Origin: Olleya sediminilitoris
GTDB lineage: Bacteria > Bacteroidota > Bacteroidia > Flavobacteriales > Flavobacteriaceae
NCBI RefSeq assembly: GCF_016785945.1
Contig: NZ_JAEMEF010000001.1
Span: forward strand, 62,001 to 126,000
Reading direction: 5' to 3'
Length of the DNA: 64,000 nt
Numbering within the stretch: the stretch's first letter is position 1; each line of letters begins with the position of its first letter. Made by a program: the position numbers and the translations under genes. This document shows positions 1 through 64,000 of the stretch, piece after piece. Under the pieces are notes generated by a model. It saw only the letters and a program-made list of their open reading frames with translations. It did not search any database and was not told where the DNA came from.

Positions 1-1402
1 ATAAAACTTTTAAATTATCTAAGTGATATCTTGTTGTTGCGTCTGGATCAGAACCTTCATAAAAGAATCCAATATTTACATTTCCTTCATACTGAGATAT
101 ATCGATTGTAGTAATTGGTTGTAAACCACCAAAACCAGTAGTTGAACCATAAGGTATTTCTGCATTTAAAGGTTCCCAAGTCGCTACTAAAGGGTCTCCT
201 GAAAAATCAGTAGATATGTATGCTGATAGTATAATACCATTAGAAAATGCTACTTCAAGATCGAATGATAATAGGTTATCAGAGCTAGTCCCTAAGTCGA
301 TTACTGGTGTAACTAACCAAACATCTGCTTCAGAATTATTAGAGCTAAAAGCCGAAATCCTAGAGTAATCATTATTATTGAAACCACTAATAAACCAATC
401 TGTATTTGTTCCGCTAACATTTACATTAGTCCAACCTTCATTGGTATAATTTCCAAACCCTTCAAAATCCTCTTCATAAACAACATTAAAATCATCAATA
501 TTTAAAAGAGAACAACGTGTGTTTTCAAAAACTACGTCTTCTGTAGAATTTAAAGTCAATAATGTAGTATCTCCTGAAAAGTTTTTAACAATTACTCCAG
601 AAATAGAACCATTTAATGTTGGTAATAACTCGTTTTTAAAAGTTGAGAAAGCACTAGTCTCTAAAATAAGTTCTGAATATTCTAACCCGCTACAAGACTG
701 TAATGTGCGTTGTGTGTCATAATCTTCAGTAGGGTCAAAATAACGTTCACCAGCTAAATCATCTGCAAACTCAACATTATCAAATTTTACAAACATACCT
801 ATGTGCTCACCACTTACCACTCCAAAAGTTAAATTTAATGGAATAATAGTTTCTGTAGTTGCAGAACGTAAGACATTTGAACTTTCTTGACTATTAGTTA
901 GAGCTGTTACTGTAGTACCATATTGATCAGATTCAGTTCCTCCACCAATTGTAATGACACCATTACCAACTCTTGTTTCTCCAATATGTAGACCGTTTAA
1001 CTTAATATAAACCTCACGACCTTTATTAAATTTATTGTATATATCTGATGAACTTGTAATAACTTGTAATCCTGCAGTTGGGTTTTCAGCTTTATCTTGT
1101 ATATAAAACTCTTTAAAAAAGTTTCCCGTTGCATCAGAAGAACTTACATATCCTTTAACTACAATATTTGTATCTACTGGAAATGGAATATCATCGTCAG
1201 AACTATACATTGCTTTAACTTCTTCAATTGAGACTAAATCTAATGCACCTGTTTCAATCTGACTAAGTAATAAATTTAAAGCTAAATTCTCTTCATTTCC
1301 TTGTGACTGTGGTACAGAATAATCATCGTCCTCTACACAAGACGTTATAGCTAATAAAGCCATAAGACTAAAAGCTAATGTTAAAATTTTATTCGTTTTC
1401 AT
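1..1402 (-). CDS. DUF5689-type surface lipoprotein with choice-of-anchor J domain (3' end outside window)
   Basis: My translation from the ATG at 1402 gives about 467 residues without a stop, so the gene is open only at its C-terminus; the last residues (HLDNLKVL) look like the end of a domain, so little is missing. It starts with a lipoprotein signal ending LAITSC, followed by VEDDDY, an acidic stretch of the kind that directs Bacteroidota lipoproteins to the cell surface. The N-terminal half (DTNIVVKGYVSSSD, FYIQDKAENPTAGLQV) matches the DUF5689 OB-like pattern. The C-terminal part (about 300-467: EDFEGF, GWTNVNVSG, SEADVWLVTPVIDL) matches choice-of-anchor J/cleaved-adhesin domains. It follows the TonB receptor by 41 bases and is probably its surface partner. 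The substrate is not known. The family call is from memory of pattern, not a search. Confidence 0.8.
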   Translation of the reverse strand, partial: MKTNKILTLAFSLMALLAITSCVEDDDYSVPQSQGNEENLALNLLLSQIETGALDLVSIEEVKAMYSSDDDIPFPVDTNIVVKGYVSSSDATGNFFKEFYIQDKAENPTAGLQVITSSSDIYNKFNKGREVYIKLNGLHIGETRVGNGVITIGGGTESDQYGTTVTALTNSQESSNVLRSATTETIIPLNLTFGVVSGEHIGMFVKFDNVEFADDLAGERYFDPTEDYDTQRTLQSCSGLEYSELILETSAFSTFKNELLPTLNGSISGVIVKNFSGDTTLLTLNSTEDVVFENTRCSLLNIDDFNVVYEEDFEGFGNYTNEGWTNVNVSGTNTDWFISGFNNNDYSRISAFSSNNSEADVWLVTPVIDLGTSSDNLLSFDLEVAFSNGIILSAYISTDFSGDPLVATWEPLNAEIPYGSTTGFGGLQPITTIDISQYEGNVNIGFFYEGSDPDATTRYHLDNLKVL

Positions 1403-1443
1403 AATTGTAATATTAATTATTAATAATTTCCTTTTTCTTTTTT

Positions 1444-4251
1444 TTAAAACCTAAGATACACATTTACAAAGTAATTAGCTCCTCTACCATACCAGTACTT
1501 AGGACCAAAAACTCTTTTCTCTAAATTTACATCATCTCTTAAAGCTCTGTAATCTGCACGTCTTCCTTGTTCAAAACCACCAGTTTTATATTGCTTATCT
1601 AATAAGTTACCAACACTTGCAAAAAATCCGATAAATTTATCTCCAATTTTCCAAGACTTACCTCCAACTAAATTAACAACCATATAGCTATCAAACTTTT
1701 CTTGTTTTAATAAATCTACAGCTATTTCTGGATCATAATCATTGTAAGGTAATCCGTCCGCATCTGTATAGAATTCATTTGATCTTGATAATGGACTTAC
1801 GTCAATGTATGCGTTATCAAAAAAGTTAGCTGTTGCTCCAAACCACCAGTAATCAGGATCTCTATATTCAAACCCAACTGAGTATGCAGTTTGTGGTCCT
1901 CCTGCTACTTTATAATTTTCAAGATTAGAAGTACTTACTAATCCAGAGGTATTTACAACATCACCACCTTGAACATCTATAAAGTCTTCTGATGTTGACG
2001 TTACATATAAGTTAGGATTATTACTATAAGTATATTGTCCTACAGAAGCTGCTCCTTTTAGTTTAATAGTTGGTGTTACTTGAGCTTCTATACCTAATTC
2101 TCCTCCAATATGTTGTTTTTCTACACCAGATAATACTTCTTGAATAAAACCTGTTGTACTACCTTGGGTGAAGAAAAATGATACTTCATTAGCATCTTCG
2201 ATTTTAGTGTAAAAACCAGTCAATTTAGCTTTTACTATTGGAGACCTAAAAATATAACTAGCATCTATAGATGATATTTTTTCTTCTGTAATATTAATAT
2301 CTGTATTATCTATACCATTAATTACACCTACATAATCATGACTTTCTCTTGAATTAGTATAAGTATTTCTTATTGATGGCGCTTTAGCAATATAACCTCC
2401 ATTAAAGTCTAACAAATGCTTACCAGAAATCTTATAGGTAAATCCTGCTTTGGCACCATAACCAGTAAATTCGATTTTATCACCTTTACCAAATGAGTTA
2501 TCTCTTTCTATACCATCTTCAATGTATACTTGATTTTCGTTTTTATATAAACCCTCTCTTTGGTAATCTGTTTTAGTTACACTACCAGCTACATAAAAAT
2601 CAACTTTGTTATATTTAAACTGAGCTTGTGCAAATCCTGATAATTCGTTTACAAATAAGTTGTAGTTGTATCTAAATTTATCTCCAACAAATGCTACTTG
2701 ATCAGGATTGTTTAAATCAAATTGGTTTTGACTAAAAGAATCTACATTTAAAGCTCCTGTTGTGCTTCCTAATAAATCAATGATTTCAGCAAAATTTTCA
2801 GAATCTAATTTTTTGTAATTAATTCCTGCATTGATCAAAACATTTTCATTAACCTCTGTACTAAAAATAGTGTTAAGCGTTAATTGTTTATCATCATTTC
2901 TGTCTTCATATAATACATATGCTGCGTTAGCACCAGATATGTTGTTAGTCAAGTTAGCATCCACAATTCTGTCCCAATCAATTTGCCCATCGTTTAAAAA
3001 TTCTTGTTCAGCTTGGTATGCTCCTGCTAAATCTTCATCTTCAAGAAAATAACTTGGTAAATCTTGGTAATATGCTGGACTAGGGTTTTCACCTCCTGCA
3101 TAATCTAAACGACTATTACCTACTTTTCCAAATTGGTAACCAACGTTAGTATTTAAACTTGTTTTTTCATTTATGTCCCAATAATGGTTTAATAACAAAA
3201 TTGGTTCTTCAACTTCTTTAATACGCGAATTTTTCTTTTCTCCATCATAATTACCCCAAAATTCATTGTACTTAATTCCTTTTAAGTCATAAACTTCTTG
3301 TGTGTTAGCAGAAGATTTACCTCTACGGTTTGGAGCGTAAATTGAAGTAAAGTTAATACTGTGTTTATCGTTGATTTTCTTTTCTACAGAAGCAAAAAGC
3401 GAATTAGAGTCATATAATGTAGCATCTTGATATCCTTCATTTCCCCAACGTCTACCTACCATAAGTGTATAAGCCCAACCATCTTCCATCAATCCAGAAG
3501 CATAACTAGCCATTAAACGGTTAGTGTAACTTCTATTTGAAGATGAATATGTAACACGTCCACCTTCTCTATAATTAGAAGCTCTAGTATTAATATTTGT
3601 TGTTCCTAAAACACCTCCAAAACTATAAGCAGATGGAGATAATCCAGTACTTAACTCTTGGTTACGAACAACATCGTTTAATCCTCCCCAATTACTCCAT
3701 TGTGGACGACCTGTATCTTGTTTATTCATTTCTACACCATTGATTAGTACTTTGGCGTTATCTGAATCTAGACCTTTAACTCTAAAAAATGATGAGCTAA
3801 ACTCAAAAGCAGCTGTACGCTGAAAAATATCTTGTGATGATGATAGTAATCCAGAGATATTATCCGATCCACTTGTATCATCATTTAATTCGTCATCAGA
3901 TAAAGTAATTGTAAACAAATCTTGTTCATTAGCAATTGACACATCCAATGTCATATCCTGTATATCAAGTGTTTTACCTTGATTAACAATAATAGGATAT
4001 CTTTTAGTTTGATAGCCAACTTTTTCAATTTTAAGAATTTGTTCACCTAAAGGTATTTCACTAGTAAAGGTAAATTGTCCAAAACCATCAGTTTGTTCTG
4101 ATAATAATGATTTTTCAATGGTAACAGTCACATCAGGAATAGGCTCATCGGTTACAGCATCTTTTACACTACCTTTAACTGTAGTCTGTTGTGCAACAAG
4201 TGTAAACGTTGAAAGAATTCCTAATAAGAAAAATAAATAACTTTTTTTCAT
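1444..4251 (-). CDS. TonB-dependent outer-membrane receptor with carboxypeptidase-like regulatory domain
   Basis: 935 residues. A signal peptide ends at VAQQ around residue 21. A carboxypeptidase-regulatory-like (Ig-fold) domain covers about 23-105 (VKGSVKDAVTDEPIPDVTV), then a plug domain about 130-240 (FFRVKGLDSDNAKVLINGV), then a barrel ending in VNVYLRF with the terminal aromatic residue needed for barrel assembly. Such proteins import bulky substrates across the outer membrane using TonB-ExbBD energy. It heads a two-gene unit with the DUF5689 lipoprotein and is divergent from a secreted nuclease/phosphatase-fold enzyme. The RPQWSNWGGLNDV segment in the plug resembles RMYWSNWSGMSDV of the receptor at 6079-8694, so the two are related. 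Ligand unknown. Confidence 0.93.
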   Translation of the reverse strand: MKKSYLFFLLGILSTFTLVAQQTTVKGSVKDAVTDEPIPDVTVTIEKSLLSEQTDGFGQFTFTSEIPLGEQILKIEKVGYQTKRYPIIVNQGKTLDIQDMTLDVSIANEQDLFTITLSDDELNDDTSGSDNISGLLSSSQDIFQRTAAFEFSSSFFRVKGLDSDNAKVLINGVEMNKQDTGRPQWSNWGGLNDVVRNQELSTGLSPSAYSFGGVLGTTNINTRASNYREGGRVTYSSSNRSYTNRLMASYASGLMEDGWAYTLMVGRRWGNEGYQDATLYDSNSLFASVEKKINDKHSINFTSIYAPNRRGKSSANTQEVYDLKGIKYNEFWGNYDGEKKNSRIKEVEEPILLLNHYWDINEKTSLNTNVGYQFGKVGNSRLDYAGGENPSPAYYQDLPSYFLEDEDLAGAYQAEQEFLNDGQIDWDRIVDANLTNNISGANAAYVLYEDRNDDKQLTLNTIFSTEVNENVLINAGINYKKLDSENFAEIIDLLGSTTGALNVDSFSQNQFDLNNPDQVAFVGDKFRYNYNLFVNELSGFAQAQFKYNKVDFYVAGSVTKTDYQREGLYKNENQVYIEDGIERDNSFGKGDKIEFTGYGAKAGFTYKISGKHLLDFNGGYIAKAPSIRNTYTNSRESHDYVGVINGIDNTDINITEEKISSIDASYIFRSPIVKAKLTGFYTKIEDANEVSFFFTQGSTTGFIQEVLSGVEKQHIGGELGIEAQVTPTIKLKGAASVGQYTYSNNPNLYVTSTSEDFIDVQGGDVVNTSGLVSTSNLENYKVAGGPQTAYSVGFEYRDPDYWWFGATANFFDNAYIDVSPLSRSNEFYTDADGLPYNDYDPEIAVDLLKQEKFDSYMVVNLVGGKSWKIGDKFIGFFASVGNLLDKQYKTGGFEQGRRADYRALRDDVNLEKRVFGPKYWYGRGANYFVNVYLRF

Positions 4252-4309
4252 ACTATAAATTATAGTTAATTAATTGTTGGTACGTTAAATAATGATTATT
4301 TAAAGCGGG

Positions 4310-4317
4310 CAAATTTA
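4310..4317 (-). promoter_or_regulatory. Candidate -7 element (TAAATTTG) for the TonB receptor/DUF5689 unit
   Basis: Exact match to the Bacteroidota -7 consensus TAnnTTTG on the minus strand, about 58 bases before the receptor start codon. No clear TTTG at -33, so the call is tentative. Confidence 0.4.
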
Positions 4318-4337
4318 CATTATTTCTAATAAATATA

Positions 4338-4345
4338 TACTTTTG
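4338..4345 (+). promoter_or_regulatory. Candidate -7 element (TACTTTTG) for the secreted endonuclease-like gene
   Basis: Exact TAnnTTTG match on the plus strand, 47 bases before the ATG at 4393. It lies 20 bases from the oppositely directed -7 element, so the two promoters are back to back and may share control. No strong -33 element seen. Confidence 0.4.
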
Positions 4346-4392
4346 GCAAGCGTTTTGTATTTAAGATAACGTTAACATAACACAAAATTACA

Positions 4393-5472
4393 ATGACACA
4401 TTTAAAACTTTGGATTACAGCACTTTTCCTTACAGCAATTGTAAGTTTAAACGCTCAAGAAAAGAAAAAATATAAGATACATACAGTAGCTTTTTATAAC
4501 CTAGAAAACTTGTTTGACACCATCAATGATCCTACTAAATATGATGAGGCTAGCCCAATGATGGAAATAAAAGCTGATAGATCTGAGATTTACAAGAAAA
4601 AAGTCCATAATATGGCTAGTGTAATAGCTGATATAGGTAGTGATGTAACAAAAAACACTCCTGCTATTATTGGTATATGTGAGGTAGAAAATGTAAATGT
4701 TATTGAAGATGTTGCAAACGACCCATTATTACTTGGTAAAGATTATGGCATTGTACATTTTGATGGTCCTGATAACAGAAGTATTGATGTAGCCTTATTA
4801 TATCAAAAATCATTATTTCAAGTCATGACCAAAAGTACACATACTCTTAAAATATTTGATGATAAAACAAGAAAACGCATCAATACTAGAGACCAATTAT
4901 TAGTTACAGGTCGTTTAGAAGGCGAAAAAATACACGTCATTGTCAACCATTGGCCTTCTAGAAGTGGTGGCGAAGCTAAAAGTAGACCAAAACGTGTTGC
5001 TGCAGCAAAGCTTAACAAAAGGATTATTGATAGTTTACAATCTGTAGATCCTTATGCTAAGATTATTACAATGGGAGATTTAAATGATGACCCAACGAAT
5101 GCTAGTGTCAAGGACGTTTTAAAAGCTGAAAGAAATAAAGACAAAGTTGATTTTAAAGGGATATACAATCCTTATATTGATATGTTTAAAAAAGAAGGCT
5201 TAGGTACCACTGCATATAGAGATGCTTGGAGTTTATTTGATCAAATCATGATTACAAAACCCTTTTTAGACAAAGATTATACCAACCTTACTTACTACAA
5301 AGCAGGAATTTTTAACAAATACTACTTAGTAAATAAAAAAGGACGTTATAAAGGTTATCCGCTAAGAAGTTTTGCTGATGGTGGATTTACAAATGGATTT
5401 AGCGATCACTTTCCAGTATATATTTACTTAATTAAAGAAGTAAATGACAAAAAAAATAAAGAAACTAAATAA
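4393..5472 (+). CDS. Secreted endonuclease/exonuclease/phosphatase-fold protein
   Basis: 359 residues with a signal peptide ending at SLNAQ (about residue 21). The EEP fold motifs are present in order: FYNLENLFDT near the N-terminus, GICEVENVNVI with the metal-binding Glu, VIVNHWPSRSGGE, TMGDLNDDPTNAS with the catalytic Asp/Asn, and FSDHFPVYIYL with the C-terminal Asp-His. Family members are Mg-dependent phosphodiesterases or phosphatases acting on DNA, RNA, phospholipids or inositol phosphates; the sequence does not show which. Location should be periplasm or outside the cell. It ends at a strong terminator and is divergent from a TonB receptor and surface lipoprotein, which suggests a joint role in scavenging a phosphate-containing polymer or ester. 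That role is inference. Confidence 0.9.
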   Translation: MTHLKLWITALFLTAIVSLNAQEKKKYKIHTVAFYNLENLFDTINDPTKYDEASPMMEIKADRSEIYKKKVHNMASVIADIGSDVTKNTPAIIGICEVENVNVIEDVANDPLLLGKDYGIVHFDGPDNRSIDVALLYQKSLFQVMTKSTHTLKIFDDKTRKRINTRDQLLVTGRLEGEKIHVIVNHWPSRSGGEAKSRPKRVAAAKLNKRIIDSLQSVDPYAKIITMGDLNDDPTNASVKDVLKAERNKDKVDFKGIYNPYIDMFKKEGLGTTAYRDAWSLFDQIMITKPFLDKDYTNLTYYKAGIFNKYYLVNKKGRYKGYPLRSFADGGFTNGFSDHFPVYIYLIKEVNDKKNKETK

Positions 5473-5511
5473 CATTACAAAAGATTAGTTTTCTATTAAT
5501 ACATAAAAAAA

Positions 5512-5530
5512 AGCGACCCTTAGGGTCGCT
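5512..5530. terminator. Bidirectional terminator
   Basis: Perfect stem AGCGACCCT/AGGGTCGCT with a one-base loop, preceded by a run of A and followed by a run of T, so it works on both strands. It sits between convergent genes ending at 5472 and 5541. Confidence 0.93.
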
Positions 5531-5540
5531 TTTTTTTATG

Positions 5541-5975
5541 TTATAAACCTAACCAAATCTTCCATGGTATTTTAGCTAAAACAAGTATTAATGCTAAAGT
5601 ATAAAATATAGCAATTGTCTTAAGCTTATTTTTTGAGGTTAATTTCTTTTTGTGCTTAGAGTATCCAATAGTTATTAAAGCTACAGCAATAATCATGGTT
5701 AAAGGATGCTCGACAACATTAGATCTCATGGTTGCATTCTTCATGATTTCACCCATACTCATTTCACTAAAGTAATCTGCAGCAAACCATAATACCATAC
5801 CAATTAATAAATGTATATGAGACACAATTAAAGTGAATAAAGACATCCTAAAATCACGCGCTTCATACTCCTTTTTAGTAATTGATTTATATAAAGCATT
5901 AAAGGTTGCAACTACTATCATAAAAAGCACTAAATAGGCCCAATAACGATGTAATATTTTAAGTGTTGAATACAT
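5541..5975 (-). CDS. Small four-helix membrane protein of unknown function
   Basis: 144 residues with about four hydrophobic segments (about 13-29, 46-66, 90-105 and 122-140). Histidines lie near the membrane segments (LKILHRYW, IVSHIHLLIG, VVEHPLTM, YSKHKKK). That spacing is reminiscent of small b-type haem or cytochrome-b561-like membrane proteins, but no family motif is certain. The protein is highly hydrophobic with basic loops (SITKKEYEARD, SKHKKKLTSKNK). It is a single gene between two terminators, so it has its own transcription unit. I do not assign a function. Confidence 0.75.
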   Translation of the reverse strand: MYSTLKILHRYWAYLVLFMIVVATFNALYKSITKKEYEARDFRMSLFTLIVSHIHLLIGMVLWFAADYFSEMSMGEIMKNATMRSNVVEHPLTMIIAVALITIGYSKHKKKLTSKNKLKTIAIFYTLALILVLAKIPWKIWLGL

Positions 5976-6030
5976 ATATTTTCTGTTTATTAAATTAAAG
6001 GATAAAGGTAATAATTAATTGCATAAAAAA

Positions 6031-6053
6031 AGCCTCTTCAAATTGAAGAGGCT
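6031..6053 (-). terminator. Rho-independent terminator of the second TonB receptor gene
   Basis: Stem AGCCTCTTCA/TGAAGAGGCT around a short AT loop, followed on the minus strand by a run of seven T. It lies 26 bases past the stop of the gene at 6079. Confidence 0.9.
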
Positions 6054-6078
6054 TTTAAAATCTTATTATTAGTTAGAT

Positions 6079-8694
6079 TTAGAAATTATAACGTAAACTA
6101 GCATTATAAGTTCTTCCAACACCTAAGAAATATCCAAATGCATCTCTTTGGTTAATATACGCATCGTTAAATAAATTATAAACGTTAGCTCTAAAGGTCA
6201 TTTTATTAGATCCTAAATCAAATTTATAAGTTAATCCAGCATCAGCTAATGTATAAGCTGGCAATCTAATAGATTCGTATTTACCACCTGCTAATGCGGT
6301 AGCTGCTACATCTTCTACGTCAACAAACTCATATAAATCTGTATAAATATTATAATCCATATCTACAGATAAACCTTCAAATAAGTTAGCTCTAAATCCA
6401 ACTCCAAAAGACGTTTGAGGTGCATTACCAATCTTTACATCAGTTAAATCAACTACACCATCAGTTATTATAAAATCACCAGTATCAGTATTTTGTAAGG
6501 TATATGGTGTTTCACCATCATATTTCCAGTTTCCAACAGAACCGTATCCTCTAAAACTTAGAGAAGAAGCTGTAGGTCTATACTCAAAATCAAATTCTAC
6601 ACCATTGTGTACTTGTGTAACATCAGTTAACCTGTAGCTACCAAACTCGTCATCAGCAGTATCTAATAGACCATCAGCACCTGGTAACTCTTCACCAAAA
6701 GTTAAAAATCTGTTACCCCAATTAGATGAGTAAACATCAACATTAATTCTCCATTCACCCGCTTTAAATCTATAACCAGCTTCTAAACCTGTAATTTCTT
6801 CATTTTCGACATCAGGGGATACTATCTCATTAGAGTATAAGATATTTGTAAAAATATTATCTAAGAATGGTTGACGAGAAAAATAACCTGCATTACCAAA
6901 GATAGAATGCTCTTCGTTAATTTTATAAGCTAAACCTCCTTTTAAATTGTATCCAGTTTTAGTTATTTTTTCTGATTTACCTAAACCATCTCCAGTTCCT
7001 ACAAACTTACCTTCTCTTTGATAAGATTGAGTCGATAAAGCTCCTTGAAAAAACGCAGAAAAACTATCGTTTTTATATTCAACTTGACCAAAACCTCCTA
7101 AATAGTTAATAGTCTCAGAGTAGTTTCTGTCATATCTTTGATCATCATCTGCATAATCAAATAGTGCTGACCATGGGTTAGCTTCAAAACTCTCAGTAAT
7201 TACGTAATCACCTGGTCTATCAGTACGGAAGTTATCATTATAACCAGTTAAACCTAAATAGTCATTTATTTGTCTAAAGTGTTCTCCTTTATAAGTTCTT
7301 CCATCAACACCAATGTTAAATGACCAATTGTCATTCATTTCAACATTTAAGTTAGAAAGTAGACCATACCAGTTGTGGTTATTCACAGACGATCTTCTTA
7401 GGTAAGAATCTCCAAAGTTACCTACACCATCAGTAGCAGTATCAACATTGTTTTCTACAATTTGATCGAAATCAATTTCTCCATTCAAATCATTTCTTAC
7501 TCTTCCTCTACCAAGACCTCCTGTTCCTCCACCACGTCCCCATGATGCATATAATACAGATGATAATTCCATTCCTTCCTTAATTTCATAATCCCAGTTT
7601 AAGTTTGCTACTGGTTTATGGTAGTAATTTCTTCTTTCAGTATAACGAGATCCTTCTAAGAAACCTGTATTTGGATTGTATTTTTCACCAAACTCCTCAT
7701 ACTCCTCTAAATCACTAGAGAAATTTTGATCATGCCATTGTGGAGCTCCAGTTAACAAGAAGTTAAAAGTGTGCTCATCATTTGGCTTATATCCTACAGA
7801 GAATAAATAATTTTGTCCTTGACCTGCAGTACCAGCAGAATACTTTCTGTGTGCTTGCCAGTGGTCAACTAAAATTGTGTAAGCCCATCCGCTTTCTTTT
7901 AAACCTGAGCTATAAGAAGCTGTTGCTTTAGCGTAACTATCATTACCTCCTAAAAAACGGATAAAACCACCTTCTTTATTTTCTGTAGTTTTTGATACAA
8001 TGTTTACTGTACCTCCAACTGAAGAAATAGCTAGTTTAGATGCTCCTAATCCACGTTGGATTTGAACAGCATTTGCAACATCACTCATACCAGACCAATT
8101 TGACCAGTACATTCTACCGTCTTCCATTCCATTAATTGGTTGACCATTTAATAAGTAACCTGTATTTACTTGATCAAAACCTCTTAAAAATATTTGACTA
8201 TCACCAAATCCTCCAGCTTGATTAGATACGTATACAGATGGTGTGTTTTTTAAAGACTCACCAAATTCAACGTTACCAGCTGCTTTTAATTGAATGTCTT
8301 TCCCTCTAATAGTAGATACAGCTACTGGCGTTTGTCTACCAGCTGCTAAGTCAATTACTCCAGTTCCTACAATTACAACCTCATCTAAAGAGTTGTCAGA
8401 AAATAAAGATAAATTACCTAAATCAGTATCTCCGTTAAAAGACTTAGTAATTTTACCAAAACCTACATATGAAATTTCAAGTACACCTGAACTTGACTGA
8501 GTAGTAAGTGAGAATGTACCATCAAAATCAGTAGTCGTTCCATTTGTCGTTCCTTTCTCAACAATTGTTGCACTAGGTAACGCAGAGTTTAATTCAGCAT
8601 CCATTACTGTTCCCGTAACAGTACTTTGGGCCATTGTAAATGCAGTACACATAAATGCTACTGCAAAAAACATAACTTTAATTGTGTTTTTCAT
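6079..8694 (-). CDS. TonB-dependent outer-membrane receptor with carboxypeptidase-like regulatory domain
   Basis: 871 residues. Signal peptide ends at FTMAQ (about residue 23). The regulatory-like domain (about 24-105: VTGTVMDAELNSALPSATI, TTDFDGTFSLTT) precedes a TonB-box-like LDEVVIVGTG and a plug (about 120-240: FLRGFDQVNTGYLLNGQ). The barrel ends in NASLRYNF with the terminal aromatic residue. The protein is monocistronic, with its own promoter and terminator, and no SusD-like partner lies next to it. Substrate cannot be read from the sequence. It belongs to the same subfamily as the receptor at 1444-4251. Confidence 0.93.
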   Translation of the reverse strand: MKNTIKVMFFAVAFMCTAFTMAQSTVTGTVMDAELNSALPSATIVEKGTTNGTTTDFDGTFSLTTQSSSGVLEISYVGFGKITKSFNGDTDLGNLSLFSDNSLDEVVIVGTGVIDLAAGRQTPVAVSTIRGKDIQLKAAGNVEFGESLKNTPSVYVSNQAGGFGDSQIFLRGFDQVNTGYLLNGQPINGMEDGRMYWSNWSGMSDVANAVQIQRGLGASKLAISSVGGTVNIVSKTTENKEGGFIRFLGGNDSYAKATASYSSGLKESGWAYTILVDHWQAHRKYSAGTAGQGQNYLFSVGYKPNDEHTFNFLLTGAPQWHDQNFSSDLEEYEEFGEKYNPNTGFLEGSRYTERRNYYHKPVANLNWDYEIKEGMELSSVLYASWGRGGGTGGLGRGRVRNDLNGEIDFDQIVENNVDTATDGVGNFGDSYLRRSSVNNHNWYGLLSNLNVEMNDNWSFNIGVDGRTYKGEHFRQINDYLGLTGYNDNFRTDRPGDYVITESFEANPWSALFDYADDDQRYDRNYSETINYLGGFGQVEYKNDSFSAFFQGALSTQSYQREGKFVGTGDGLGKSEKITKTGYNLKGGLAYKINEEHSIFGNAGYFSRQPFLDNIFTNILYSNEIVSPDVENEEITGLEAGYRFKAGEWRINVDVYSSNWGNRFLTFGEELPGADGLLDTADDEFGSYRLTDVTQVHNGVEFDFEYRPTASSLSFRGYGSVGNWKYDGETPYTLQNTDTGDFIITDGVVDLTDVKIGNAPQTSFGVGFRANLFEGLSVDMDYNIYTDLYEFVDVEDVAATALAGGKYESIRLPAYTLADAGLTYKFDLGSNKMTFRANVYNLFNDAYINQRDAFGYFLGVGRTYNASLRYNF

Positions 8695-8731
8695 TTTGTT
8701 AATTTAAGATTTGTTTATTCAAATTCTTTTG

Positions 8732-8739
8732 CAAAAATA
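8732..8739 (-). promoter_or_regulatory. Candidate -7 element (TATTTTTG) for the TonB receptor gene
   Basis: Exact TAnnTTTG match on the minus strand, 37 bases before the start codon, with a TTG about 16 bases upstream of it as a possible -33 element. Confidence 0.5.
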
Positions 8740-8852
8740 CGACTAAATATAGTTGCAATATTAACTTAATGTTAACAAATACATTAACAGTAATTTTAAC
8801 AAAACTGAATTATAACACGAAAAAAGGTAAGAAAATTCGTGATTATTAATTT

Positions 8853-10496
8853 TTACCTTAATTTTTTATATAATTCTAACAAATTAAGGGTGGAAACGTC
8901 ATGATTATCAAAACTAGGGTTATTAAACTCTTTTAAAATTTTATTAGCTAATTGCTTCCCAAGCTCAACACCAAACTGATCGTAGCTATAAATATTCCAA
9001 ATAATACCTTGTACAAATATTTTATGCTCGTACATAGCTATTAGTTTTCCTAAACTTTCTGGTGTTAGTTGTTCTATAAAAATTGTATTTGTAGGTTTAT
9101 TACCTTCAAATACTTTAAAAGGAGTTAATTGTTTTATTTTTTCTGAAGAAATATTTTGAGATTCAAACTCAGCTTCAACCTCATCTTGAGTCTTACCGTT
9201 TAATAAAGCTTCAGTTTGCGCAAAAAAGTTAGACATTAACTTATCTTGGTGGTCTTGGTTACCATGTAGCGATTTTGCAAAACCAATAAAGTCTGCAGGA
9301 ATTAGTTTAGTCCCTTGGTGGATTAACTGAAAAAAAGCATGTTGAGAGTTTGTCCCTGGTTCTCCCCAAATAATAGTTCCGGTTTGATAGTCTATTTTTG
9401 TACCATTACGATCTACACTTTTTCCATTGCTTTCCATTATACCTTGTTGTAAATAAGTAGCAAACTGTGTTAAGTATTGTGTGTAAGGTATAACAGCTTC
9501 GCTTTCGGCCTTAAAAAAATTATTGTACCAAACACTAAGTAACGCTAATATTACTGGAATATTTTTATCAAAATCTTCTGTTTTAAAATGCGTATCCATT
9601 GCGTTGGCTCCAGATAATAATGCATCAAAATTTTTGAACCCTATAGATAAACTTATGGTTAATCCTACTGCACTCCAAAGTGAAAAACGTCCACCAACCC
9701 AATTCCACATTGGAAATATATTGTCTTGATCAATACCAAACGTTTTAACTTTTTCAATATTAGTGGATACTGCAACAAAATGTTTTGCAACATCTTCTTG
9801 TTTAGCGTGCTCTAAAAACCATGTTCTTATAGTATTGGCATTAGATAACGTTTCTTGAGTTGTAAAGGTTTTTGAAACTATTACAAATAATGTCGTTTCA
9901 GGGTTTAGTGTTTTTAATACTTCATTTACATGATCACCATCTACATTACTAACAAAATGTGTTGTTAAGTGATTTTTATAATATTGTAATGAGTCTACTA
10001 CCATAGCTGGTCCTAAATCGCTACCACCAATACCTATATTAACTATATCTGTAAATACTTTACCTGTAAAACCTTTAAGTTGACCTGAAATAATTTGATT
10101 TGAAAAGGTTTCAATTTTCTCTTTTACTTCAAAAATTTCTGGTATTACATTTTTCCCATTTACTAAAACGGTATCTGTTGCTTTAGCACGTAAAGCTGTA
10201 TGCAACACCTCTCTACCTTCTGTTTTATTGATTACTTCTCCTGAAAACTGTGCTTGTATAGCGTCTTTTAGTTTAGTTTCTTCAGCTAATTCTAAAAGAA
10301 GTGTAATCGTTTCTGAAGTTATTCTGTTTTTAGAATAATCTACATAAAAATCTTCCCAATTAATAGTCATTTGATTTGCTCTGTCTTTATTTTGAGCAAA
10401 TAACTCTTTCATTTTTAAATCTTTTGAAGCTTCAAAATGATCTTTTAATTTTTGCCAAGCTTTAGTGCTTGTTGGGTTGATTGATGGTAGTGTCAT
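8853..10496 (-). CDS. pgi: Glucose-6-phosphate isomerase
   Basis: 547 residues, the usual length of the large bacterial Pgi form. It interconverts glucose-6-phosphate and fructose-6-phosphate in the cytoplasm. Visible signatures are [14 protein letters not shown] (sugar-phosphate binding), [14 protein letters not shown], the PGI signature [24 protein letters not shown] with the catalytic Glu, and [20 protein letters not shown] with the catalytic His. Its first 35 bases overlap the end of the upstream M23 peptidase gene, and it is the last gene of the DUF3108-kynA-M23-pgi run. No strong terminator follows it; two weak inverted repeats lie at 8816-8859. Confidence 0.98.
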
Positions 10497-11814
10497 GGTT
10501 AGTATATGTAATTAAATTTTCGGTACTGGTTTGTATATCTAAAATTTGCTCTTCTTCAATTGGAGAAACAAAATCTATTCCGTCTAATTGAATTTTAAGT
10601 GGTTCTATAAATTTTATGTACTCTGTTTTTAAACTGTCTGAAATAGGCTCAGCCTCTGGTAGTTTTTGCTTAAAGGGATCAACCTCTTTTCCGTTTTTCC
10701 AAAAACGATAACACACATGTGGACCAGACGTATTACCAGTCATACCAACATAACCAATTACATCACCTTGTTTTACAAAATCACCAACTTTAGCATTTCT
10801 TTTTTGCATATGAAAATACTTAGTTGTGTAAGTACTATTATGCTTAACTGCTACAAAATTACCTGCAGATTTACTGTAACGAGATTGTACTACAGTACCA
10901 TTTGCAGTAGCCCTAATTGGTGTCCCTACATTTGCAGCAAAATCTGTCCCTCTGTGTGGACGTACACGATTACCGTATAAAGCAATCCTACGATTTAAAT
11001 TGTATCTAGAAGAAATTCGCTTATACTCTACTGGTGCTTTTAAAAAAGCACGACGTAAATTTTTGGCGTCTTCAGAGAAGTAATCTTTTAGTCCTTTTAC
11101 GGTATCTGTTTCAAACTCGAAAGCATAAAATGGCTCTCCATTATGTTGGAAGTAGGCAGCCTTAATATTATCTATTCCTGCATATATACTGTCATCAATA
11201 TACTTTTCGGTATAAATAAGTTTGAATTTATCATTTTTTTGAAGCCTAAAAAAATCAATAGTCCACGCATATATGTCGGACATTTTATAAGCTAACAACA
11301 CACTTTTACCTTGTTTTGCTAAAGCTTCAGAAATATTAGATTCAATTACTCCTGAGACTTCCTTTTCTACAAATTTAATTGGCTTAGTGCTTGAGTAAGC
11401 ATGTATTGAATCTTGAAAGTTTATTACTACATAATCTGTTTTTGTAGGCTGGTAAATAAAACATTTAGGTTCTTGTAGCGAGTCATTAGAACACAATAAC
11501 GTATAAGGTTTACCTACTTGTAGACGTCTAATATCAAAACTATCTTTTGTTTGCTCTGCTATTTGGAAAATTTTAGAGTAATCTATTTGATTACGTTGAA
11601 GAATCTCTCCAAAACTATCTCCTTTTTTAATAGTATCACGTTTAACAACGTAGTCTTCTAGTTTGAAACCAAATTCATAAACTTCTTCTGGCTCTTCAAC
11701 TAATACTGTTTCAACTGGTTTTACTTTATCTTCTTTACAACTATATATTACTAATGTTAGTACAAGAAGTATTATACATTTTTGCCCCAATCTTGCAGTT
11801 CTTGTTTGCTCCAT
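10462..11814 (-). CDS. M23-family peptidase lipoprotein (peptidoglycan endopeptidase-like)
   Basis: I start the gene at the ATG at 11814 (450 residues), which places a lipoprotein signal directly at the N-terminus: [10 protein letters not shown], a hydrophobic core, then VIYSC. An ATG at 11868 would add 18 residues before the signal and deepen the overlap with kynA. A LysM/OapA-like region (about 60-110: [19 protein letters not shown]) is followed by a domain like other flavobacterial NlpD/M23 proteins, and then the LytM domain at about 280-380. Zinc ligands His287 and Asp291 (HRGTD) are clear. The usual final HxH motif reads HVC (His366-Cys368), so the third ligand would be Cys. It overlaps kynA by 43 bases and pgi by 35. 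Expected role is periplasmic cell-wall remodelling. Confidence 0.88.
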
Positions 11815-12695
11815 AAGTCTGGAAAAAATATTCGTCTTTGATATTTTGGATGCATATATTTTACCCATTCGCTTCCTCCTGTTGCTTCTGCAGTTTTACC
11901 ACCTATATTTAGGTAATGATTTGCTGTGTTATAATGAGCCATTACCCAAGTAATATTTACTGTGTAATCGTAATGACGCATTGCTTTAATTAAATCTTGA
12001 TCTTCTCTAACCTCTTGTGGCAATCCTTTAAAAATAGTCCACAAATTATGTGTGTTATAGAATTCTGCAAATCTAATAAATTCGTCTTTGTATTTGTCCT
12101 CAAAAACTGTTAATGTATAGCTTTTTTTACCGGTTTTGTAGTCTTTACCTGCAGCTTGCCAATATAAATGTTCAAAAGCGTGTTCAAAAGACGTATTTCT
12201 ATCAATAGTATCTCTAAATCTATTGTCTATTAAATTGATTAATTCGGTTGAGGCAAATTCAATTTTTCTGTATTGAGCCGACTGAAACCCACTTGCTGGA
12301 GTCAATGTACTTCTAAATTTATTGTATTGCTCTACATCCATTCCGTCTTTCATGACAGTAAATGAAGAGGTTAACACATCAAAATAACGACTAATTCTCA
12401 TGATTTTAGTTTCAAAAAAAGATGCTGAAATATTATCTTGTTTAGCAACTTGATCTATTTCCCATAAAATCATTTTAAACAACAACTCATTGACTTGATG
12501 GTACATTAAAAACACCATCTCATCTGGTAAAGTTGTACGCTGTACTTGTAAATTTAAAAGTGCATCCGTCTGAATATAATCCCAATAATCAATGGGTTTA
12601 CTATGCAACAAACCATCTAAATGTGTATTTACATTTTGGTCTAATGCATTGTATTTATCTGTCAATTGGTCTGTTATATTCTTATCTATACTCAT
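11772..12695 (-). CDS. kynA: Tryptophan 2,3-dioxygenase family protein
   Basis: 307 residues, all-helical haem dioxygenase of the TDO family, which opens the indole ring of L-tryptophan to N-formylkynurenine. Recognisable blocks are MVFLMYHQVNELLFKM (substrate and haem pocket), GFQSAQYRKIEF (the GFQS motif), HLYWQAAGKDY, HYDYTVNITWVMAHYNTANHYL with the region of the proximal haem His, TGGSEWVKYMHP (carboxylate binding) and FFPDLWS. No kynureninase or formamidase gene is adjacent. It follows the DUF3108 gene by 7 bases and overlaps the M23 gene, so it is in an operon. hppD and hmgA just upstream make the region rich in aromatic catabolism. Confidence 0.93.
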   Translation of the reverse strand: MSIDKNITDQLTDKYNALDQNVNTHLDGLLHSKPIDYWDYIQTDALLNLQVQRTTLPDEMVFLMYHQVNELLFKMILWEIDQVAKQDNISASFFETKIMRISRYFDVLTSSFTVMKDGMDVEQYNKFRSTLTPASGFQSAQYRKIEFASTELINLIDNRFRDTIDRNTSFEHAFEHLYWQAAGKDYKTGKKSYTLTVFEDKYKDEFIRFAEFYNTHNLWTIFKGLPQEVREDQDLIKAMRHYDYTVNITWVMAHYNTANHYLNIGGKTAEATGGSEWVKYMHPKYQRRIFFPDLWSKQELQDWGKNV

Positions 12696-12702
12696 TATGT
12701 AA

Positions 12703-13485
12703 TTAATCTACTATAATTTTAAAGCTATGCTTTAAACCCTTGTATGCCTCTAGATCTGCTCTTAAAGACCCAACTGCTAAATCTGCTTTTATACGTAAAG
12801 GTATTTTATTTTTGTCATTAGACACCCAAAGGGTTAAACTTTCTTCTTCTTTAAATACACGACCTGCCATTACGTATGGTCTAAACATCAAAGTTTCAAC
12901 GGTTCCGAAATTAGTCTCTAGATTTTCTTTTCCAAGGTATTTAAGTTTAAACCCATAGTTTTCTTCATCAAAAAACATATCTAATTTAATCTCATCACCT
13001 TTACTTAATGTTCTTGTGTCTAACTTATTTCTAAGATAATAAAAAGTAGACACCATGTCTTGTACCTTATCTTTTGTTGTTAGAGTCTTTTTAGTATCAT
13101 GCTTTTTGTTATACACTAAAGCTGTTTTATTAGATTGATTAAAATCAATTTCGATATTCTTTTTATGACCACCTTCGTTAATTTTTCTTATAAATTTATA
13201 AGGTAATATGGTTTGTTTGTCAAAATAACTTTCATAACGATCTTCTACTTTAAAAAACCATTTTATCATACCTGTTGTCCAGCCTTTTCCAACTACATGA
13301 AATACCGGCTTACCATTTAAAGTCGTTTCTTTCACCTGCAATGTTGCATTACCAGCTTTTAAAAACCCACTGTAACTCATTTTAAACTTAAACCATTCGC
13401 CAGTTTTAAAAGCAGGTTCTTGTTGAACCGCAAAAGAGACACTTGCTGTAAATAATGCTAATATTATTAGTATTTGTTTTTTCAT
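12703..13485 (-). CDS. Exported DUF3108 domain protein
   Basis: 260 residues with a signal peptide ending at VSFAVQ (about residue 20). The body is beta-rich with the DUF3108 pattern: GEWFKFKMSYSGFLKAGNATLQV at the start, FKVEDRYESYFD, and TLWVSNDKNKIPLRIKADLAVGSLRADLEAY near the end. Members are periplasmic or envelope proteins of unknown function, found near LPS or lipoprotein genes in some genomes. It is the first gene of the unit that continues into kynA, the M23 peptidase and pgi, preceded by a -7 element and an imperfect palindrome. Confidence 0.88.
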   Translation of the reverse strand: MKKQILIILALFTASVSFAVQQEPAFKTGEWFKFKMSYSGFLKAGNATLQVKETTLNGKPVFHVVGKGWTTGMIKWFFKVEDRYESYFDKQTILPYKFIRKINEGGHKKNIEIDFNQSNKTALVYNKKHDTKKTLTTKDKVQDMVSTFYYLRNKLDTRTLSKGDEIKLDMFFDEENYGFKLKYLGKENLETNFGTVETLMFRPYVMAGRVFKEEESLTLWVSNDKNKIPLRIKADLAVGSLRADLEAYKGLKHSFKIIVD

Positions 13486-13500
13486 AACTCATGTAATTAT

Positions 13501-13522
13501 ATAGCTATTTGCAAACAGCTAT
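13501..13522. promoter_or_regulatory. Imperfect 22-bp palindrome upstream of the DUF3108-kynA-M23-pgi unit
   Basis: Arms ATAGCT/AGCTAT flank a central TTTGCAAA; only one base pair of the 22-bp dyad is unmatched. It lies 16 bases before the ATG and downstream of the -7 element at 13557, so it would be in the 5' untranslated region. It could be an operator or an mRNA hairpin over the start region. Confidence 0.5.
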
Positions 13523-13556
13523 GGATTGTTTAAAACTTAGATTACAATTACTATTC

Positions 13557-13564
13557 CAAAAATA
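13557..13564 (-). promoter_or_regulatory. Candidate -7 element (TATTTTTG) for the DUF3108-kynA-M23-pgi unit
   Basis: Exact TAnnTTTG match on the minus strand, 72 bases before the ATG at 13485 and just past the hppD terminator, where a new promoter is expected. Confidence 0.45.
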
Positions 13565-13577
13565 TAAAACAAAAAAA

Positions 13578-13600
13578 TGCCATCTTAATATTTGATGGCA
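13578..13600 (-). terminator. Rho-independent terminator of hppD
   Basis: Stem TGCCATC/GATGGCA extended by flanking A/T runs, with seven T following on the minus strand. It lies 28 bases beyond the hppD stop. Confidence 0.9.
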
Positions 13601-13627
13601 TTTTTTTGTTATTAAATTATGAATTCC

Positions 13628-14791
13628 TTAAAGCGTACCTCTTTTAGCTTGTTCTCTTTCAATAGATTCAAACAATGCTTTAAAGTTACCTGCACCAAAA
13701 CCACGTGCTCCCATACGTTGTATTATCTCAAAAAATAAAGTTGGTCTATCTTCAACTGGTTTTGTAAAAATTTGAAGTAAATATCCTTCTTCATCAGCAT
13801 CAATCATAATACCTAAACTTTTCAGTTTTTCGATATCTTCTTTTAACTCATGACTAAACTCTTCTAGCCTACCAGGTACAGACGTATAATACTCGTCTGG
13901 AGGTGTAGATAAAAATTCAACTCCGTTTGCTCTTAATTGAGACACTGTTTTTAAGATATCATCTGTAGCAACAGCAATGTGCTGTACTCCTGCACCTTCA
14001 TAAAAATCTAAATACTCTTCAATTTGAGAACGTTTTTTACCTTCAGCTGGTTCATTAATTGGAAATTTAATTCGTCCGTTTCCGTTGGACATTACTTTAC
14101 TCATTAAAGCTGAATATTCAGTATGTATTTGCTTATCGTCAAATGACAAAAAGTTTTCAAATCCCATAACATCTTCGTACCATTTTACCCAAACATCCAT
14201 TTGGTTCCAGCCAACGTTACCAACCATATGATCAATGTATTTTAAACCTGCAGTTGGTGGATTATAATCTGATTCCCATTTTTGAAATCCTGGTAAAAAA
14301 GCACCTTTATAATTTTTACGCTCTACAAACATGTGTACCGTTTCTCCATAAGTATAGATTCCTGCTCTTACAACCTCACCATGCTCGTCAGACTCTACAG
14401 TTGGTTCCATATAAGATTTTGCTCCTCTTGAGGTTGTTTCTTCATATGCTTTTCTTGCATCTTCAACCCATAACGCTACAACTTTGACACCATCACCATG
14501 TTTTACAATATGGTCGTTTATTGGTGACTTACTATTTAAAGGCGTTGTAAGCATTAACTTAATTTTATCCTGAGTTAAGACATAGCTTACCTGATCTGTA
14601 GATCCTGTTTCAAGACCTTTGTAGGCATGTGACTGAAACCCAAAAGCTGTTTTATAAAAGTGAGCTGCTTGTTTTGCATTACCAACATAAAACTCGACAT
14701 AATCGGTCCCTAAAAGTGGTAAAAAATCTTGTGCACCTTCAAATATTTTTTCTAAACCGTAGTTTACTGATTCAATTTCTTTTTTACTCAT
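13628..14791 (-). CDS. hppD: 4-hydroxyphenylpyruvate dioxygenase
   Basis: 387 residues from the ATG at 14791 (MSKKEIESVNYG). An in-frame TTG at 14812 would add seven residues but has no support. The enzyme converts 4-hydroxyphenylpyruvate to homogentisate, the substrate of HmgA encoded immediately upstream. Two vicinal-oxygen-chelate domains are visible. The iron-binding residues lie in YIDHMVGNV (His), GVQHIAVATDD (His) and LFFEIIQRMGARGFG (Glu), the last also being the conserved C-terminal helix motif. Length is normal. It ends at a strong terminator, 65 bases after hmgA begins the unit. Confidence 0.97.
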   Translation of the reverse strand: MSKKEIESVNYGLEKIFEGAQDFLPLLGTDYVEFYVGNAKQAAHFYKTAFGFQSHAYKGLETGSTDQVSYVLTQDKIKLMLTTPLNSKSPINDHIVKHGDGVKVVALWVEDARKAYEETTSRGAKSYMEPTVESDEHGEVVRAGIYTYGETVHMFVERKNYKGAFLPGFQKWESDYNPPTAGLKYIDHMVGNVGWNQMDVWVKWYEDVMGFENFLSFDDKQIHTEYSALMSKVMSNGNGRIKFPINEPAEGKKRSQIEEYLDFYEGAGVQHIAVATDDILKTVSQLRANGVEFLSTPPDEYYTSVPGRLEEFSHELKEDIEKLKSLGIMIDADEEGYLLQIFTKPVEDRPTLFFEIIQRMGARGFGAGNFKALFESIEREQAKRGTL

Positions 14792-14810
14792 AATAAGTAT
14801 ATATTTTGAC

Positions 14811-14826
14811 AACCACTGTTGTGGTT
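14811..14826. promoter_or_regulatory. Short dyad between hmgA and hppD
   Basis: Perfect 6-bp arms AACCAC/GTGGTT with a 4-base loop, 20 bases before the hppD ATG. It could be an operator half-site pair or an mRNA hairpin. Nothing else supports a role. Confidence 0.3.
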
Positions 14827-14877
14827 AATTTTGTTTTTAATAATAAATAGTTTATCACTTTCGTGGAAATAAAAGCC

Positions 14878-16035
14878 TTACTCTAACCAAGATTTAAAGT
14901 AATCTTCATCTGCAATTTTCAAAGCCTCCTCAGTAACCATTAATGGTTTAAACGTATCAACCATTACTGCTAACTCGTTTGTTTTAACTTTACCTATACT
15001 ACGCTCTGTTGCTCCTGGATGTGGACCATGAGGTATTCCTGCAGGATGCAAGGATATGTGACCTGCATCAATATCGTTACGTGACATAAAATCTCCGTCT
15101 ACATAATATAACACCTCATCACTATCTATATTGCTGTGATTGTAAGGCGCAGGAATACTGTCTGGATGATAGTCATATAACCTTGGTACAAAACTACATA
15201 CAACAAAGGCATCTGTTTCAAAAGTTTGATGCACTGGTGGTGGTTGGTGAATACGACCTGTTATGGGCTCAAAATCATGTATTGAAAATGCATAAGGATA
15301 ATTATACCCATCATAACCAACTACATCAAAAGGATGTGTTGCATACACCATTTCAAAAATATCGTCTTGCTTTTTGACTTTTATTAAAAAGTCTCCTTTT
15401 TGATTGTGTGTCTCTAGCTCTTGTGGTTGTCTTAAATCACGCTCGCAAAATGGAGAGTGCTCTAGCAATTGACCAAACCAATTGCGGTAACGCTTTGGTG
15501 TGTAAATTGGTCTTTTAGACTCGACAATAAATAACCTATTGTCTTCTGTGTCAAAATCCATTTTATAAATCACACCTCTTGGGACTAATAAATAGTCTCC
15601 ATATTTGAAGTCTAAATTACCTAAATGTGTACGTAACTTACCTGTCCCTTTATGAACAAAAATAAGCTCGTCTGCATCTGTGTTTTTATAAAAATAATCT
15701 TTTGTTGATTGTTTTGGTGCTGCCAAAATAATACTACAATCGCTATTTATTAATACAGTTTTACGCGACTCTAAATAATCGTTTTCTGGTTTTACTTGAA
15801 ACCCTTTTAAGCGATAGGATTGTATATGGTTTTTTTTAGCAATTTTTGGTGCTACACTGTATTGTTTTTTTATAGCTTTAACTTGTGTTGGTCTATGCTC
15901 ATGATATGAGTTTGTAGACATACCGTCAAAACCTATGGTACCAAATAACTGCTCTGCATACAGGGAACCGTCTGGTTTTCTGAATTGTGTGTGTCTTTTT
16001 GGTGGAATGTTTCCTAGTTTATGATAAAATGGCAT
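14878..16035 (-). CDS. hmgA: Homogentisate 1,2-dioxygenase
   Basis: 385 residues, the shorter bacterial HGO form. It opens the ring of homogentisate to maleylacetoacetate in tyrosine and phenylalanine breakdown. The cupin core is visible (HKGTGKLRTHLGNLDF, GDYLLVPRGVIY). Iron ligands are in HSNIDSDEVLYYVDG (His and Glu) and GIPHGPHPGATE (His). PPPVHQTFETDAFVVCSF is also conserved in the family. It is first of the hmgA-hppD pair. No maleylacetoacetate isomerase or fumarylacetoacetase lies in the window, so the rest of the pathway is elsewhere. Confidence 0.96.
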   Translation of the reverse strand: MPFYHKLGNIPPKRHTQFRKPDGSLYAEQLFGTIGFDGMSTNSYHEHRPTQVKAIKKQYSVAPKIAKKNHIQSYRLKGFQVKPENDYLESRKTVLINSDCSIILAAPKQSTKDYFYKNTDADELIFVHKGTGKLRTHLGNLDFKYGDYLLVPRGVIYKMDFDTEDNRLFIVESKRPIYTPKRYRNWFGQLLEHSPFCERDLRQPQELETHNQKGDFLIKVKKQDDIFEMVYATHPFDVVGYDGYNYPYAFSIHDFEPITGRIHQPPPVHQTFETDAFVVCSFVPRLYDYHPDSIPAPYNHSNIDSDEVLYYVDGDFMSRNDIDAGHISLHPAGIPHGPHPGATERSIGKVKTNELAVMVDTFKPLMVTEEALKIADEDYFKSWLE

Positions 16036-16371
16036 TTTTTTGAATTTTTAAATTGAAAAAATAACGTCTAAGAATTTTGTGACGCTTTACTAAATGCTTA
16101 ACAAGGAAGATGGATCATTCTGGATTACGCTTAATCAAGAATTTTAAATGAGATAATAAATCGCTCCAAATTGTCTTCATAATCTAACAAATATCGTAAA
16201 TTTTTACGAGTATAGAAAAGGTTTTAACTTTGTTTACTAGTCCATTCGTCTTGCCCTGCGTTAAGGGTAGTAATGGCATCCTTTTTTTGCTTCCATATAA
16301 GGCAAAAAAAGATATAATGGATAACCTGATTACCTGTAATACCCTAAAAGTATTACAGGTAAAACGCCCAA
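16036..16371. other. Gene-free 336-bp spacer with two perfect hairpins
   Basis: Between the patatin gene and hmgA I see no convincing gene. There are two perfect inverted repeats: 16281-16311 (arms CTTTTTTTGC/GCAAAAAAAG, 11-base loop) and 16331-16361 (arms TACCTGTAATAC/GTATTACAGGTA, 7-base loop). The second lies 10 bases past the patatin stop and may help end that transcript, although no T run follows. One minus-strand frame (TTG start near 16381, 65 residues) is open across the region, but it is not credible as a gene. The hmgA promoter must be here, but no exact TAnnTTTG was found on the minus strand. Confidence 0.6.
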
Positions 16372-18615
16372 TTAAAACCAATACCCTAAATTAAAAAACC
16401 AATAACTTTGTTTGGTATCTGGTGAGTATGAGTATTTAGCCTCGATTGGACCAAGAAAAGACTCTAATGAATAACCTAAAGCAAATCCTGAATAATCTGG
16501 TAACGAAAACCAATCTGTTGAATCAAACATCCTATCTTCAACGTTTGCAAAATTTGCCGAAAATATCAAATGGTTTTTTGGCAGGAAATGATAATCTAAA
16601 TCTATCCTTGATTTTAAATATGAATCTGCTGATATACTTAAAAAATCATAGCCATAAAATGGTTTAAAATTATTGATAAAATTATTTCCGTATCCTCCTA
16701 AAACAAAATCTAAAAATTGGTTGGCTTTTGGGTTTATTTTAAACCCTCCGTCTGTGGTAATATTTAGAGACAATTTATCTGTTGCTTTGAAAGCGTAACC
16801 TAGCTCTGCCTTTAGGATTGTAAAAGGAGAGAATGAGCTTGAAAAATCTGTTGAATACAGATAATAGTTTCCTTCTGCAGAGAAAAACATCCCGTTGGTT
16901 GGAAAGTACTTACTGTCATAGGTATCAAACTTTAAGGCTCCGAACAGACTGACGTAATTACTGTTTTCAAAAACGGTTTCGGTTTGATTATCTGAGGATA
17001 GAATGGTTTCTGTTGTTACTTTTAACTTTTTATGCTCAACACCTAATGATAATGCTAAGTCATTACGAAACAGGGTTTGTACATAAAATTGGGTGTTAAA
17101 ATCTGAGAGCTCAGCATCTATTTTGTTTAATCCTGACGATAAACTTTCAGTAGGTGTTAAAAAAGCGTCTGCAACAACACCTTGATTAAACTCGTTATAC
17201 CTTGATTTTAAACCGACACTCCAATAAATACCTTTATCGATAAAATAATCAAAATTATATCTTACATGGTCACCAATAATTAAATCTAAGGAAGCGACAT
17301 CGTTTTTTAGTAAAAATCTGTTTTTTGTGATGTTTGCTAAAATGGCACTTTTGTATAGATCATCATAATGCAATCCTAGCTTTAAAAATGTTGTTTTTTT
17401 AGTTTCGGTAACTTTTGTGACTAACTTATAAGCATTGCCTTGTTCTGGTTTAAGCTCGTAAAAAAAGCTGTCAAAATTATTAGTACCAACAATATTATTT
17501 GTGCCTTCAAATAAATCTTTATATGCTATTTTACTGTATGGTCTGATTTTAAGCTTACCTAAAATATAGGATCTTGTGTACCTTTCCATACCATGTGTTT
17601 CTATATAATTTATTTGTAAACTATCTGGTGTGTTTGCTACATGTTTTTTAGATGGCTTAGTATGTTGCTTAGATTGTAATTGCTTTAAGTCTTCAATATT
17701 CTGCATTGCTGCTTTAAGACCATTTTCTATAATTTGACGACCATCATCAAAGGATACAACTGTAAATTTAGTGATATCTGGTTTGATATAAATATCAGTC
17801 TTTTTAGACTTTTTTTTCATATCATTGATGGTTCTAAAATTATTTATTTGAAATAAAATTTGAGGTGCCGAAGACAGATCTGTACGATTAGCTAATCCAT
17901 CTTGGACATCTACACCAATAATTACATCTACGCCTTTTTCTTTTAATTCTTTTAATGGATAATTATTTACTACTCCTCCATCTATTAATAAATCCTCGTC
18001 AATTTCTACTGGCTTAAACAACGAAGGAAAGGTTCCGCTTGCCCTAACTGCTTGTGGTAAATTACCTTCGTCTAAAATTACTTGTTGACCTGTTTCTACG
18101 TTTGTTGCAATACAGAAAAAAGGGATAGGTAATTTAGAAAAATCATTTTGGTCACTAACATGCAGCATTAACTTAGTTAATAAGTTAAATATGTTTTGAC
18201 CTTTAGACAATGCAGATGGAAGTTTTACTTTTAAATGATCAAAAGGGAGCGTTATTGCATAGCGCTCTGAAATTTCTCTTTCATAAGTTGATTTAGCTGA
18301 TCTTGGTATATTATCGCTAATAAGATCGTCAAAATTAACTGTTTTAAAAATCGAATCTAATTGCTTTCCTGAATAGCCCGAAGCATATAAAGACCCTATG
18401 ATTGCTCCCATACTTGTACCTGCAACATAATCTACTTTTATATCTAAACTATCTATAACTTTTAGCACACCTATGTGAGCAAAACCTTTAGCTCCACCAC
18501 CACTTAATACCAATCCTACTTTAGGGTTTACTGGTATACTGTCCATTTTTTGCTGTGCATTAATTGTGTTAAATACAGTCAAACAGATTACAATAATTAT
18601 TAGGTATTGTTTCAT
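16372..18615 (-). CDS. Patatin-like phospholipase with POTRA-like and outer-membrane barrel domains (type Vd-like)
   Basis: 747 residues. Signal peptide ends at INAQQ. The patatin domain (about 30-230) has the oxyanion GGGAKG (39-44), the nucleophile Ser68 in GTSMG, and the partner Asp212 in DGGVVNNYPL. A POTRA-like module follows at about 335-405 (YIETHGMERYTRSYILGKLKI), then a BamA/D15-type barrel from about 410 ending FFNLGYWF with a terminal aromatic. This order (signal, lipase, POTRA, barrel) is that of PlpD/FplA proteins, which carry their own passenger lipase to the surface. Its ATG overlaps the uvrC stop by four bases, so it is translationally coupled to uvrC. Confidence 0.93.
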   Translation of the reverse strand: MKQYLIIIVICLTVFNTINAQQKMDSIPVNPKVGLVLSGGGAKGFAHIGVLKVIDSLDIKVDYVAGTSMGAIIGSLYASGYSGKQLDSIFKTVNFDDLISDNIPRSAKSTYEREISERYAITLPFDHLKVKLPSALSKGQNIFNLLTKLMLHVSDQNDFSKLPIPFFCIATNVETGQQVILDEGNLPQAVRASGTFPSLFKPVEIDEDLLIDGGVVNNYPLKELKEKGVDVIIGVDVQDGLANRTDLSSAPQILFQINNFRTINDMKKKSKKTDIYIKPDITKFTVVSFDDGRQIIENGLKAAMQNIEDLKQLQSKQHTKPSKKHVANTPDSLQINYIETHGMERYTRSYILGKLKIRPYSKIAYKDLFEGTNNIVGTNNFDSFFYELKPEQGNAYKLVTKVTETKKTTFLKLGLHYDDLYKSAILANITKNRFLLKNDVASLDLIIGDHVRYNFDYFIDKGIYWSVGLKSRYNEFNQGVVADAFLTPTESLSSGLNKIDAELSDFNTQFYVQTLFRNDLALSLGVEHKKLKVTTETILSSDNQTETVFENSNYVSLFGALKFDTYDSKYFPTNGMFFSAEGNYYLYSTDFSSSFSPFTILKAELGYAFKATDKLSLNITTDGGFKINPKANQFLDFVLGGYGNNFINNFKPFYGYDFLSISADSYLKSRIDLDYHFLPKNHLIFSANFANVEDRMFDSTDWFSLPDYSGFALGYSLESFLGPIEAKYSYSPDTKQSYWFFNLGYWF

Positions 18616-20405
18616 TCTTTATGATAATAATTATAAATTTTAGAGGCTTTGGATACACCAACAACATCTTCTAATTCGTCAATTTTAGCATTTGAAATAC
18701 GTTTTGCGGATTTAAATACTTTTAATAATTGTACTATTGTTTTTTCTCCAATACCAGGAATAGTTTCCATTTCTGTATTTAATGCTTGTTTACTTCGCCT
18801 GTTACGATGATGCTCTATACCAAATCTATGGGCTTCATTACGTAATTGCTGAACGATTTTAAGAGTCTCGGATTTTTTATCTAAATATAAAGGAATTGGA
18901 TCCTCTGGGTAAAACAATTCTTCTAATCTTTTAGCAATACCTATAATGGCTATTTTACCTCTTAAATCTAATGCGTCTAAACTTTTTAAAGCAGAGGACA
19001 ACTGTCCTTTACCTCCATCAATAATGATTAATTGTGGTAAGGGTTGGTTTTCTTCAAGTAATCTTTTATAACGTCTAAAAACAACTTCTTCCATAGATGC
19101 AAAATCATCTGGACCTTCAACTGTTTTTATATTAAAATGACGATAGTCTTTTTTACTTGGCTTACCGTTTTTAAACACAACACAAGCTGCAACTGGATTT
19201 GTACCTTGAATGTTTGAATTATCAAAACACTCAATATGTCTAGGCTCTTCACTTAAACGTAAATCTTGTTTCATTTGTGCCATTATACGATTGGCATGTC
19301 TATCTGGATCTGTTATTTTTACTTGTTTAAAACGCTCGAGTCTGTAATATTTAGCGTTTCTTATGGATAAATCTAAAATATGCTTTTTATCTCCTAACTG
19401 AGGGACTGTAACTTTAATATCTTCTCCAATATTAACTTTAAAAGGCACAAATATTTCTTTTGAGTTAGAGTTAAATCGCGCTCTTATTTCTATTATCGCT
19501 AATTCTAGAAGCTCTTTGTCTGTTTCATCTAACTTCTTTTTAATTTCTAGAGTATGAGATCTTATTATAGAGCCATAAGAAAGTTGCAAAAAATTAATGT
19601 ATCCATGACCAGCATCACTGACAATAGAAAACACATCTACATTACTAATTTTAGGATTAACTATGGTAGATTTTGCTTGATAGTTCTCTAAAACTTCAAT
19701 TTTTTCTTTTATTCGCTGTGCTTCCTCAAATTCTAAATTTTCAGCAAACTGTTTCATTTGCAACCTAAATTGCCCTAAAGAGTCTTTAAAGTTTCCTTTT
19801 AATAGTTCTCTAATAGCTTTAATGTTTTCGTCATAAGATGCTTCTGTTTGGTAATCTTCACATGGACCTTTACAGTTTCCTAAATGATACTCTAAACAAA
19901 CCTTATATTTACCTGATTCTATTTTGCTTTGTGATAAGTCAAAATTACAGGTTCTAAGCTGGTATAAACCACGTATTAAATCCAATAAAGTATAAACAGT
20001 TTTTACACTAGTATATGGTCCAAAATATTCGCTTCCATCTTTTATGTATTTTCTAGTTTGGAAGACTCTTGGAAAACGTTCTTTTTTAATACAAATCCAT
20101 GGGTAACTTTTATCATCTTTTAATAAGACATTATATCTAGGCTTGTGTTTTTTTATCAGGTTGTTTTCTAGCAGTAAAGCATCTGTTTCTGTCTTGACAA
20201 CAATGTGCTTCATACTAGCAATGCGCTTTACTAAGACTCTAGTTTTTCCGTTATCATGATTTTTAGTAAAATAAGAACTTACACGTTTTTTTAGGTTTTT
20301 AGCTTTTCCTACGTATATTATAGTGCCTTCAGCATCAAAGTATTGATAAACACCAGGAGAATCTGGTAAAGTTTTTAGTTGTATATCAAGTGGTGTTTGG
20401 CTCAT
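18612..20405 (-). CDS. uvrC: Excinuclease ABC subunit C
   Basis: 597 residues, normal length. UvrC makes the two incisions of nucleotide excision repair with UvrA and UvrB. Visible in order: the GIY-YIG nuclease (PGVYQYFDAEGTIIYVGKAKNLKKR, split as PGVYQYF and IIYVGKAKNL), a Cys cluster (CNFDLSQSKIESGKYKVCLEYHLGNCKGPC), the UVR coiled coil (FEEAQRIKEKIEVLENY), the RNase-H-like C-nuclease (HIECFDNSNIQGTNPVA, IIIDGGKGQLSSAL) and a final HhH region (ETIPGIGEKTIVQLLKVF). A -7 element lies 37 bases upstream. Confidence 0.98.
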   Translation of the reverse strand: MSQTPLDIQLKTLPDSPGVYQYFDAEGTIIYVGKAKNLKKRVSSYFTKNHDNGKTRVLVKRIASMKHIVVKTETDALLLENNLIKKHKPRYNVLLKDDKSYPWICIKKERFPRVFQTRKYIKDGSEYFGPYTSVKTVYTLLDLIRGLYQLRTCNFDLSQSKIESGKYKVCLEYHLGNCKGPCEDYQTEASYDENIKAIRELLKGNFKDSLGQFRLQMKQFAENLEFEEAQRIKEKIEVLENYQAKSTIVNPKISNVDVFSIVSDAGHGYINFLQLSYGSIIRSHTLEIKKKLDETDKELLELAIIEIRARFNSNSKEIFVPFKVNIGEDIKVTVPQLGDKKHILDLSIRNAKYYRLERFKQVKITDPDRHANRIMAQMKQDLRLSEEPRHIECFDNSNIQGTNPVAACVVFKNGKPSKKDYRHFNIKTVEGPDDFASMEEVVFRRYKRLLEENQPLPQLIIIDGGKGQLSSALKSLDALDLRGKIAIIGIAKRLEELFYPEDPIPLYLDKKSETLKIVQQLRNEAHRFGIEHHRNRRSKQALNTEMETIPGIGEKTIVQLLKVFKSAKRISNAKIDELEDVVGVSKASKIYNYYHKE

Positions 20406-20441
20406 TATAACATTAAAAATCTATTGTAATTTAAAGTTAAC

Positions 20442-20449
20442 CAAAGGTA
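20442..20449 (-). promoter_or_regulatory. Candidate -7 element (TACCTTTG) for uvrC-patatin
   Basis: Exact TAnnTTTG match on the minus strand, 37 bases before the uvrC ATG. A TTG lies upstream, but its 12-base spacing is short. Confidence 0.5.
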
Positions 20450-20553
20450 ATTATTTAAAAACAACTATCCCTTTTTACCATAAATTTTAACCTAAAAATA
20501 AAATTATAATATTGACTTATTCATTACCTTGCATCTCTTTTTAAACCTAAAAA

Positions 20554-20976
20554 ATGACTAAAAAAACACTAGGTAGAACGGACAAAATCGACTTCCCAAA
20601 CTTAGATTTATTTGAAGTAGATTGTAAAATAGACACTGGTGCGTACACCTCTGCCATACACTGCTCAAAAGTAGCTGTAAAAGACGATGGTTTGCACTGT
20701 ACTTTTTACAGTAAAGGCCACCCAAATTTTAATAGCAAAACCAAAGTTTTTAAGGACTATACTTTTACAGATGTAAAAAGTAGCAATGGTTTTGTAGAAA
20801 ACCGATACAAAATAAAAACTGATGTTGTATTTTTTGGTAAAACATTCAAGATTAACTTAACTTTAAGCACAAGAGACGATATGAGATTTCCGGTTTTAAT
20901 TGGAAGACAATTTTTAAAACGTAAATTTCTAGTCGATGTAGACATACTAAACCAATCCTTTAACCATAATAACTAA
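20554..20976 (+). CDS. RimB-like retropepsin-type protease (PF05618 family)
   Basis: 140 residues. The family is often labelled ATP-dependent zinc protease, but the fold is aspartic-protease-like: Asp27 lies in [13 protein letters not shown], the DTGA motif of retropepsins, and [17 protein letters not shown] near the C-terminus is the second conserved block. In pseudomonads a member (RimB) is encoded with RimK and affects glutamylation of ribosomal protein S6. Here the stop is 2 bases before rimK, consistent with the same partnership. It is the first gene of a four-gene run. The zinc-protease name has no visible metal motif behind it. Confidence 0.9.
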
Positions 20977-20978
20977 CA

Positions 20979-21857
20979 ATGAACATTGTAATTTTATCCA
21001 GAAATGCTAATTTATACTCTACAGATCGCTTAGTAGAAGAAGGCGAAAAAAGAGGTCATAAAATTGAAATAATAGATCCTTTAAAATGTGATATTATTAT
21101 TGAAAAAGAAAAACCTTCTATTTACTACAAAGATCGATATTTAGATTACGTTGATGCCATTATACCACGTATTGGAGCTTCAGTTACATTTTATGGCTGT
21201 GCTGTTGTTAGACAATTTGAAATGATGAATGTCTTTACCACTGCATCTTCTGACGCTATTTTACGATCAAGAGACAAACTAAAAAGCTTGCAACGTCTTA
21301 GTAAAGCCGGAATAGGAATGCCAAAAACGGTATTTACTAATTATTCTAGAGATGTTGAGGAAGTTATTGAACATGTTGGAGGTGTACCTGTTATTATAAA
21401 ATTACTTGAAGGAACACAAGGTCTAGGTGTTGTTTTAGCAGAATCTAAAAATGCTGCCGAATCTGTTTTAGAAGCCTTTAATGGTCTTGAGGCTAGAGTA
21501 ATTGTTCAAGAATTTATTGCCGAAGCTAAAGGTGCAGATTTACGTGCTTTAGTTGTTGACGGAAACGTTGTTGGCGCAATGAAACGTCAAGGTAAAGAAG
21601 GCGAATTTAGATCCAATTTACATCGTGGTGGAAATGCTGAAATTATTAAATTAAGTGAAGCAGAATTGTTAGTTGCTCAAAAAGCTTCAAAAGCCTTAAA
21701 ACTTCCTGTTTGCGGTGTGGATATGTTACAATCTGAAAGAGGTCCTTTATTATTAGAAGTAAACTCTAGTCCTGGATTAGAAGGTATTGAGAATGCTACC
21801 GGAAAAAACATTGCCAAAAGCATTATGACTTATATAGAAAGAAATTACAAGTATTAA
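20979..21857 (+). CDS. rimK: RimK-type ATP-grasp glutamate ligase
   Basis: 292 residues. RimK adds glutamate residues to the C-terminus of ribosomal protein S6 and can make poly-glutamate. The ATP-grasp fold is complete: N-terminal pre-grasp region ([21 protein letters not shown]), [20 protein letters not shown], the ATP-binding [46 protein letters not shown] and the metal-binding [15 protein letters not shown]. It sits between a RimB-like protease and an M14-type hydrolase with gaps of two bases on each side. The target in this organism (S6 or another protein) is inferred. Confidence 0.95.
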
Positions 21858-21859
21858 GT

Positions 21860-22828
21860 ATGAATAATAACGACGTTTTAGAAATTTTAGGTGAAACTAT
21901 CAAACCTGGACAAAGTGCAGAAGTTAGTTTTAACGTTGCCAAATTACATACAAGGACACCTGTAGATGTACCTATAATTATTGAACGCTCAAAAAAACCA
22001 GGACCTACAGTATTGTTTACTGCTGGTATCCATGGTGATGAAATTAACGGAACAGAAATTGTCCGTCAATTAATATCTAAAGGCATTAATAAACCCAAAA
22101 TTGGAACCACTATTTGCATACCAGTTCTAAATATATTTGGTTTTATAAACATGGAACGTGCTTTTCCTGATGGACGCGATTTAAATCGTGTGTTTCCAGG
22201 ACATAAAAATGGATCTTTAGCTAGTCGTGTTGCTTACGAATTAATTAATGAAGTTATACCTCATGTAGATTTTATAGTAGATTTTCATACTGGTGGAGCT
22301 TTACGTTTTAATGCACCACAAATACGAATTGAACAAGGCAACGAAGATGATGATGTAATGGCTGAAATTTTTGGAGCACCATTTATATTGTACTCGAAAA
22401 ATCTAAATAAATCTTTTAGAAATGCCTGCAATAAATTAGGCAAACCTATTTTACTTTATGAAGGTGGAAAATCGTTTTATCTAGATAATACTGTAACTAA
22501 CACAGGTGTTAATGGCGCAAAACGCATACTAAACCACTTTGGTATGTTGCGTCGTCAATTTAAAGTGTCAGAACCTAAAAAAGAATGTGTAAAAATTACT
22601 GATAGTTCTTGGCTTAGAGCTAAACATTCTGGAATGTTTAAAGCAACAGTTAAATTAGGTGTAGAAGTTAATGTTGGTGACGATATTGGCAATATTACAG
22701 ATCCTTATGGTAAGTTTAATCATTTTGTCAAATCAAAACATGCTGGTTATGTCATTAACATCAATCAAGCTCCAATTGTATATCAAGGTGATGCTTTGTT
22801 TCATGTGTCTACAGAAGTTTTAACATAA
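21860..22828 (+). CDS. AstE/aspartoacylase-family M14-type zinc hydrolase
   Basis: 322 residues. Family members cleave amide bonds of acylated amino acids (succinylglutamate, N-acetylaspartate) with zinc. Ligands are His58 and Glu61 in GIHGDEINGTE and His143 in VDFHTGGA. DGRDLNRVFPG (104-114) is the substrate-binding block shared with AstE. A beta-rich C-terminal domain (about 240-320) is present. No arginine succinyltransferase genes are nearby, so a role in that pathway is unlikely. Immediate linkage to rimK suggests it may act on a glutamylated substrate, which is inference from position and from the glutamate-related chemistry of the family. Confidence 0.92.
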   Translation: MNNNDVLEILGETIKPGQSAEVSFNVAKLHTRTPVDVPIIIERSKKPGPTVLFTAGIHGDEINGTEIVRQLISKGINKPKIGTTICIPVLNIFGFINMERAFPDGRDLNRVFPGHKNGSLASRVAYELINEVIPHVDFIVDFHTGGALRFNAPQIRIEQGNEDDDVMAEIFGAPFILYSKNLNKSFRNACNKLGKPILLYEGGKSFYLDNTVTNTGVNGAKRILNHFGMLRRQFKVSEPKKECVKITDSSWLRAKHSGMFKATVKLGVEVNVGDDIGNITDPYGKFNHFVKSKHAGYVININQAPIVYQGDALFHVSTEVLT

Positions 22829-22834
22829 ATAACA

Positions 22835-23398
22835 ATGAAAAAAGCTAAATTAAGACCACATTATAAAGCTTTAAGAAGCCAATTAACTACAGATCAAATT
22901 GATGATTTTAGCATGGCTATTGCTAACCAATTAATAGGCTTACCCATTTGGAATCATAGTTTTTACCACTTGTTTTTAACCATTGAAACACAGCAGGAAA
23001 TTAACACCGATTTTATACTAAACATCTTATCTGGAAAAGATAAAAATATTGTCATTTCTAAAAGTGATTTTAAAACTAATACTCTGGATAATTTTTTATT
23101 AACAGATAACACAACACTTAAACTTAACGCTTATAACATACCCGAACCAGTCGATGGAATTGAAATTGCAGATTCTAAAATTGAAGTTGTTTTTATTCCG
23201 TTGTTAGCATTTGATTTAAAAGGAAATCGAGTTGGATACGGAAAAGGATTTTACGATAATTTTCTAGCTAAATGCAAACCGGAAACCTTAAAAATAGGTT
23301 TGTCTTTTTTTGAAGCAGAAACAACCATTGAAGATGCTTTTGAAGGCGACATCCCATTAGATATGTGTGTCACACCAAAACAGGTTTATACATTTTAA
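22835..23398 (+). CDS. 5-formyltetrahydrofolate cyclo-ligase
   Basis: 187 residues, normal length. It converts 5-formyl-THF to 5,10-methenyl-THF using ATP. The N-terminal basic KAKLRPHYKALRSQLT and the signature VFIPLLAFDLKGNRVGYGKGFYD (FIPLLAFD and GYGKGFYDNFL) mark the family; IPLDMCVTPKQVYTF is the usual C-terminal block. It is the last gene of the rimK run, six bases after the AstE-like gene, and its stop codon overlaps that of convergent lspA by three of its bases (23395-23398). Confidence 0.93.
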   Translation: MKKAKLRPHYKALRSQLTTDQIDDFSMAIANQLIGLPIWNHSFYHLFLTIETQQEINTDFILNILSGKDKNIVISKSDFKTNTLDNFLLTDNTTLKLNAYNIPEPVDGIEIADSKIEVVFIPLLAFDLKGNRVGYGKGFYDNFLAKCKPETLKIGLSFFEAETTIEDAFEGDIPLDMCVTPKQVYTF

Positions 23399-24021
23399 GC
23401 GTCTTCTTTTTTAGGAAACGCCTTACCATTAAAAAATATTAATATCCCAAAACCTATACTTATAGCTACATCTGCGATATTAAAAACAGGTTCAAAAAAC
23501 GTAAAGTAATCTCCTCCAATTACTGGTATCCATTCTGGAAGGTAACCTTTCCATAAAGGCAGATATAACATATCTACAACTTTACCATGCAGTAGACTGT
23601 CATAACCTTCAGGTGGTAAAAAACTAGCGACTTGAGACAAACTATCATCAAATAAAACTCCATAAAATATAGAATCTAATATATTACCTAAGGCACCTGA
23701 AAAAATAAATACAAGGGCTAAAACTAACGTTTTTGATTGTTCTTTTTTAATTGTGTTAACCAACCAATAACCAATACCAACTATAGCAAACACCCTAAAA
23801 ACTGTCAAACATAATTTAGCTGTACGATCTGAAATAAAAGGAAGAATATCGCTAAGTTTAGTACCCCAAGCCATACCACTATTTTCAATAAAATATATTT
23901 TAAACCAGTTAAACACTGTATAATCTTCACCTAAAACAAAGTGAGTCTTAACGTATATTTTACTTATCTGATCAATAAGCAAAATTGAAATAATTAAAAG
24001 AGAGGCTTTTTTTAAATTCAT
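23395..24021 (-). CDS. lspA: Lipoprotein signal peptidase (signal peptidase II)
   Basis: 208 residues, an inner-membrane aspartic protease that removes signal peptides from prolipoproteins. Four transmembrane segments are visible. Catalytic aspartates lie in GALGNILDSIFYG and FNIADVAISIGFG. The protein is longer than the usual 160-170 residues because of an extracytoplasmic insertion (about 130-175: DDSLSQVASFLPPEGYDS and on), which is typical of Bacteroidota LspA. Its substrates include the many lipoproteins in this window. It follows the exported-protein gene, downstream of ileS and the DksA-like gene. Confidence 0.96.
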   Translation of the reverse strand: MNLKKASLLIISILLIDQISKIYVKTHFVLGEDYTVFNWFKIYFIENSGMAWGTKLSDILPFISDRTAKLCLTVFRVFAIVGIGYWLVNTIKKEQSKTLVLALVFIFSGALGNILDSIFYGVLFDDSLSQVASFLPPEGYDSLLHGKVVDMLYLPLWKGYLPEWIPVIGGDYFTFFEPVFNIADVAISIGFGILIFFNGKAFPKKEDA

Positions 24022-24088
24022 AAATAATAGGACACTTAAACTAATTAAGTGTTGTAAAAGTTAGCTAGTTAACATGACAAAAATAGAC

Positions 24089-24712
24089 TTAATTTTTGGT
24101 TTTAGAGACATGGATGTTTCCATTAATAGAATGGCAGTTAATATTAAACTTTTCGTATTTAAATTGATTTAATTGCACAACTCCAGTTTTACTAAACGCT
24201 GTAACCTCTGCATTATTGGTCTGAACTGTAATATTACCGTCAATAGTATTAATAGTTGCATTACCTAAAAATTGTTTTAGACTGCATTCACCTTGATTAG
24301 ACTCTACAAACACATAATTGTATTCTCCTACAACATGTACAGATGCTATATCACTTTTAATATCCAAAATCATATGTTTTGGCACTGAAAGATCATACTC
24401 AACAGACAAAACTTTATGCGCACTTAACTTATCGTTATTATTTTTAAACAATGGTTGATAAGCTGAATTTATAAACAAAGTTTCAGATGAAATACTGTCC
24501 AAAATCACTAAATGCTGTGCGTTTTCACCTTCTATTCTAGCTTTTAAGCTTAAGGTTTTAGAAGAACTATTTTTGACATTAATTTTAAATACACCTTCAG
24601 CAGAAATATTCACCGTTTTAACTGCTGTAGCTTCCCATGTTTTTTCTTTGCTTATTTGAGCATATAAAAAACTAGTAAACAATAAAAGTGATAGTGTTAT
24701 TTTAAGTTTCAA
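24089..24712 (-). CDS. Exported beta-repeat protein of unknown function
   Basis: 207 residues, read from a TTG start at 24712 because no ATG precedes the signal peptide (MKLKITLSLLLFTSFLYAQ). The mature part is beta-rich, with a C-terminal run of short strands (GNATINTIDGNITVQT, KTGVVQLNQFKYEKFN, SINGNIHVSKTKN) like the DUF4097/GIN-type adhesin-like repeats. It has no clear catalytic motif. It lies between a strong terminator upstream (24737-24770) and lspA 67 bases downstream, so it may have its own promoter and be transcribed with lspA. Confidence 0.75.
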   Translation of the reverse strand: MKLKITLSLLLFTSFLYAQISKEKTWEATAVKTVNISAEGVFKINVKNSSSKTLSLKARIEGENAQHLVILDSISSETLFINSAYQPLFKNNNDKLSAHKVLSVEYDLSVPKHMILDIKSDIASVHVVGEYNYVFVESNQGECSLKQFLGNATINTIDGNITVQTNNAEVTAFSKTGVVQLNQFKYEKFNINCHSINGNIHVSKTKN

Positions 24713-24736
24713 AAAAATCTTGTATTTATTATAAAC

Positions 24737-24770
24737 ACAAAACGCTTCAAATTAATTTGAAGCGTTTTGT
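24737..24770 (-). terminator. Terminator of the ileS/DksA-like unit
   Basis: Perfect 17-bp arms (ACAAAACGCTTCAAATT and its complement) with no spacer, 47 bases past the DksA-like stop, followed by TTT-rich sequence on the minus strand. It should separate ileS-dksA from the downstream exported protein and lspA. Confidence 0.85.
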
Positions 24771-24817
24771 TTAGTGATTGCCTTATTATAAAGCATTATT
24801 ATGACTGTTATGCAACC

Positions 24818-25201
24818 TTATTTTTGCATGTTTTTGGCTTCTATACTTAACGTTGCATGTGGTACTAACTCTAAACGTTTTGGGTTTATAAGTTTACCTG
24901 TTACACGACAAATACCGTAGGTTTTGTTTTCAATTCTAATTAAGGCATTTTTTAAATCACGTATAAACTTTTCTTGTCTGATTGCTAAAGCTGAGTTTGA
25001 CTCTTTACTCATGGTCTCACTACCTTCATCAAACGCTTTAAACGTTGGCGATGTATCATCTGTACCATTATTATGGTCGTTAACATAGGCACTTTTAATT
25101 AACTCTAAATCGTGCTTAGCTTTTTCAATTTTATCTTGAATTAGCGTTTTAAATTCTGCTAATTCTTTATCAGAATATCTTTCGTTTATATCTGTTGCCA
25201 T
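24818..25201 (-). CDS. DksA/TraR-family protein lacking the zinc-finger cysteines
   Basis: 127 residues. The coiled-coil N-terminal half and the conserved core (EGSETMSKESNSALAIRQEKFIRDLKNAL) are those of DksA/TraR proteins, which bind RNA polymerase through its secondary channel. The C-terminal block YGICRVTGKLINPKRLELVPHAT aligns with the DksA zinc finger, but only Cys98 remains of the four usual cysteines, so zinc binding is unlikely. Acidic residues DD at 48-49 are at the coiled-coil tip. It follows ileS by four bases and ends at a strong terminator. This zinc-less form linked to ileS appears usual in the class. Confidence 0.9.
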   Translation of the reverse strand: MATDINERYSDKELAEFKTLIQDKIEKAKHDLELIKSAYVNDHNNGTDDTSPTFKAFDEGSETMSKESNSALAIRQEKFIRDLKNALIRIENKTYGICRVTGKLINPKRLELVPHATLSIEAKNMQK

Positions 25202-25205
25202 AATT

Positions 25206-28200
25206 TTAGTTTTTTTGAATAAATAGTTTGGTATTTACATCATCAAAAGCAATTTCTATACCACTATTTAATTGATTAATAATTTTTAAATCATCCGTTA
25301 AGGTTTCTGCCTTAATATAATTTAAATTAGCTTGTACTGCTTGCACAATATTTTGGTCTTCTTGAAGCTGTACCGTAATTCTGTCGGTTACTTCAAATCC
25401 TGAATCTTTACGCAAGTTTTGAATACGGTTTACTAGCTCTCTAGCAATACCTTCTTCTTTTAATTCTGGACTTATAGTCACATCTAAAGCAACCGTAACA
25501 TTACCTTCGTTTGCAACTAACCATCCTTCAATATCTTGAGATGTAATTTCTACATCACCACGTTGTAATGTAATACTTTTTCCGTTACAATCGACATCAA
25601 TCTCGCCTTTTTGTTCAACAACTTTGATATCTTCAGCAGTCATTTTATTTATGGCTCCTGCTATAACTTTCATGTCTTTACCAAAACGTGGTCCTAATGC
25701 TTTAAAATTAGGTTTAATTTGTTTTACTAATATATCTGATGCATCAGCTAGCAATTCAATTTCTTTAATATTAACCTCGTGCTTAATAAGGTCTGATACT
25801 GCTAAAATTTCTTCTTTTTGTTGTTCTGACTCCACAGGTATCATAATTTTCTGCAAAGGCTGACGTACTTTTATTTTTTCTTTAGCTCTTAACGATAATA
25901 CTAATGAAGATATTGTTTGCGCATTCTCCATTTTACGTTCCAGTGACTTATCTACAATAGTTTCATCATATTTTGGAAACTCAGCCAAATGTACACTCTC
26001 AAATGCTTCTGATTGTGTTGTTTTCGTTAAGTCTATGTAAAGTTTATCCATGAAAAACGGAGCAATTGGAGCACCTAATTTTGCAATGGTCAACAAACAA
26101 GTGTATAATGTTTGGTAAGCTGAGATCTTATCTGTCTGATAATCGCCTTTCCAGAAACGTCTTCTACTTAATCTTACAAACCAATTACTTAAATAATCTT
26201 GTGTAAAATCTGAAATAGCACGTGCTGCTTTAGTAGGCTCGTATTCGGCATAATATTCATCTACTTTTTGGATTAACGTATGTAACTCTGATAAAATCCA
26301 ACGGTCTAATTCTGGTCGATCAGCCAGTGGAATTTCCGCTTCAACGTATGTAAATTTATCTAAATTTGTGTATAAGCTGAAGAATGAATACGTGTTATAT
26401 AATGTCCCGAAAAACTTACGTTTTACTTCTTCAATACCTTCTAAATCAAATTTTAAGTTATCCCATGGATTGGCATTAGCAATCATGTACCAACGTGTTG
26501 CGTCTGGCCCATATGTTTCTAAAGTTTCAAAAGGATCTGTAGCATTACCTAAACGCTTAGACATTTTTTGTCCATTTTTATCTAGTACTAATCCATTTGA
26601 TACTACATTTTTATAGGCAACCGAGTCAAATACCATAGTTGCTATGGCGTGTAATGTATAAAACCAACCTCTAGTTTGGTCTACACCTTCTGCTATAAAA
26701 TCTGCAGGAAAGGCTTTATTATCATCAATTTTATCTTTATTTTCAAATGGATAGTGCCATTGTGCATAAGGCATTGATCCAGAATCAAACCATACGTCAA
26801 TTAAGTCACTTTCACGATGCATTGGTTGTCCATTTGGAGAGACTAATACAATATCATCAACAATATTTTTATGTAAATCTAACTTTGCATAGTTTTCTTC
26901 AGAATTATTACCAACTTCAAAGTCTTCAAAAATATCTTTAGCTAAAACGCCTGCAGAAACTGCTTTTTGCATTTCAGCTTTAAGCTCTTCAACAGATCCT
27001 ACACATATTTCTTCTTTTCCATCTTCTGTTCTCCAGATAGGTAATGGAATTCCCCAATATCTAGATCTTGATAAGTTCCAGTCATTAGCGTTTGCTAGCC
27101 AGTTACCAAAACGACCTGTACCTGTAGATTTAGGTTTCCAGTTAATGGTGTCATTATTAGCCACCATTTTATCTTTAACATCAGTCACTTTAATAAACCA
27201 AGAATCTAATGGATAGTATAAAATTGGCTTATCTGTACGCCAGCAATGTGGATAGCTGTGTTTATATTTTTCAACCTTAAAGGCTTTATTTTCTTCTTTT
27301 AACTTAATCGCTAACTCAACATCTATTGAGCGTTCTGGAGCTTCACCTTCAGTATAATATTCGTTTTTAACGTATTTACCACCAAATTCACCCATTTCTG
27401 GTCTAAACTTACCTTGTAAATCAACTAAAGGCACTAAATTACCATTATCGTCTTTTACCAATAATGGAGGTATTTCTGGAGTCGCTTGCTTAGAAACCAA
27501 AGCATCATCTGCACCAAATGTTGGAGCTGTGTGTACTATACCTGTACCATCTTCAGTAGTAACAAAATCACCAGCAATTACCCTAAATGCATCTTGGGGA
27601 TTGTCATTTGGTAATGCGTATTGTAATAATTGTTCGTATTTAATACCAACTAGGTCGTTACCTTTAAATTCTTTTACAACATAGTATGGTATTTTTTTAT
27701 CACCATCTTTATAGTCTAATAATTCTGGTTTAGTTTCTACTCTATTAAATTTCCCATCAAATTGCTTATTAACTAGCGCTTTTGCTAAAACAACATTGAT
27801 TGGTTTGAATGTGTATTGATTATAAGTTTCGACTAAAACATAGTCAATTTTAGGACCAACCGTTAATGCTGTATTACTTGGTAAAGTCCAAGGTGTTGTT
27901 GTCCAAGCTATAAAATGAATATCACCTTCGTTTTGTAAAAAATCTGGCAACGTGTTTTCAATTGCTTTAAACTGAGCAACTACTGTAGTATCTGTTACGT
28001 CTTGGTATGCACCTGGTTGATTAACCTCATGTGAGCTTAATCCTGTACCAGCTTTTGGAGAATACGGTTGAATAGTATACCCTTTGTACATTAGCTTTTT
28101 AGAGTAAATTTGCTTTAAAAGCCACCAAACGGTTTCCATGTATTTAGGCTCATAGGTTACATATGGATCATCCATATCTACCCAATATCCCATTTTTTGA

Positions 28201-28610
28201 GTCAGATCATTCCATACATCTGTGTAACGCATTACTGCTTTACGACAAGCTGCATTATAATCCTCTACCGAAATTGTTTTACCTATATCTTCTTTGGTAA
28301 TACCTAGTTCTTTTTCTACACCAAGCTCTATTGGCAATCCATGCGTATCCCAACCTGCTTTACGCTTAACTTGAAACCCTTTCATGGTTTTGTAACGCGG
28401 AAAAATATCTTTTATAGCGCGTGCTAAAACGTGATGTACACCTGGTAAACCGTTAGCTGAAGGTGGTCCTTCAAAAAACACGTAAGGTTCTGCGTCTTCA
28501 CGAGTTGTTACACTTTTTTCAAAGATGTTATTGTCTTTCCAATATTTAAGAATTTCTTCTGCTACGTTTGGTAAGTTAAGTCCTTTATATTCAGTGAATC
28601 CTGTGCTCAT
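25206..28610 (-). CDS. ileS: Isoleucyl-tRNA synthetase, IleS2 type with GXHH signature
   Basis: 1,134 residues, longer than the 930-940 of IleS1 and typical of the eukaryote-like IleS2 group. It charges tRNA-Ile with isoleucine and edits valine. The KMSKR loop is intact (KNGQKMSKRLGNA), and the editing domain is present (WTTTPWTLPSNTAL, GTGIVHTAPTFGADD). The HIGH motif, normally HxGH, reads GVHH at residues 57-60 (GLPGVHHVLARA). This GXHH variant is known in some IleS2 enzymes and is linked with very strong mupirocin resistance. There is no zinc-ribbon tail. It leads the unit with the DksA-like gene. Confidence 0.97.
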   Translation of the reverse strand: MSTGFTEYKGLNLPNVAEEILKYWKDNNIFEKSVTTREDAEPYVFFEGPPSANGLPGVHHVLARAIKDIFPRYKTMKGFQVKRKAGWDTHGLPIELGVEKELGITKEDIGKTISVEDYNAACRKAVMRYTDVWNDLTQKMGYWVDMDDPYVTYEPKYMETVWWLLKQIYSKKLMYKGYTIQPYSPKAGTGLSSHEVNQPGAYQDVTDTTVVAQFKAIENTLPDFLQNEGDIHFIAWTTTPWTLPSNTALTVGPKIDYVLVETYNQYTFKPINVVLAKALVNKQFDGKFNRVETKPELLDYKDGDKKIPYYVVKEFKGNDLVGIKYEQLLQYALPNDNPQDAFRVIAGDFVTTEDGTGIVHTAPTFGADDALVSKQATPEIPPLLVKDDNGNLVPLVDLQGKFRPEMGEFGGKYVKNEYYTEGEAPERSIDVELAIKLKEENKAFKVEKYKHSYPHCWRTDKPILYYPLDSWFIKVTDVKDKMVANNDTINWKPKSTGTGRFGNWLANANDWNLSRSRYWGIPLPIWRTEDGKEEICVGSVEELKAEMQKAVSAGVLAKDIFEDFEVGNNSEENYAKLDLHKNIVDDIVLVSPNGQPMHRESDLIDVWFDSGSMPYAQWHYPFENKDKIDDNKAFPADFIAEGVDQTRGWFYTLHAIATMVFDSVAYKNVVSNGLVLDKNGQKMSKRLGNATDPFETLETYGPDATRWYMIANANPWDNLKFDLEGIEEVKRKFFGTLYNTYSFFSLYTNLDKFTYVEAEIPLADRPELDRWILSELHTLIQKVDEYYAEYEPTKAARAISDFTQDYLSNWFVRLSRRRFWKGDYQTDKISAYQTLYTCLLTIAKLGAPIAPFFMDKLYIDLTKTTQSEAFESVHLAEFPKYDETIVDKSLERKMENAQTISSLVLSLRAKEKIKVRQPLQKIMIPVESEQQKEEILAVSDLIKHEVNIKEIELLADASDILVKQIKPNFKALGPRFGKDMKVIAGAINKMTAEDIKVVEQKGEIDVDCNGKSITLQRGDVEITSQDIEGWLVANEGNVTVALDVTISPELKEEGIARELVNRIQNLRKDSGFEVTDRITVQLQEDQNIVQAVQANLNYIKAETLTDDLKIINQLNSGIEIAFDDVNTKLFIQKN

Positions 28611-28635
28611 TTTTTCAAATTTCGTTATAGACTCG

Positions 28636-28643
28636 CGAAATTA
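28636..28643 (-). promoter_or_regulatory. Possible -7 element (TAATTTCG) for ileS
   Basis: One mismatch to TAnnTTTG, 26 bases before the ileS ATG. Weak support. Confidence 0.25.
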
Positions 28644-28681
28644 ATGAATTCTGTTTAAAACTCTGTTTTTTGAGCACAAAA

Positions 28682-28711
28682 AAAGCTCCAACACTAATGT
28701 ATTGGAGCTTT
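28682..28711 (-). terminator. Rho-independent terminator downstream of the T9SS locus
   Basis: Arms AAAGCTCCAA/TTGGAGCTTT with a 10-base loop, followed on the minus strand by seven T. It begins 15 bases past the stop of the decayed T9SS gene, so it is the original terminator of that gene, now probably serving the large T9SS gene. Confidence 0.9.
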
Positions 28712-28725
28712 AAAAAGTATTGTAA

Positions 28726-29156
28726 TTATATTTTCATTAATTTTTTAGACACTATTGTTTTATTGCCTTCTAATATTGAAACAAATACACACCATTATTT
28801 AACTGACTTAATTGATTAAATGTCAAACTATTTTGATCTGTATTTAATGCTACTAAAGCTATGTTTGTAAAATCAGAATAAGCTTTGTTTCCTGAAGTGT
28901 TATTAGTGAATATGACATTCTCAATTTATTGAACATCAGCCTTATGACTATTAGACGCACAATAAGATTGACAAATAACACTTACTTGTGTTGTATAATT
29001 AGTACTTGATTCTAATATCTAAAAAACAGCTTAATTGTTAATATTTAAAACCTTTCAATTTTGTACTACATTTGACAAGTTACCTTTAAAATTATCTAAT
29101 AGTAACTCACTATTAGCAACTATACTAAAACCCTGAAAACCACTGTATATTTTCAT
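28726..29156 (-). pseudogene. Decayed T9SS cargo gene fragment (GEVED-like piece plus sorting-domain pieces)
   Basis: Translating the minus strand from 29156 gives recognisable but broken protein. The first 33 codons (FSIVANSELLLDNFKGNLSN) look like the first half of a T9SS type A sorting domain and are followed by TGA at 29055-29057. KVLNINN, two more stops, and then VICQSYCASNSHKADVQ, another stop, and TNNTSGNKAYSDFTNIA resemble the start of a GEVED domain (YCxSNG... NNTSG..YSDFT). Next, FNQLSQLNNGVYL is the second half of a sorting domain; a one-base shift restores VSILEGNKTIVSKKLMKI and a natural stop at 28726. So there are at least four in-frame stops and one frameshift. It is 29 bases after the end of the large T9SS gene. 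Confidence 0.8.
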
Positions 29157-29185
29157 TTAAATTAATTTGAAATATAATGGGGTGA

Positions 29186-32100
29186 TTATTCAATTATAAT
29201 TTTCTTGTTTACTACAGTATCATCATCAATTTTTAAAACTATAACATACATACCTGTACTAGTATTATTTAATCTAATACCATTTTGTAAATCCGCAGCT
29301 TTTACATCTTGTAGCTGAAGTATTTTTTGTCCTAATGAATTAAAAACAGTTAAGCTCTTAAGATCTTGATCTAATTGTTTTACAAACAACTTACCCTCAT
29401 TAGAACTGAAATAAACAATTGCATTATCACTAATATTAAAGTGATCGTTACTTAAGGTTTCGGCTTGCTGAAACACAATATCAAATCTATCTGAAAATTC
29501 TCCTTGTTGAGATGTAAAATCATATCCTTGATCTTGTGTCAAGTCAAAATAGGTTCCTGTAAAATTGTCTAATAAAAATACTGGTTGATCTGATGGAAAA
29601 TCTACAAACTCTGTTGCTTTAATATTATAAACGCCATTACCATCTGCTATAAAATTCAAATCCACTACCTTATCTGGTGTTATATCCGAATAAGCTTGAA
29701 GTACCATTTTATGTGTCTCTAAAACCATTAATAAATCATTACTAAAAGTTTCATATGCTTTTGCATCGTATCCGTAATCAAAATCATCCTGTGTAATATT
29801 ACTAAAACCCATTACAATTTCTCTTCCTAAACCATCAGCAGTAGTTAATTGAAGTCTCATTTTTTTGATGATATCTTCTGACGTAGTCGATGATGTTGTA
29901 TTTATGTCAGTATTTTGAGATTGTCTAAAAAAGACCGTTTCATTAGCTGCTTCGGTTTTAAATACACGTTGCGAATTTAAAAACTTAACATCACCATCGT
30001 TAACAATTTCTACCACAAAACCTTGAGCTACTGGTAAAAATGTTGTTGGTGTTTTTGTTCCTTCAGCAGCTCCACCACCACTTTCAGTTGAATCTCCATT
30101 TAAACCGATAAATTGATATGCTTTAACACCTGCAAGATTATTTACTGTTGCGTAACCTCCTTGATATTGATTTAAAACATGCGTATCTCCAGCCCATTGT
30201 TCCCATAAATAAACTTCGCCACTAATAACAGCACTATTATCTGCAATAAATGATGCTACACTTATTGCTGAAGGATAAGGATTACCTAATACTGAAGTTG
30301 TTCTTGTTGATCCTCCTATCGAACCTGGTCCTCCTGAGTCTGTAGCACTGATTACAACCGTTCCGTTATTTGGCTTTCCTTCAAATAAATATTGAAAATC
30401 TGCAGTACCGACTCCAACACCTTTATGAATATAACCAAATCCTGTTGGTATGTCATCTGTTTCGCTAATATTTAACCAATTATAATATGAAAACCCATTT
30501 TGATAAGTGTATGTCCAATACGTACTTAAACTACCTACTTGATCATAACTTGTGGTAAACGGTATTGCTATTCCAGAACCATCTTTTAACATATCTAAAT
30601 TAAAAGGAGTGTTATTAGGGTTAGTTGTTGTTGTATTATTATCTACAATAGAAGTTGCTCCTAAAGCACCTACTGGTGTTCCCCAATAATTATATCTGTA
30701 TTTATTAGCGTACCCTTCTTGTCTTCTTAAAATCTTTCCTAGTGATCCTGTTACTAAATCACTAGTTATAGATTGAATTAATTGTGAATCACTTGGTAAA
30801 TCTAATGTTCCGTTTAACTCTAAATACCATGAGTTATCCACAAAATTATCTCCTGACAAGCTTAGCGTTTTATTGGATTGAATTACTAAACCTAAATTAG
30901 TATGTGATGCAGTTGTTGAAATATTATTATTAATTTCTACAATACTCCAGTCTTTATTATTAGCCACAATATCTATATCCCAAACATTACCATATTGCCA
31001 ATTTGAACTTGTTGTCCAAGGTCCATCCTGAATGGTTTTGTAAGGTAAAGGAGCCGTTTGAAAATAAATATCTTTGATATTATATAATTTAGCTCCTGTA
31101 ACTTGATCTATTGTTGGTGTTACTTTATTATCAGTTATATCGTCTTTATAACTATCCATTTTATAATAACGCACTAAATTAGACCCAATAGCATTTGTTG
31201 ATATATCTTTAGGAATTATTTTTCCTTGATTAAAACTTTGATTTTCGTCTAACTCTTGATAAACCGTACGCTGTACTTCTTCTTCAGTTAATGCAATATT
31301 AAACACTCTAACCTCATCAATTTCTCCATGGAAATAATTACCATCAACATTAGATAATTTCCCGATAGTAAAGTTTGAAGCATCAGAATTAACACCTCCA
31401 GAACCTAATGGTGCTCCTTGAGCTTCACCATTTACGTATAAAATTGTTTCAGATCCGTTTGTAGTAGCTGACAAATGCACCCAAATATTATTTGTTACAA
31501 TATCTGACGATGTCAACACTACACCTCCATTTAATACAACAGAAACAGAGTTATCTGCATCATTAACCATTAAGTAAAAATTACTTTGCCCAGCAACAAC
31601 TCTATTATTATTTAACGTATTATCTCCTTCAGACTTAATCCAAGCCATAATTGAAGCATTTCCACTTGAAATAACATTATTATCTTCTACATAATCATTA
31701 CGTCCGTCAAAAAACAAACTAAATGAATCATTTAAATCTAAAGGAGAACCATAAACACTATTATTAGTATCAAAAGCATCTAATAACCCATCATTATCAA
31801 CATCTGAATTACCGTCAACTATACCATCATTATTAGTATCTAAGCTCGCATATATACTATAACTGATATCACTTCCATTTGAAGTATCGTTACTAGCATC
31901 ATTACTATCTATGTCTAAGTAATTAGGTATACCATCACCATCAGAATCTAAAGGAATATCATAACTAAATGTACCATGATCTGAATCAAAAGCACCATCT
32001 ACATCATTGTCATTATTATCAACAATAGGTAATAAACCATCTCCATCTTGATTATCTTGTGTATTATTTATTACCGTATCTTGATAATCTGATCCATCTC

Positions 32101-34900
32101 CGACACCATCTCCATTTACATCAACATCTCCTTGTCCATTATATTCAACACTATCAAAAACTCCGTCATTATCACTATCCAAATCTATGTGATTAGGTAT
32201 TCCGTCTCCGTCACTATCTAAAGGTGTTAATCCTTCATAAGCATCATGCATCCCATTTCCGTTAGCATCTATCCATGGGTTTGTTGTATCATTAAATACT
32301 GTAGCGTCAAAATTATCATCTATGTAACCTAATTCTACTACATTTGGTATCCCATCATTATCATTATCTAAGTCGATAAGATCTGCAACACCATCTCCAT
32401 CTAAATCACAAAGTGTTTGCTTAACAAAAATATCATCAATTGCTAAATCATTACCCTGACCTCCTAATTGAGAATTTGTTAAAACCACTGTAAATTGAGA
32501 AACAGGACTGGTAAAACTTGCAGAAACCTCTACCCAATCACCTGCAGGTGTTGTAGGATCAATAAGACCTGAAGACTCTGTAGCTAATAAATTACCCGAA
32601 GTATCATATATAGCAATCGTTACTTCTGGCTTATTTCTAGTATTAACTGAAGGAGCGTCTATCCTATCTAAATTAATAGCATAAAATCCAAATTGAATTG
32701 GAACACCTACAGTAACACCAGAAATATCTTGACTGTAAAAAACACCTGGATCTTCAGCTGCATTAAAAATAGCCATTCTACCATTAACATCACCTACAGT
32801 ATGATCATCACCTGCATACCAAAAATCTTCAGCCCAATCAGAAACGTCAACATCTATACCCTCTGTAATTCCATTATTATTTGTTACTGTATGATGTACT
32901 GTGTAATCTCCATCATTTACACTTGTTGGGTTATAAGTAGCTGGACATGATCCTGAACCATCCTCATAACAATAAGTAGTACTTACTCCTGAGTAATTCC
33001 CATTAATCTGAATGCGGTTTGTACCTGCGCCAAAAGTTTCATTTAAAAATATAAGATCTGTAGTTGTAACATTAGAAGAGCTATTACATGATATAGATTC
33101 ATATGAATCGGATAAACCATCATTATCATCATCTATATCTACGTTATCAGGAACACCATCACCATCAGTATCAGGAAATGTTTGTGCGCCTTCACCTTGA
33201 ACAGTAAATGTAAAAGGGTTTTCATCAACATCATTTGATAAAACTGAAACTTCTGCTGTATATGAAGCTATTGAATCTGGATTAAAAGCGATTGTAAAAG
33301 AAGTAGACTCTCCAGGCATTAATGTTGTTAATGATGGCTGACTACCAACAGTAAACTCAACAGAACCAACAACACTCACATAAGGAGCTTGTAAAATTAA
33401 ATCTGCAACACCTGTATTCTGAATATCAAAAGTTCTAGTTGTTGCTCCTGAATTGATATCATAGACACCAAAATAAGTGAAATTATCAGTTGTAGTAGTG
33501 GTTGTGCCAGAAATAATATTTACACCATTTCCAGACACTACTATTTCTTGTTCTGTAAGGTTATTTTGAATATTTATGGTATAATCCTCAAATTCACCTG
33601 AGGCATAATTAATATCGCAAGAACTAAAACTGGTTCTAACATCACTAACTACTAATACTCTCATTCTAGTATCACCAAAATACAATCCAGAAGGAACATC
33701 AATACTAATTGGTACTGTTATATTTCCATTTCCAAAAACATCAAACTCAAATTCTTCACCAGCATCATCAAATTGACCATTATGATTAAAGTCAACCCAA
33801 ACAAACACCTTTTCATCATTAGAGTTTCCACTAACATTTACGGACACAGCACCTGCTACAGTTGAACCTTCAGTTACATAAGCACTCTCGGATGTATAAT
33901 CTTGAGTACCGCCTCCTGTTCCTGTAGAAGAATTATCAATACCTTGAAAACTAACGTTAGTTATGTAATAAGTATTCCAATTTCCAACCCTATTTGGATT
34001 ACAATAAACAATAGAAGCAGCTGCATTTACAGTAATATTTACTGTTCCTGAATCACAAGTTCCAAATTGGTTACATAATTGATAAGTAAAACTATCTGTA
34101 CCTGAGAAATTAGCGTTAGGCAAATATTGAAACACACCATCGGTTCCAGTTTCTGTTACAATACCATTTGAAGCTCCTGTCATTAAACTATAATCATCCG
34201 CGTCTCCTCCTAAAGTACCTACATAATCATTTGAACCTACATCAACTTGATTATTGACTCCTGCAGTGCTATTTTCTTCAACAGATAAAGCATCATTTTG
34301 CACTACGGGAGTTGTTGATACTTGTGTAATATTTAAAGTATAATCCTCTACATCTCCTCTGTATGTATTAGTAAAATCACAACCATTAGCAGATAAAACA
34401 GCTCCATTACCACCACAAGTTGTACAATATGCAGCCTGTATTCTTAATTTAGCAATACCAGTGCTTGCACTAGCTGCTATTACAAAACTACCGGTTACCT
34501 GATGTGTATTGTTGTTATTTTGCCCAAAATTATTACTAAAAACTTGAGTATAATTACCATTATTATTATAATCTATCCAAATTCTAATTTGCACATCACC
34601 CCAAGTATTTCCTCCTTTATAATTATTAATGGAGAAATTATATGTATCACCAGCTGTAACATCTATAGATTGAGTTGTATAATCTGTATATCTAGTAGTA
34701 TTATTAGTATTATTAATAACTGAACTATTATCTCCAGCTAATGTTACATTTGAGATATAATGACCATTCCAATCAACAAGATCGTTACCTCCTAAGTTAT
34801 TAATATCGTAATTACATTGTGCGAGACTTTTCGTAAAAGCTAGCAACAACAAAACTACTAATACGTACTTTATGTGAAATTTGTTAATCTGTAATTCCAT
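29186..34900 (-). CDS. Giant multidomain T9SS cargo protein (GEVED, TSP3, LamG, type A sorting domain)
   Basis: 1,904 residues. Signal peptide ends at KSLAQ (about 28). Domains in order: GEVED (about 30-190, [11 protein letters not shown]), cadherin-like tandem Ig (about 195-290, [19 protein letters not shown]), second GEVED (about 297-440, [12 protein letters not shown]), choice-of-anchor D Ig-like (about 450-570), Asp-rich thrombospondin type 3 repeats (about 575-600 and 830-1090, DxDGDGxxD pattern) split by a carbohydrate-binding-like module, a LamG domain (about 1095-1255, [17 protein letters not shown]), a long beta-rich region, and a T9SS type A sorting domain (about 1830-1904, ending VVNKKIIIE). 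It should be exported by T9SS and held at the surface or released, probably as an adhesin or Ca-binding surface protein. No catalytic domain was recognised. Confidence 0.93.
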
Positions 34901-34942
34901 AATAAAAATTTTAAAGGGAGAATATTAAAAATGAGTCTTTTA

Positions 34943-34950
34943 CAAAAATA
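34943..34950 (-). promoter_or_regulatory. Candidate -7 element (TATTTTTG) for the T9SS cargo gene
   Basis: Exact TAnnTTTG match on the minus strand, 42 bases before the ATG at 34900. No clear -33 TTTG. Confidence 0.45.
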
Positions 34951-35301
34951 AATTATATCTTATGTTTAAAGCTTCTGAAGGTAAAGCAACAAATGAAAAC
35001 CGATGAAATACATTTAAATCGGTTAAAATAAGGTGTTTGAAAAGTTTTTTTTGAAATAAGAAATTTAAACCCCATAACTTTAAGCTTAACATAATATATT
35101 AATTATTAATATTTACACTTTCTATAAAAGCTATGAGGGACAGTTTTTAGTATAAAAGCAGTATATCTACGACAAAGATGCTTCGTTGGTTTTAAAAAAC
35201 CACAATTGTTCGATAGAATGTAAATTAATTTCGTTGAGTGAACACTTATGAAAGGCTTACATTATTTAAGACAAGCACTTTAACGTTATAAAACCAATCC
35301 G
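34951..35301. other. Gene-free spacer between radA and the T9SS cargo gene
   Basis: No intact gene. A small dyad lies at 34998-35024 (AACCGAT/ATCGGTT). On the plus strand from 35132 to about 35258 a frame reads like protein (YEGQFLV, stop, KQYIYDKDASLVLKNHN and on, to LISLSEHL, stop), which could be a gene remnant that I cannot identify. No terminator hairpin for radA was found here. Confidence 0.4.
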
Positions 35302-36666
35302 TTAGATTATAATTAAGTCTACTAAATCTTCAATTTTTGAGATTAATTGAATTTTGATCGCTGTATCTTTTAAAGATATTTTATTGTATTTAGAAACAAA
35401 AATAGTTGAGAAACCTAATTTTTCGGCTTCTAGAATTCGTTGTTCAACACGTTGCACTGGACGTATTTCTCCAGACAATCCAACTTCGGCTGCAAAACAA
35501 AAATCAGATTGCAGTGCTTCGTCTTCATTTGAAGATAAAATAGCTGCAACTACAGCTAAATCTATTGCAGGATCGTCAACATTTATACCTCCTGTAATAT
35601 TTAAAAAAACATCTTTAGCTCCAAGTCTAAATCCTGCACGTTTTTCTAAAACTGCCAACAACATATTTAATCGCTTGGCATTAAAACCAGTGGCACTACG
35701 TTGTGGTGTGCCATAAACCGCAGTACTAACTAAGGCTTGCACCTCTATCATTAATGGTCTGACACCTTCTAGCGTAGCAGCAATTGCATTACCAGATAAA
35801 GCTTCGTCTTTTTTAGATATTAAAATTTCGCTAGGATTAGACACCTCTCTTAATCCAGAACCTTGCATTTCATATATACCTAATTCATGAGTAGATCCAA
35901 AACGATTTTTTTGAGCTCTTAAAATTCTAAATACATGGTTACGATCACCTTCAAAATGAAGCACTGTATCCACCATATGCTCTAATATTTTTGGCCCAGC
36001 AATATTACCATCTTTTGTAATATGACCAATTAATATAACAGGTGTGTTAGTTTCTTTAGCAAACTTTATAAGCTCTGTAGTACATTCTTTTATTTGAGAA
36101 ATGCTTCCGCTTGAAGACTCTATATAATCAGAATGAAGAGTTTGAATAGAATCAATGATAACAATATCAGGTTCTAAACTTTCTATTTGCTTAAAAATAT
36201 TTTGTGTTTTTGTTTCTGTTAAAATATAACACGTGTCATTAACAGGGTTAATGCGTTCAGCACGCATTTTAATTTGTTTTTGACTTTCTTCTCCAGAAAC
36301 ATATAATGTTTTGTAAGGCAGTTTTAAAGAAATTTGAAGCAACAAAGTACTTTTACCAATTCCGGGTTCACCTCCAAGAAGTGTTAAAGATCCTGGCACT
36401 ATACCTCCTCCAAGTACACGATTAAACTCATTATCCAAACTATTTAATCTAGCCTCTTTAGAAGCATCAATCTCGTTAACTCTTAATGGTTTTGAAACGC
36501 GTTTATTTGTTTTACTACTTGGTGTTTTCCAGTCGCTCTTATCAGGCTTTTGAACTACTTCTTCTACAATGGTGTTCCATTCTTTACAAGCATTACATTG
36601 TCCTTGCCATTTAGCATATTGCGTCCCGCAGTTTTGACAAAAAAAAGTGGTTTTTACTTTAGCCAT
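35302..36666 (-). CDS. radA: DNA repair protein RadA
   Basis: 454 residues, normal length. RadA is a RecA-like ATPase that promotes branch migration during recombination repair. It has the N-terminal four-Cys zinc finger (CQNCGTQYAKWQGQCNAC), Walker A GGEPGIGKST, the RadA-specific AQKNRFGST motif, and a C-terminal Lon-like domain (about 280-454, NITGGINVDDPAIDLAVVAAI, EVGLSGEIRPV). It is the last gene of the panC-panD-flippase-esterase-radA run, three bases after the esterase gene. Confidence 0.97.
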   Translation of the reverse strand: MAKVKTTFFCQNCGTQYAKWQGQCNACKEWNTIVEEVVQKPDKSDWKTPSSKTNKRVSKPLRVNEIDASKEARLNSLDNEFNRVLGGGIVPGSLTLLGGEPGIGKSTLLLQISLKLPYKTLYVSGEESQKQIKMRAERINPVNDTCYILTETKTQNIFKQIESLEPDIVIIDSIQTLHSDYIESSSGSISQIKECTTELIKFAKETNTPVILIGHITKDGNIAGPKILEHMVDTVLHFEGDRNHVFRILRAQKNRFGSTHELGIYEMQGSGLREVSNPSEILISKKDEALSGNAIAATLEGVRPLMIEVQALVSTAVYGTPQRSATGFNAKRLNMLLAVLEKRAGFRLGAKDVFLNITGGINVDDPAIDLAVVAAILSSNEDEALQSDFCFAAEVGLSGEIRPVQRVEQRILEAEKLGFSTIFVSKYNKISLKDTAIKIQLISKIEDLVDLIII

Positions 36667-36669
36667 GTA

Positions 36670-37815
36670 TTAATATCCAAAGTCTGCTTTGATCTGTTCT
36701 GACAACTCTAAGACCTGATCTTTTGTAATTCCTCCAATTTCGGCTAAGACATAAGCAGACTGATAGGTTTTCATTGCTTTTTTAGGCGATCCTGTTTCTT
36801 CATAAAAACGTCCTAAATAATAATTCCCTAATAAAGTATCTGGGTATTCTTTTCTAGCTAGTTTACCTAAATCTTCAAAATACTCCCATTTTTCGTGCTT
36901 TTTAATAGCAGCTTCAATTGCTTTAAAATCGTTTATTAAAATAGTTTTTTCAATTCCAAATAAATCTTCAATCATTTGATATTTTTCAGTCAAATAATCT
37001 ACTGGATTGGTATCTAATTTAAGAATAGTTTCTTTGTATTCTTTTTTACTTATTGGCTGAAATACTAAAAATATACTTTCTAAAGCTTTTGGTATTGCGT
37101 GAGCTGGTATTGAGTAATGTGATGGCCCATCAAAAGTATCAAAGGTTTTTAATACATTATTATTTTCTATGGCTTTTAAACTGTTTGCTAACGCTTCGGT
37201 TTTAGCCTGAATCCCTTTTGAATCGTTATTTGTTGTTGCTAAATAATAAAATGTTTTTTGCTCTAATTTAGGAAAAACTTCGGTTAAAAAATTAGGCATT
37301 TCAGGAGCTAAATCTGGACTTAAAACTATATAAGAATGAAATAATGGTACTTCTTTTAATAAAAAGTAGTTAATAAAATTGGCGGTTTTACCATGTCCAA
37401 CCGCTACTTTAAATTTTTCTGTTCTGAATGTTTTATTTACAAACGGAACCAATTCCATGCTAACAAACTCAAAAAACTCTGCTCCAGTTTCTACTGGCAA
37501 CGAAGTTAGTGGATTAAAATACACATCGTTTTCTCTTAAATCATATTGATTTACACCAATTACAATTGCTTCCGGAATATCTTCCCAATAGCTATAATAA
37601 TCAACATTTCCAGCAACTGGTTCGAATAAATAATCTGCATCAAAAACGTAAATCACAGGATAATTTTTATCCGAAGTATCATAATTTCGTGGTAACTGAA
37701 TTTTTATCTGCCTAGTTTCGCCTAACTTTTCTGAAGCCATTTCTTTGTATATGGTTTGAGCCATACTATTAGACATTACAAAACAGGTTGTTAACAACAA
37801 TAAAATACGTTTCAT
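36670..37815 (-). CDS. Exported alpha/beta-hydrolase (esterase D-like) with C-terminal TPR-like region
   Basis: 381 residues with a signal peptide ending at SNSMAQ. The N-terminal part has the esterase-D/IroE-like fold (RQIKIQLPRNYDTSDKNYPVIYVFDAD, AIVIGVNQYD). The nucleophile position reads VAVGHGKTAN, so the usual GHSxGG serine is replaced (GHGKT); catalysis by the normal triad is doubtful. A His is present near GPSHYSIPAHAI. The C-terminus (about 320-375, LLGNYYLGRFYEETGSPKKAMKTY) is TPR-like. It lies between the flippase-like gene and radA. Role unknown. Confidence 0.82.
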   Translation of the reverse strand: MKRILLLLTTCFVMSNSMAQTIYKEMASEKLGETRQIKIQLPRNYDTSDKNYPVIYVFDADYLFEPVAGNVDYYSYWEDIPEAIVIGVNQYDLRENDVYFNPLTSLPVETGAEFFEFVSMELVPFVNKTFRTEKFKVAVGHGKTANFINYFLLKEVPLFHSYIVLSPDLAPEMPNFLTEVFPKLEQKTFYYLATTNNDSKGIQAKTEALANSLKAIENNNVLKTFDTFDGPSHYSIPAHAIPKALESIFLVFQPISKKEYKETILKLDTNPVDYLTEKYQMIEDLFGIEKTILINDFKAIEAAIKKHEKWEYFEDLGKLARKEYPDTLLGNYYLGRFYEETGSPKKAMKTYQSAYVLAEIGGITKDQVLELSEQIKADFGY

Positions 37816-37851
37816 GATAATTACGATTTAAATTTGGGTCTAAGTTACAAA

Positions 37852-38808
37852 TTATTTGTTTTGATTAAAAAACGGAAGGTATAATAAAGATAGACCTCCA
37901 AAGACAAACACCAATAATGTTTGTGAGGTCCACATTATCCATCCAAATGCACGACTTGGATCTTCTGGAAGACTAAATAAAGTAAATGCTATAACGATAG
38001 CTTCTGGATAAGAGCCTATACCTCCATTTGTAGCTGCAATACTAAAAGTAGCTAAAATAAAAGCGACTAATATAGCTGCAAAAGGCAATGTGTTTAAATC
38101 TTTAAAAGCTAAAGTTGTGACGTAAAACATTAGCATATACATAGACCATATAAACAGGGTATGAAAAATAAACGCCCACTTTTTTTTCATTTTAAAAATA
38201 CTAAGTACACCTTCTATTAATCCGTTAACGAAGCCTTTTATTTTTAACGCAATAACATTAGTACTTCTTTTTATCAAAAAAACAAACATTAAAGCTAAAA
38301 CCATTAGAGCAACACCTGCAATAATAATTTTAGTTAAATTGAATTTTTGAGTTAAAAAATTAAAGATAAAATCAAACTGAAGGCTTAAGGTAACTGCTAT
38401 AATAATTAACATGACTACCATATCTGCAATACGCTCTGCCACGATAGTCCCAAATCCTTTTTCAAAAGGAACATTTTCATAATTTTTAAGAATAGTTGCT
38501 CTTGCCACTTCACCTGCTCTTGGAATGGTATAATTAATCAAGTATGTAGAAAATACTGCCATTATACTGTTACCTAATTTTATTTTATAGCCTAATGGCT
38601 CTAACATAAACACCCAACGATAGGCTCTTGACAAATGACTTAGCAGACCAAAAACTAAACCTAAAAAAACATATTTGTAATCCGCATTTTTTGCATACTG
38701 CAACAACTCATCAAAAGATAATTTTGACAATGAGTAATATATTAAAAAAACTCCCAATAAAATTGGGAGCATGATTTTTAATATTTTTATAAATGTTTTT
38801 TTTGACAC
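37852..38808 (-). CDS. LPG_synthase_TM/flippase-like integral membrane protein
   Basis: 318 residues with about eight membrane segments, matching the lysylphosphatidylglycerol synthase TM-region (UPF0104) family (YSLSKLSFDELLQYA, LSHLSRAYRWVFMLEPLGY, INYTIPRAGEVARATIL, ATNGGIGSYPEAIVIAF). The family includes lipid flippases and transferases; the substrate here is unknown. Translation begins at a GTG (38806-38808) directly adjoining the panD stop, giving UAAGUG. The panD stop is in the same frame, so no upstream start is possible, and the N-terminus MSKKTFIKILKIMLP fits this start. Confidence 0.9.
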   Translation of the reverse strand: MSKKTFIKILKIMLPILLGVFLIYYSLSKLSFDELLQYAKNADYKYVFLGLVFGLLSHLSRAYRWVFMLEPLGYKIKLGNSIMAVFSTYLINYTIPRAGEVARATILKNYENVPFEKGFGTIVAERIADMVVMLIIIAVTLSLQFDFIFNFLTQKFNLTKIIIAGVALMVLALMFVFLIKRSTNVIALKIKGFVNGLIEGVLSIFKMKKKWAFIFHTLFIWSMYMLMFYVTTLAFKDLNTLPFAAILVAFILATFSIAATNGGIGSYPEAIVIAFTLFSLPEDPSRAFGWIMWTSQTLLVFVFGGLSLLYLPFFNQNK

Positions 38809-39159
38809 TTACTTAAGTAAATTATTTGCTTCGTTTGGAAAAACTAATGAAGGCTTAAACACTTTTGCCTCTTCAATATCCATAAAAGCATATGTTATTA
38901 GTATCAAGATGTCGTCTTTAGCAACTAATCTTGACGCTGCACCATTTAAAGTTATTTCTCCGCTATTTCTTGGACCTGGAATGGCATAAGTCTCTAAACG
39001 TGCACCATTGTTATTGTTTACAATTTGCACTTTTTCACCTTGAACAATATTAGCTGCATCCATTAAATCTTCATCAATAGTTATACTACCAATATAATTT
39101 AAGTCAGCACCTGTTACTTTAACTCTGTGAATTTTTGATTTTACTACTTGTATTTGCAT
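38809..39159 (-). CDS. panD: Aspartate 1-decarboxylase
   Basis: 116 residues, normal length. PanD makes beta-alanine from aspartate for pantothenate and CoA. It is made as a proenzyme that cleaves itself at Gly-Ser, seen in [16 protein letters not shown], to form the pyruvoyl group. [17 protein letters not shown] and [23 protein letters not shown] are conserved blocks. It follows panC by 13 bases, so both precursors' enzymes are co-expressed. Confidence 0.98.
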
Positions 39160-39172
39160 AGGGCAAAGATAA

Positions 39173-40021
39173 TTAATTTAAAGCGATATTGTCAATTAAT
39201 CTTATATCGTCAGCATAAACTGCAATAAACGCTCTGTAAGTTTTAGATTTATGTTTTTGTGTAACTGTTTTTAATGTGTCAACGTCTGCAATTATAAAAT
39301 ATTCTAATTTTAACAAATCATGATCTGCAAACTGTTTTTCAACCCATTGTGTAACATAATCTGCACTTTTTGTGCCAAACTTAGTTTTGGCATGCTGTAA
39401 AGTTTTATAAATAAATGGAGCAGCTGTTTTATATTCTGGTTTTAAACGCACATTTCTTGAACTCATAGCTAGACCGTTGGCTTCTCTGTGTATTTTACAG
39501 CCTACAATATTTACAGGAACATCATACTTATCTACTAACTTTTTAATTATTGTTAGTTGCTGAAAATCTTTTTCACCAAAATAAGCGTTGTCAGGTATAA
39601 CAATTTCAAACAAGCGCTTAACAATAGTTCCAACACCATCAAAATGCCCTTGTCTAAAACGTCCTTCCATTTCAAACTCTAATCCGTCAAAACTAAAATT
39701 TTGTGCTTTAACATTGTTTTGATAAATATCTTCAACACTTGGCGCATAGACCAGAATATCGTTAGATAAGGTTTTTAAAAGTGCAATATCATCGTCCAAA
39801 GTACGTGGGTATTTTTTTAAATCCTCAACATTGTCAAATTGTGTAGGATTAACAAAAATACTAACAACCATAATGTCATTATTAGACAAACCTTCTTTTA
39901 TTAAAGATAAATGACCTTGATGTAAAGCACCCATTGTTGGGACAAATCCAACCGTTTTATTACTCTGCTTCAAAGCAGAAATATGATTGTTTATTTTGTT
40001 TTTATTAGTAAATACAAGCAT
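39173..40021 (-). CDS. panC: Pantothenate synthetase
   Basis: 282 residues, normal length. PanC joins pantoate and beta-alanine with ATP. Motifs: [17 protein letters not shown] (HxGH), [21 protein letters not shown] and [11 protein letters not shown] (KMSKS equivalent). It leads the minus-strand unit and is divergent from the glycogen-synthase-like gene. Confidence 0.98.
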
Positions 40022-40044
40022 TATTAATATTTAATTAACTATTG

Positions 40045-40052
40045 CAAACTTA
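40045..40052 (-). promoter_or_regulatory. Candidate -7 element (TAAGTTTG) for the panC unit
   Basis: Exact TAnnTTTG match on the minus strand, 23 bases before the panC ATG. Confidence 0.45.
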
Positions 40053-40083
40053 ATATTTTAGTAACAATTAGCATAAAATTTTG

Positions 40084-40091
40084 TACTTTTG
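40084..40091 (+). promoter_or_regulatory. Candidate -7 element (TACTTTTG) for the glycogen-synthase-like/DUF4270/glmS unit
   Basis: Exact TAnnTTTG match on the plus strand, 39 bases before the ATG at 40131 and preceded by AT-rich sequence. Confidence 0.5.
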
Positions 40092-40130
40092 CGTGTTTTT
40101 TATTGATAATTCGGAAAAGCTAAACAATAT

Positions 40131-40940
40131 ATGAAAGATAAGAGGATATTATACGTATCATCTGAAGTGGTGCCTTACTTACCAGAAACAGAAATTTCTT
40201 CAATGTCATTTGAGACACCTAGAATGGTTAACCAACAAGGTGGACAAATAAGAATATTTATGCCACGATATGGAAATATCAACGAAAGAAGACATCAATT
40301 ACATGAAGTGATTAGATTGTCTGGAATAAATCTTGTCGTTAACGATTTAGACATGCCATTAATTATAAAAGTAGCCTCTATACCTAAAGAGCGTATACAA
40401 GTTTACTTTATAGATAATGACGAATACTTCAAAAGAAAAGCAACTTTAACAGATGAAGACGGAAATCTTTTTGAAGATAATGATGAACGTGCTATCTTTT
40501 TTGCAAAAGGAGTTATTGAAACAGTAAAGAAACTAAATTGGTCTCCAGATATTATTCATGTTCATGGATGGCTAGCTTCTTTATTACCTTTATATCTAAA
40601 ACAATTTTATAAAGACGAACCTTTATTTAACGAAAGCAAAATTGTAACCTCTGTTTACAAAAGTGGTTTTGAAAAAACATTAAATCCTGATTTGGTTAAA
40701 AAAATTAAGTTTGATAACATCGAAGAAGACAAAATTAAATTACTAAAAGACCCTACTTATAATAACTTAATGAAAGTAGCTATAGATAGCTCTGACGCAT
40801 TAATAGTTGGATCCGAAGACCTTCCTGAAGAATTAACAAAGTACTTAAATGACTCCGACAAACCTGTTTTAGGTTATCATGCTAAAGATGAATTTAGCGA
40901 AGCGTACACTAATTTTTACACAACTAGCGTTTTAGATTAA
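40131..40940 (+). CDS. Glycogen/starch synthase-like protein, N-terminal catalytic half only
   Basis: 269 residues, corresponding to the GT5 N-terminal domain (ILYVSSEVVPYLPETE, RIFMPRYGNIN, DNDERAIFFAKGVIE, PDIIHVHGWLASLLP). Full bacterial glycogen synthases are near 480 residues and carry a second GT-B domain, absent here. The ADP-glucose-binding KTGGL after the first strand is also missing (PETEISSMSF). The protein is therefore unlikely to work alone as a glycogen synthase; it may need a partner or have another role. This short form seems conserved in the family next to panC and glmS. It leads the DUF4270-glmS unit. Confidence 0.88.
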   Translation: MKDKRILYVSSEVVPYLPETEISSMSFETPRMVNQQGGQIRIFMPRYGNINERRHQLHEVIRLSGINLVVNDLDMPLIIKVASIPKERIQVYFIDNDEYFKRKATLTDEDGNLFEDNDERAIFFAKGVIETVKKLNWSPDIIHVHGWLASLLPLYLKQFYKDEPLFNESKIVTSVYKSGFEKTLNPDLVKKIKFDNIEEDKIKLLKDPTYNNLMKVAIDSSDALIVGSEDLPEELTKYLNDSDKPVLGYHAKDEFSEAYTNFYTTSVLD

Positions 40941-40969
40941 CGCAATATTGCCATATTCAAGAATTACCT

Positions 40970-42601
40970 ATGAAAAGATCCCTAATAAATTTCATCAAGC
41001 CATTAGTGCTGTTGATGATTATTGCTATTACATCAATAGCTTGTGAAAAAGATTTTGTAAATATAGAAAGTGATATAACTGGTGCAGAAAACTTTACTAC
41101 AAATAGTAAAATGTTTCCATTTATAGCCTATAACAAAAAAGTTGGTCCAGTTCAAACCAACGGTTTATCTAGTTACGTTTTAGGTACATATAACGATCCT
41201 AATTTTGGTCTTACATCAGCTGGATTAGTTACACAAATAGTTCCTAATGAAGTAGATCCTGAATTTGGAGACAACTTAGAAGTTAAATCTGTAAACCTTT
41301 ACATTCCTTACTTTTCTACGGTTGAAGGTAGTGATGACGATGGCAACACAGTTTATACTTTAGATTCTTTATTTGGAGATGCAAGCAGCGGTTACAAATT
41401 ATCAATCTATAAAAACGAATATTTTTTAAGAGATTTAGATCCAGAATCTGATTTTGAAGAAACACAAGCATACTATTCAAATGCTTACACGGATTTAAAC
41501 TTAAGTGCTTTTGAAGGTGAACTAATTTATGAAAGTGGTACAGATGGATTTACACCAAGTGATCAATATGTGGCTATTCAAGAAGTACCTCTAGATGAAA
41601 CAGAGCTTGAAGAACTTGAAGATAATCGTGCTCCAGGCTTATATTTAGACCTGACTAATCAAGAATTTGGTTTAAACCAATGGAAAAACCTATTGGTTCA
41701 AGCAGACGGATCAACAAACCCCAACTTATCAAGTACGAATAATTTTAAAAATGCTTTTAGAGGTTTAATTTTTAAAGTTGAACAAATCGATAATAATGAT
41801 GGAAACATGATATTTCTTAATATCAATACAACCTCTAAAATAGATTTACGATATGAAACAGATCTAGATAGTACAACGGATGAACGGGTAAGAAACACAT
41901 TCTCTTTTAATTTTAACAGTAATAAATTTAACACCTATGAAACACTAACTTCAAACATTAACCTTGTTGATGGTAATGAATCTACAGGTGACAATGAGTT
42001 ATTCTTAAAAGGTTTTGAAGGGTCAATGACAATTATAGACCTATTTAACGGAAATATAGTAGACGAAGACAACAATACTCAGGATGCTTTTGAATATTTT
42101 AGAGCTAAAGAAAATCAATGGTTGATAAATGAAGCGACTTTGAGTTTTTACGTAAACCTTCCTTCTGAAAACTCTGGCAGTATAGAACCTGATAGGGTAA
42201 CATTATACAATTTAAACAATAACGCCCCTATAATAGATCATTTTTTCGATAGTAGCTCTAACTCTTCTGACTCTTACAATTCTCACTTAATATATTCGCC
42301 TAAACTTGAAAGGGATGAAAATGAAAATGGAGTAAAATACAAAATAAGACTAACAGAACACATAAATGATATATTACTTAATGACTCGACTAACGTCAAA
42401 TTAGGTCTTTTCGTAACTTCAAACATAAACTACACAAATACTTCCAAAATATTTAATACTACAAATGATGACGATATAAACATGATACCTAGAGGATCTA
42501 CTTTAGCTCCTGAAGGAACTATACTTCATGGTAATACAGCATCAGTTCCTAATGAACTAAAAGCCACTTTTGAAATTTATTATACAGAACCAAAAAACTA
42601 A
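40970..42601 (+). CDS. DUF4270 lipoprotein
   Basis: 543 residues. The lipoprotein signal ends at ITSIAC and is followed by EKDFVNIE. The DUF4270 pattern is visible (FPFIAYNKKVGPVQTNGLSSYVLGTYNDPNFG, read in pieces as VQTNGLSSYVLG and YNDPNFGLTSA), with a beta-rich body and a C-terminal INEATLSFYVN and LRLTEHINDILL-like portion. Function is unknown; members are widespread surface or periplasmic proteins in Flavobacteriia. It lies 29 bases after the glycogen-synthase-like gene and 6 bases before glmS, so it is in the same operon. Confidence 0.9.
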   Translation: MKRSLINFIKPLVLLMIIAITSIACEKDFVNIESDITGAENFTTNSKMFPFIAYNKKVGPVQTNGLSSYVLGTYNDPNFGLTSAGLVTQIVPNEVDPEFGDNLEVKSVNLYIPYFSTVEGSDDDGNTVYTLDSLFGDASSGYKLSIYKNEYFLRDLDPESDFEETQAYYSNAYTDLNLSAFEGELIYESGTDGFTPSDQYVAIQEVPLDETELEELEDNRAPGLYLDLTNQEFGLNQWKNLLVQADGSTNPNLSSTNNFKNAFRGLIFKVEQIDNNDGNMIFLNINTTSKIDLRYETDLDSTTDERVRNTFSFNFNSNKFNTYETLTSNINLVDGNESTGDNELFLKGFEGSMTIIDLFNGNIVDEDNNTQDAFEYFRAKENQWLINEATLSFYVNLPSENSGSIEPDRVTLYNLNNNAPIIDHFFDSSSNSSDSYNSHLIYSPKLERDENENGVKYKIRLTEHINDILLNDSTNVKLGLFVTSNINYTNTSKIFNTTNDDDINMIPRGSTLAPEGTILHGNTASVPNELKATFEIYYTEPKN

Positions 42602-42607
42602 TATGTT

Positions 42608-44455
42608 ATGTGTGGAATAGTAGGATATATAGGCAAAAGAGAAGCCTATTCTATAGTAATGGAAGGCCTTAAAAGATTAGAATACAGAGGCTATGATAGT
42701 GCTGGTATAGCTCTTTATGATGGTGCTGATTTAAAATTAGCAAAAACTAAAGGAAAAGTAATTGATTTAGAAAATCGCGTATCTAATGAAATAAGTACAA
42801 ATGGACATGTTGGTATTGGACATACACGATGGGCTACTCACGGAGTGCCAAATGATGTAAATTCACATCCTCATTACTCAAATTCTGGAGATCTAGTAAT
42901 TATACATAATGGTATTATTGAAAACTATGAATCTATTAAAAAAGAATTAATTAATAGAGGCTATACTTTTCACTCAGATACGGACACTGAAGTATTAATA
43001 AATTTAATTGAAGACGTAAAGAAAAACGAAAAAGTCAAATTAGGAAAAGCAATACAAATAGCCCTTAATCAGGTAGTAGGAGCGTATGCTATTGCCGTAT
43101 TTGACAAAAATAAACCAAATGAAGTTGTTGTTGCAAAACTTGGAAGCCCTCTAGCTATAGGTATGGGTGAAGATGAGTTTTTTATAGCAAGTGACGCCTC
43201 TCCTTTTTTAGAGTATACAAAAAAAGCTATTTATTTAGAAGATGAAGAAATGGCTATTATAAGCATGAAAAAAGGAGTTAAAATAAGAAAAATAAAAGAT
43301 GACTCACTAGTTGCTCCTTATATACAAGAATTAAAAATAAATCTTGAGCAAATAGAAAAAGGCGGCTATGAGCATTTCATGCTAAAAGAAATACATGAAC
43401 AACCAAATGCTATTTTAGACACATACAGAGGAAGACTTCTTGCAAAAGATGGAATAATTAGAATGGCTGGAATTGACGACAATATTGAAAAATTTTTAAA
43501 TGCTAACCGAATTATTGTAGTTGCTTGTGGTACATCATGGCATGCAGGACTAGTTTCAGAATATATATTTGAAGATTTAGCAAGAATTCCTGTAGAAGTT
43601 GAATATGCTTCTGAATTTAGATACCGAAATCCCGTTATTACTGAAAAAGATGTAGTTATAGCTATTTCTCAATCCGGAGAAACAGCTGATACGTTAGCTG
43701 CAATTAAATTAGCAAAATCTAAAGGCGCATTTGTATTTGGAGTTTGCAATGTTGTTGGCTCATCAATAGCTAGAGAAACTAATGCTGGTGCTTATACACA
43801 TGCAGGACCAGAAATTGGAGTAGCTTCTACAAAAGCATTTACAACACAAATTACTGTATTAACTTTAATAGCACTAAAATTAGCTAAAGCTAATGGAAGT
43901 ATGTCTAACACAGAATTCCATCATCATTTACAAGAATTAGAATTAATTCCTGAAAAAGTTAAAGAAGCTTTAAAAGCGGATGATCATATTAAACTTGTAG
44001 CACAAAAGTACAAAGATGCAAAAAACTGTTTATACTTGGGACGTGGATATAATTTTCCTGTTGCTCTTGAGGGTGCATTGAAATTAAAAGAGATTTCATA
44101 TATACATGCAGAGGGATATCCTGCAGCAGAGATGAAGCATGGACCAATAGCATTAATCGACGAGCAGATGCCTGTTTTTGTAATTGCAACTAAAAAAGGT
44201 CACTATGAAAAAGTTGTAAGTAATATTCAGGAAATTAAATCTCGATCAGGTAAAATAATAGGTATTGTTACAGAAGGTGACGAAGATGTTAAAAATTTAG
44301 CTGATCATGTTATAGAGGTTCCTGAAACAATTGAATCATTGACACCATTACTTACAACTATTCCTCTTCAATTACTATCTTATCACATTGCAGTAATGTT
44401 AGATAAAAATGTTGATCAACCTCGTAACTTGGCCAAATCGGTTACCGTAGAGTAA
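42608..44455 (+). CDS. glmS: Glutamine--fructose-6-phosphate aminotransferase (isomerizing)
   Basis: 615 residues, normal length. GlmS makes glucosamine-6-phosphate, the first step towards UDP-GlcNAc. Cys2 after the initiator Met (MCGIVGYIGKR) is the glutaminase nucleophile; GHTRWATHGVPND and HNGIIENYES are conserved in that domain. Two SIS domains follow (ACGTSWHAGL, ISQSGETADT, EIGVASTKAFTTQ), and the end DQPRNLAKSVTVE is intact. No glmS ribozyme was seen upstream, and the 6-base gap to DUF4270 leaves no room for one. It ends at a strong terminator. Confidence 0.99.
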   Translation: MCGIVGYIGKREAYSIVMEGLKRLEYRGYDSAGIALYDGADLKLAKTKGKVIDLENRVSNEISTNGHVGIGHTRWATHGVPNDVNSHPHYSNSGDLVIIHNGIIENYESIKKELINRGYTFHSDTDTEVLINLIEDVKKNEKVKLGKAIQIALNQVVGAYAIAVFDKNKPNEVVVAKLGSPLAIGMGEDEFFIASDASPFLEYTKKAIYLEDEEMAIISMKKGVKIRKIKDDSLVAPYIQELKINLEQIEKGGYEHFMLKEIHEQPNAILDTYRGRLLAKDGIIRMAGIDDNIEKFLNANRIIVVACGTSWHAGLVSEYIFEDLARIPVEVEYASEFRYRNPVITEKDVVIAISQSGETADTLAAIKLAKSKGAFVFGVCNVVGSSIARETNAGAYTHAGPEIGVASTKAFTTQITVLTLIALKLAKANGSMSNTEFHHHLQELELIPEKVKEALKADDHIKLVAQKYKDAKNCLYLGRGYNFPVALEGALKLKEISYIHAEGYPAAEMKHGPIALIDEQMPVFVIATKKGHYEKVVSNIQEIKSRSGKIIGIVTEGDEDVKNLADHVIEVPETIESLTPLLTTIPLQLLSYHIAVMLDKNVDQPRNLAKSVTVE

Positions 44456-44493
44456 TTTGAAAATAAATCTTTATCAAAGATTTCAATTTATAT

Positions 44494-44520
44494 AAAAGGG
44501 TTTCGGTTTCGAAACCTTTT
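44494..44520 (+). terminator. Rho-independent terminator of glmS
   Basis: Arms AAAAGG..TTTCG and CGAAA..CCTTTT around a short loop, followed by further T, 38 bases past the glmS stop. Confidence 0.9.
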
Positions 44521-44920
44521 TTTGTTTAATCATATAGATTAACGCTATTTAGAATAAAAAAACATATCTATTAATAGATTTACTCACAGAATTAGCTAGG
44601 TAATTAAACTGACTAATAAGTATGTATACTTAAAATTAATAAGTAAATATTAACTCATAAAAATTATTCAACAATAGCAGGATATAAACAGATGAAAATT
44701 GAAATATTTATCAACACAACAAACAGATATTAAATATTTTTTACAGTCAAAATAAAGTTCTCAATTCCTCAAAATTCACATTATTTTTTTACGAAATAAC
44801 AACTTTATCACATCTTTTTTTTAGAAAAACTTATTATGCGCGCATAATTTATTAGCAGTTTTTACCAAAATTTAGTTAAAAAACGTATATTGGCATAAAT
44901 AAATTAACTAAATCTAAAAA
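44521..44920. promoter_or_regulatory. Long upstream region of the TonB receptor/SGNH unit with several dyads
   Basis: No gene seen in 400 bases. It holds three inverted repeats: 44566-44579 (ATCTATT/AATAGAT), 44618-44631 (AAGTAT/ATACTT, 2-base gap) and the GC-centred 44833-44848. A near -7 element TATATTGG lies at 44886-44893, 27 bases before the ATG. The length and dyads fit a regulated promoter. Confidence 0.5.
44833..44848. promoter_or_regulatory. Perfect 16-bp palindrome (ATTATGCG/CGCATAAT)
   Basis: The GCGCGC-type centre is unusual in this AT-rich spacer. It lies 72 bases before the TonB receptor ATG and about 38 bases upstream of the near -7 element, a position suited to an activator or repressor site. 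Confidence 0.5.
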
Positions 44921-47686
44921 ATGAGAACAATCCTTTCAATTGTATTGTTGTGTTTTTGTGGACTTTCTTTCGCCCAAACAACAATATCAGGAACAGTGGT
45001 AGATGACGTAAGTCAACAACCAATTCCAAGTGCAAATGTCGTAATAGCTGGTACCTCAATAGGGACTGCTACAGATTTTGATGGTACATTCGTCTTAACT
45101 ACAGATCAAAAACCGCCTTTTAAAATTCAAGTAAGTAGTGTCGGATTTTCTAGCAAAGACTTAGAAGTGACTTCTAACAATCAAAAATTTAATATTGTAC
45201 TTAATGAAGGTACATCTTTAGATGAAGTCGTTATATCTGCCTCTAGAACACCTGAACGCATATTTGAATCACCAGTAACAGTCGAAAGATTTGGATTAAA
45301 AGAAATTAAAAATACTGCTTCTGCTGATTTTTATGATGGACTAGAAAACCTAAAAGGTGTAGATGTAAATACAAACAGTTTAACATTTAAATCTGTTAAT
45401 ACACGTGGATTTGCAACATTTGCAAATACTAGATTTATGCAATTAGTAGACGGAATGGATAATTCAACACCTGCATTAAATTTTCCTATAGGAAATTTAG
45501 TAGGTATGACTGAAACTGATGTTTTAAGTGTAGAATTACTTCCAGGAGCTTCATCTGCACTATATGGAGCAAATGCATTTAATGGGATTTTATTTATGAG
45601 AAGTAAAAACCCATTTGATCATGAAGGTATTAGTGCATCATTTAAAAGAGGAATAACCTCTCAAGAAGCTGCTGGTGATAATCCTTATACTGATTTAAGT
45701 TTAAGAATGGCCCATAAGTTTAGTGATAAATTTGCTGCTAAGGTTAACTTTGGCTATTTAAAAGGAACTGATTGGCAAGCAACAAGTGAAGTAGATAAGA
45801 TTGATCCAACCAGAACTAGATCAAACACTAACTATGATGGTATTAATATCTATGGAGATGAAGTTTCAACTAACATTAGAGCTGCTTCTGGATTAGGAGT
45901 TATCCCAGATGTTGTAGTTAGTAGAACAGGATATAATGAAAGAGATTTAACACCGTACAATGCTGAGAGTGTAAAAGCAGATTGGGGATTATACTATCGA
46001 CCAATTGAAGACAACAGTTTAGAATTATCATATGTTGGAAAAGTGGGTACTGGAACAACAATTTACCAAGGGACAAACAGATATAATATTGACAATTTCT
46101 TCCAACAACAACATAAATTAGAAGTTAGAAATGACAACTTTTTTGTTAGAGCCTATGAAGTTTCTGATAAAGCTGGAGATTCTTATGATATGGTTTTTAC
46201 AGGAATAAACATAAATAGATCATGGAAAAGTGATGAAGATTGGTTTGGAGACTATATAGCAACCTATGCAGGAATTGAACTTACTGGAAACCCTTTGGGC
46301 TTAACAGACCAACAAAAACATGATGCCGCAAGAGCTGCTGCCGACACAGGTCGTTATGAGCCAGGATCTCCTGAATTTAAAGCTGCATTTAACAGAAGCA
46401 TCAATGATCCAGACTTATCAACAGGATCAAAATTCCAAGATGCCTCAAAATACTTCCACAGTGATGCTAACTATAACTTTAGTCATTTAATAGATATAGC
46501 TGAAATTCAAGTTGGTGGATCATACAGAAAATACAAATTAAACTCTGGTGGTACAATTTACACAGATGGTGATAGTCCTATCGAATATTCAGAATTTGGA
46601 GTATATTCACAAATTCAAAAAAATCTGGAACTTGAAGGTGAAAAGGAATTAAAACTAACAGTCTCTGGACGATATGATAAATCAGAATTATTTGATGGCT
46701 TTTTCTCTCCTAGATTATCTGCTGCATTAACATTAAATAGAAATCATAATGTAAGAGCTTCTGTGCAAACTGGTTTTAGAAACCCAACAACACAAGATTT
46801 ATTTATTGGTCTTGATGCTGGTAGAGCAATTTTGGTTGGTTCTGCACCAAACAATTTAGATAGATACACTAGAGATTACGATGTCAGCTTAGAAGGACAA
46901 ACATTTTTTGGTCAACCATCACAAGTAACACAAACTGGCGCTGCAGCTTATAACAATTCTTATTCTGCTAGTTCAGTAATTGATTTCGCAGCTGCTGGAA
47001 ACCCTGCTCTATTAGAAGTATCAAACCCAGACATCATCAAACCTGAAAAAGTAACTTCGATGGAAGTAGGTTATAGAGGTAAATATGAAAGTATAATAGT
47101 AGACCTTAGTGCCTACTATAACAAATATGAAGATTTTATATCTCAAGAAGTTGTGATTTCACCTTTTTATGGTACAGTTGGAGATAATGGATTATCAGTA
47201 GCTGCATTAGCTAATGGAGATTATCAAACCTATAGTGCTTATACAAACTCTAATGCGGATGTAAAATCTTATGGTGCATCAATAGGGTTATCTACTAAAG
47301 TATTTAATGGATTTGATTTAAGCGGAAGTTACACTTTTACTAAACAAGATTTTGACAAAGCAGGAAACCCAGACTTCCAAACAAACTTTAACACACCTGA
47401 ACATAAATTTAAAGCTTCATTTGGACATACTAACGTCTTTGAAAACTTTGGGTTTAATGTATCATATAGATTTAGTGATGACTATTTCTGGGAAGCAACC
47501 TTTGGAAATGGTATAATTCCTGAATTTCATGTAGTTGATGCTCAAGTAAATTATAAAATACCAAGTATTAAATCAATTATAAAACTTGGAGCAACCAACT
47601 TAACAGGTCAGGAGTACTTTACTGCATTTGGAACAGGATTTATTGGATCTATGTACTATGCATCATTAACAATTAATAATTTATAA
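44921..47686 (+). CDS. TonB-dependent receptor with carboxypeptidase-like regulatory domain
   Basis: 921 residues. Signal peptide ends at LSFAQ. The regulatory-like domain (about 19-105, ISGTVVDDVSQQPIPSANV) leads to a TonB-box-like LDEVVISASRTPERI, a plug (about 120-230, VDVNTNSLTFKSVNTRGFAT, LLPGASSALYGANAFNG) and a long barrel ending YYASLTINNL. The gap to the SGNH lipoprotein gene is three bases, so they form one unit. The plug and VISASRTPERI resemble siderophore or lipid-type receptors more than SusC, but the ligand is unknown. Confidence 0.93.
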   Translation: MRTILSIVLLCFCGLSFAQTTISGTVVDDVSQQPIPSANVVIAGTSIGTATDFDGTFVLTTDQKPPFKIQVSSVGFSSKDLEVTSNNQKFNIVLNEGTSLDEVVISASRTPERIFESPVTVERFGLKEIKNTASADFYDGLENLKGVDVNTNSLTFKSVNTRGFATFANTRFMQLVDGMDNSTPALNFPIGNLVGMTETDVLSVELLPGASSALYGANAFNGILFMRSKNPFDHEGISASFKRGITSQEAAGDNPYTDLSLRMAHKFSDKFAAKVNFGYLKGTDWQATSEVDKIDPTRTRSNTNYDGINIYGDEVSTNIRAASGLGVIPDVVVSRTGYNERDLTPYNAESVKADWGLYYRPIEDNSLELSYVGKVGTGTTIYQGTNRYNIDNFFQQQHKLEVRNDNFFVRAYEVSDKAGDSYDMVFTGININRSWKSDEDWFGDYIATYAGIELTGNPLGLTDQQKHDAARAAADTGRYEPGSPEFKAAFNRSINDPDLSTGSKFQDASKYFHSDANYNFSHLIDIAEIQVGGSYRKYKLNSGGTIYTDGDSPIEYSEFGVYSQIQKNLELEGEKELKLTVSGRYDKSELFDGFFSPRLSAALTLNRNHNVRASVQTGFRNPTTQDLFIGLDAGRAILVGSAPNNLDRYTRDYDVSLEGQTFFGQPSQVTQTGAAAYNNSYSASSVIDFAAAGNPALLEVSNPDIIKPEKVTSMEVGYRGKYESIIVDLSAYYNKYEDFISQEVVISPFYGTVGDNGLSVAALANGDYQTYSAYTNSNADVKSYGASIGLSTKVFNGFDLSGSYTFTKQDFDKAGNPDFQTNFNTPEHKFKASFGHTNVFENFGFNVSYRFSDDYFWEATFGNGIIPEFHVVDAQVNYKIPSIKSIIKLGATNLTGQEYFTAFGTGFIGSMYYASLTINNL

Positions 47687-47689
47687 GAA

Positions 47690-49309
47690 ATGAAAACATT
47701 CAAAAACATAAAATATATAGGATTACTTGCTGTAGCTATTAGCTTCACAGCATGTAGCGACGAGGAAGATTTTGAAGAGCTTTTGGATCAACCACCAACG
47801 CAAGAAGCTAATCTTCCTGCATTAACAAGTGGTTCAGCAGACTTTTCAACTTTTGTTTCATTAGGCGCATCTTTTACTGCAGGTTTTACTGATGGAGCAT
47901 TATTTATAGCTGCTCAGGAAAACTCTTTTCCAAACACATTATCTAATAAATTTGCTATGACAAATGGAGGTGCTTTTAACCAACCATTAATGGAAGATAA
48001 TATTGGAGGACTACTTTTAGGAGGTAATGTAGTTGCAAATCCTAGATTATTTTTTAATGGTACTGGACCTGAAGTCTTACCAGCAACACCAACTACTGAT
48101 GTAGGTAATAGTTTAGCAGCAGATGGAAGTATATTTGAAAATGTTGGTGTACCTGGTGCTAAAAGTACACACATTGGCTTGAACGGTTACGCTAGTTTAA
48201 ACCCATATTTTGGGCGTTTTGCAAACTCACCAACAATATCAATGTTAGAATATGCTATTGCACAAAATCCAACATTTTTTACTTTGTCAGAAATTGGAGG
48301 TAATGATGTTTTAGGTTATGCCACTTCAGGAGGAGAAAGTGATACTACATCAGATAATTACGATCCAATTACACCTACAACAACATTTGATTTTGTGTTT
48401 AACGATATGGTTAATCAATTAACTGCCGTAACACCTAATGGAGTAGTTACTAATGTACCGTACATTACAGATTTACCACATTTTACAACAGTACCTCACA
48501 ACCCTCTAGATCCTACAAACCCTGATTTTGGCCCACAAATACCATTATTGAACTCAATATTTAGTGCATTAAACCCAATATTTGAAGCTGTAGATCCAGC
48601 AAGAGCTATTGTATTTTCTACTACGGAAGCAAGTCCTGTGGTGATTAAAGACGAAACTTTAGATGATATATCTGCAATAATTAGCGCACAGCTAAATGCT
48701 AGTCCAACTTTTCCGGCTTTTATAGCACAATTTGGATTACCAGCTCAAGCCGCACCATTAGTAGCAAACCTTTTAGGTGCTACTTATGGACAAACAAGAC
48801 AAGCAACACCAGCTGATTTATTAGTATTACCAAGTTCTTCAATTATAGGAACTGTAAATGAAGCTAATGTAGGAGCACTAATGGGACAAGGTTTACCACA
48901 AGCGTTAGCTGGACAATTTTCTGTAGAAGGTGTAAGCTTACCATTAGAAGACAAATGGGTATTATTACCTTCAGAACAAGACGAAATACAAATAGCTACA
49001 GATGCTTACAATGCTACTATAGCAAATGTTGCCAACACAAAAGGATTAGCTTTAGTCGATTTAAACGGGATTTTGAGTCAAGCCTCTTCTACAGGTATCA
49101 TGTTTGATGACTACAACTTAACTACAAATTTAGTTACAGGTGGCTTAGTTAGTTTAGATGGTATACATTTAACAGCAAGAGGCTATGCTTTAATGGCTAA
49201 TAAATTTTTAGAAGCTATAGATTTAACCTATGGTTCTAACTTTATTGCTTCTGGTAATGTTGCAAAAGCTGAAGATTTTGGTGTGACATACTCACCAACA
49301 TTACAGTAA
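47690..49309 (+). CDS. SGNH/GDSL-family lipolytic lipoprotein
   Basis: 539 residues. A lipoprotein signal ends at Cys22 (AISFTAC), followed by SDEEDFEE, which fits a surface-export signal. SGNH blocks: nucleophile Ser61 in SLGASFTAG, block III SEIGGNDVLGY (Asn of the oxyanion hole), and block V DGIHLTARGYALMAN with the catalytic Asp and His. The long middle region is larger than in minimal esterases. As a surface esterase co-transcribed with a TonB receptor, it probably releases or trims a lipid or ester that the receptor imports. That pairing is inference. Confidence 0.92.
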   Translation: MKTFKNIKYIGLLAVAISFTACSDEEDFEELLDQPPTQEANLPALTSGSADFSTFVSLGASFTAGFTDGALFIAAQENSFPNTLSNKFAMTNGGAFNQPLMEDNIGGLLLGGNVVANPRLFFNGTGPEVLPATPTTDVGNSLAADGSIFENVGVPGAKSTHIGLNGYASLNPYFGRFANSPTISMLEYAIAQNPTFFTLSEIGGNDVLGYATSGGESDTTSDNYDPITPTTTFDFVFNDMVNQLTAVTPNGVVTNVPYITDLPHFTTVPHNPLDPTNPDFGPQIPLLNSIFSALNPIFEAVDPARAIVFSTTEASPVVIKDETLDDISAIISAQLNASPTFPAFIAQFGLPAQAAPLVANLLGATYGQTRQATPADLLVLPSSSIIGTVNEANVGALMGQGLPQALAGQFSVEGVSLPLEDKWVLLPSEQDEIQIATDAYNATIANVANTKGLALVDLNGILSQASSTGIMFDDYNLTTNLVTGGLVSLDGIHLTARGYALMANKFLEAIDLTYGSNFIASGNVAKAEDFGVTYSPTLQ

Positions 49310-49330
49310 ACACATTATAAATGACAATAA

Positions 49331-49368
49331 AAACGTCTGCTTTTTAGTAATATAAAAAGTGGACGTTT
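49331..49368 (+). terminator. Probable terminator after the SGNH gene
   Basis: Arms AAACGTC..CTTTTT and AAAAAG..GACGTTT with one internal mismatch and an 8-base loop; the T run is weak. It lies between the SGNH gene and the atpD promoter. Confidence 0.6.
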
Positions 49369-49419
49369 CTTGTATATAAAAAAGGTTAACAAACCTCTTT
49401 TATTTTAAATTAAAACATC

Positions 49420-49427
49420 TATCTTTG
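49420..49427 (+). promoter_or_regulatory. -7 element (TATCTTTG) of the atpDC operon
   Basis: Exact TAnnTTTG match with TTTT about 19 bases upstream, 60 bases before the atpD ATG. This is the best-placed promoter element for an expected strong operon. Confidence 0.6.
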
Positions 49428-49484
49428 CACGCGAAAACAGAAGGTGTTTTCTTTCAATTAAATACCATAATATTAAACAGATAA

Positions 49485-50996
<1,512 letters not shown>

Positions 50997-51056
50997 ATTA
51001 GTTAGCAGTATTTAGTTAACTATAAACTACAGCTGCAAACTGCAAACTAAAAGAAT

Positions 51057-51335
51057 ATGTATTTAGAAATTGTATCACCAGAAGCGACATTATTTAAAGG
51101 AGAAGTAACAAGTGTTACTGTTCCTGGTATAAATGGTGAGTTTGAAATGTTAAATAATCACGCACCAATAGTATCTATATTAAAAGAAGGCACTGTTAAA
51201 ATCGTGGGAAATATCACTTTAGATAAAGAGGTTGAAGACCAATTTACTAAAGGAAACAATAATACGACACTATTAAAAATAAATTCTGGTACGCTAGAAA
51301 TGAATGACAATAAGTTAATTGTATTAGCAGACTAA
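51057..51335 (+). CDS. atpC: F0F1 ATP synthase subunit epsilon, short form
   Basis: 92 residues against about 135-140 in E. coli. The N-terminal beta-sandwich is intact (MYLEIVSPEATLFKGEV, VPGINGEFEMLNNHAPIVSIL, LKINSGTLEMNDNKLIVLAD), but the two C-terminal helices that regulate ATP hydrolysis are absent. It follows atpD by 60 bases and ends just before a strong terminator. Confidence 0.95.
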   Translation: MYLEIVSPEATLFKGEVTSVTVPGINGEFEMLNNHAPIVSILKEGTVKIVGNITLDKEVEDQFTKGNNNTTLLKINSGTLEMNDNKLIVLAD

Positions 51336-51360
51336 TACTTTAACTAGATTATAATAAAAA

Positions 51361-51386
51361 AAAGGCGAAACATATGTTTCGCCTTT
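51361..51386. terminator. Bidirectional terminator between atpC and umuD
   Basis: Perfect palindrome with 13-bp arms (AAAGGCGAAACAT and its complement), flanked by A and T runs, between convergent genes. Confidence 0.93.
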
Positions 51387-51408
51387 TTTATGCTCTATTT
51401 TTTAAAAA

Positions 51409-51849
51409 TTAAACCTTCTTAATTACATTAGTAACAATTCCCCAAATTAAAAAGTTATTGTCCTCAGTTATTTTAATAATTGGATAGTTAGGGTTTTCTG
51501 GTTGTAACCAAACTTCGTCTTTAGACACACGTAAACGTTTGACTGTAAACTCTCCATCAAGAAAACAAACTGCAATTTTATTATTTGCTGGCTCAAGACT
51601 TCTATCTATAACTAGTAAATCGTTATCATCTAACCCAGCTCCTATCATAGATTGCCCACTAACTTTTGCGTAAAAGGTAGCTTCTTTATTTTTTACTAAT
51701 TCTTCATCTAAAGATAAGCGATGCTCTTTAAAGTCTTCTGCAGGTGAAGGAAATCCTGCCGAAATTCCTGTATCAAAAAATTGACCTGCAACTCCGTCAA
51801 TAGTTTCTGGTGTATAGAAGGTTAAACTTCCAGATTTATGTGCAATCAT
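51409..51849 (-). CDS. umuD: UmuD/LexA-like S24 autoprotease
   Basis: 146 residues, no DNA-binding domain, so UmuD type. The self-cleavage site Ala31-Gly32 (GISAGFPSPAEDF), nucleophile Ser67 (SGQSMIGAG) and general base Lys104 (FTVKRLRV) are all present. After RecA-stimulated cleavage, UmuD' activates the UmuC polymerase for translesion synthesis. It lies downstream of umuC with a 126-base gap and its own candidate -7 element, the reverse of the umuDC order in enterobacteria. Confidence 0.95.
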   Translation of the reverse strand: MIAHKSGSLTFYTPETIDGVAGQFFDTGISAGFPSPAEDFKEHRLSLDEELVKNKEATFYAKVSGQSMIGAGLDDNDLLVIDRSLEPANNKIAVCFLDGEFTVKRLRVSKDEVWLQPENPNYPIIKITEDNNFLIWGIVTNVIKKV

Positions 51850-51880
51850 AGTTATCTCTATTTATATGTTGATACTACAG

Positions 51881-51888
51881 CAAATCTA
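51881..51888 (-). promoter_or_regulatory. Candidate -7 element (TAGATTTG) for umuD
   Basis: Exact TAnnTTTG match on the minus strand, 31 bases before the umuD ATG. No clear LexA-type dyad could be defined around it. Confidence 0.4.
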
Positions 51889-51975
51889 TAGACTAAACTC
51901 ATACTGTATTATCTAAATTATTCTGTTTATAAATTTACTTATTATTAGTGAGATTATTTTATTATAAAATTCATT

Positions 51976-53235
51976 TTATTTTACGACTATAATGTCATTG
52001 ATATTAGTGGTGTATCTTGGAGACAGTCGGTCTTGACGCATTTTCCAAGTTTGTTTTAAATCTTGATTTGCTATTTTAATAGCAGCACCTTTATATTTAG
52101 CATTAATAGCATCTATAGACTGCATTAATGGTTTGTGTTTGGGGTTTTCGGTATCAAATAAATGCAACTGGTGATTATCTGTAGGCACTAAACCTGTAAC
52201 AATGACACCTGCTTTTTTATATTTAATACCTTTTTTAAAAATAGACATAACAGCACTTACAGCACAATTACTAATCACTAAAGACGAATCTGTTGGGTAA
52301 GATAAATTTACACTAGTACTTGCACGATGCTGACTTAGTTCTGTTTTATGTTTATCGCTTTTTAACATAACTATAATAACATGACAGCTAGACCCTTGTT
52401 TGCGTAATTTTTCTGCACAAACTACAGCAAAAGTTGCTATACGTTCTTTAATGTAACTACTATCAGAGTAACTAAAATCAAAACTTCTAGTAGTAGCAAT
52501 CATTTTTTTTTGATCTACAGCTTCATCTAATTTTAATGTTGCTATTCCTTGTAAATCTCTTTTTAACCTTGCTTCGACTACCGAAAAATTACGTTTTACC
52601 CAATCATCGTCTAGTTTTGTAAAATCATAAGCTGTGTGACACCCTTTAGCCTTTAAACGTTTTGACAGTTGTCTTCCAACTCCCCAAACATCTTCAATTT
52701 TTAACCACTTTAAGGCTTTAATCCGTTTTTCTTCTGAATCAATAACATAAACCCCTTTAGTCTGAACAGGAAATTTACGAGCAATTTTATTTGCAACTTT
52801 ACTTAATGCTTTAGTTGGAGCAATGCCAACACATGTTGGTATTCCTGTCCATTTTAAAATCCGTTTTTTTATTTGTTGACCATAAATCTCTAAATCGTAA
52901 TTATCAAAACCTTTAAATTCTAAAAAAGATTCGTCAATACTATATACTTCAATATCTGGTGAAAACTGTTTAAGTATAGACATAACACGATTACTCATAT
53001 CACCATATAATGGATAATTAGATGATAAAACAGTAACGTTATTAGCTTTACAAAAGGATTCCCACTTAAAAATAGGAGCTCCCATTGGCAAACCTAACGC
53101 TTTAGCTTCGTCACTACGTGAGATAACACAACCATCGTTATTACTTAAAATAGCGACTGGTTTTCCTTGTAAATTAGGGTTAAAAACACGTTCGCAAGAA
53201 GCATAGAAATTATTACAATCTACAAGTGTAAACAT
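51976..53235 (-). CDS. umuC: Y-family DNA polymerase V catalytic subunit
   Basis: 419 residues, normal length. It copies past DNA lesions with UmuD'. Catalytic metal ligands lie in FTLVDCNNFYASCERVF (Asp) and VYSIDESFLEF (Asp-Glu); NNDGCVISRSDEAKALG and CVGIAPTKALSKVANKIA are conserved blocks. The C-terminal little-finger and UmuC-specific tail (about 230-419) are complete. A -7 element lies just 5 bases before the ATG, so the message may have almost no leader. Confidence 0.96.
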   Translation of the reverse strand: MFTLVDCNNFYASCERVFNPNLQGKPVAILSNNDGCVISRSDEAKALGLPMGAPIFKWESFCKANNVTVLSSNYPLYGDMSNRVMSILKQFSPDIEVYSIDESFLEFKGFDNYDLEIYGQQIKKRILKWTGIPTCVGIAPTKALSKVANKIARKFPVQTKGVYVIDSEEKRIKALKWLKIEDVWGVGRQLSKRLKAKGCHTAYDFTKLDDDWVKRNFSVVEARLKRDLQGIATLKLDEAVDQKKMIATTRSFDFSYSDSSYIKERIATFAVVCAEKLRKQGSSCHVIIVMLKSDKHKTELSQHRASTSVNLSYPTDSSLVISNCAVSAVMSIFKKGIKYKKAGVIVTGLVPTDNHQLHLFDTENPKHKPLMQSIDAINAKYKGAAIKIANQDLKQTWKMRQDRLSPRYTTNINDIIVVK

Positions 53236-53240
53236 ATGTG

Positions 53241-53248
53241 CAAAAATA
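53241..53248 (-). promoter_or_regulatory. Possible -7 element (TATTTTTG) for umuC
   Basis: Exact TAnnTTTG match but only 5 bases before the ATG, which would give a leaderless or nearly leaderless message. An AAAAATATTTTT dyad lies upstream. Confidence 0.25.
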
Positions 53249-53443
53249 CATAAAACATTTCAATTCTTTTAAAAATATTTTTGTAAAATGTTAAAATGAC
53301 CAATTAACAAAATTTAAATATTATGAAAATGTAACATTTATAACAAAAAACACACATATAAGTATAGTAACAATAAAAGCAAATTAATTTTATTGCCTAT
53401 AAACTTTTATCGTTCTATATTTAAATTTTTAAAATCCATAAAT

Positions 53444-54019
53444 ATGTTAGATTGGTTTTCTAGTTTAGAAATGTTTCCAAAAGTATTTTGGAGCCTTGCT
53501 CTAATAGCTTCTTTAATTTTTATAATTACCATAGCGCTATCTTTTATTGGTGGAGACACAGGTGATTTTGGTGATGTAGATGCAGATATTGATGCAGATA
53601 CAGGAATTGGGTTTCAGTTTATAACCTTAAAAAATCTAGTTGGTTTTTTCACCATTTTTGGATGGTCAGGTATCGCGTGTATAGATGCTGGATTATCTAA
53701 GCCATTAACCATAACAATTGCTACTATTTGTGGACTTATTATGATGGCTATTATGGCTGCAATGTTTTACTATATGCGCAAACTAAGCGATAGTGGTACA
53801 CTTAATTACAATAATGCTATTAATCAAATAGGAGAAGTTTATCTAACCGTTGGAGCAAAACGATCCAATATAGGAAAAGCACACGTCAGAATCCAAGGTG
53901 CTTTAAGAGAATTAGAGGCATTAACAGACAGTACAACAGATTTAAAAACTGGTACAGTAATAAAAGTGAAATCTGTAACATCAAACGGAATATTAATCAT
54001 TGAAAAACTTAACAACTAA
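53444..54019 (+). CDS. NfeD-like/OB-fold membrane protein partner of flotillin
   Basis: 191 residues from the ATG at 53444 (MLDWFSSLEMFP). A TTG 51 bases upstream is in frame but adds only a charged leader. Three or so membrane segments occur (about 14-33, 55-80, 85-110). A cytoplasmic beta-rich OB-fold domain follows at about 125-190 (IGEVYLTVGAKRSNIGKAHVRIQG, GTVIKVKSVTSNGILIIEKL), as in NfeD/YqiJ proteins. Such proteins pair with flotillins in membrane microdomains; here the flotillin gene starts 8 bases downstream. Confidence 0.85.
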   Translation: MLDWFSSLEMFPKVFWSLALIASLIFIITIALSFIGGDTGDFGDVDADIDADTGIGFQFITLKNLVGFFTIFGWSGIACIDAGLSKPLTITIATICGLIMMAIMAAMFYYMRKLSDSGTLNYNNAINQIGEVYLTVGAKRSNIGKAHVRIQGALRELEALTDSTTDLKTGTVIKVKSVTSNGILIIEKLNN

Positions 54020-54027
54020 TTAAACCT

Positions 54028-55446
54028 ATGTTTTTACAAACCACACAAGACACTTTTAATTTAGGCTTCCCTATAACCATTATAGCAGCTGTATTATTTA
54101 TTTTCCTATTTTTAATAGTGTTAATAAGACGTTATAAACGCTGTCCTTCTGATCGCATACTAGTAGTATACGGAAAAGTAGGTGGCGGACAATCTGCTAA
54201 ATGTATTCATGGTGGAGCTGCCTTTATTTTACCAGTTATACAAGATTATCAATTCTTAGATTTGACACCAATATCTATAGAAGTTAATTTAGTTAATGCA
54301 TTATCAAAACAAAATATTCGTGTAAACGTCCCTTCAAGATTCACCATTGGTGTGTCTACAGAACCTGGAATTATGCAAAATGCTGCCGAACGTTTATTAG
54401 GTTTAAACCAAGACAACATTCAAGAGCTAGCACAAGAGATTATCTTTGGTCAATTACGTTTAGTAGTAGCATCAATGGATATAGAAGAAATTAATAGCGA
54501 CAGAGACAAATTTTTAACCAACATATCACAAAGTGTTGAATCTGAACTAAAAAAGGTTGGACTTAAACTAATTAACGTAAACATTACAGATATTGTAGAC
54601 GAGTCTGGTTATATTGAAGCTTTAGGTAAAGAAGCTGCAGCACATGCAATTAACGCTGCACGTAAATCTGTAGCCGAAAAAAACAGAGATGGATCTATTG
54701 GTGAGGCTAATGCAGTGCAAGATGAAAGATCTCAGGTTGCAGCTGCTAATGCACAAGCAGTAGAAGGAGAAAATACCGCAAAAATTGCTGTTGCCAATTC
54801 AGATTCATTACGTCGTCAACGCGAAGCCGAAGCTGGTCGTGTGGCAGTAGCATCAGAAAAAGTACAGACCGCAAAAGCCTTAGAAGAATCTTATGCTGCA
54901 GAACAGGATGCCGAAGCAGCAAGAGCAGAACGTGAACGCTCATCTCAAATGGCTGACGTAATTGTACCTGCTGAAATTGATAAACGAAAAGTAGAAATTG
55001 ACGCTGAAGCAAGAGCAGAAAACATAAGACGAATTGCAAAGGGAGAAGCTGACGCCATTTTATTTAAAGCACAAGCCGAAGCACAAGGTCTTTACGAGGT
55101 ATTAACCAAACAAGCTGCTGGTTTAGATCAAATTGTTAAAGCTGCAGGAAATAACTCTAAAGACGCTGTATTATTGTTAATTGCCGATAAACTTCCTGAG
55201 TTAGTTAAAACACAAGCAGAAGCTATTAAAAATATCAAAATAGATAAAGTTACCGTTTGGGAAAATGGAGGAAAAGGTGAAGATGGAAAATCATCTACAG
55301 CTAATTTCTTATCCGGAATGTACAAATCAGTACCACCATTACAAGACATGTTTAATATGGCTGGAATGGATCTACCTGAGTATTTAAAAGGAAAAGATAA
55401 ACCAAGTATTGAAGAAGCTACAATAGAGGATAGTAAGACCGAATAA
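54028..55446 (+). CDS. Flotillin-family protein (YqiK-like)
   Basis: 472 residues. One N-terminal membrane segment (about 15-35) is followed by an SPFH/PHB domain (about 45-210, RRYKRCPSDRILVVYGK, GAAFILPVIQDYQFLDL). Then comes a long Ala/Glu-rich coiled coil (about 220-380) with the repeated EAEA/ARAE heptads of flotillins, and a Gly-rich C-terminal tail (NGGKGEDGKSS). Flotillins organise membrane domains. It is co-transcribed with the NfeD-like gene and ends at a bidirectional terminator. Confidence 0.95.
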   Translation: MFLQTTQDTFNLGFPITIIAAVLFIFLFLIVLIRRYKRCPSDRILVVYGKVGGGQSAKCIHGGAAFILPVIQDYQFLDLTPISIEVNLVNALSKQNIRVNVPSRFTIGVSTEPGIMQNAAERLLGLNQDNIQELAQEIIFGQLRLVVASMDIEEINSDRDKFLTNISQSVESELKKVGLKLINVNITDIVDESGYIEALGKEAAAHAINAARKSVAEKNRDGSIGEANAVQDERSQVAAANAQAVEGENTAKIAVANSDSLRRQREAEAGRVAVASEKVQTAKALEESYAAEQDAEAARAERERSSQMADVIVPAEIDKRKVEIDAEARAENIRRIAKGEADAILFKAQAEAQGLYEVLTKQAAGLDQIVKAAGNNSKDAVLLLIADKLPELVKTQAEAIKNIKIDKVTVWENGGKGEDGKSSTANFLSGMYKSVPPLQDMFNMAGMDLPEYLKGKDKPSIEEATIEDSKTE

Positions 55447-55470
55447 CATTACTATCAAATTATAAATAAA

Positions 55471-55500
55471 AACCTCACCGATTTTTGTATCAGTGAGGTT
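55471..55500. terminator. Bidirectional terminator between flotillin and the HTH gene
   Basis: Arms AACCTCAC/GTGAGGTT with an extended imperfect inner stem, flanked by A and T runs, between convergent genes. Confidence 0.9.
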
Positions 55501-55504
55501 TTTT

Positions 55505-55711
55505 TTAATCTTCAATATATTCTAAAATATCTGCAGGCTGACAGTCTAATGCTTTACAAATAGCTTCCAGAGTAGAAAACCGCACTGCTTTAGCTTTTCC
55601 TGATTTTAGGATAGATAAATTAGCAGTTGTTATACCTATAATTTCAGATAAATCTTTACTTTTCATTTGACGCTTTGCAAGCATAACGTCTAAGTTTACT
55701 ACTATTGACAT
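55505..55711 (-). CDS. Small Cro/CI-type helix-turn-helix regulator
   Basis: 68 residues, essentially one XRE-type domain (LDVMLAKRQMKSKDLSEIIGITTANLSILKSGKAKAVRFSTLEAICKALDC, with helix-turn-helix about 17-38) and the ending QPADILEYIED. This is the short regulator that often lies with DUF2975 membrane proteins (YozG-like). It is the last gene of the unit, 3 bases after the second DUF2975 gene. It is the likely binder of the two dyads at the operon promoter, which would make it autoregulatory. Confidence 0.93.
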   Translation of the reverse strand: MSIVVNLDVMLAKRQMKSKDLSEIIGITTANLSILKSGKAKAVRFSTLEAICKALDCQPADILEYIED

Positions 55712-55714
55712 AGG

Positions 55715-56227
55715 CTATATTGTTAGGTCGTTTTCTTCAGTTACTTTTTTTGCTTTTTTGAAGACATCACTTAAAAAAATAAAAAACAAACCTATAAGCA
55801 CATGAAATATAGGAAAATGACCACTAGTTAATTTAAAAGAGGTATTTAATAAAACTGGAAAAATAAATTTACTAACAAGTTGTATTACTGCAAATATTAA
55901 TAATAAGCCACCCGCTTTTTTAAAGCTATTTATTACTACATCATTAAAATAATTCTGTTGTTCTAATTCAAAAGTAGATAGTCTTAAATTTTCTATTACT
56001 AAAACAAAAAGATAAATTAAACCCAATCCTATGATATTACTAACAATAGTGAGAATGCCAGATGTATCTGTATAATTTATAACATCATTTATAAACTTAG
56101 GATTTAATTTATCAAAATTTCCTAAAATTAAATAATACATAAATTTAATTGACTCAAAAGCAAAAGTCAATATAAATAAATAATAGAATATGTTTATTGC
56201 TTTTTTTATGATTGAAATACTTTTCAT
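55715..56227 (-). CDS. DUF2975 membrane protein (copy 2)
   Basis: 170 residues, four membrane segments (about 12-32, 60-82, 105-125, 140-160). The central loop LSTFELEQQNYFNDVVINSFKKAGGLLLIF and the end ENDLTI match DUF2975. It shares the ENxLTI tail and general plan with the upstream gene (56239-56718) but little else, so the two are old paralogues. It lies 11 bases after the first copy and 3 bases before the HTH gene. Function unknown; probably works with the regulator in membrane-linked control. Confidence 0.88.
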   Translation of the reverse strand: MKSISIIKKAINIFYYLFILTFAFESIKFMYYLILGNFDKLNPKFINDVINYTDTSGILTIVSNIIGLGLIYLFVLVIENLRLSTFELEQQNYFNDVVINSFKKAGGLLLIFAVIQLVSKFIFPVLLNTSFKLTSGHFPIFHVLIGLFFIFLSDVFKKAKKVTEENDLTI

Positions 56228-56238
56228 TTTAGCCTAAA

Positions 56239-56718
56239 TTATATAGTTAAATTGTTTTCTTGTTGTAATTGATTCCCATTGTTGATAAAATCAGTTAGAA
56301 TTATCAAACCAAAGCCTACTAATATTAAAAGCATACTTGAACTTAATCCAGAAAAAAGAGTCATACCATTAAAGTAAATCAGCAATGTTATGCTCCAAAT
56401 TAAGCTTAGACTACCTGAAACCATGAAAAGCTGACCTGTTCTTTTAAATTTTATAACATTGTTATTATTAAAAAATCCTTTTTTAACAGTGTCTTTTAAC
56501 CCTCTTTCTAAGAAAAATAAAGCAATAAAAGTTACAACTGAAATTGCTAAACCAACAAACTGTGTATAGTATCCAAATATAAACTTTTGATAAAATTCCT
56601 CTGAAAAATTCATAAAGTCAGGAGTGTAAACCACTAGATAGATATTGGATAAAAAAACAACACAATAAATCACTATCAACGCTATTATAAACCAATGTAA
56701 TATTCTTATTTTTCTCAT
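56239..56718 (-). CDS. DUF2975-like membrane protein (copy 1)
   Basis: 159 residues, four membrane segments. KDTVKKGFFNNNNVIKFKRTGQLFMV corresponds to the conserved DUF2975 loop (xxGxFxxxNVxxLxxxG), and the protein ends QQENNLTI, like the ENDLTI of its neighbour. It is the first gene of the DUF2975-DUF2975-HTH unit, behind a promoter flanked by two operator-like dyads. Confidence 0.85.
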   Translation of the reverse strand: MRKIRILHWFIIALIVIYCVVFLSNIYLVVYTPDFMNFSEEFYQKFIFGYYTQFVGLAISVVTFIALFFLERGLKDTVKKGFFNNNNVIKFKRTGQLFMVSGSLSLIWSITLLIYFNGMTLFSGLSSSMLLILVGFGLIILTDFINNGNQLQQENNLTI

Positions 56719-56734
56719 ATTTCAAATATTTTTA

Positions 56735-56751
56735 TTATTGTTTAACGATAA
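56735..56751. promoter_or_regulatory. Operator-like dyad 1 (TTATTG-N5-CGATAA)
   Basis: Same arms and spacing as the dyad at 56766-56782 except one base. It lies directly downstream of the -7 element, over the expected transcription start, 17 bases before the first DUF2975 ATG. Confidence 0.6.
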
Positions 56752-56759
56752 CAAATATA
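56752..56759 (-). promoter_or_regulatory. -7 element (TATATTTG) of the DUF2975/HTH operon
   Basis: Exact TAnnTTTG on the minus strand with a TTG 17 bases upstream, lying between the two operator-like dyads. Confidence 0.6.
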
Positions 56760-56765
56760 TAAAAA

Positions 56766-56782
56766 TTATTGATAAACAATAA
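56766..56782. promoter_or_regulatory. Operator-like dyad 2 (TTATTG-N5-CAATAA)
   Basis: Perfect 6-bp arms. Its centre is 31 bp from the centre of dyad 1, about three helical turns, so both would face the same side of the DNA. It covers the -33/-7 spacer. Confidence 0.6.
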
Positions 56783-56875
56783 TTATTTTTACAAAACAAA
56801 TAATACTTTACTTTAATTTCATTTTAAAAATGAAACCAGACGTCGTATATTTAATCAAGCATAATTATTTGTTAT

Positions 56876-57289
56876 ATGAGTCAAACTTTTAAAACCATAG
56901 CTAAATTTCAATATACAGCTGAAGCACAAATTATAAAAGGAAGGCTAGAATCTGAAGGTATTCAAGTATTTTTAAGTGACAATATAACTATAGATACAGA
57001 TCCTTTGGTCAGTAATGCTATTGGAGGCGTTAAGCTTAAGGTTTTATCTACAGATGCAATGCAAGCACAACATATTTTAGAAAGTATTAATAAATACTCT
57101 ATTGATGATGATGGTAATGCTATACATTGTCCCAATTGTAATAGTACTGAGGTCGCTATGTTTTCTACCATTAAAGATCTTAAATCTTTTTTTGCTTTTG
57201 TCTTTGGGTTTATTTCTGGTACGCTTCCCTTCTATTCAAAAGATAAATATAGATGTGCAAATTGTGACACTGAGTTTGATGTAAAATAA
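56876..57289 (+). CDS. DUF2007 domain protein with C-terminal zinc ribbon
   Basis: 137 residues. The N-terminal half (KTIAKFQYTAEAQIIKGRLESEGIQVFLSD) is the DUF2007 alpha/beta fold, proposed to be a signal-transducing domain related to PII-like folds. A zinc ribbon of two Cys pairs (HCPNCNSTEV and RCANCDTEFDVK) brackets a short hydrophobic segment (about 103-118). A 9-bp dyad (TTTCATTTT/AAAATGAAA, 56817-56835) lies upstream. It converges on the MocR-type gene with no gap between stops. Role unknown. Confidence 0.9.
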   Translation: MSQTFKTIAKFQYTAEAQIIKGRLESEGIQVFLSDNITIDTDPLVSNAIGGVKLKVLSTDAMQAQHILESINKYSIDDDGNAIHCPNCNSTEVAMFSTIKDLKSFFAFVFGFISGTLPFYSKDKYRCANCDTEFDVK

Positions 57290-58777
57290 TCACAAAGCAT
57301 CAAAACTAAGTCTCAACGTTTTAATAACAATTTCTATTTCACCCTCATTTAAATGTCCAAAACCTAAACGTATTGCACAAACAGCTTTACTTTGATACAA
57401 GATAGTTTTTGGCAGAAATAAATCGTACATTTTTGCTTTTTCGACTAATTTCACAAGTGATATACTAGGCTTAAAATTTATCCAAATCGCTAAACCACCT
57501 GTAGGCACTTGCCAAGTGGCATCATCTTTAAAATGGGTCGTTAAACATGCACATAAATAATCACGTCGTTGCTTATAAATAGTGATGTTTTTTTTGATTA
57601 AACGATGTATTTCTCCCTCAGAAATTAATTCGGTTAAGATTTGTTTCTGAATTAAATCTCCTTGTTTATCTAAAATTTGCAAGTAATTTTTGGCTTCATT
57701 TATAATATTTTCTGGAGCTACAACAAACCCAATTTGAAAACTAGGAAAAAAAGATTGTCCTAATCGTCCTAAATAAATAACGACTCCTGCTCCATCAGAA
57801 CTAGCCATAGGAAGCATCGCTGAACCTTCAAATTGAAAATCATAATCAAAATCATCTTCAATAATAGCAAAATTATAAGCTTTGGCTAATTGCAATAACT
57901 TTAATCGTCGCTCTGCTGTTAAAGTTACAGTTGATGGATATTGTCTATGAGCACAGACATACACACATCTAATACTGTTTTTGGTAAAATTCTTTTCAAT
58001 AAAATCGACATCTATTCCATAAGCATCTACAGGAATAGTAATTATATTTGCTCCTGCTTGTTGAAAAATCATATTAGATTTGTAATGGCTTAAATGACCA
58101 ACAAGTACAACATCCTCTTGTTTAATTAAAAGTTGTGAGACTATATACAAGCTCATTTCTGTACTTCGTGTACTGACTATATTATCAGGTTTTATATAAA
58201 AGCCTCTAGTAGCATTTAAGTAATTACATAATTGTTTACTAAAATTAGTGTAAGACTGTTCTTGGGTTTGATTCCATTTAGAGATTAATGAAGAACGCTT
58301 CATGGAAGCACTATACCATTTTGAAAACTGATGTGTTGGATGTAAGCGTAAATCTGGTTGTCCGTCGTTTATAACATATTTACTAACCGAAAACTCTTCA
58401 GTAGATGCTAAATTAAAAGACGATTGAAACTTAAAACCTGCAACTTTAGGATACGTTTTTAATTGCTCTAAACCCTGTAAAGCACCTTTTATTGCAGCTG
58501 TCTTTTTTTCTGGCATTAAAACAAATGTTCCTTTATTAGCAACTATATCTACCCAACCTTGCGAAGCCAACTCATCATAAACAGCTACTGCTGTATTACG
58601 GTTTATATTAAGTAAGACACTAAACTTTCTTGTTCCTGGTAGAGCAGTTCCTTCTGGTAAATACCCACGTTGGATAGCATTAATAATTTGTTGTGCAATC
58701 TGAATATAAATAGCTGTATTAGGCGATTTTTCAAAATGAATTAAAGATTTTAAGATACCATCAACCGGACTATGCAT
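57290..58777 (-). CDS. MocR-type GntR/aminotransferase-fold regulator lacking the PLP lysine
   Basis: 495 residues. The GntR winged helix covers about 18-85 (YIQIAQQIINAIQRGYLPEG, GTRKFSVLLNINRNTAVAVYDEL). A fold-type I aminotransferase domain follows (about 115-490; AIIEDDFDYDFQFEG with the PLP-ring Asp). The PLP-binding block, normally like GTFSKTLFPxLRIGY, reads GRLGQSFFPSFQIGF: the lysine is Gln341 and the phosphate-contact arginine is Gln348. The protein can therefore hardly form an internal aldimine. It is divergent from the BtuB-like receptor gene, 80 bases away, a usual regulator-target arrangement. Confidence 0.92.
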   Translation of the reverse strand: MHSPVDGILKSLIHFEKSPNTAIYIQIAQQIINAIQRGYLPEGTALPGTRKFSVLLNINRNTAVAVYDELASQGWVDIVANKGTFVLMPEKKTAAIKGALQGLEQLKTYPKVAGFKFQSSFNLASTEEFSVSKYVINDGQPDLRLHPTHQFSKWYSASMKRSSLISKWNQTQEQSYTNFSKQLCNYLNATRGFYIKPDNIVSTRSTEMSLYIVSQLLIKQEDVVLVGHLSHYKSNMIFQQAGANIITIPVDAYGIDVDFIEKNFTKNSIRCVYVCAHRQYPSTVTLTAERRLKLLQLAKAYNFAIIEDDFDYDFQFEGSAMLPMASSDGAGVVIYLGRLGQSFFPSFQIGFVVAPENIINEAKNYLQILDKQGDLIQKQILTELISEGEIHRLIKKNITIYKQRRDYLCACLTTHFKDDATWQVPTGGLAIWINFKPSISLVKLVEKAKMYDLFLPKTILYQSKAVCAIRLGFGHLNEGEIEIVIKTLRLSFDAL

Positions 58778-58857
58778 TGTTTTAAAACTGGACTACTTTA
58801 GTGATCCGGAAAGTTACGAAATTTGCAGCCTGAAAAAAAACACGAAATTAATTAATT

Positions 58858-60678
58858 ATGACATTCAAATATGTATTCATCTTAACAGCTTTGTTTTCCC
58901 TTACAACACAAGCTCAAGATCTAGGACAAGAGCAGCAACTAGACTCGGTAATAATAACCTCTTCACGTATAGATTTACCATTTAAGGAAAATTCTAGAAC
59001 CATTACTGTAATTTCTGCTACAGATATTAAAAACAGTGCTACAACTAATGTTGCCGATTTACTACAGCAAGTTGCTGGAGTAGATATTAGAAGACGTGGT
59101 ACTGCAGGAAGTCAAGCTGACTTGTATATTAGAGGTGGTGGTTTTGACCAAACTTTATTATTAATTGATGGTATAAAAATGGACGATGCACAAACAGGAC
59201 ACCATACCATGAATGCTGCATTACCACTTGAAGTTATTGAACGCATCGAGGTTATTAAAGGTCCTGCTGCTAGAGTATTTGGCCAAAACGCATTTACAGG
59301 AGCCATTAATATTGTAACCAAAAACAGTTTAACCAATACAGTTTCTGCAAAATTAGAAACTGGATCTTTTGGACAATTTAATGCTGGAGTCACTGTTGGT
59401 AGCAACTTAGAAAACTCGTCACACATTGTACATATAGACAAAATGACTTCTGAAGGTTACAGATACAATACAGATTATGACAATAGCAACTATTTTGTAA
59501 AAAGCGTTTTTAATAAAAAGAGAAAAGCTGTTGAAATGATTACAACTTTTCAAGAACGTAAATTTGGAGCAAACGGGTTTTATGCTCGTGCAAGTGCTGT
59601 AGATCAATATGAAGAAACACAAAATAGCTTAATGGCATTTTCAACTAAATTTAATAGCGACAATTTAACCATTAAACCTCGTTTATATTGGAAACGTAAT
59701 CAAGATGAATATGTTTATTTAAGAGAAGATCCTACAGTATACAGAAACTTACATATTACTAATAAAGTAGGTGCAGAAGCAAATGCCTCTTACAAATCCG
59801 AATTAGGTACTACTGGTTTTGGTGTAGACTTATCTAAAATTTATATAAGTAGTAATAATCTAGGTAACAGACAACGTTTTATGTCAAATCTGTTTCTTGA
59901 ACATCAATTTAAATTATTTGATGAAACAGTAGATGTAACACCAGGTATAGCTGTAACCTATTTTTCAGACTTCAAGTTTTATGCATTTCCTGGATTAGAT
60001 GTTGGAGTTAAAATTAACGACAACCTAAAAGCTTATGGTAATATTGGTTACACATATCGTATACCAACTTATACAGATTTATATTACAATGACTCTTTTA
60101 CCTCTGGAAACGAAAACTTAGAACCAGAAAAAGCATTTGCTCAAGAAGTTGGATTAAAATACAATACTGAAAAACTTTCTGTTTCTGCAGCTGTATTTAA
60201 TCGTGATGCTAAAGATTTAATAGATTTTATTAGACCTGATAATACCACAGAGGTATTTACTGCTAACAATATTGCAGAAGTAAAAACAAAAGGATTTGAA
60301 ATAGATGCTAAATACAACTTCAATGTAAACAACTACAAACAAACATTTTCAGTTGCTTACAACTTTCTAGAAGACAATATCTTAGATCAAAACAAAGATT
60401 TATCTAGGTACTCTTTAAACACTTTAAAGCATCATTTTACATCACGTTTAAGCACTAAGCTATTTAAAAACGTAAGTCAAAATATTGTTTATAAACATGC
60501 CGAGCGTACTACAGGTGACAGTTATAATGTTTGGGATGCATCCATAGATATTAACCTAAAACAATTTACATTAACAGCAACTGCTGGTAACATTTTTAAC
60601 GCAGAATATATTGAGGCTGGCTTTGTACCAATGCCACCAAGTAATGTGTTATTTGGACTGCGTTATAACTTTAACTAA
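58858..60678 (+). CDS. BtuB-like TonB-dependent receptor
   Basis: 606 residues, with no carboxypeptidase-regulatory domain. Signal peptide ends at TTQAQ; a TonB-box-like region QQLDSVIITSSRIDLPF precedes the plug (about 45-160, LLQQVAGVDIRRRG, LYIRGGGFDQTLLLIDG, VIKGPAARVFGQNAFTGAINIV). The 22-strand-type barrel ends LFGLRYNFN. Size and plan are close to BtuB and to small siderophore receptors. No cobalamin riboswitch fits into the 80-base upstream gap. It is divergent from the MocR-type regulator and upstream of the JmjC/cupin_8 gene. Confidence 0.93.
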   Translation: MTFKYVFILTALFSLTTQAQDLGQEQQLDSVIITSSRIDLPFKENSRTITVISATDIKNSATTNVADLLQQVAGVDIRRRGTAGSQADLYIRGGGFDQTLLLIDGIKMDDAQTGHHTMNAALPLEVIERIEVIKGPAARVFGQNAFTGAINIVTKNSLTNTVSAKLETGSFGQFNAGVTVGSNLENSSHIVHIDKMTSEGYRYNTDYDNSNYFVKSVFNKKRKAVEMITTFQERKFGANGFYARASAVDQYEETQNSLMAFSTKFNSDNLTIKPRLYWKRNQDEYVYLREDPTVYRNLHITNKVGAEANASYKSELGTTGFGVDLSKIYISSNNLGNRQRFMSNLFLEHQFKLFDETVDVTPGIAVTYFSDFKFYAFPGLDVGVKINDNLKAYGNIGYTYRIPTYTDLYYNDSFTSGNENLEPEKAFAQEVGLKYNTEKLSVSAAVFNRDAKDLIDFIRPDNTTEVFTANNIAEVKTKGFEIDAKYNFNVNNYKQTFSVAYNFLEDNILDQNKDLSRYSLNTLKHHFTSRLSTKLFKNVSQNIVYKHAERTTGDSYNVWDASIDINLKQFTLTATAGNIFNAEYIEAGFVPMPPSNVLFGLRYNFN

Positions 60679-60710
60679 AGTGTAACACACACAAATACTT
60701 TACTTTTGAT

Positions 60711-60718
60711 AACGTTTT
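60711..60718 (+). promoter_or_regulatory. Candidate -7 element (TACTTTTG) for the JmjC/cupin_8 gene
   Basis: Exact TAnnTTTG match, 27 bases before the TTG start at 60746 and after the BtuB-like stop. No clear -33 element. Confidence 0.4.
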
Positions 60719-60745
60719 ATTAACTTTGAAGCTTAAATTTTAAAT

Positions 60746-61609
60746 TTGAGTTTAGACTTACAAGATATACCAAGAGTAAAAAGTATAACTAAACAGGATT
60801 TTATTAAAAATTATTTTAAGCCACAAAAGCCTGTTGTTATAGAACAATTTATTACCGATTGGCCAGCCTATACTAAATGGAATCTAGAGTATATAAAAGC
60901 TGTTGCAGGTGATAAAACTGTACCATTATACGACGATAGACCTGTAGATTATAAAGATGGTTTTAACCAGCCTCATGCAACAATGAAAATGAGGGACTAC
61001 GTAGATTTACTTAAACGTGAGCCTACAAAATTTAGAATTTTTCTATGGAATGTTTTAAAAGAAGTCCCTCAACTTCAAAAAGATTTTAAGTTTCCTGACT
61101 TTGGATTACGTCTAATGAAGGGATTACCAATGTTGTTTTTTGGCGGTCGTGATAGCTATACATTTATGCATTATGACATAGACTTGGCTAATATTTTTCA
61201 TTTTCATTTTGAAGGCGAAAAACAAATAATTTTGTTTGATCAAAAACAAAACAAACATCTTTACAAAGTACCACACGCTTTAATTACACGAGAAGATATA
61301 AATTTTTCAAATCCTGATTTTAACAAATGGCCTGCTTTAAAGAATGCTAAAGGATGGCAGTGTCAATTAAATCATGGTGAGGTTTTATACATGCCAGAAG
61401 GTTATTGGCATTATATGCGATACATAACTCCCGGATTTTCAATGAGCTTACGTGCAATAGCACGAAATCCAAAAAATTTAACAAAAGCTATATACAATGT
61501 TTTTATAATGCGTAATTTTGACAACTTAATGCGTCGCATTAAAGGTCAAAAATGGATTGATTGGAAAAACAAGAAGGCCATAATTAACACCAATAAGAAT
61601 TTAAATTAA
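60746..61609 (+). CDS. JmjC/cupin_8 Fe(II)/2-oxoglutarate dioxygenase-like protein
   Basis: 287 residues from a TTG start; the first internal Met is about 75 residues later, inside the domain, so TTG is the likely start. Family features: PRVKSITKQDFIKNYFKPQKPVVIE, the iron facial triad HYD in FMHYDIDLANIFHFHFEG and the distal His in MPEGYWHYMRYITPG, and the oxoglutarate-contact Lys region KQIILFD. Members hydroxylate proteins or other molecules; relatives in bacteria include ribosomal oxygenases. The target is unknown. It is followed by a small outer-membrane protein gene after 10 bases. Confidence 0.88.
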   Translation: MSLDLQDIPRVKSITKQDFIKNYFKPQKPVVIEQFITDWPAYTKWNLEYIKAVAGDKTVPLYDDRPVDYKDGFNQPHATMKMRDYVDLLKREPTKFRIFLWNVLKEVPQLQKDFKFPDFGLRLMKGLPMLFFGGRDSYTFMHYDIDLANIFHFHFEGEKQIILFDQKQNKHLYKVPHALITREDINFSNPDFNKWPALKNAKGWQCQLNHGEVLYMPEGYWHYMRYITPGFSMSLRAIARNPKNLTKAIYNVFIMRNFDNLMRRIKGQKWIDWKNKKAIINTNKNLN

Positions 61610-61619
61610 GTTTATAAAG

Positions 61620-62114
61620 ATGAAAAAAGGATTACTTTTAGTAGCATTAATACTAACAGCAGGATTAGTTAATGCACAAGCTTTTGATGGTAAAGGAGAT
61701 CAAAAACTTTCAATTGGAGCAAATTTACAAAATAACGTTAATGGTATCACATTAGCTTACGACTATGGTCTTGGCGAAAACATATCTGTTGGAGTGGTTA
61801 CAGGATATGCTTTAAACCTAAATAATGGTTTAGATGCAGATTTTACTGATCGTTTTGAATTAGAAGGTCGTTTTAATGCTAATTTAGGTAATGTTGTTAA
61901 TGTTAGCGATAATTTTGATTTTTACCCAGGAATTAGCTTAAGCTTAAAAAACTTTGGAGGACATTTTGGAATGCGTTACTTTTTCTCTGACGGATTTGGT
62001 ATATTCTCTGAGTTTGGGACAACTTTTGCAAAGTTTAATTCAGATGCATTAACACCTGCAGAAAAAATACACAATCAGTTTACTGTAAATATTGGAGCTG
62101 TATTTAATCTATAA
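61620..62114 (+). CDS. Small outer-membrane beta-barrel-type protein
   Basis: 164 residues. Signal peptide ends at LVNAQ. The mature part is an alternating beta pattern (QKLSIGANLQNNVNGITLAYDYGLG, ISVGVVTGYALNLNNG, FELEGRFNANLG) with eight or so strands and a final FTVNIGAVFNL, as in small outer-membrane porin-like proteins; it may belong to the DUF6646 group. No enzyme motif. It ends before a bidirectional terminator and is probably co-transcribed with the cupin gene. Confidence 0.82.
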   Translation: MKKGLLLVALILTAGLVNAQAFDGKGDQKLSIGANLQNNVNGITLAYDYGLGENISVGVVTGYALNLNNGLDADFTDRFELEGRFNANLGNVVNVSDNFDFYPGISLSLKNFGGHFGMRYFFSDGFGIFSEFGTTFAKFNSDALTPAEKIHNQFTVNIGAVFNL

Positions 62115-62136
62115 TTAGATATAAACATCATAAAAC

Positions 62137-62169
62137 AAAAGCCTTTTATTTTAATTATGAAAGGCTTTT
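62137..62169. terminator. Bidirectional terminator between the barrel gene and recX
   Basis: Arms AAAAGCCTTT/AAAGGCTTTT, 13-base loop, flanked by A-rich and T-rich runs, between convergent genes. Confidence 0.88.
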
Positions 62170-62177
62170 TTTTATGT

Positions 62178-62651
62178 CTAAAAAATAAGCTCATTAGCTT
62201 TATCATAAACTAAATAATTCTCCCAACCTCTATACAATAGGTAGTCTATTAATTTTTTCTTTTTCTTATAATTATCAGTTTCTTTTAACGAAGCTTCTTT
62301 TTTTTCTGCTAAAGCATTAAAAACCTCAAGATATTCCTCTTCATCAATATCGTTAAGCGCTTGATCTATATTATACTTAGTAATTTCTTTTCGTTTCAAC
62401 TCAAGTGCAATACGACGTTTACCCCATTTTTTAATTCTAAATTTACCGCTAGCAAAAGATTTAGCAAAACGTGTCTCATTTAAAAATTTATGCTCTAAAA
62501 GATGTACAATTATAACATCTGAAGCTTCAGGTATCATATTCATGTTTTTCAATTTTTGCTTGACTTCTTGATGACAACGCTCTTGATAAGCACAATAATA
62601 CTCTAGCTTTTTTTTAGCTTCTTCTACTGAAAACGATTGGGTTGATTTCAT
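62178..62651 (-). CDS. recX: Regulatory protein RecX
   Basis: 157 residues, normal length. RecX is a small helical protein that binds RecA filaments and limits recombinase activity. The three-helix repeat pattern is visible (AKKKLEYYCAYQERCHQEVKQKLKNM, FLNETRFAKSFASGKFRIKKWGKRRIALELKRK, YLLYRGWENYLVYDKANEL). recA is not in the window. It follows the partial TonB receptor by 24 bases and may be co-transcribed with it. Confidence 0.93.
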   Translation of the reverse strand: MKSTQSFSVEEAKKKLEYYCAYQERCHQEVKQKLKNMNMIPEASDVIIVHLLEHKFLNETRFAKSFASGKFRIKKWGKRRIALELKRKEITKYNIDQALNDIDEEEYLEVFNALAEKKEASLKETDNYKKKKKLIDYLLYRGWENYLVYDKANELIF

Positions 62652-62675
62652 GTTATAAAAATAAATAACTAGTAT

Positions 62676-64000
62676 TTATAAACTATACTTTAATGATACT
62701 ATTAAGTTTCTGCCAGGAGCAGCAATACCTGATGAATACGTTTTATATCGTTGGTCTGTAATGTTCTCTAGAGCTGTTGTTATGGTAACATCTTCACCTA
62801 ATTGATATTGCGTTCTTAAATTTAAAGTATACCAAGCGGGAGCGTAAGGATTACCGTTTTCATCTAATGCATAAATATAATCCTTTTCATACTCAGAAGG
62901 TGCCAATTGCTCAAACGATAAGGCATCATTATAATTAATAAAACCATCAACTTTAAACTTATTTTTTTGCCAAATTAAATGCGTATTTCCAAAATTTGGA
63001 GCGACATGCCTAACAGGTAACTCAATCCCTTCAGTTTCTTCTGTTCCTCCAATGACATTATACTGTGAAGTTAATTTTAAAGCTTTAGAAAAATTAATCT
63101 GAGCACCAATTTCAAAACCATAAATCCATGATTTGGAAGCATTTTGTATGGATTGCACATTACTTAACTCACCATCATATATAATTTGCGATTGTCCATT
63201 TAAAGTACCATCACGTCTTACTAAAGCATTATCTAAATACGTATAATACGTTGCCATATCTAAAATAAAAGTCTTATCAAAATCTAATTTTAATCCTAAT
63301 TCACCACTGTAAGCGTATTCTGGATCTAAATTATTATTAGGCACTACTACAGACCCTGGTTCTGAGTCAAACACCTTGCCTATATCGTCTATATTAGGCG
63401 CTCTAAAGGCTGACGATAAGTTAAATTTCCATTGTAATAATTGGTTAGGTGACCATGTAACACCTGCTGTTCCTGTTAATGCATTAGACGTATTATCTGA
63501 TTCTGAAAATGGCAAATTTAAATACACATTATTAGCAGTGAAATCTGCCTTCTGAGTCACAGTATTGTAGCGTAAACCGGATTGAAACACAAACTTTTGA
63601 TTTGGTTTGTACTTATAACTTGCATAAAGAGCAGCACTACTCCAAGTTGATCCATCAGGATACCTTGACACTGTTGGTTGTGTTGTATTATCATCTATAT
63701 ACTCTGTAAAGCCAATAGATCCAACTGTATTATAAACATACTCAAAACCATAGAATAAAAAGGAGGTTTCATTTAAAGCTTTTTCAAAATCTATATTAAA
63801 AGACAATGCATCTACAGACTCTTCTCTAACACTTCTTTCATTATCCTGAAAATCTCTATCCATTCTACTTTCCTGAAAGTTTTGATAAGCCAATGTTGTT
63901 TTTATATTATCATAAAAAGTCGCTTGGCTACTTCTTTTAACAACATTAAGATTGGTCATAAACCATTTTTGTGGACCATAATTCCACTCGGCTGACCTTA
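62676..64000 (-). CDS. TonB-dependent receptor, C-terminal barrel part (5' end outside window)
   Basis: The frame is open from the window edge at 64000 (about 441 residues visible); the upstream codons RSAEWNYGPQKWF run continuously into MTNLNVVKRSS, so the Met at 63959 is internal. The barrel features (FQSGLRYNTVTQKADF, FNLSSAFRAPNIDDIGKVFDSEPGS, NPEYAYSGELGLKL-like strands, TALENITDQRYKTYSSGIAAPGRNLIVSLKYSL in pieces) match the haem/haemoglobin- or siderophore-type receptors with the conserved FRAPN strand and final APGRN turn. The N-terminal plug and signal are off the window. Confidence 0.9.
   Translation of the reverse strand, partial: RSAEWNYGPQKWFMTNLNVVKRSSQATFYDNIKTTLAYQNFQESRMDRDFQDNERSVREESVDALSFNIDFEKALNETSFLFYGFEYVYNTVGSIGFTEYIDDNTTQPTVSRYPDGSTWSSAALYASYKYKPNQKFVFQSGLRYNTVTQKADFTANNVYLNLPFSESDNTSNALTGTAGVTWSPNQLLQWKFNLSSAFRAPNIDDIGKVFDSEPGSVVVPNNNLDPEYAYSGELGLKLDFDKTFILDMATYYTYLDNALVRRDGTLNGQSQIIYDGELSNVQSIQNASKSWIYGFEIGAQINFSKALKLTSQYNVIGGTEETEGIELPVRHVAPNFGNTHLIWQKNKFKVDGFINYNDALSFEQLAPSEYEKDYIYALDENGNPYAPAWYTLNLRTQYQLGEDVTITTALENITDQRYKTYSSGIAAPGRNLIVSLKYSL

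Follow-up and report, generated by a model that had tools for sequence, protein, structure and literature searches.

An apparently BioL-derived MocR-type regulator without the PLP lysine, divergent from a predicted TonB-dependent biotin or desthiobiotin receptor in Flavobacteriaceae

The window, that is, the whole stretch of 64,000 nucleotides that was analysed, carries on its minus strand the gene of a 495-residue MocR-type regulator (57290..58777) in which a glutamine stands at the place of the PLP-binding lysine, and next to it, in divergent orientation, the gene of a 606-residue TonB-dependent receptor (58858..60678, plus strand). The reading that we favor, with a probability of roughly two in three, is that this is a BioL-derived regulator that works without a PLP aldimine and that controls, and represses, a TonB receptor which scavenges biotin or desthiobiotin. 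MocR regulators and BioL are already known, and in the portions of the open-licence PubMed Central papers that were searched we found neither a natural and conserved MocR that is free of the PLP lysine nor a biotin-linked TonB receptor.

Residues of the cofactor site and their conservation

The N-terminal GntR-type winged helix-turn-helix domain of the regulator (residues 24-86, 58520..58708; this domain and all the codons below are on the minus strand) was found with PF00392 at 37.5 bits compared to the Pfam cut-off of 27, and Arg50 in it is invariant in 48 aligned rows. The C-terminal fold-type-I aminotransferase I/II domain was found with the Pfam model PF00155 at 48.5 bits. When NCBIfam MocR-type models were examined, none among the best 25 of 51 families reached its cut-off, the nearest being PdxR with 279.1 bits compared to 320. 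The preliminary description had placed Gln341 (CAA, 57755..57757) at the position of the Schiff-base lysine and Gln348 (57734..57736) at that of the arginine that contacts the PLP phosphate. Both placements were confirmed by translation of the gene, in which the two residues lie within YLGRLGQSFFPSFQIGF and the longer stretch LGRLGQSFFPSFQIGF, and by alignment of this motif, without any gap, to LGAFSKSLIPSVRI and LGTFSKILAPGFRIG of archaeal aminotransferases and of PdxR from B. clausii (7pq9). Because this alignment is gapless no shift brings a lysine onto the PLP site, and a shifted alignment hiding a lysine was rejected on this ground and on that of conservation; the basic residue nearest to the site is Arg338, and at this position 69 of the 94 orthologues have lysine and 25 have arginine. 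The AlphaFold2 model, made with 48 aligned sequences, had a mean pLDDT of 88.3 and a pTM of 0.81 and its top Foldseek matches were GabR and PdxR, which agrees with the earlier statement that the fold around the site is intact.

Two further changes, which the preliminary description did not list, are the loss of the PLP-stacking aromatic residue and the change of His278 to arginine. The stacking aromatic is Tyr205 in GabR (PMC6677901), and its place, which was assigned here by aligning the protein without gaps to the DPGY stretch of PdxR, is taken by His231 (58085..58087). Of the 94 rows of the Gln clade 59 have Asn and 29 have His at this position; all 22 outgroup rows have Tyr, Trp or Phe there and all 8 Lys-bearing BioL-type rows have Tyr. 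Residue 278 (57944..57946) is Arg throughout the 94 rows of the Gln clade, and each of the 22 outgroup rows has His instead. Asp308 (57854..57856), at the place of the aspartate that meets the pyridine nitrogen, is present in 93 of the 94 rows of the clade and in every one of the 22 outgroup rows. Arg470 (57368..57370) is kept in 94 of 94 clade rows and is aligned to the arginine in the MRLNF stretch of 1x0m; in aminotransferases this arginine binds the substrate carboxylate. Of the features by which a MocR/GabR protein is recognized, the GntR winged helix-turn-helix, the aminotransferase fold and the pyridine-nitrogen aspartate are present, and the Schiff-base lysine, the phosphate arginine and the stacking aromatic are replaced.

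Conservation was examined in a clade alignment of 94 rows made up of the window protein, 80 loci (L002-L081) that were kept from 101 relatives found in a contig scan, and 13 further loci. The titles of the 80 loci give the family Flavobacteriaceae, except that those of a few MAGs go only as far as Flavobacteriales or Bacteroidia, and since these loci and the other genomes overlap in species their counts are not independent. Thirteen duplicate sequences were left out, and L189 (G883:C1:143-1279), a degenerate second regulator copy with internal stops in a genome that has an intact copy elsewhere, was left out of the trees and motif counts. Position 341 was Gln in 93 of the 94 rows, the exception being the Lutibacter citreus locus L063 with Lys, and at position 348 there were 86 rows with Gln and 8 with His. 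Of the outgroup MocRs counted, which come from overlapping draws of 296 phylum, 395 class and 397 family genomes, all 22 have Lys and Arg at these positions, so the replacements in the clade go beyond chance. In the wider tree Lys341 was present in all 33 rows outside the clade, one of which (L106) has Lys348 instead of Arg. Codon 341 of L063 is AAG and its Gln348 is unchanged, and this Lys inside the Gln clade is possibly a reversion. As far as the available text of PMC6677901 goes, Lys312 and Asp279 were conserved over all the MocR clusters examined there.

A sequencing error or a pseudogene is hardly credible as the source of Gln341 and was rejected by this conservation and by the frame, which is open over its full length, even when the degenerate copy in G883 is counted in its favor. 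Because Gln341, Gln348, the change of the aromatic and Arg278 are conserved, the cofactor half of the cleft gives the impression of having been rebuilt, not of having decayed; the residues of this presumptively rebuilt cleft, namely Gln341, Arg278, Phe344, Gln348 and Arg470, are kept in 86 to 94 of the 94 rows. It might be argued from the retention of Asp308 and the aminotransferase fold that the protein binds PLP or PMP non-covalently and senses vitamin B6 or an amine, but with the lysine, the phosphate arginine and the stacking aromatic all gone, and with linked genes that concern biotin, we consider this improbable. The earlier suggestion that the regulator has changed its ligand or lost it fits the replacement of these three residues and the conservation of what replaced them, which does not decide between a changed and a lost ligand.

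Relatives of the regulator and a common operator

Gln-type MocRs (at least 700 bits) were found in 49 of 397 Flavobacteriaceae genomes. A careful tree of 47 rows, built without columns 340, 341 and 348, gave one clade of 36 rows (bootstrap/SH-aLRT 100/100) within which all the receptor-linked MocRs of the set fall, and a quick tree of 85 rows agreed on this clade. Where Lys and Arg are both kept (L130 and L139-L145), the MocR gene is divergent to a BioE-like gene, bioF, bioD and bioB in 8 of 8 cases; the name BioE-like rests on the published bioEFD gene order, and the protein before bioF (L139:5518-6135) had no Pfam, NCBIfam or PDB match by sequence. The Lys is at 338-342 and an Arg is at 50 in the 6 of these 8 Lys-bearing BioL-type members that have a complete start, and the identity of the Gln-type MocR to the MocRs linked to bioE-like, bioF, bioD and bioB genes was 42-47%. 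The window protein seems to descend from BioL-type MocR repressors of biotin synthesis.

Inside the 36-row clade position 341 changes at least 7 times, among Lys, Arg, His and Gln, and position 348 leaves Arg twice, both times in receptor-linked lineages; in L148 and L150, which belong to the receptor-linked lineages that left Arg348, the receptor is no longer next door. The sister group nearest to the Gln clade (L131, L132, L133, L136 and L169; 98/95) is receptor-linked and has Lys, Arg or His. Receptor-linked relatives with Lys are L131, L136, L147 and L149, and the one relative L111/L146 has Arg at 341 and is divergent to bioB. An independent-pair test of receptor linkage versus the loss of Lys or Arg had only 2 pairs. 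Two observations on single relatives may be added, one being that a lipoate-protein ligase gene (lplA, L146:5527-6516) lies beside the Arg341 MocR and bioB of L146, and the other that L136 has an EamA neighbor whose TIGR00950 match was below the cut-off.

The operator is common to the Gln-type and the BioL-type regulators. In the window it consists of three half-sites, given here on the plus strand. Half-site 1, CCGGACTA (58765..58772), lies within codons 2-5 of the MocR gene, on the other strand, and is at the same place in 98 of 98 loci; half-site 2 is CTGGACTA (58788..58795); and half-site 3, GTGATCCGGAAAGTT (58801..58815), which is inverted, belongs to a long pattern. Next comes what we presume to be the -7 promoter region from which the receptor gene is read, TACGAAATTTGC (58815..58826, plus strand), which we take to correspond to the Bacteroidota consensus; the TA and TTTG columns are conserved in 89 unique rows and the spacing is not ideal. 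The intergenic consensus of the Gln clade (89 unique rows) is AACCGGACTA(N)TTTTAAAACTGGACTA(N)TCCGGAAAGTTACGA(N)TTTTGC. When the operator was counted without the duplicates L170-L173, L177 and L178, CCGGACTA was at its fixed place in 98/98 Gln-clade rows, 8/8 Lys-bearing BioL-type rows, 1/1 for L146, 6/6 of group IIa and 3/4 of group IIb. It was also present in 8 of 33 outgroup rows, 7 of them at the same place, and therefore half-site 1 may predate the clade. The stricter pattern with half-sites 2 and 3 was found in 88/98, 8/8, 1/1, 4/6, 1/4 and 2/33 of these sets, respectively. Under half-site 1, MocR codons 3-4 are AGT CCG in 97 of 97 unique genes, and these were the most uniform of the 83 conserved codon columns examined; elsewhere in these MocR genes CCG makes up 10.4% of the Pro codons.

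In the genome to which the window belongs the long pattern, with 3 mismatches allowed, matched once, at the receptor gene, and its reversed control matched 0 times. This single match speaks against a wider regulon in this genome, which was rejected. The sole other CCGGACTA of the genome is at C32:251326, with no window gene or biotin query gene within 3 kb, and the reversed control of CCGGACTA had 9 occurrences. No second target was seen in the 12 Gln-clade genomes that have bioB, as the long pattern occurred once in 11 of them, at the MocR start, and 0 times in G758. At 13 receptor loci without an adjacent MocR, six operator hexamers were looked for in the 130 bp before the receptor gene, and none was present at any of them. 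A natural deletion control is offered by one of these 13, L218 (G801:C1:1329000-1336000), from a congeneric genome, which keeps the order DUF2007, receptor, cupin and DUF6646 and has no MocR and no operator hexamers.

The receptor and bioB across genomes

The receptor has the plug (PF07715) and barrel (PF00593) domains according to Pfam. The divergent position of the regulator to its putative target, already pointed out in the preliminary description, is strongly supported: the receptor is divergent and adjacent to the MocR in 80 of the 80 kept loci (in L017 the contig ends within the receptor gene), the arrangement is the same at all 19 of the additional loci (L170-L188), and the operator lies at the intergenic region. 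The label BtuB-like stands as a distant family resemblance and not as a function, since the B12 equivalog TIGR01779 gave 150.6 bits compared to a cut-off of 599.7, which leaves a B12 receptor identity unsupported, and the context is that of biotin or desthiobiotin and not of B12. Other matches of the receptor in its own genome were at most 59 bits, and the receptors beside the more distant MocRs L090, L092, L094 and L098 scored 241-266 bits. Cupin_8, DUF6646, RecX and flotillin neighbors were rejected as partners because they come and go and change order between loci at which the receptor is constant. The Cupin_8 protein (60746-61609) is often 3' of the receptor, also where there is no adjacent MocR (L217, L218, L223, L225 and L227), and a second outer-membrane receptor-like ORF (62676-63959) lies behind recX, and such a frame is next to recX too in L205, L210, L219 and L220.

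For the census of 397 Flavobacteriaceae genomes three receptor candidates were scored per genome, genomes with at least 390 bits were taken as receptor-positive and bioB was identified with TIGR00433. bioB was present in 225 genomes, the receptor in 140 and both in 16. Thus, bioB was found in 16 of 140 receptor-positive genomes compared to 209 of the remaining 257. Fisher's test gave an odds ratio of 0.03 and a p-value of about 4e-44, which should not be taken literally because the genomes are related. In 330 better genomes bioB was found in 15 of 103 receptor-positive genomes compared to 197 of 227 others, and therefore draft gaps do not explain the complementarity of receptor and bioB. Nine weaker receptor matches (below 380 bits) were counted as negative; when they are counted as positive the figures are 19 of 149 compared to 206 of 248. 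Of the 15 genera that have both receptor-positive genomes and genomes with bioB and without the receptor, 14 have a receptor-positive member without bioB (in g303 this is one of two receptor-positive members), but this list of swaps omits genomes without both genes and is an illustration only.

The receptor is present in every one of the 49 genomes with the Gln-type MocR, and bioB in 12 of them. In 11 of these 12 (G752, G768, G794, G698, G730, G786, G924, G939, G961, G787 and G973) bioB is directly behind the receptor on the same strand, the exception being G758. The same order was also found in 6 of the 80 named loci (L003, L004, L005, L018, L021 and L038) and in the group IIb genome G726 (L222); group II genomes with bioB include G025, G726 and G998. 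bioA was above the cut-off in 2 of the 49 Gln-clade genomes (G758 and G787), both of which also have bioB, and in 14 further ones TIGR00508 matched below the cut-off, which we read as other aminotransferases. In G787 (L210) the receptor-bioB pair lies by the Gln-type MocR, and bioA, bioD-like and bioF-like genes are a few kb away, which makes a fuller pathway. The biotin gene census comprised bioB, bioA and BioY; BioY as an inner-membrane partner was found in 0 of 49 Gln-clade genomes, and the genome of the window had no bioB, bioA or BioY match.

From this genome context the receptor probably imports biotin or desthiobiotin. Desthiobiotin use by marine bacteria that have bioB only has been described, with the route of desthiobiotin entry left open (PMC9561691), and in the set of that paper, as given in its available text, most Flavobacteriia hold the last four biotin genes; in our set 172 of 397 genomes are without bioB. 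Among open-licence PubMed Central papers we found none on a TonB-dependent biotin or desthiobiotin receptor, and in the available portions of PMC5343134 and PMC9123166 no TonB-dependent biotin receptor is named. To the possibility that the receptor carries another cargo (B12, haem, lipoate or a siderophore), with the biotin context inherited or coincidental, we give little credence. BtuB does provide the nearest named models and solved structures, and lplA lies near L146 besides bioB, but the score is far below that demanded for B12, the complementarity with bioB is strong in spite of the relatedness of the genomes, bioB so regularly follows the receptor where the clade has it, and the operator is one that BioL-type regulators also have.

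Proposed regulation and comparison with known systems

In the regulation that we propose, the regulator would bind the half-sites between both genes, one of which is inside its own start, and would repress the receptor, and probably also itself, when the biotin supply is adequate. Repression would be by occlusion, for which half-sites 2 and 3 are suitably placed, as they immediately precede the presumed -7 element. If biotin sits in the former cofactor cleft, its valerate carboxylate could be held by Arg470 and its ureido ring could be met by Asp308, and the predicted ligand would be biotin, desthiobiotin or none. Only tentatively do we go further and suggest that the protein may sense biotin or desthiobiotin by binding it directly and without PLP, that it may have come from a PLP-based sensor of a precursor, and that it may guard a TonB biotin receptor in biotin-auxotrophic Flavobacteriaceae. 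Counter-evidence to the favored reading comes from the several receptor-linked relatives that keep Lys, from the Lys of L063 in the Gln clade, from the Arg of the bioB-linked relative L111/L146, from the 91 of 140 receptor-positive genomes without the Gln-type MocR, from the group II genomes that have bioB and from CCGGACTA in 8 of 33 outgroup rows; furthermore, Gln341 is not tied to pathway loss, because G758 and G787 have bioA and bioB.

A regulator with no ligand at all, its cleft vestigial, which as a constitutive (auto)repressor merely sets the level of the receptor, is in our view unlikely, as the cleft looks rebuilt. This reading does draw on EnuR K302H, which is not inducible and represses constitutively (PMC8739950), and on the finding that 91 of the 140 receptor-positive genomes are without the Gln-type MocR, from which it follows that this regulator is useful but dispensable. 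In Elizabethkingia meningoseptica BioL the K340A and R50A mutants had biotin gene transcription raised about 4-fold, whereas deletion raised it about 40- and 13-fold (PMC12915131), and since K340A is partly derepressed the loss of the Lys alone should weaken repression, which counts against the favored reading. The published Lys mutants thus disagree and the natural Gln form is readable from neither of them.

If the favored reading of a BioL-derived repressor of a biotin or desthiobiotin receptor holds, the natural series of Lys, Arg, His and Gln would show a transcription factor of a PLP-dependent type giving up the site of its cofactor and keeping its operator, and the step from cofactor-based to cofactor-free sensing could be studied one residue at a time. 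A further prediction is that Bacteroidota which are seemingly unable to make biotin take it, or desthiobiotin, up actively through the outer membrane, and such a route would be relevant to vitamin exchange in the sea.

BioL of E. meningoseptica is a MocR-family repressor of bioEFD and bioBA that senses 8-amino-7-oxononanoate, with K340 predicted to bind PLP, and TonB is not mentioned in the main text (PMC12915131). The window protein groups with the MocRs linked to bioE-like, bioF, bioD and bioB genes (100/100), and BioL is likened to these by gene order, residues and description, its own sequence not being in the tree. R50 and the divergent layout are the same, and half-site CCGGACTA and CTGG are common to the window regulator and the MocRs linked to these biotin genes. 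Unlike in BioL, Gln stands here in place of Lys340, the stacking aromatic and the phosphate arginine are lost, and the target is a TonB receptor (with bioB in some relatives) and not a biotin synthesis operon; the BioL ligand is probably not made here, judging from the absence of bioA and bioB matches in a census of bioB, bioA and BioY. GabR and PdxR, the top Foldseek matches, have the same winged helix-turn-helix and fold-type-I aminotransferase domain, but they carry PLP on a Lys, have other targets and are only about 20-25% identical. The receptor is like BtuB in its plug and barrel, its length of about 600 residues and its nearest named models, and differs in scoring far below the B12 equivalog cut-off and in its biotin gene context. 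Finally, the PLP lysine is replaced both here and in EnuR K302H, but the latter is an engineered laboratory mutant whereas the replacement described here is natural, conserved and accompanied by changes in the surrounding residues.
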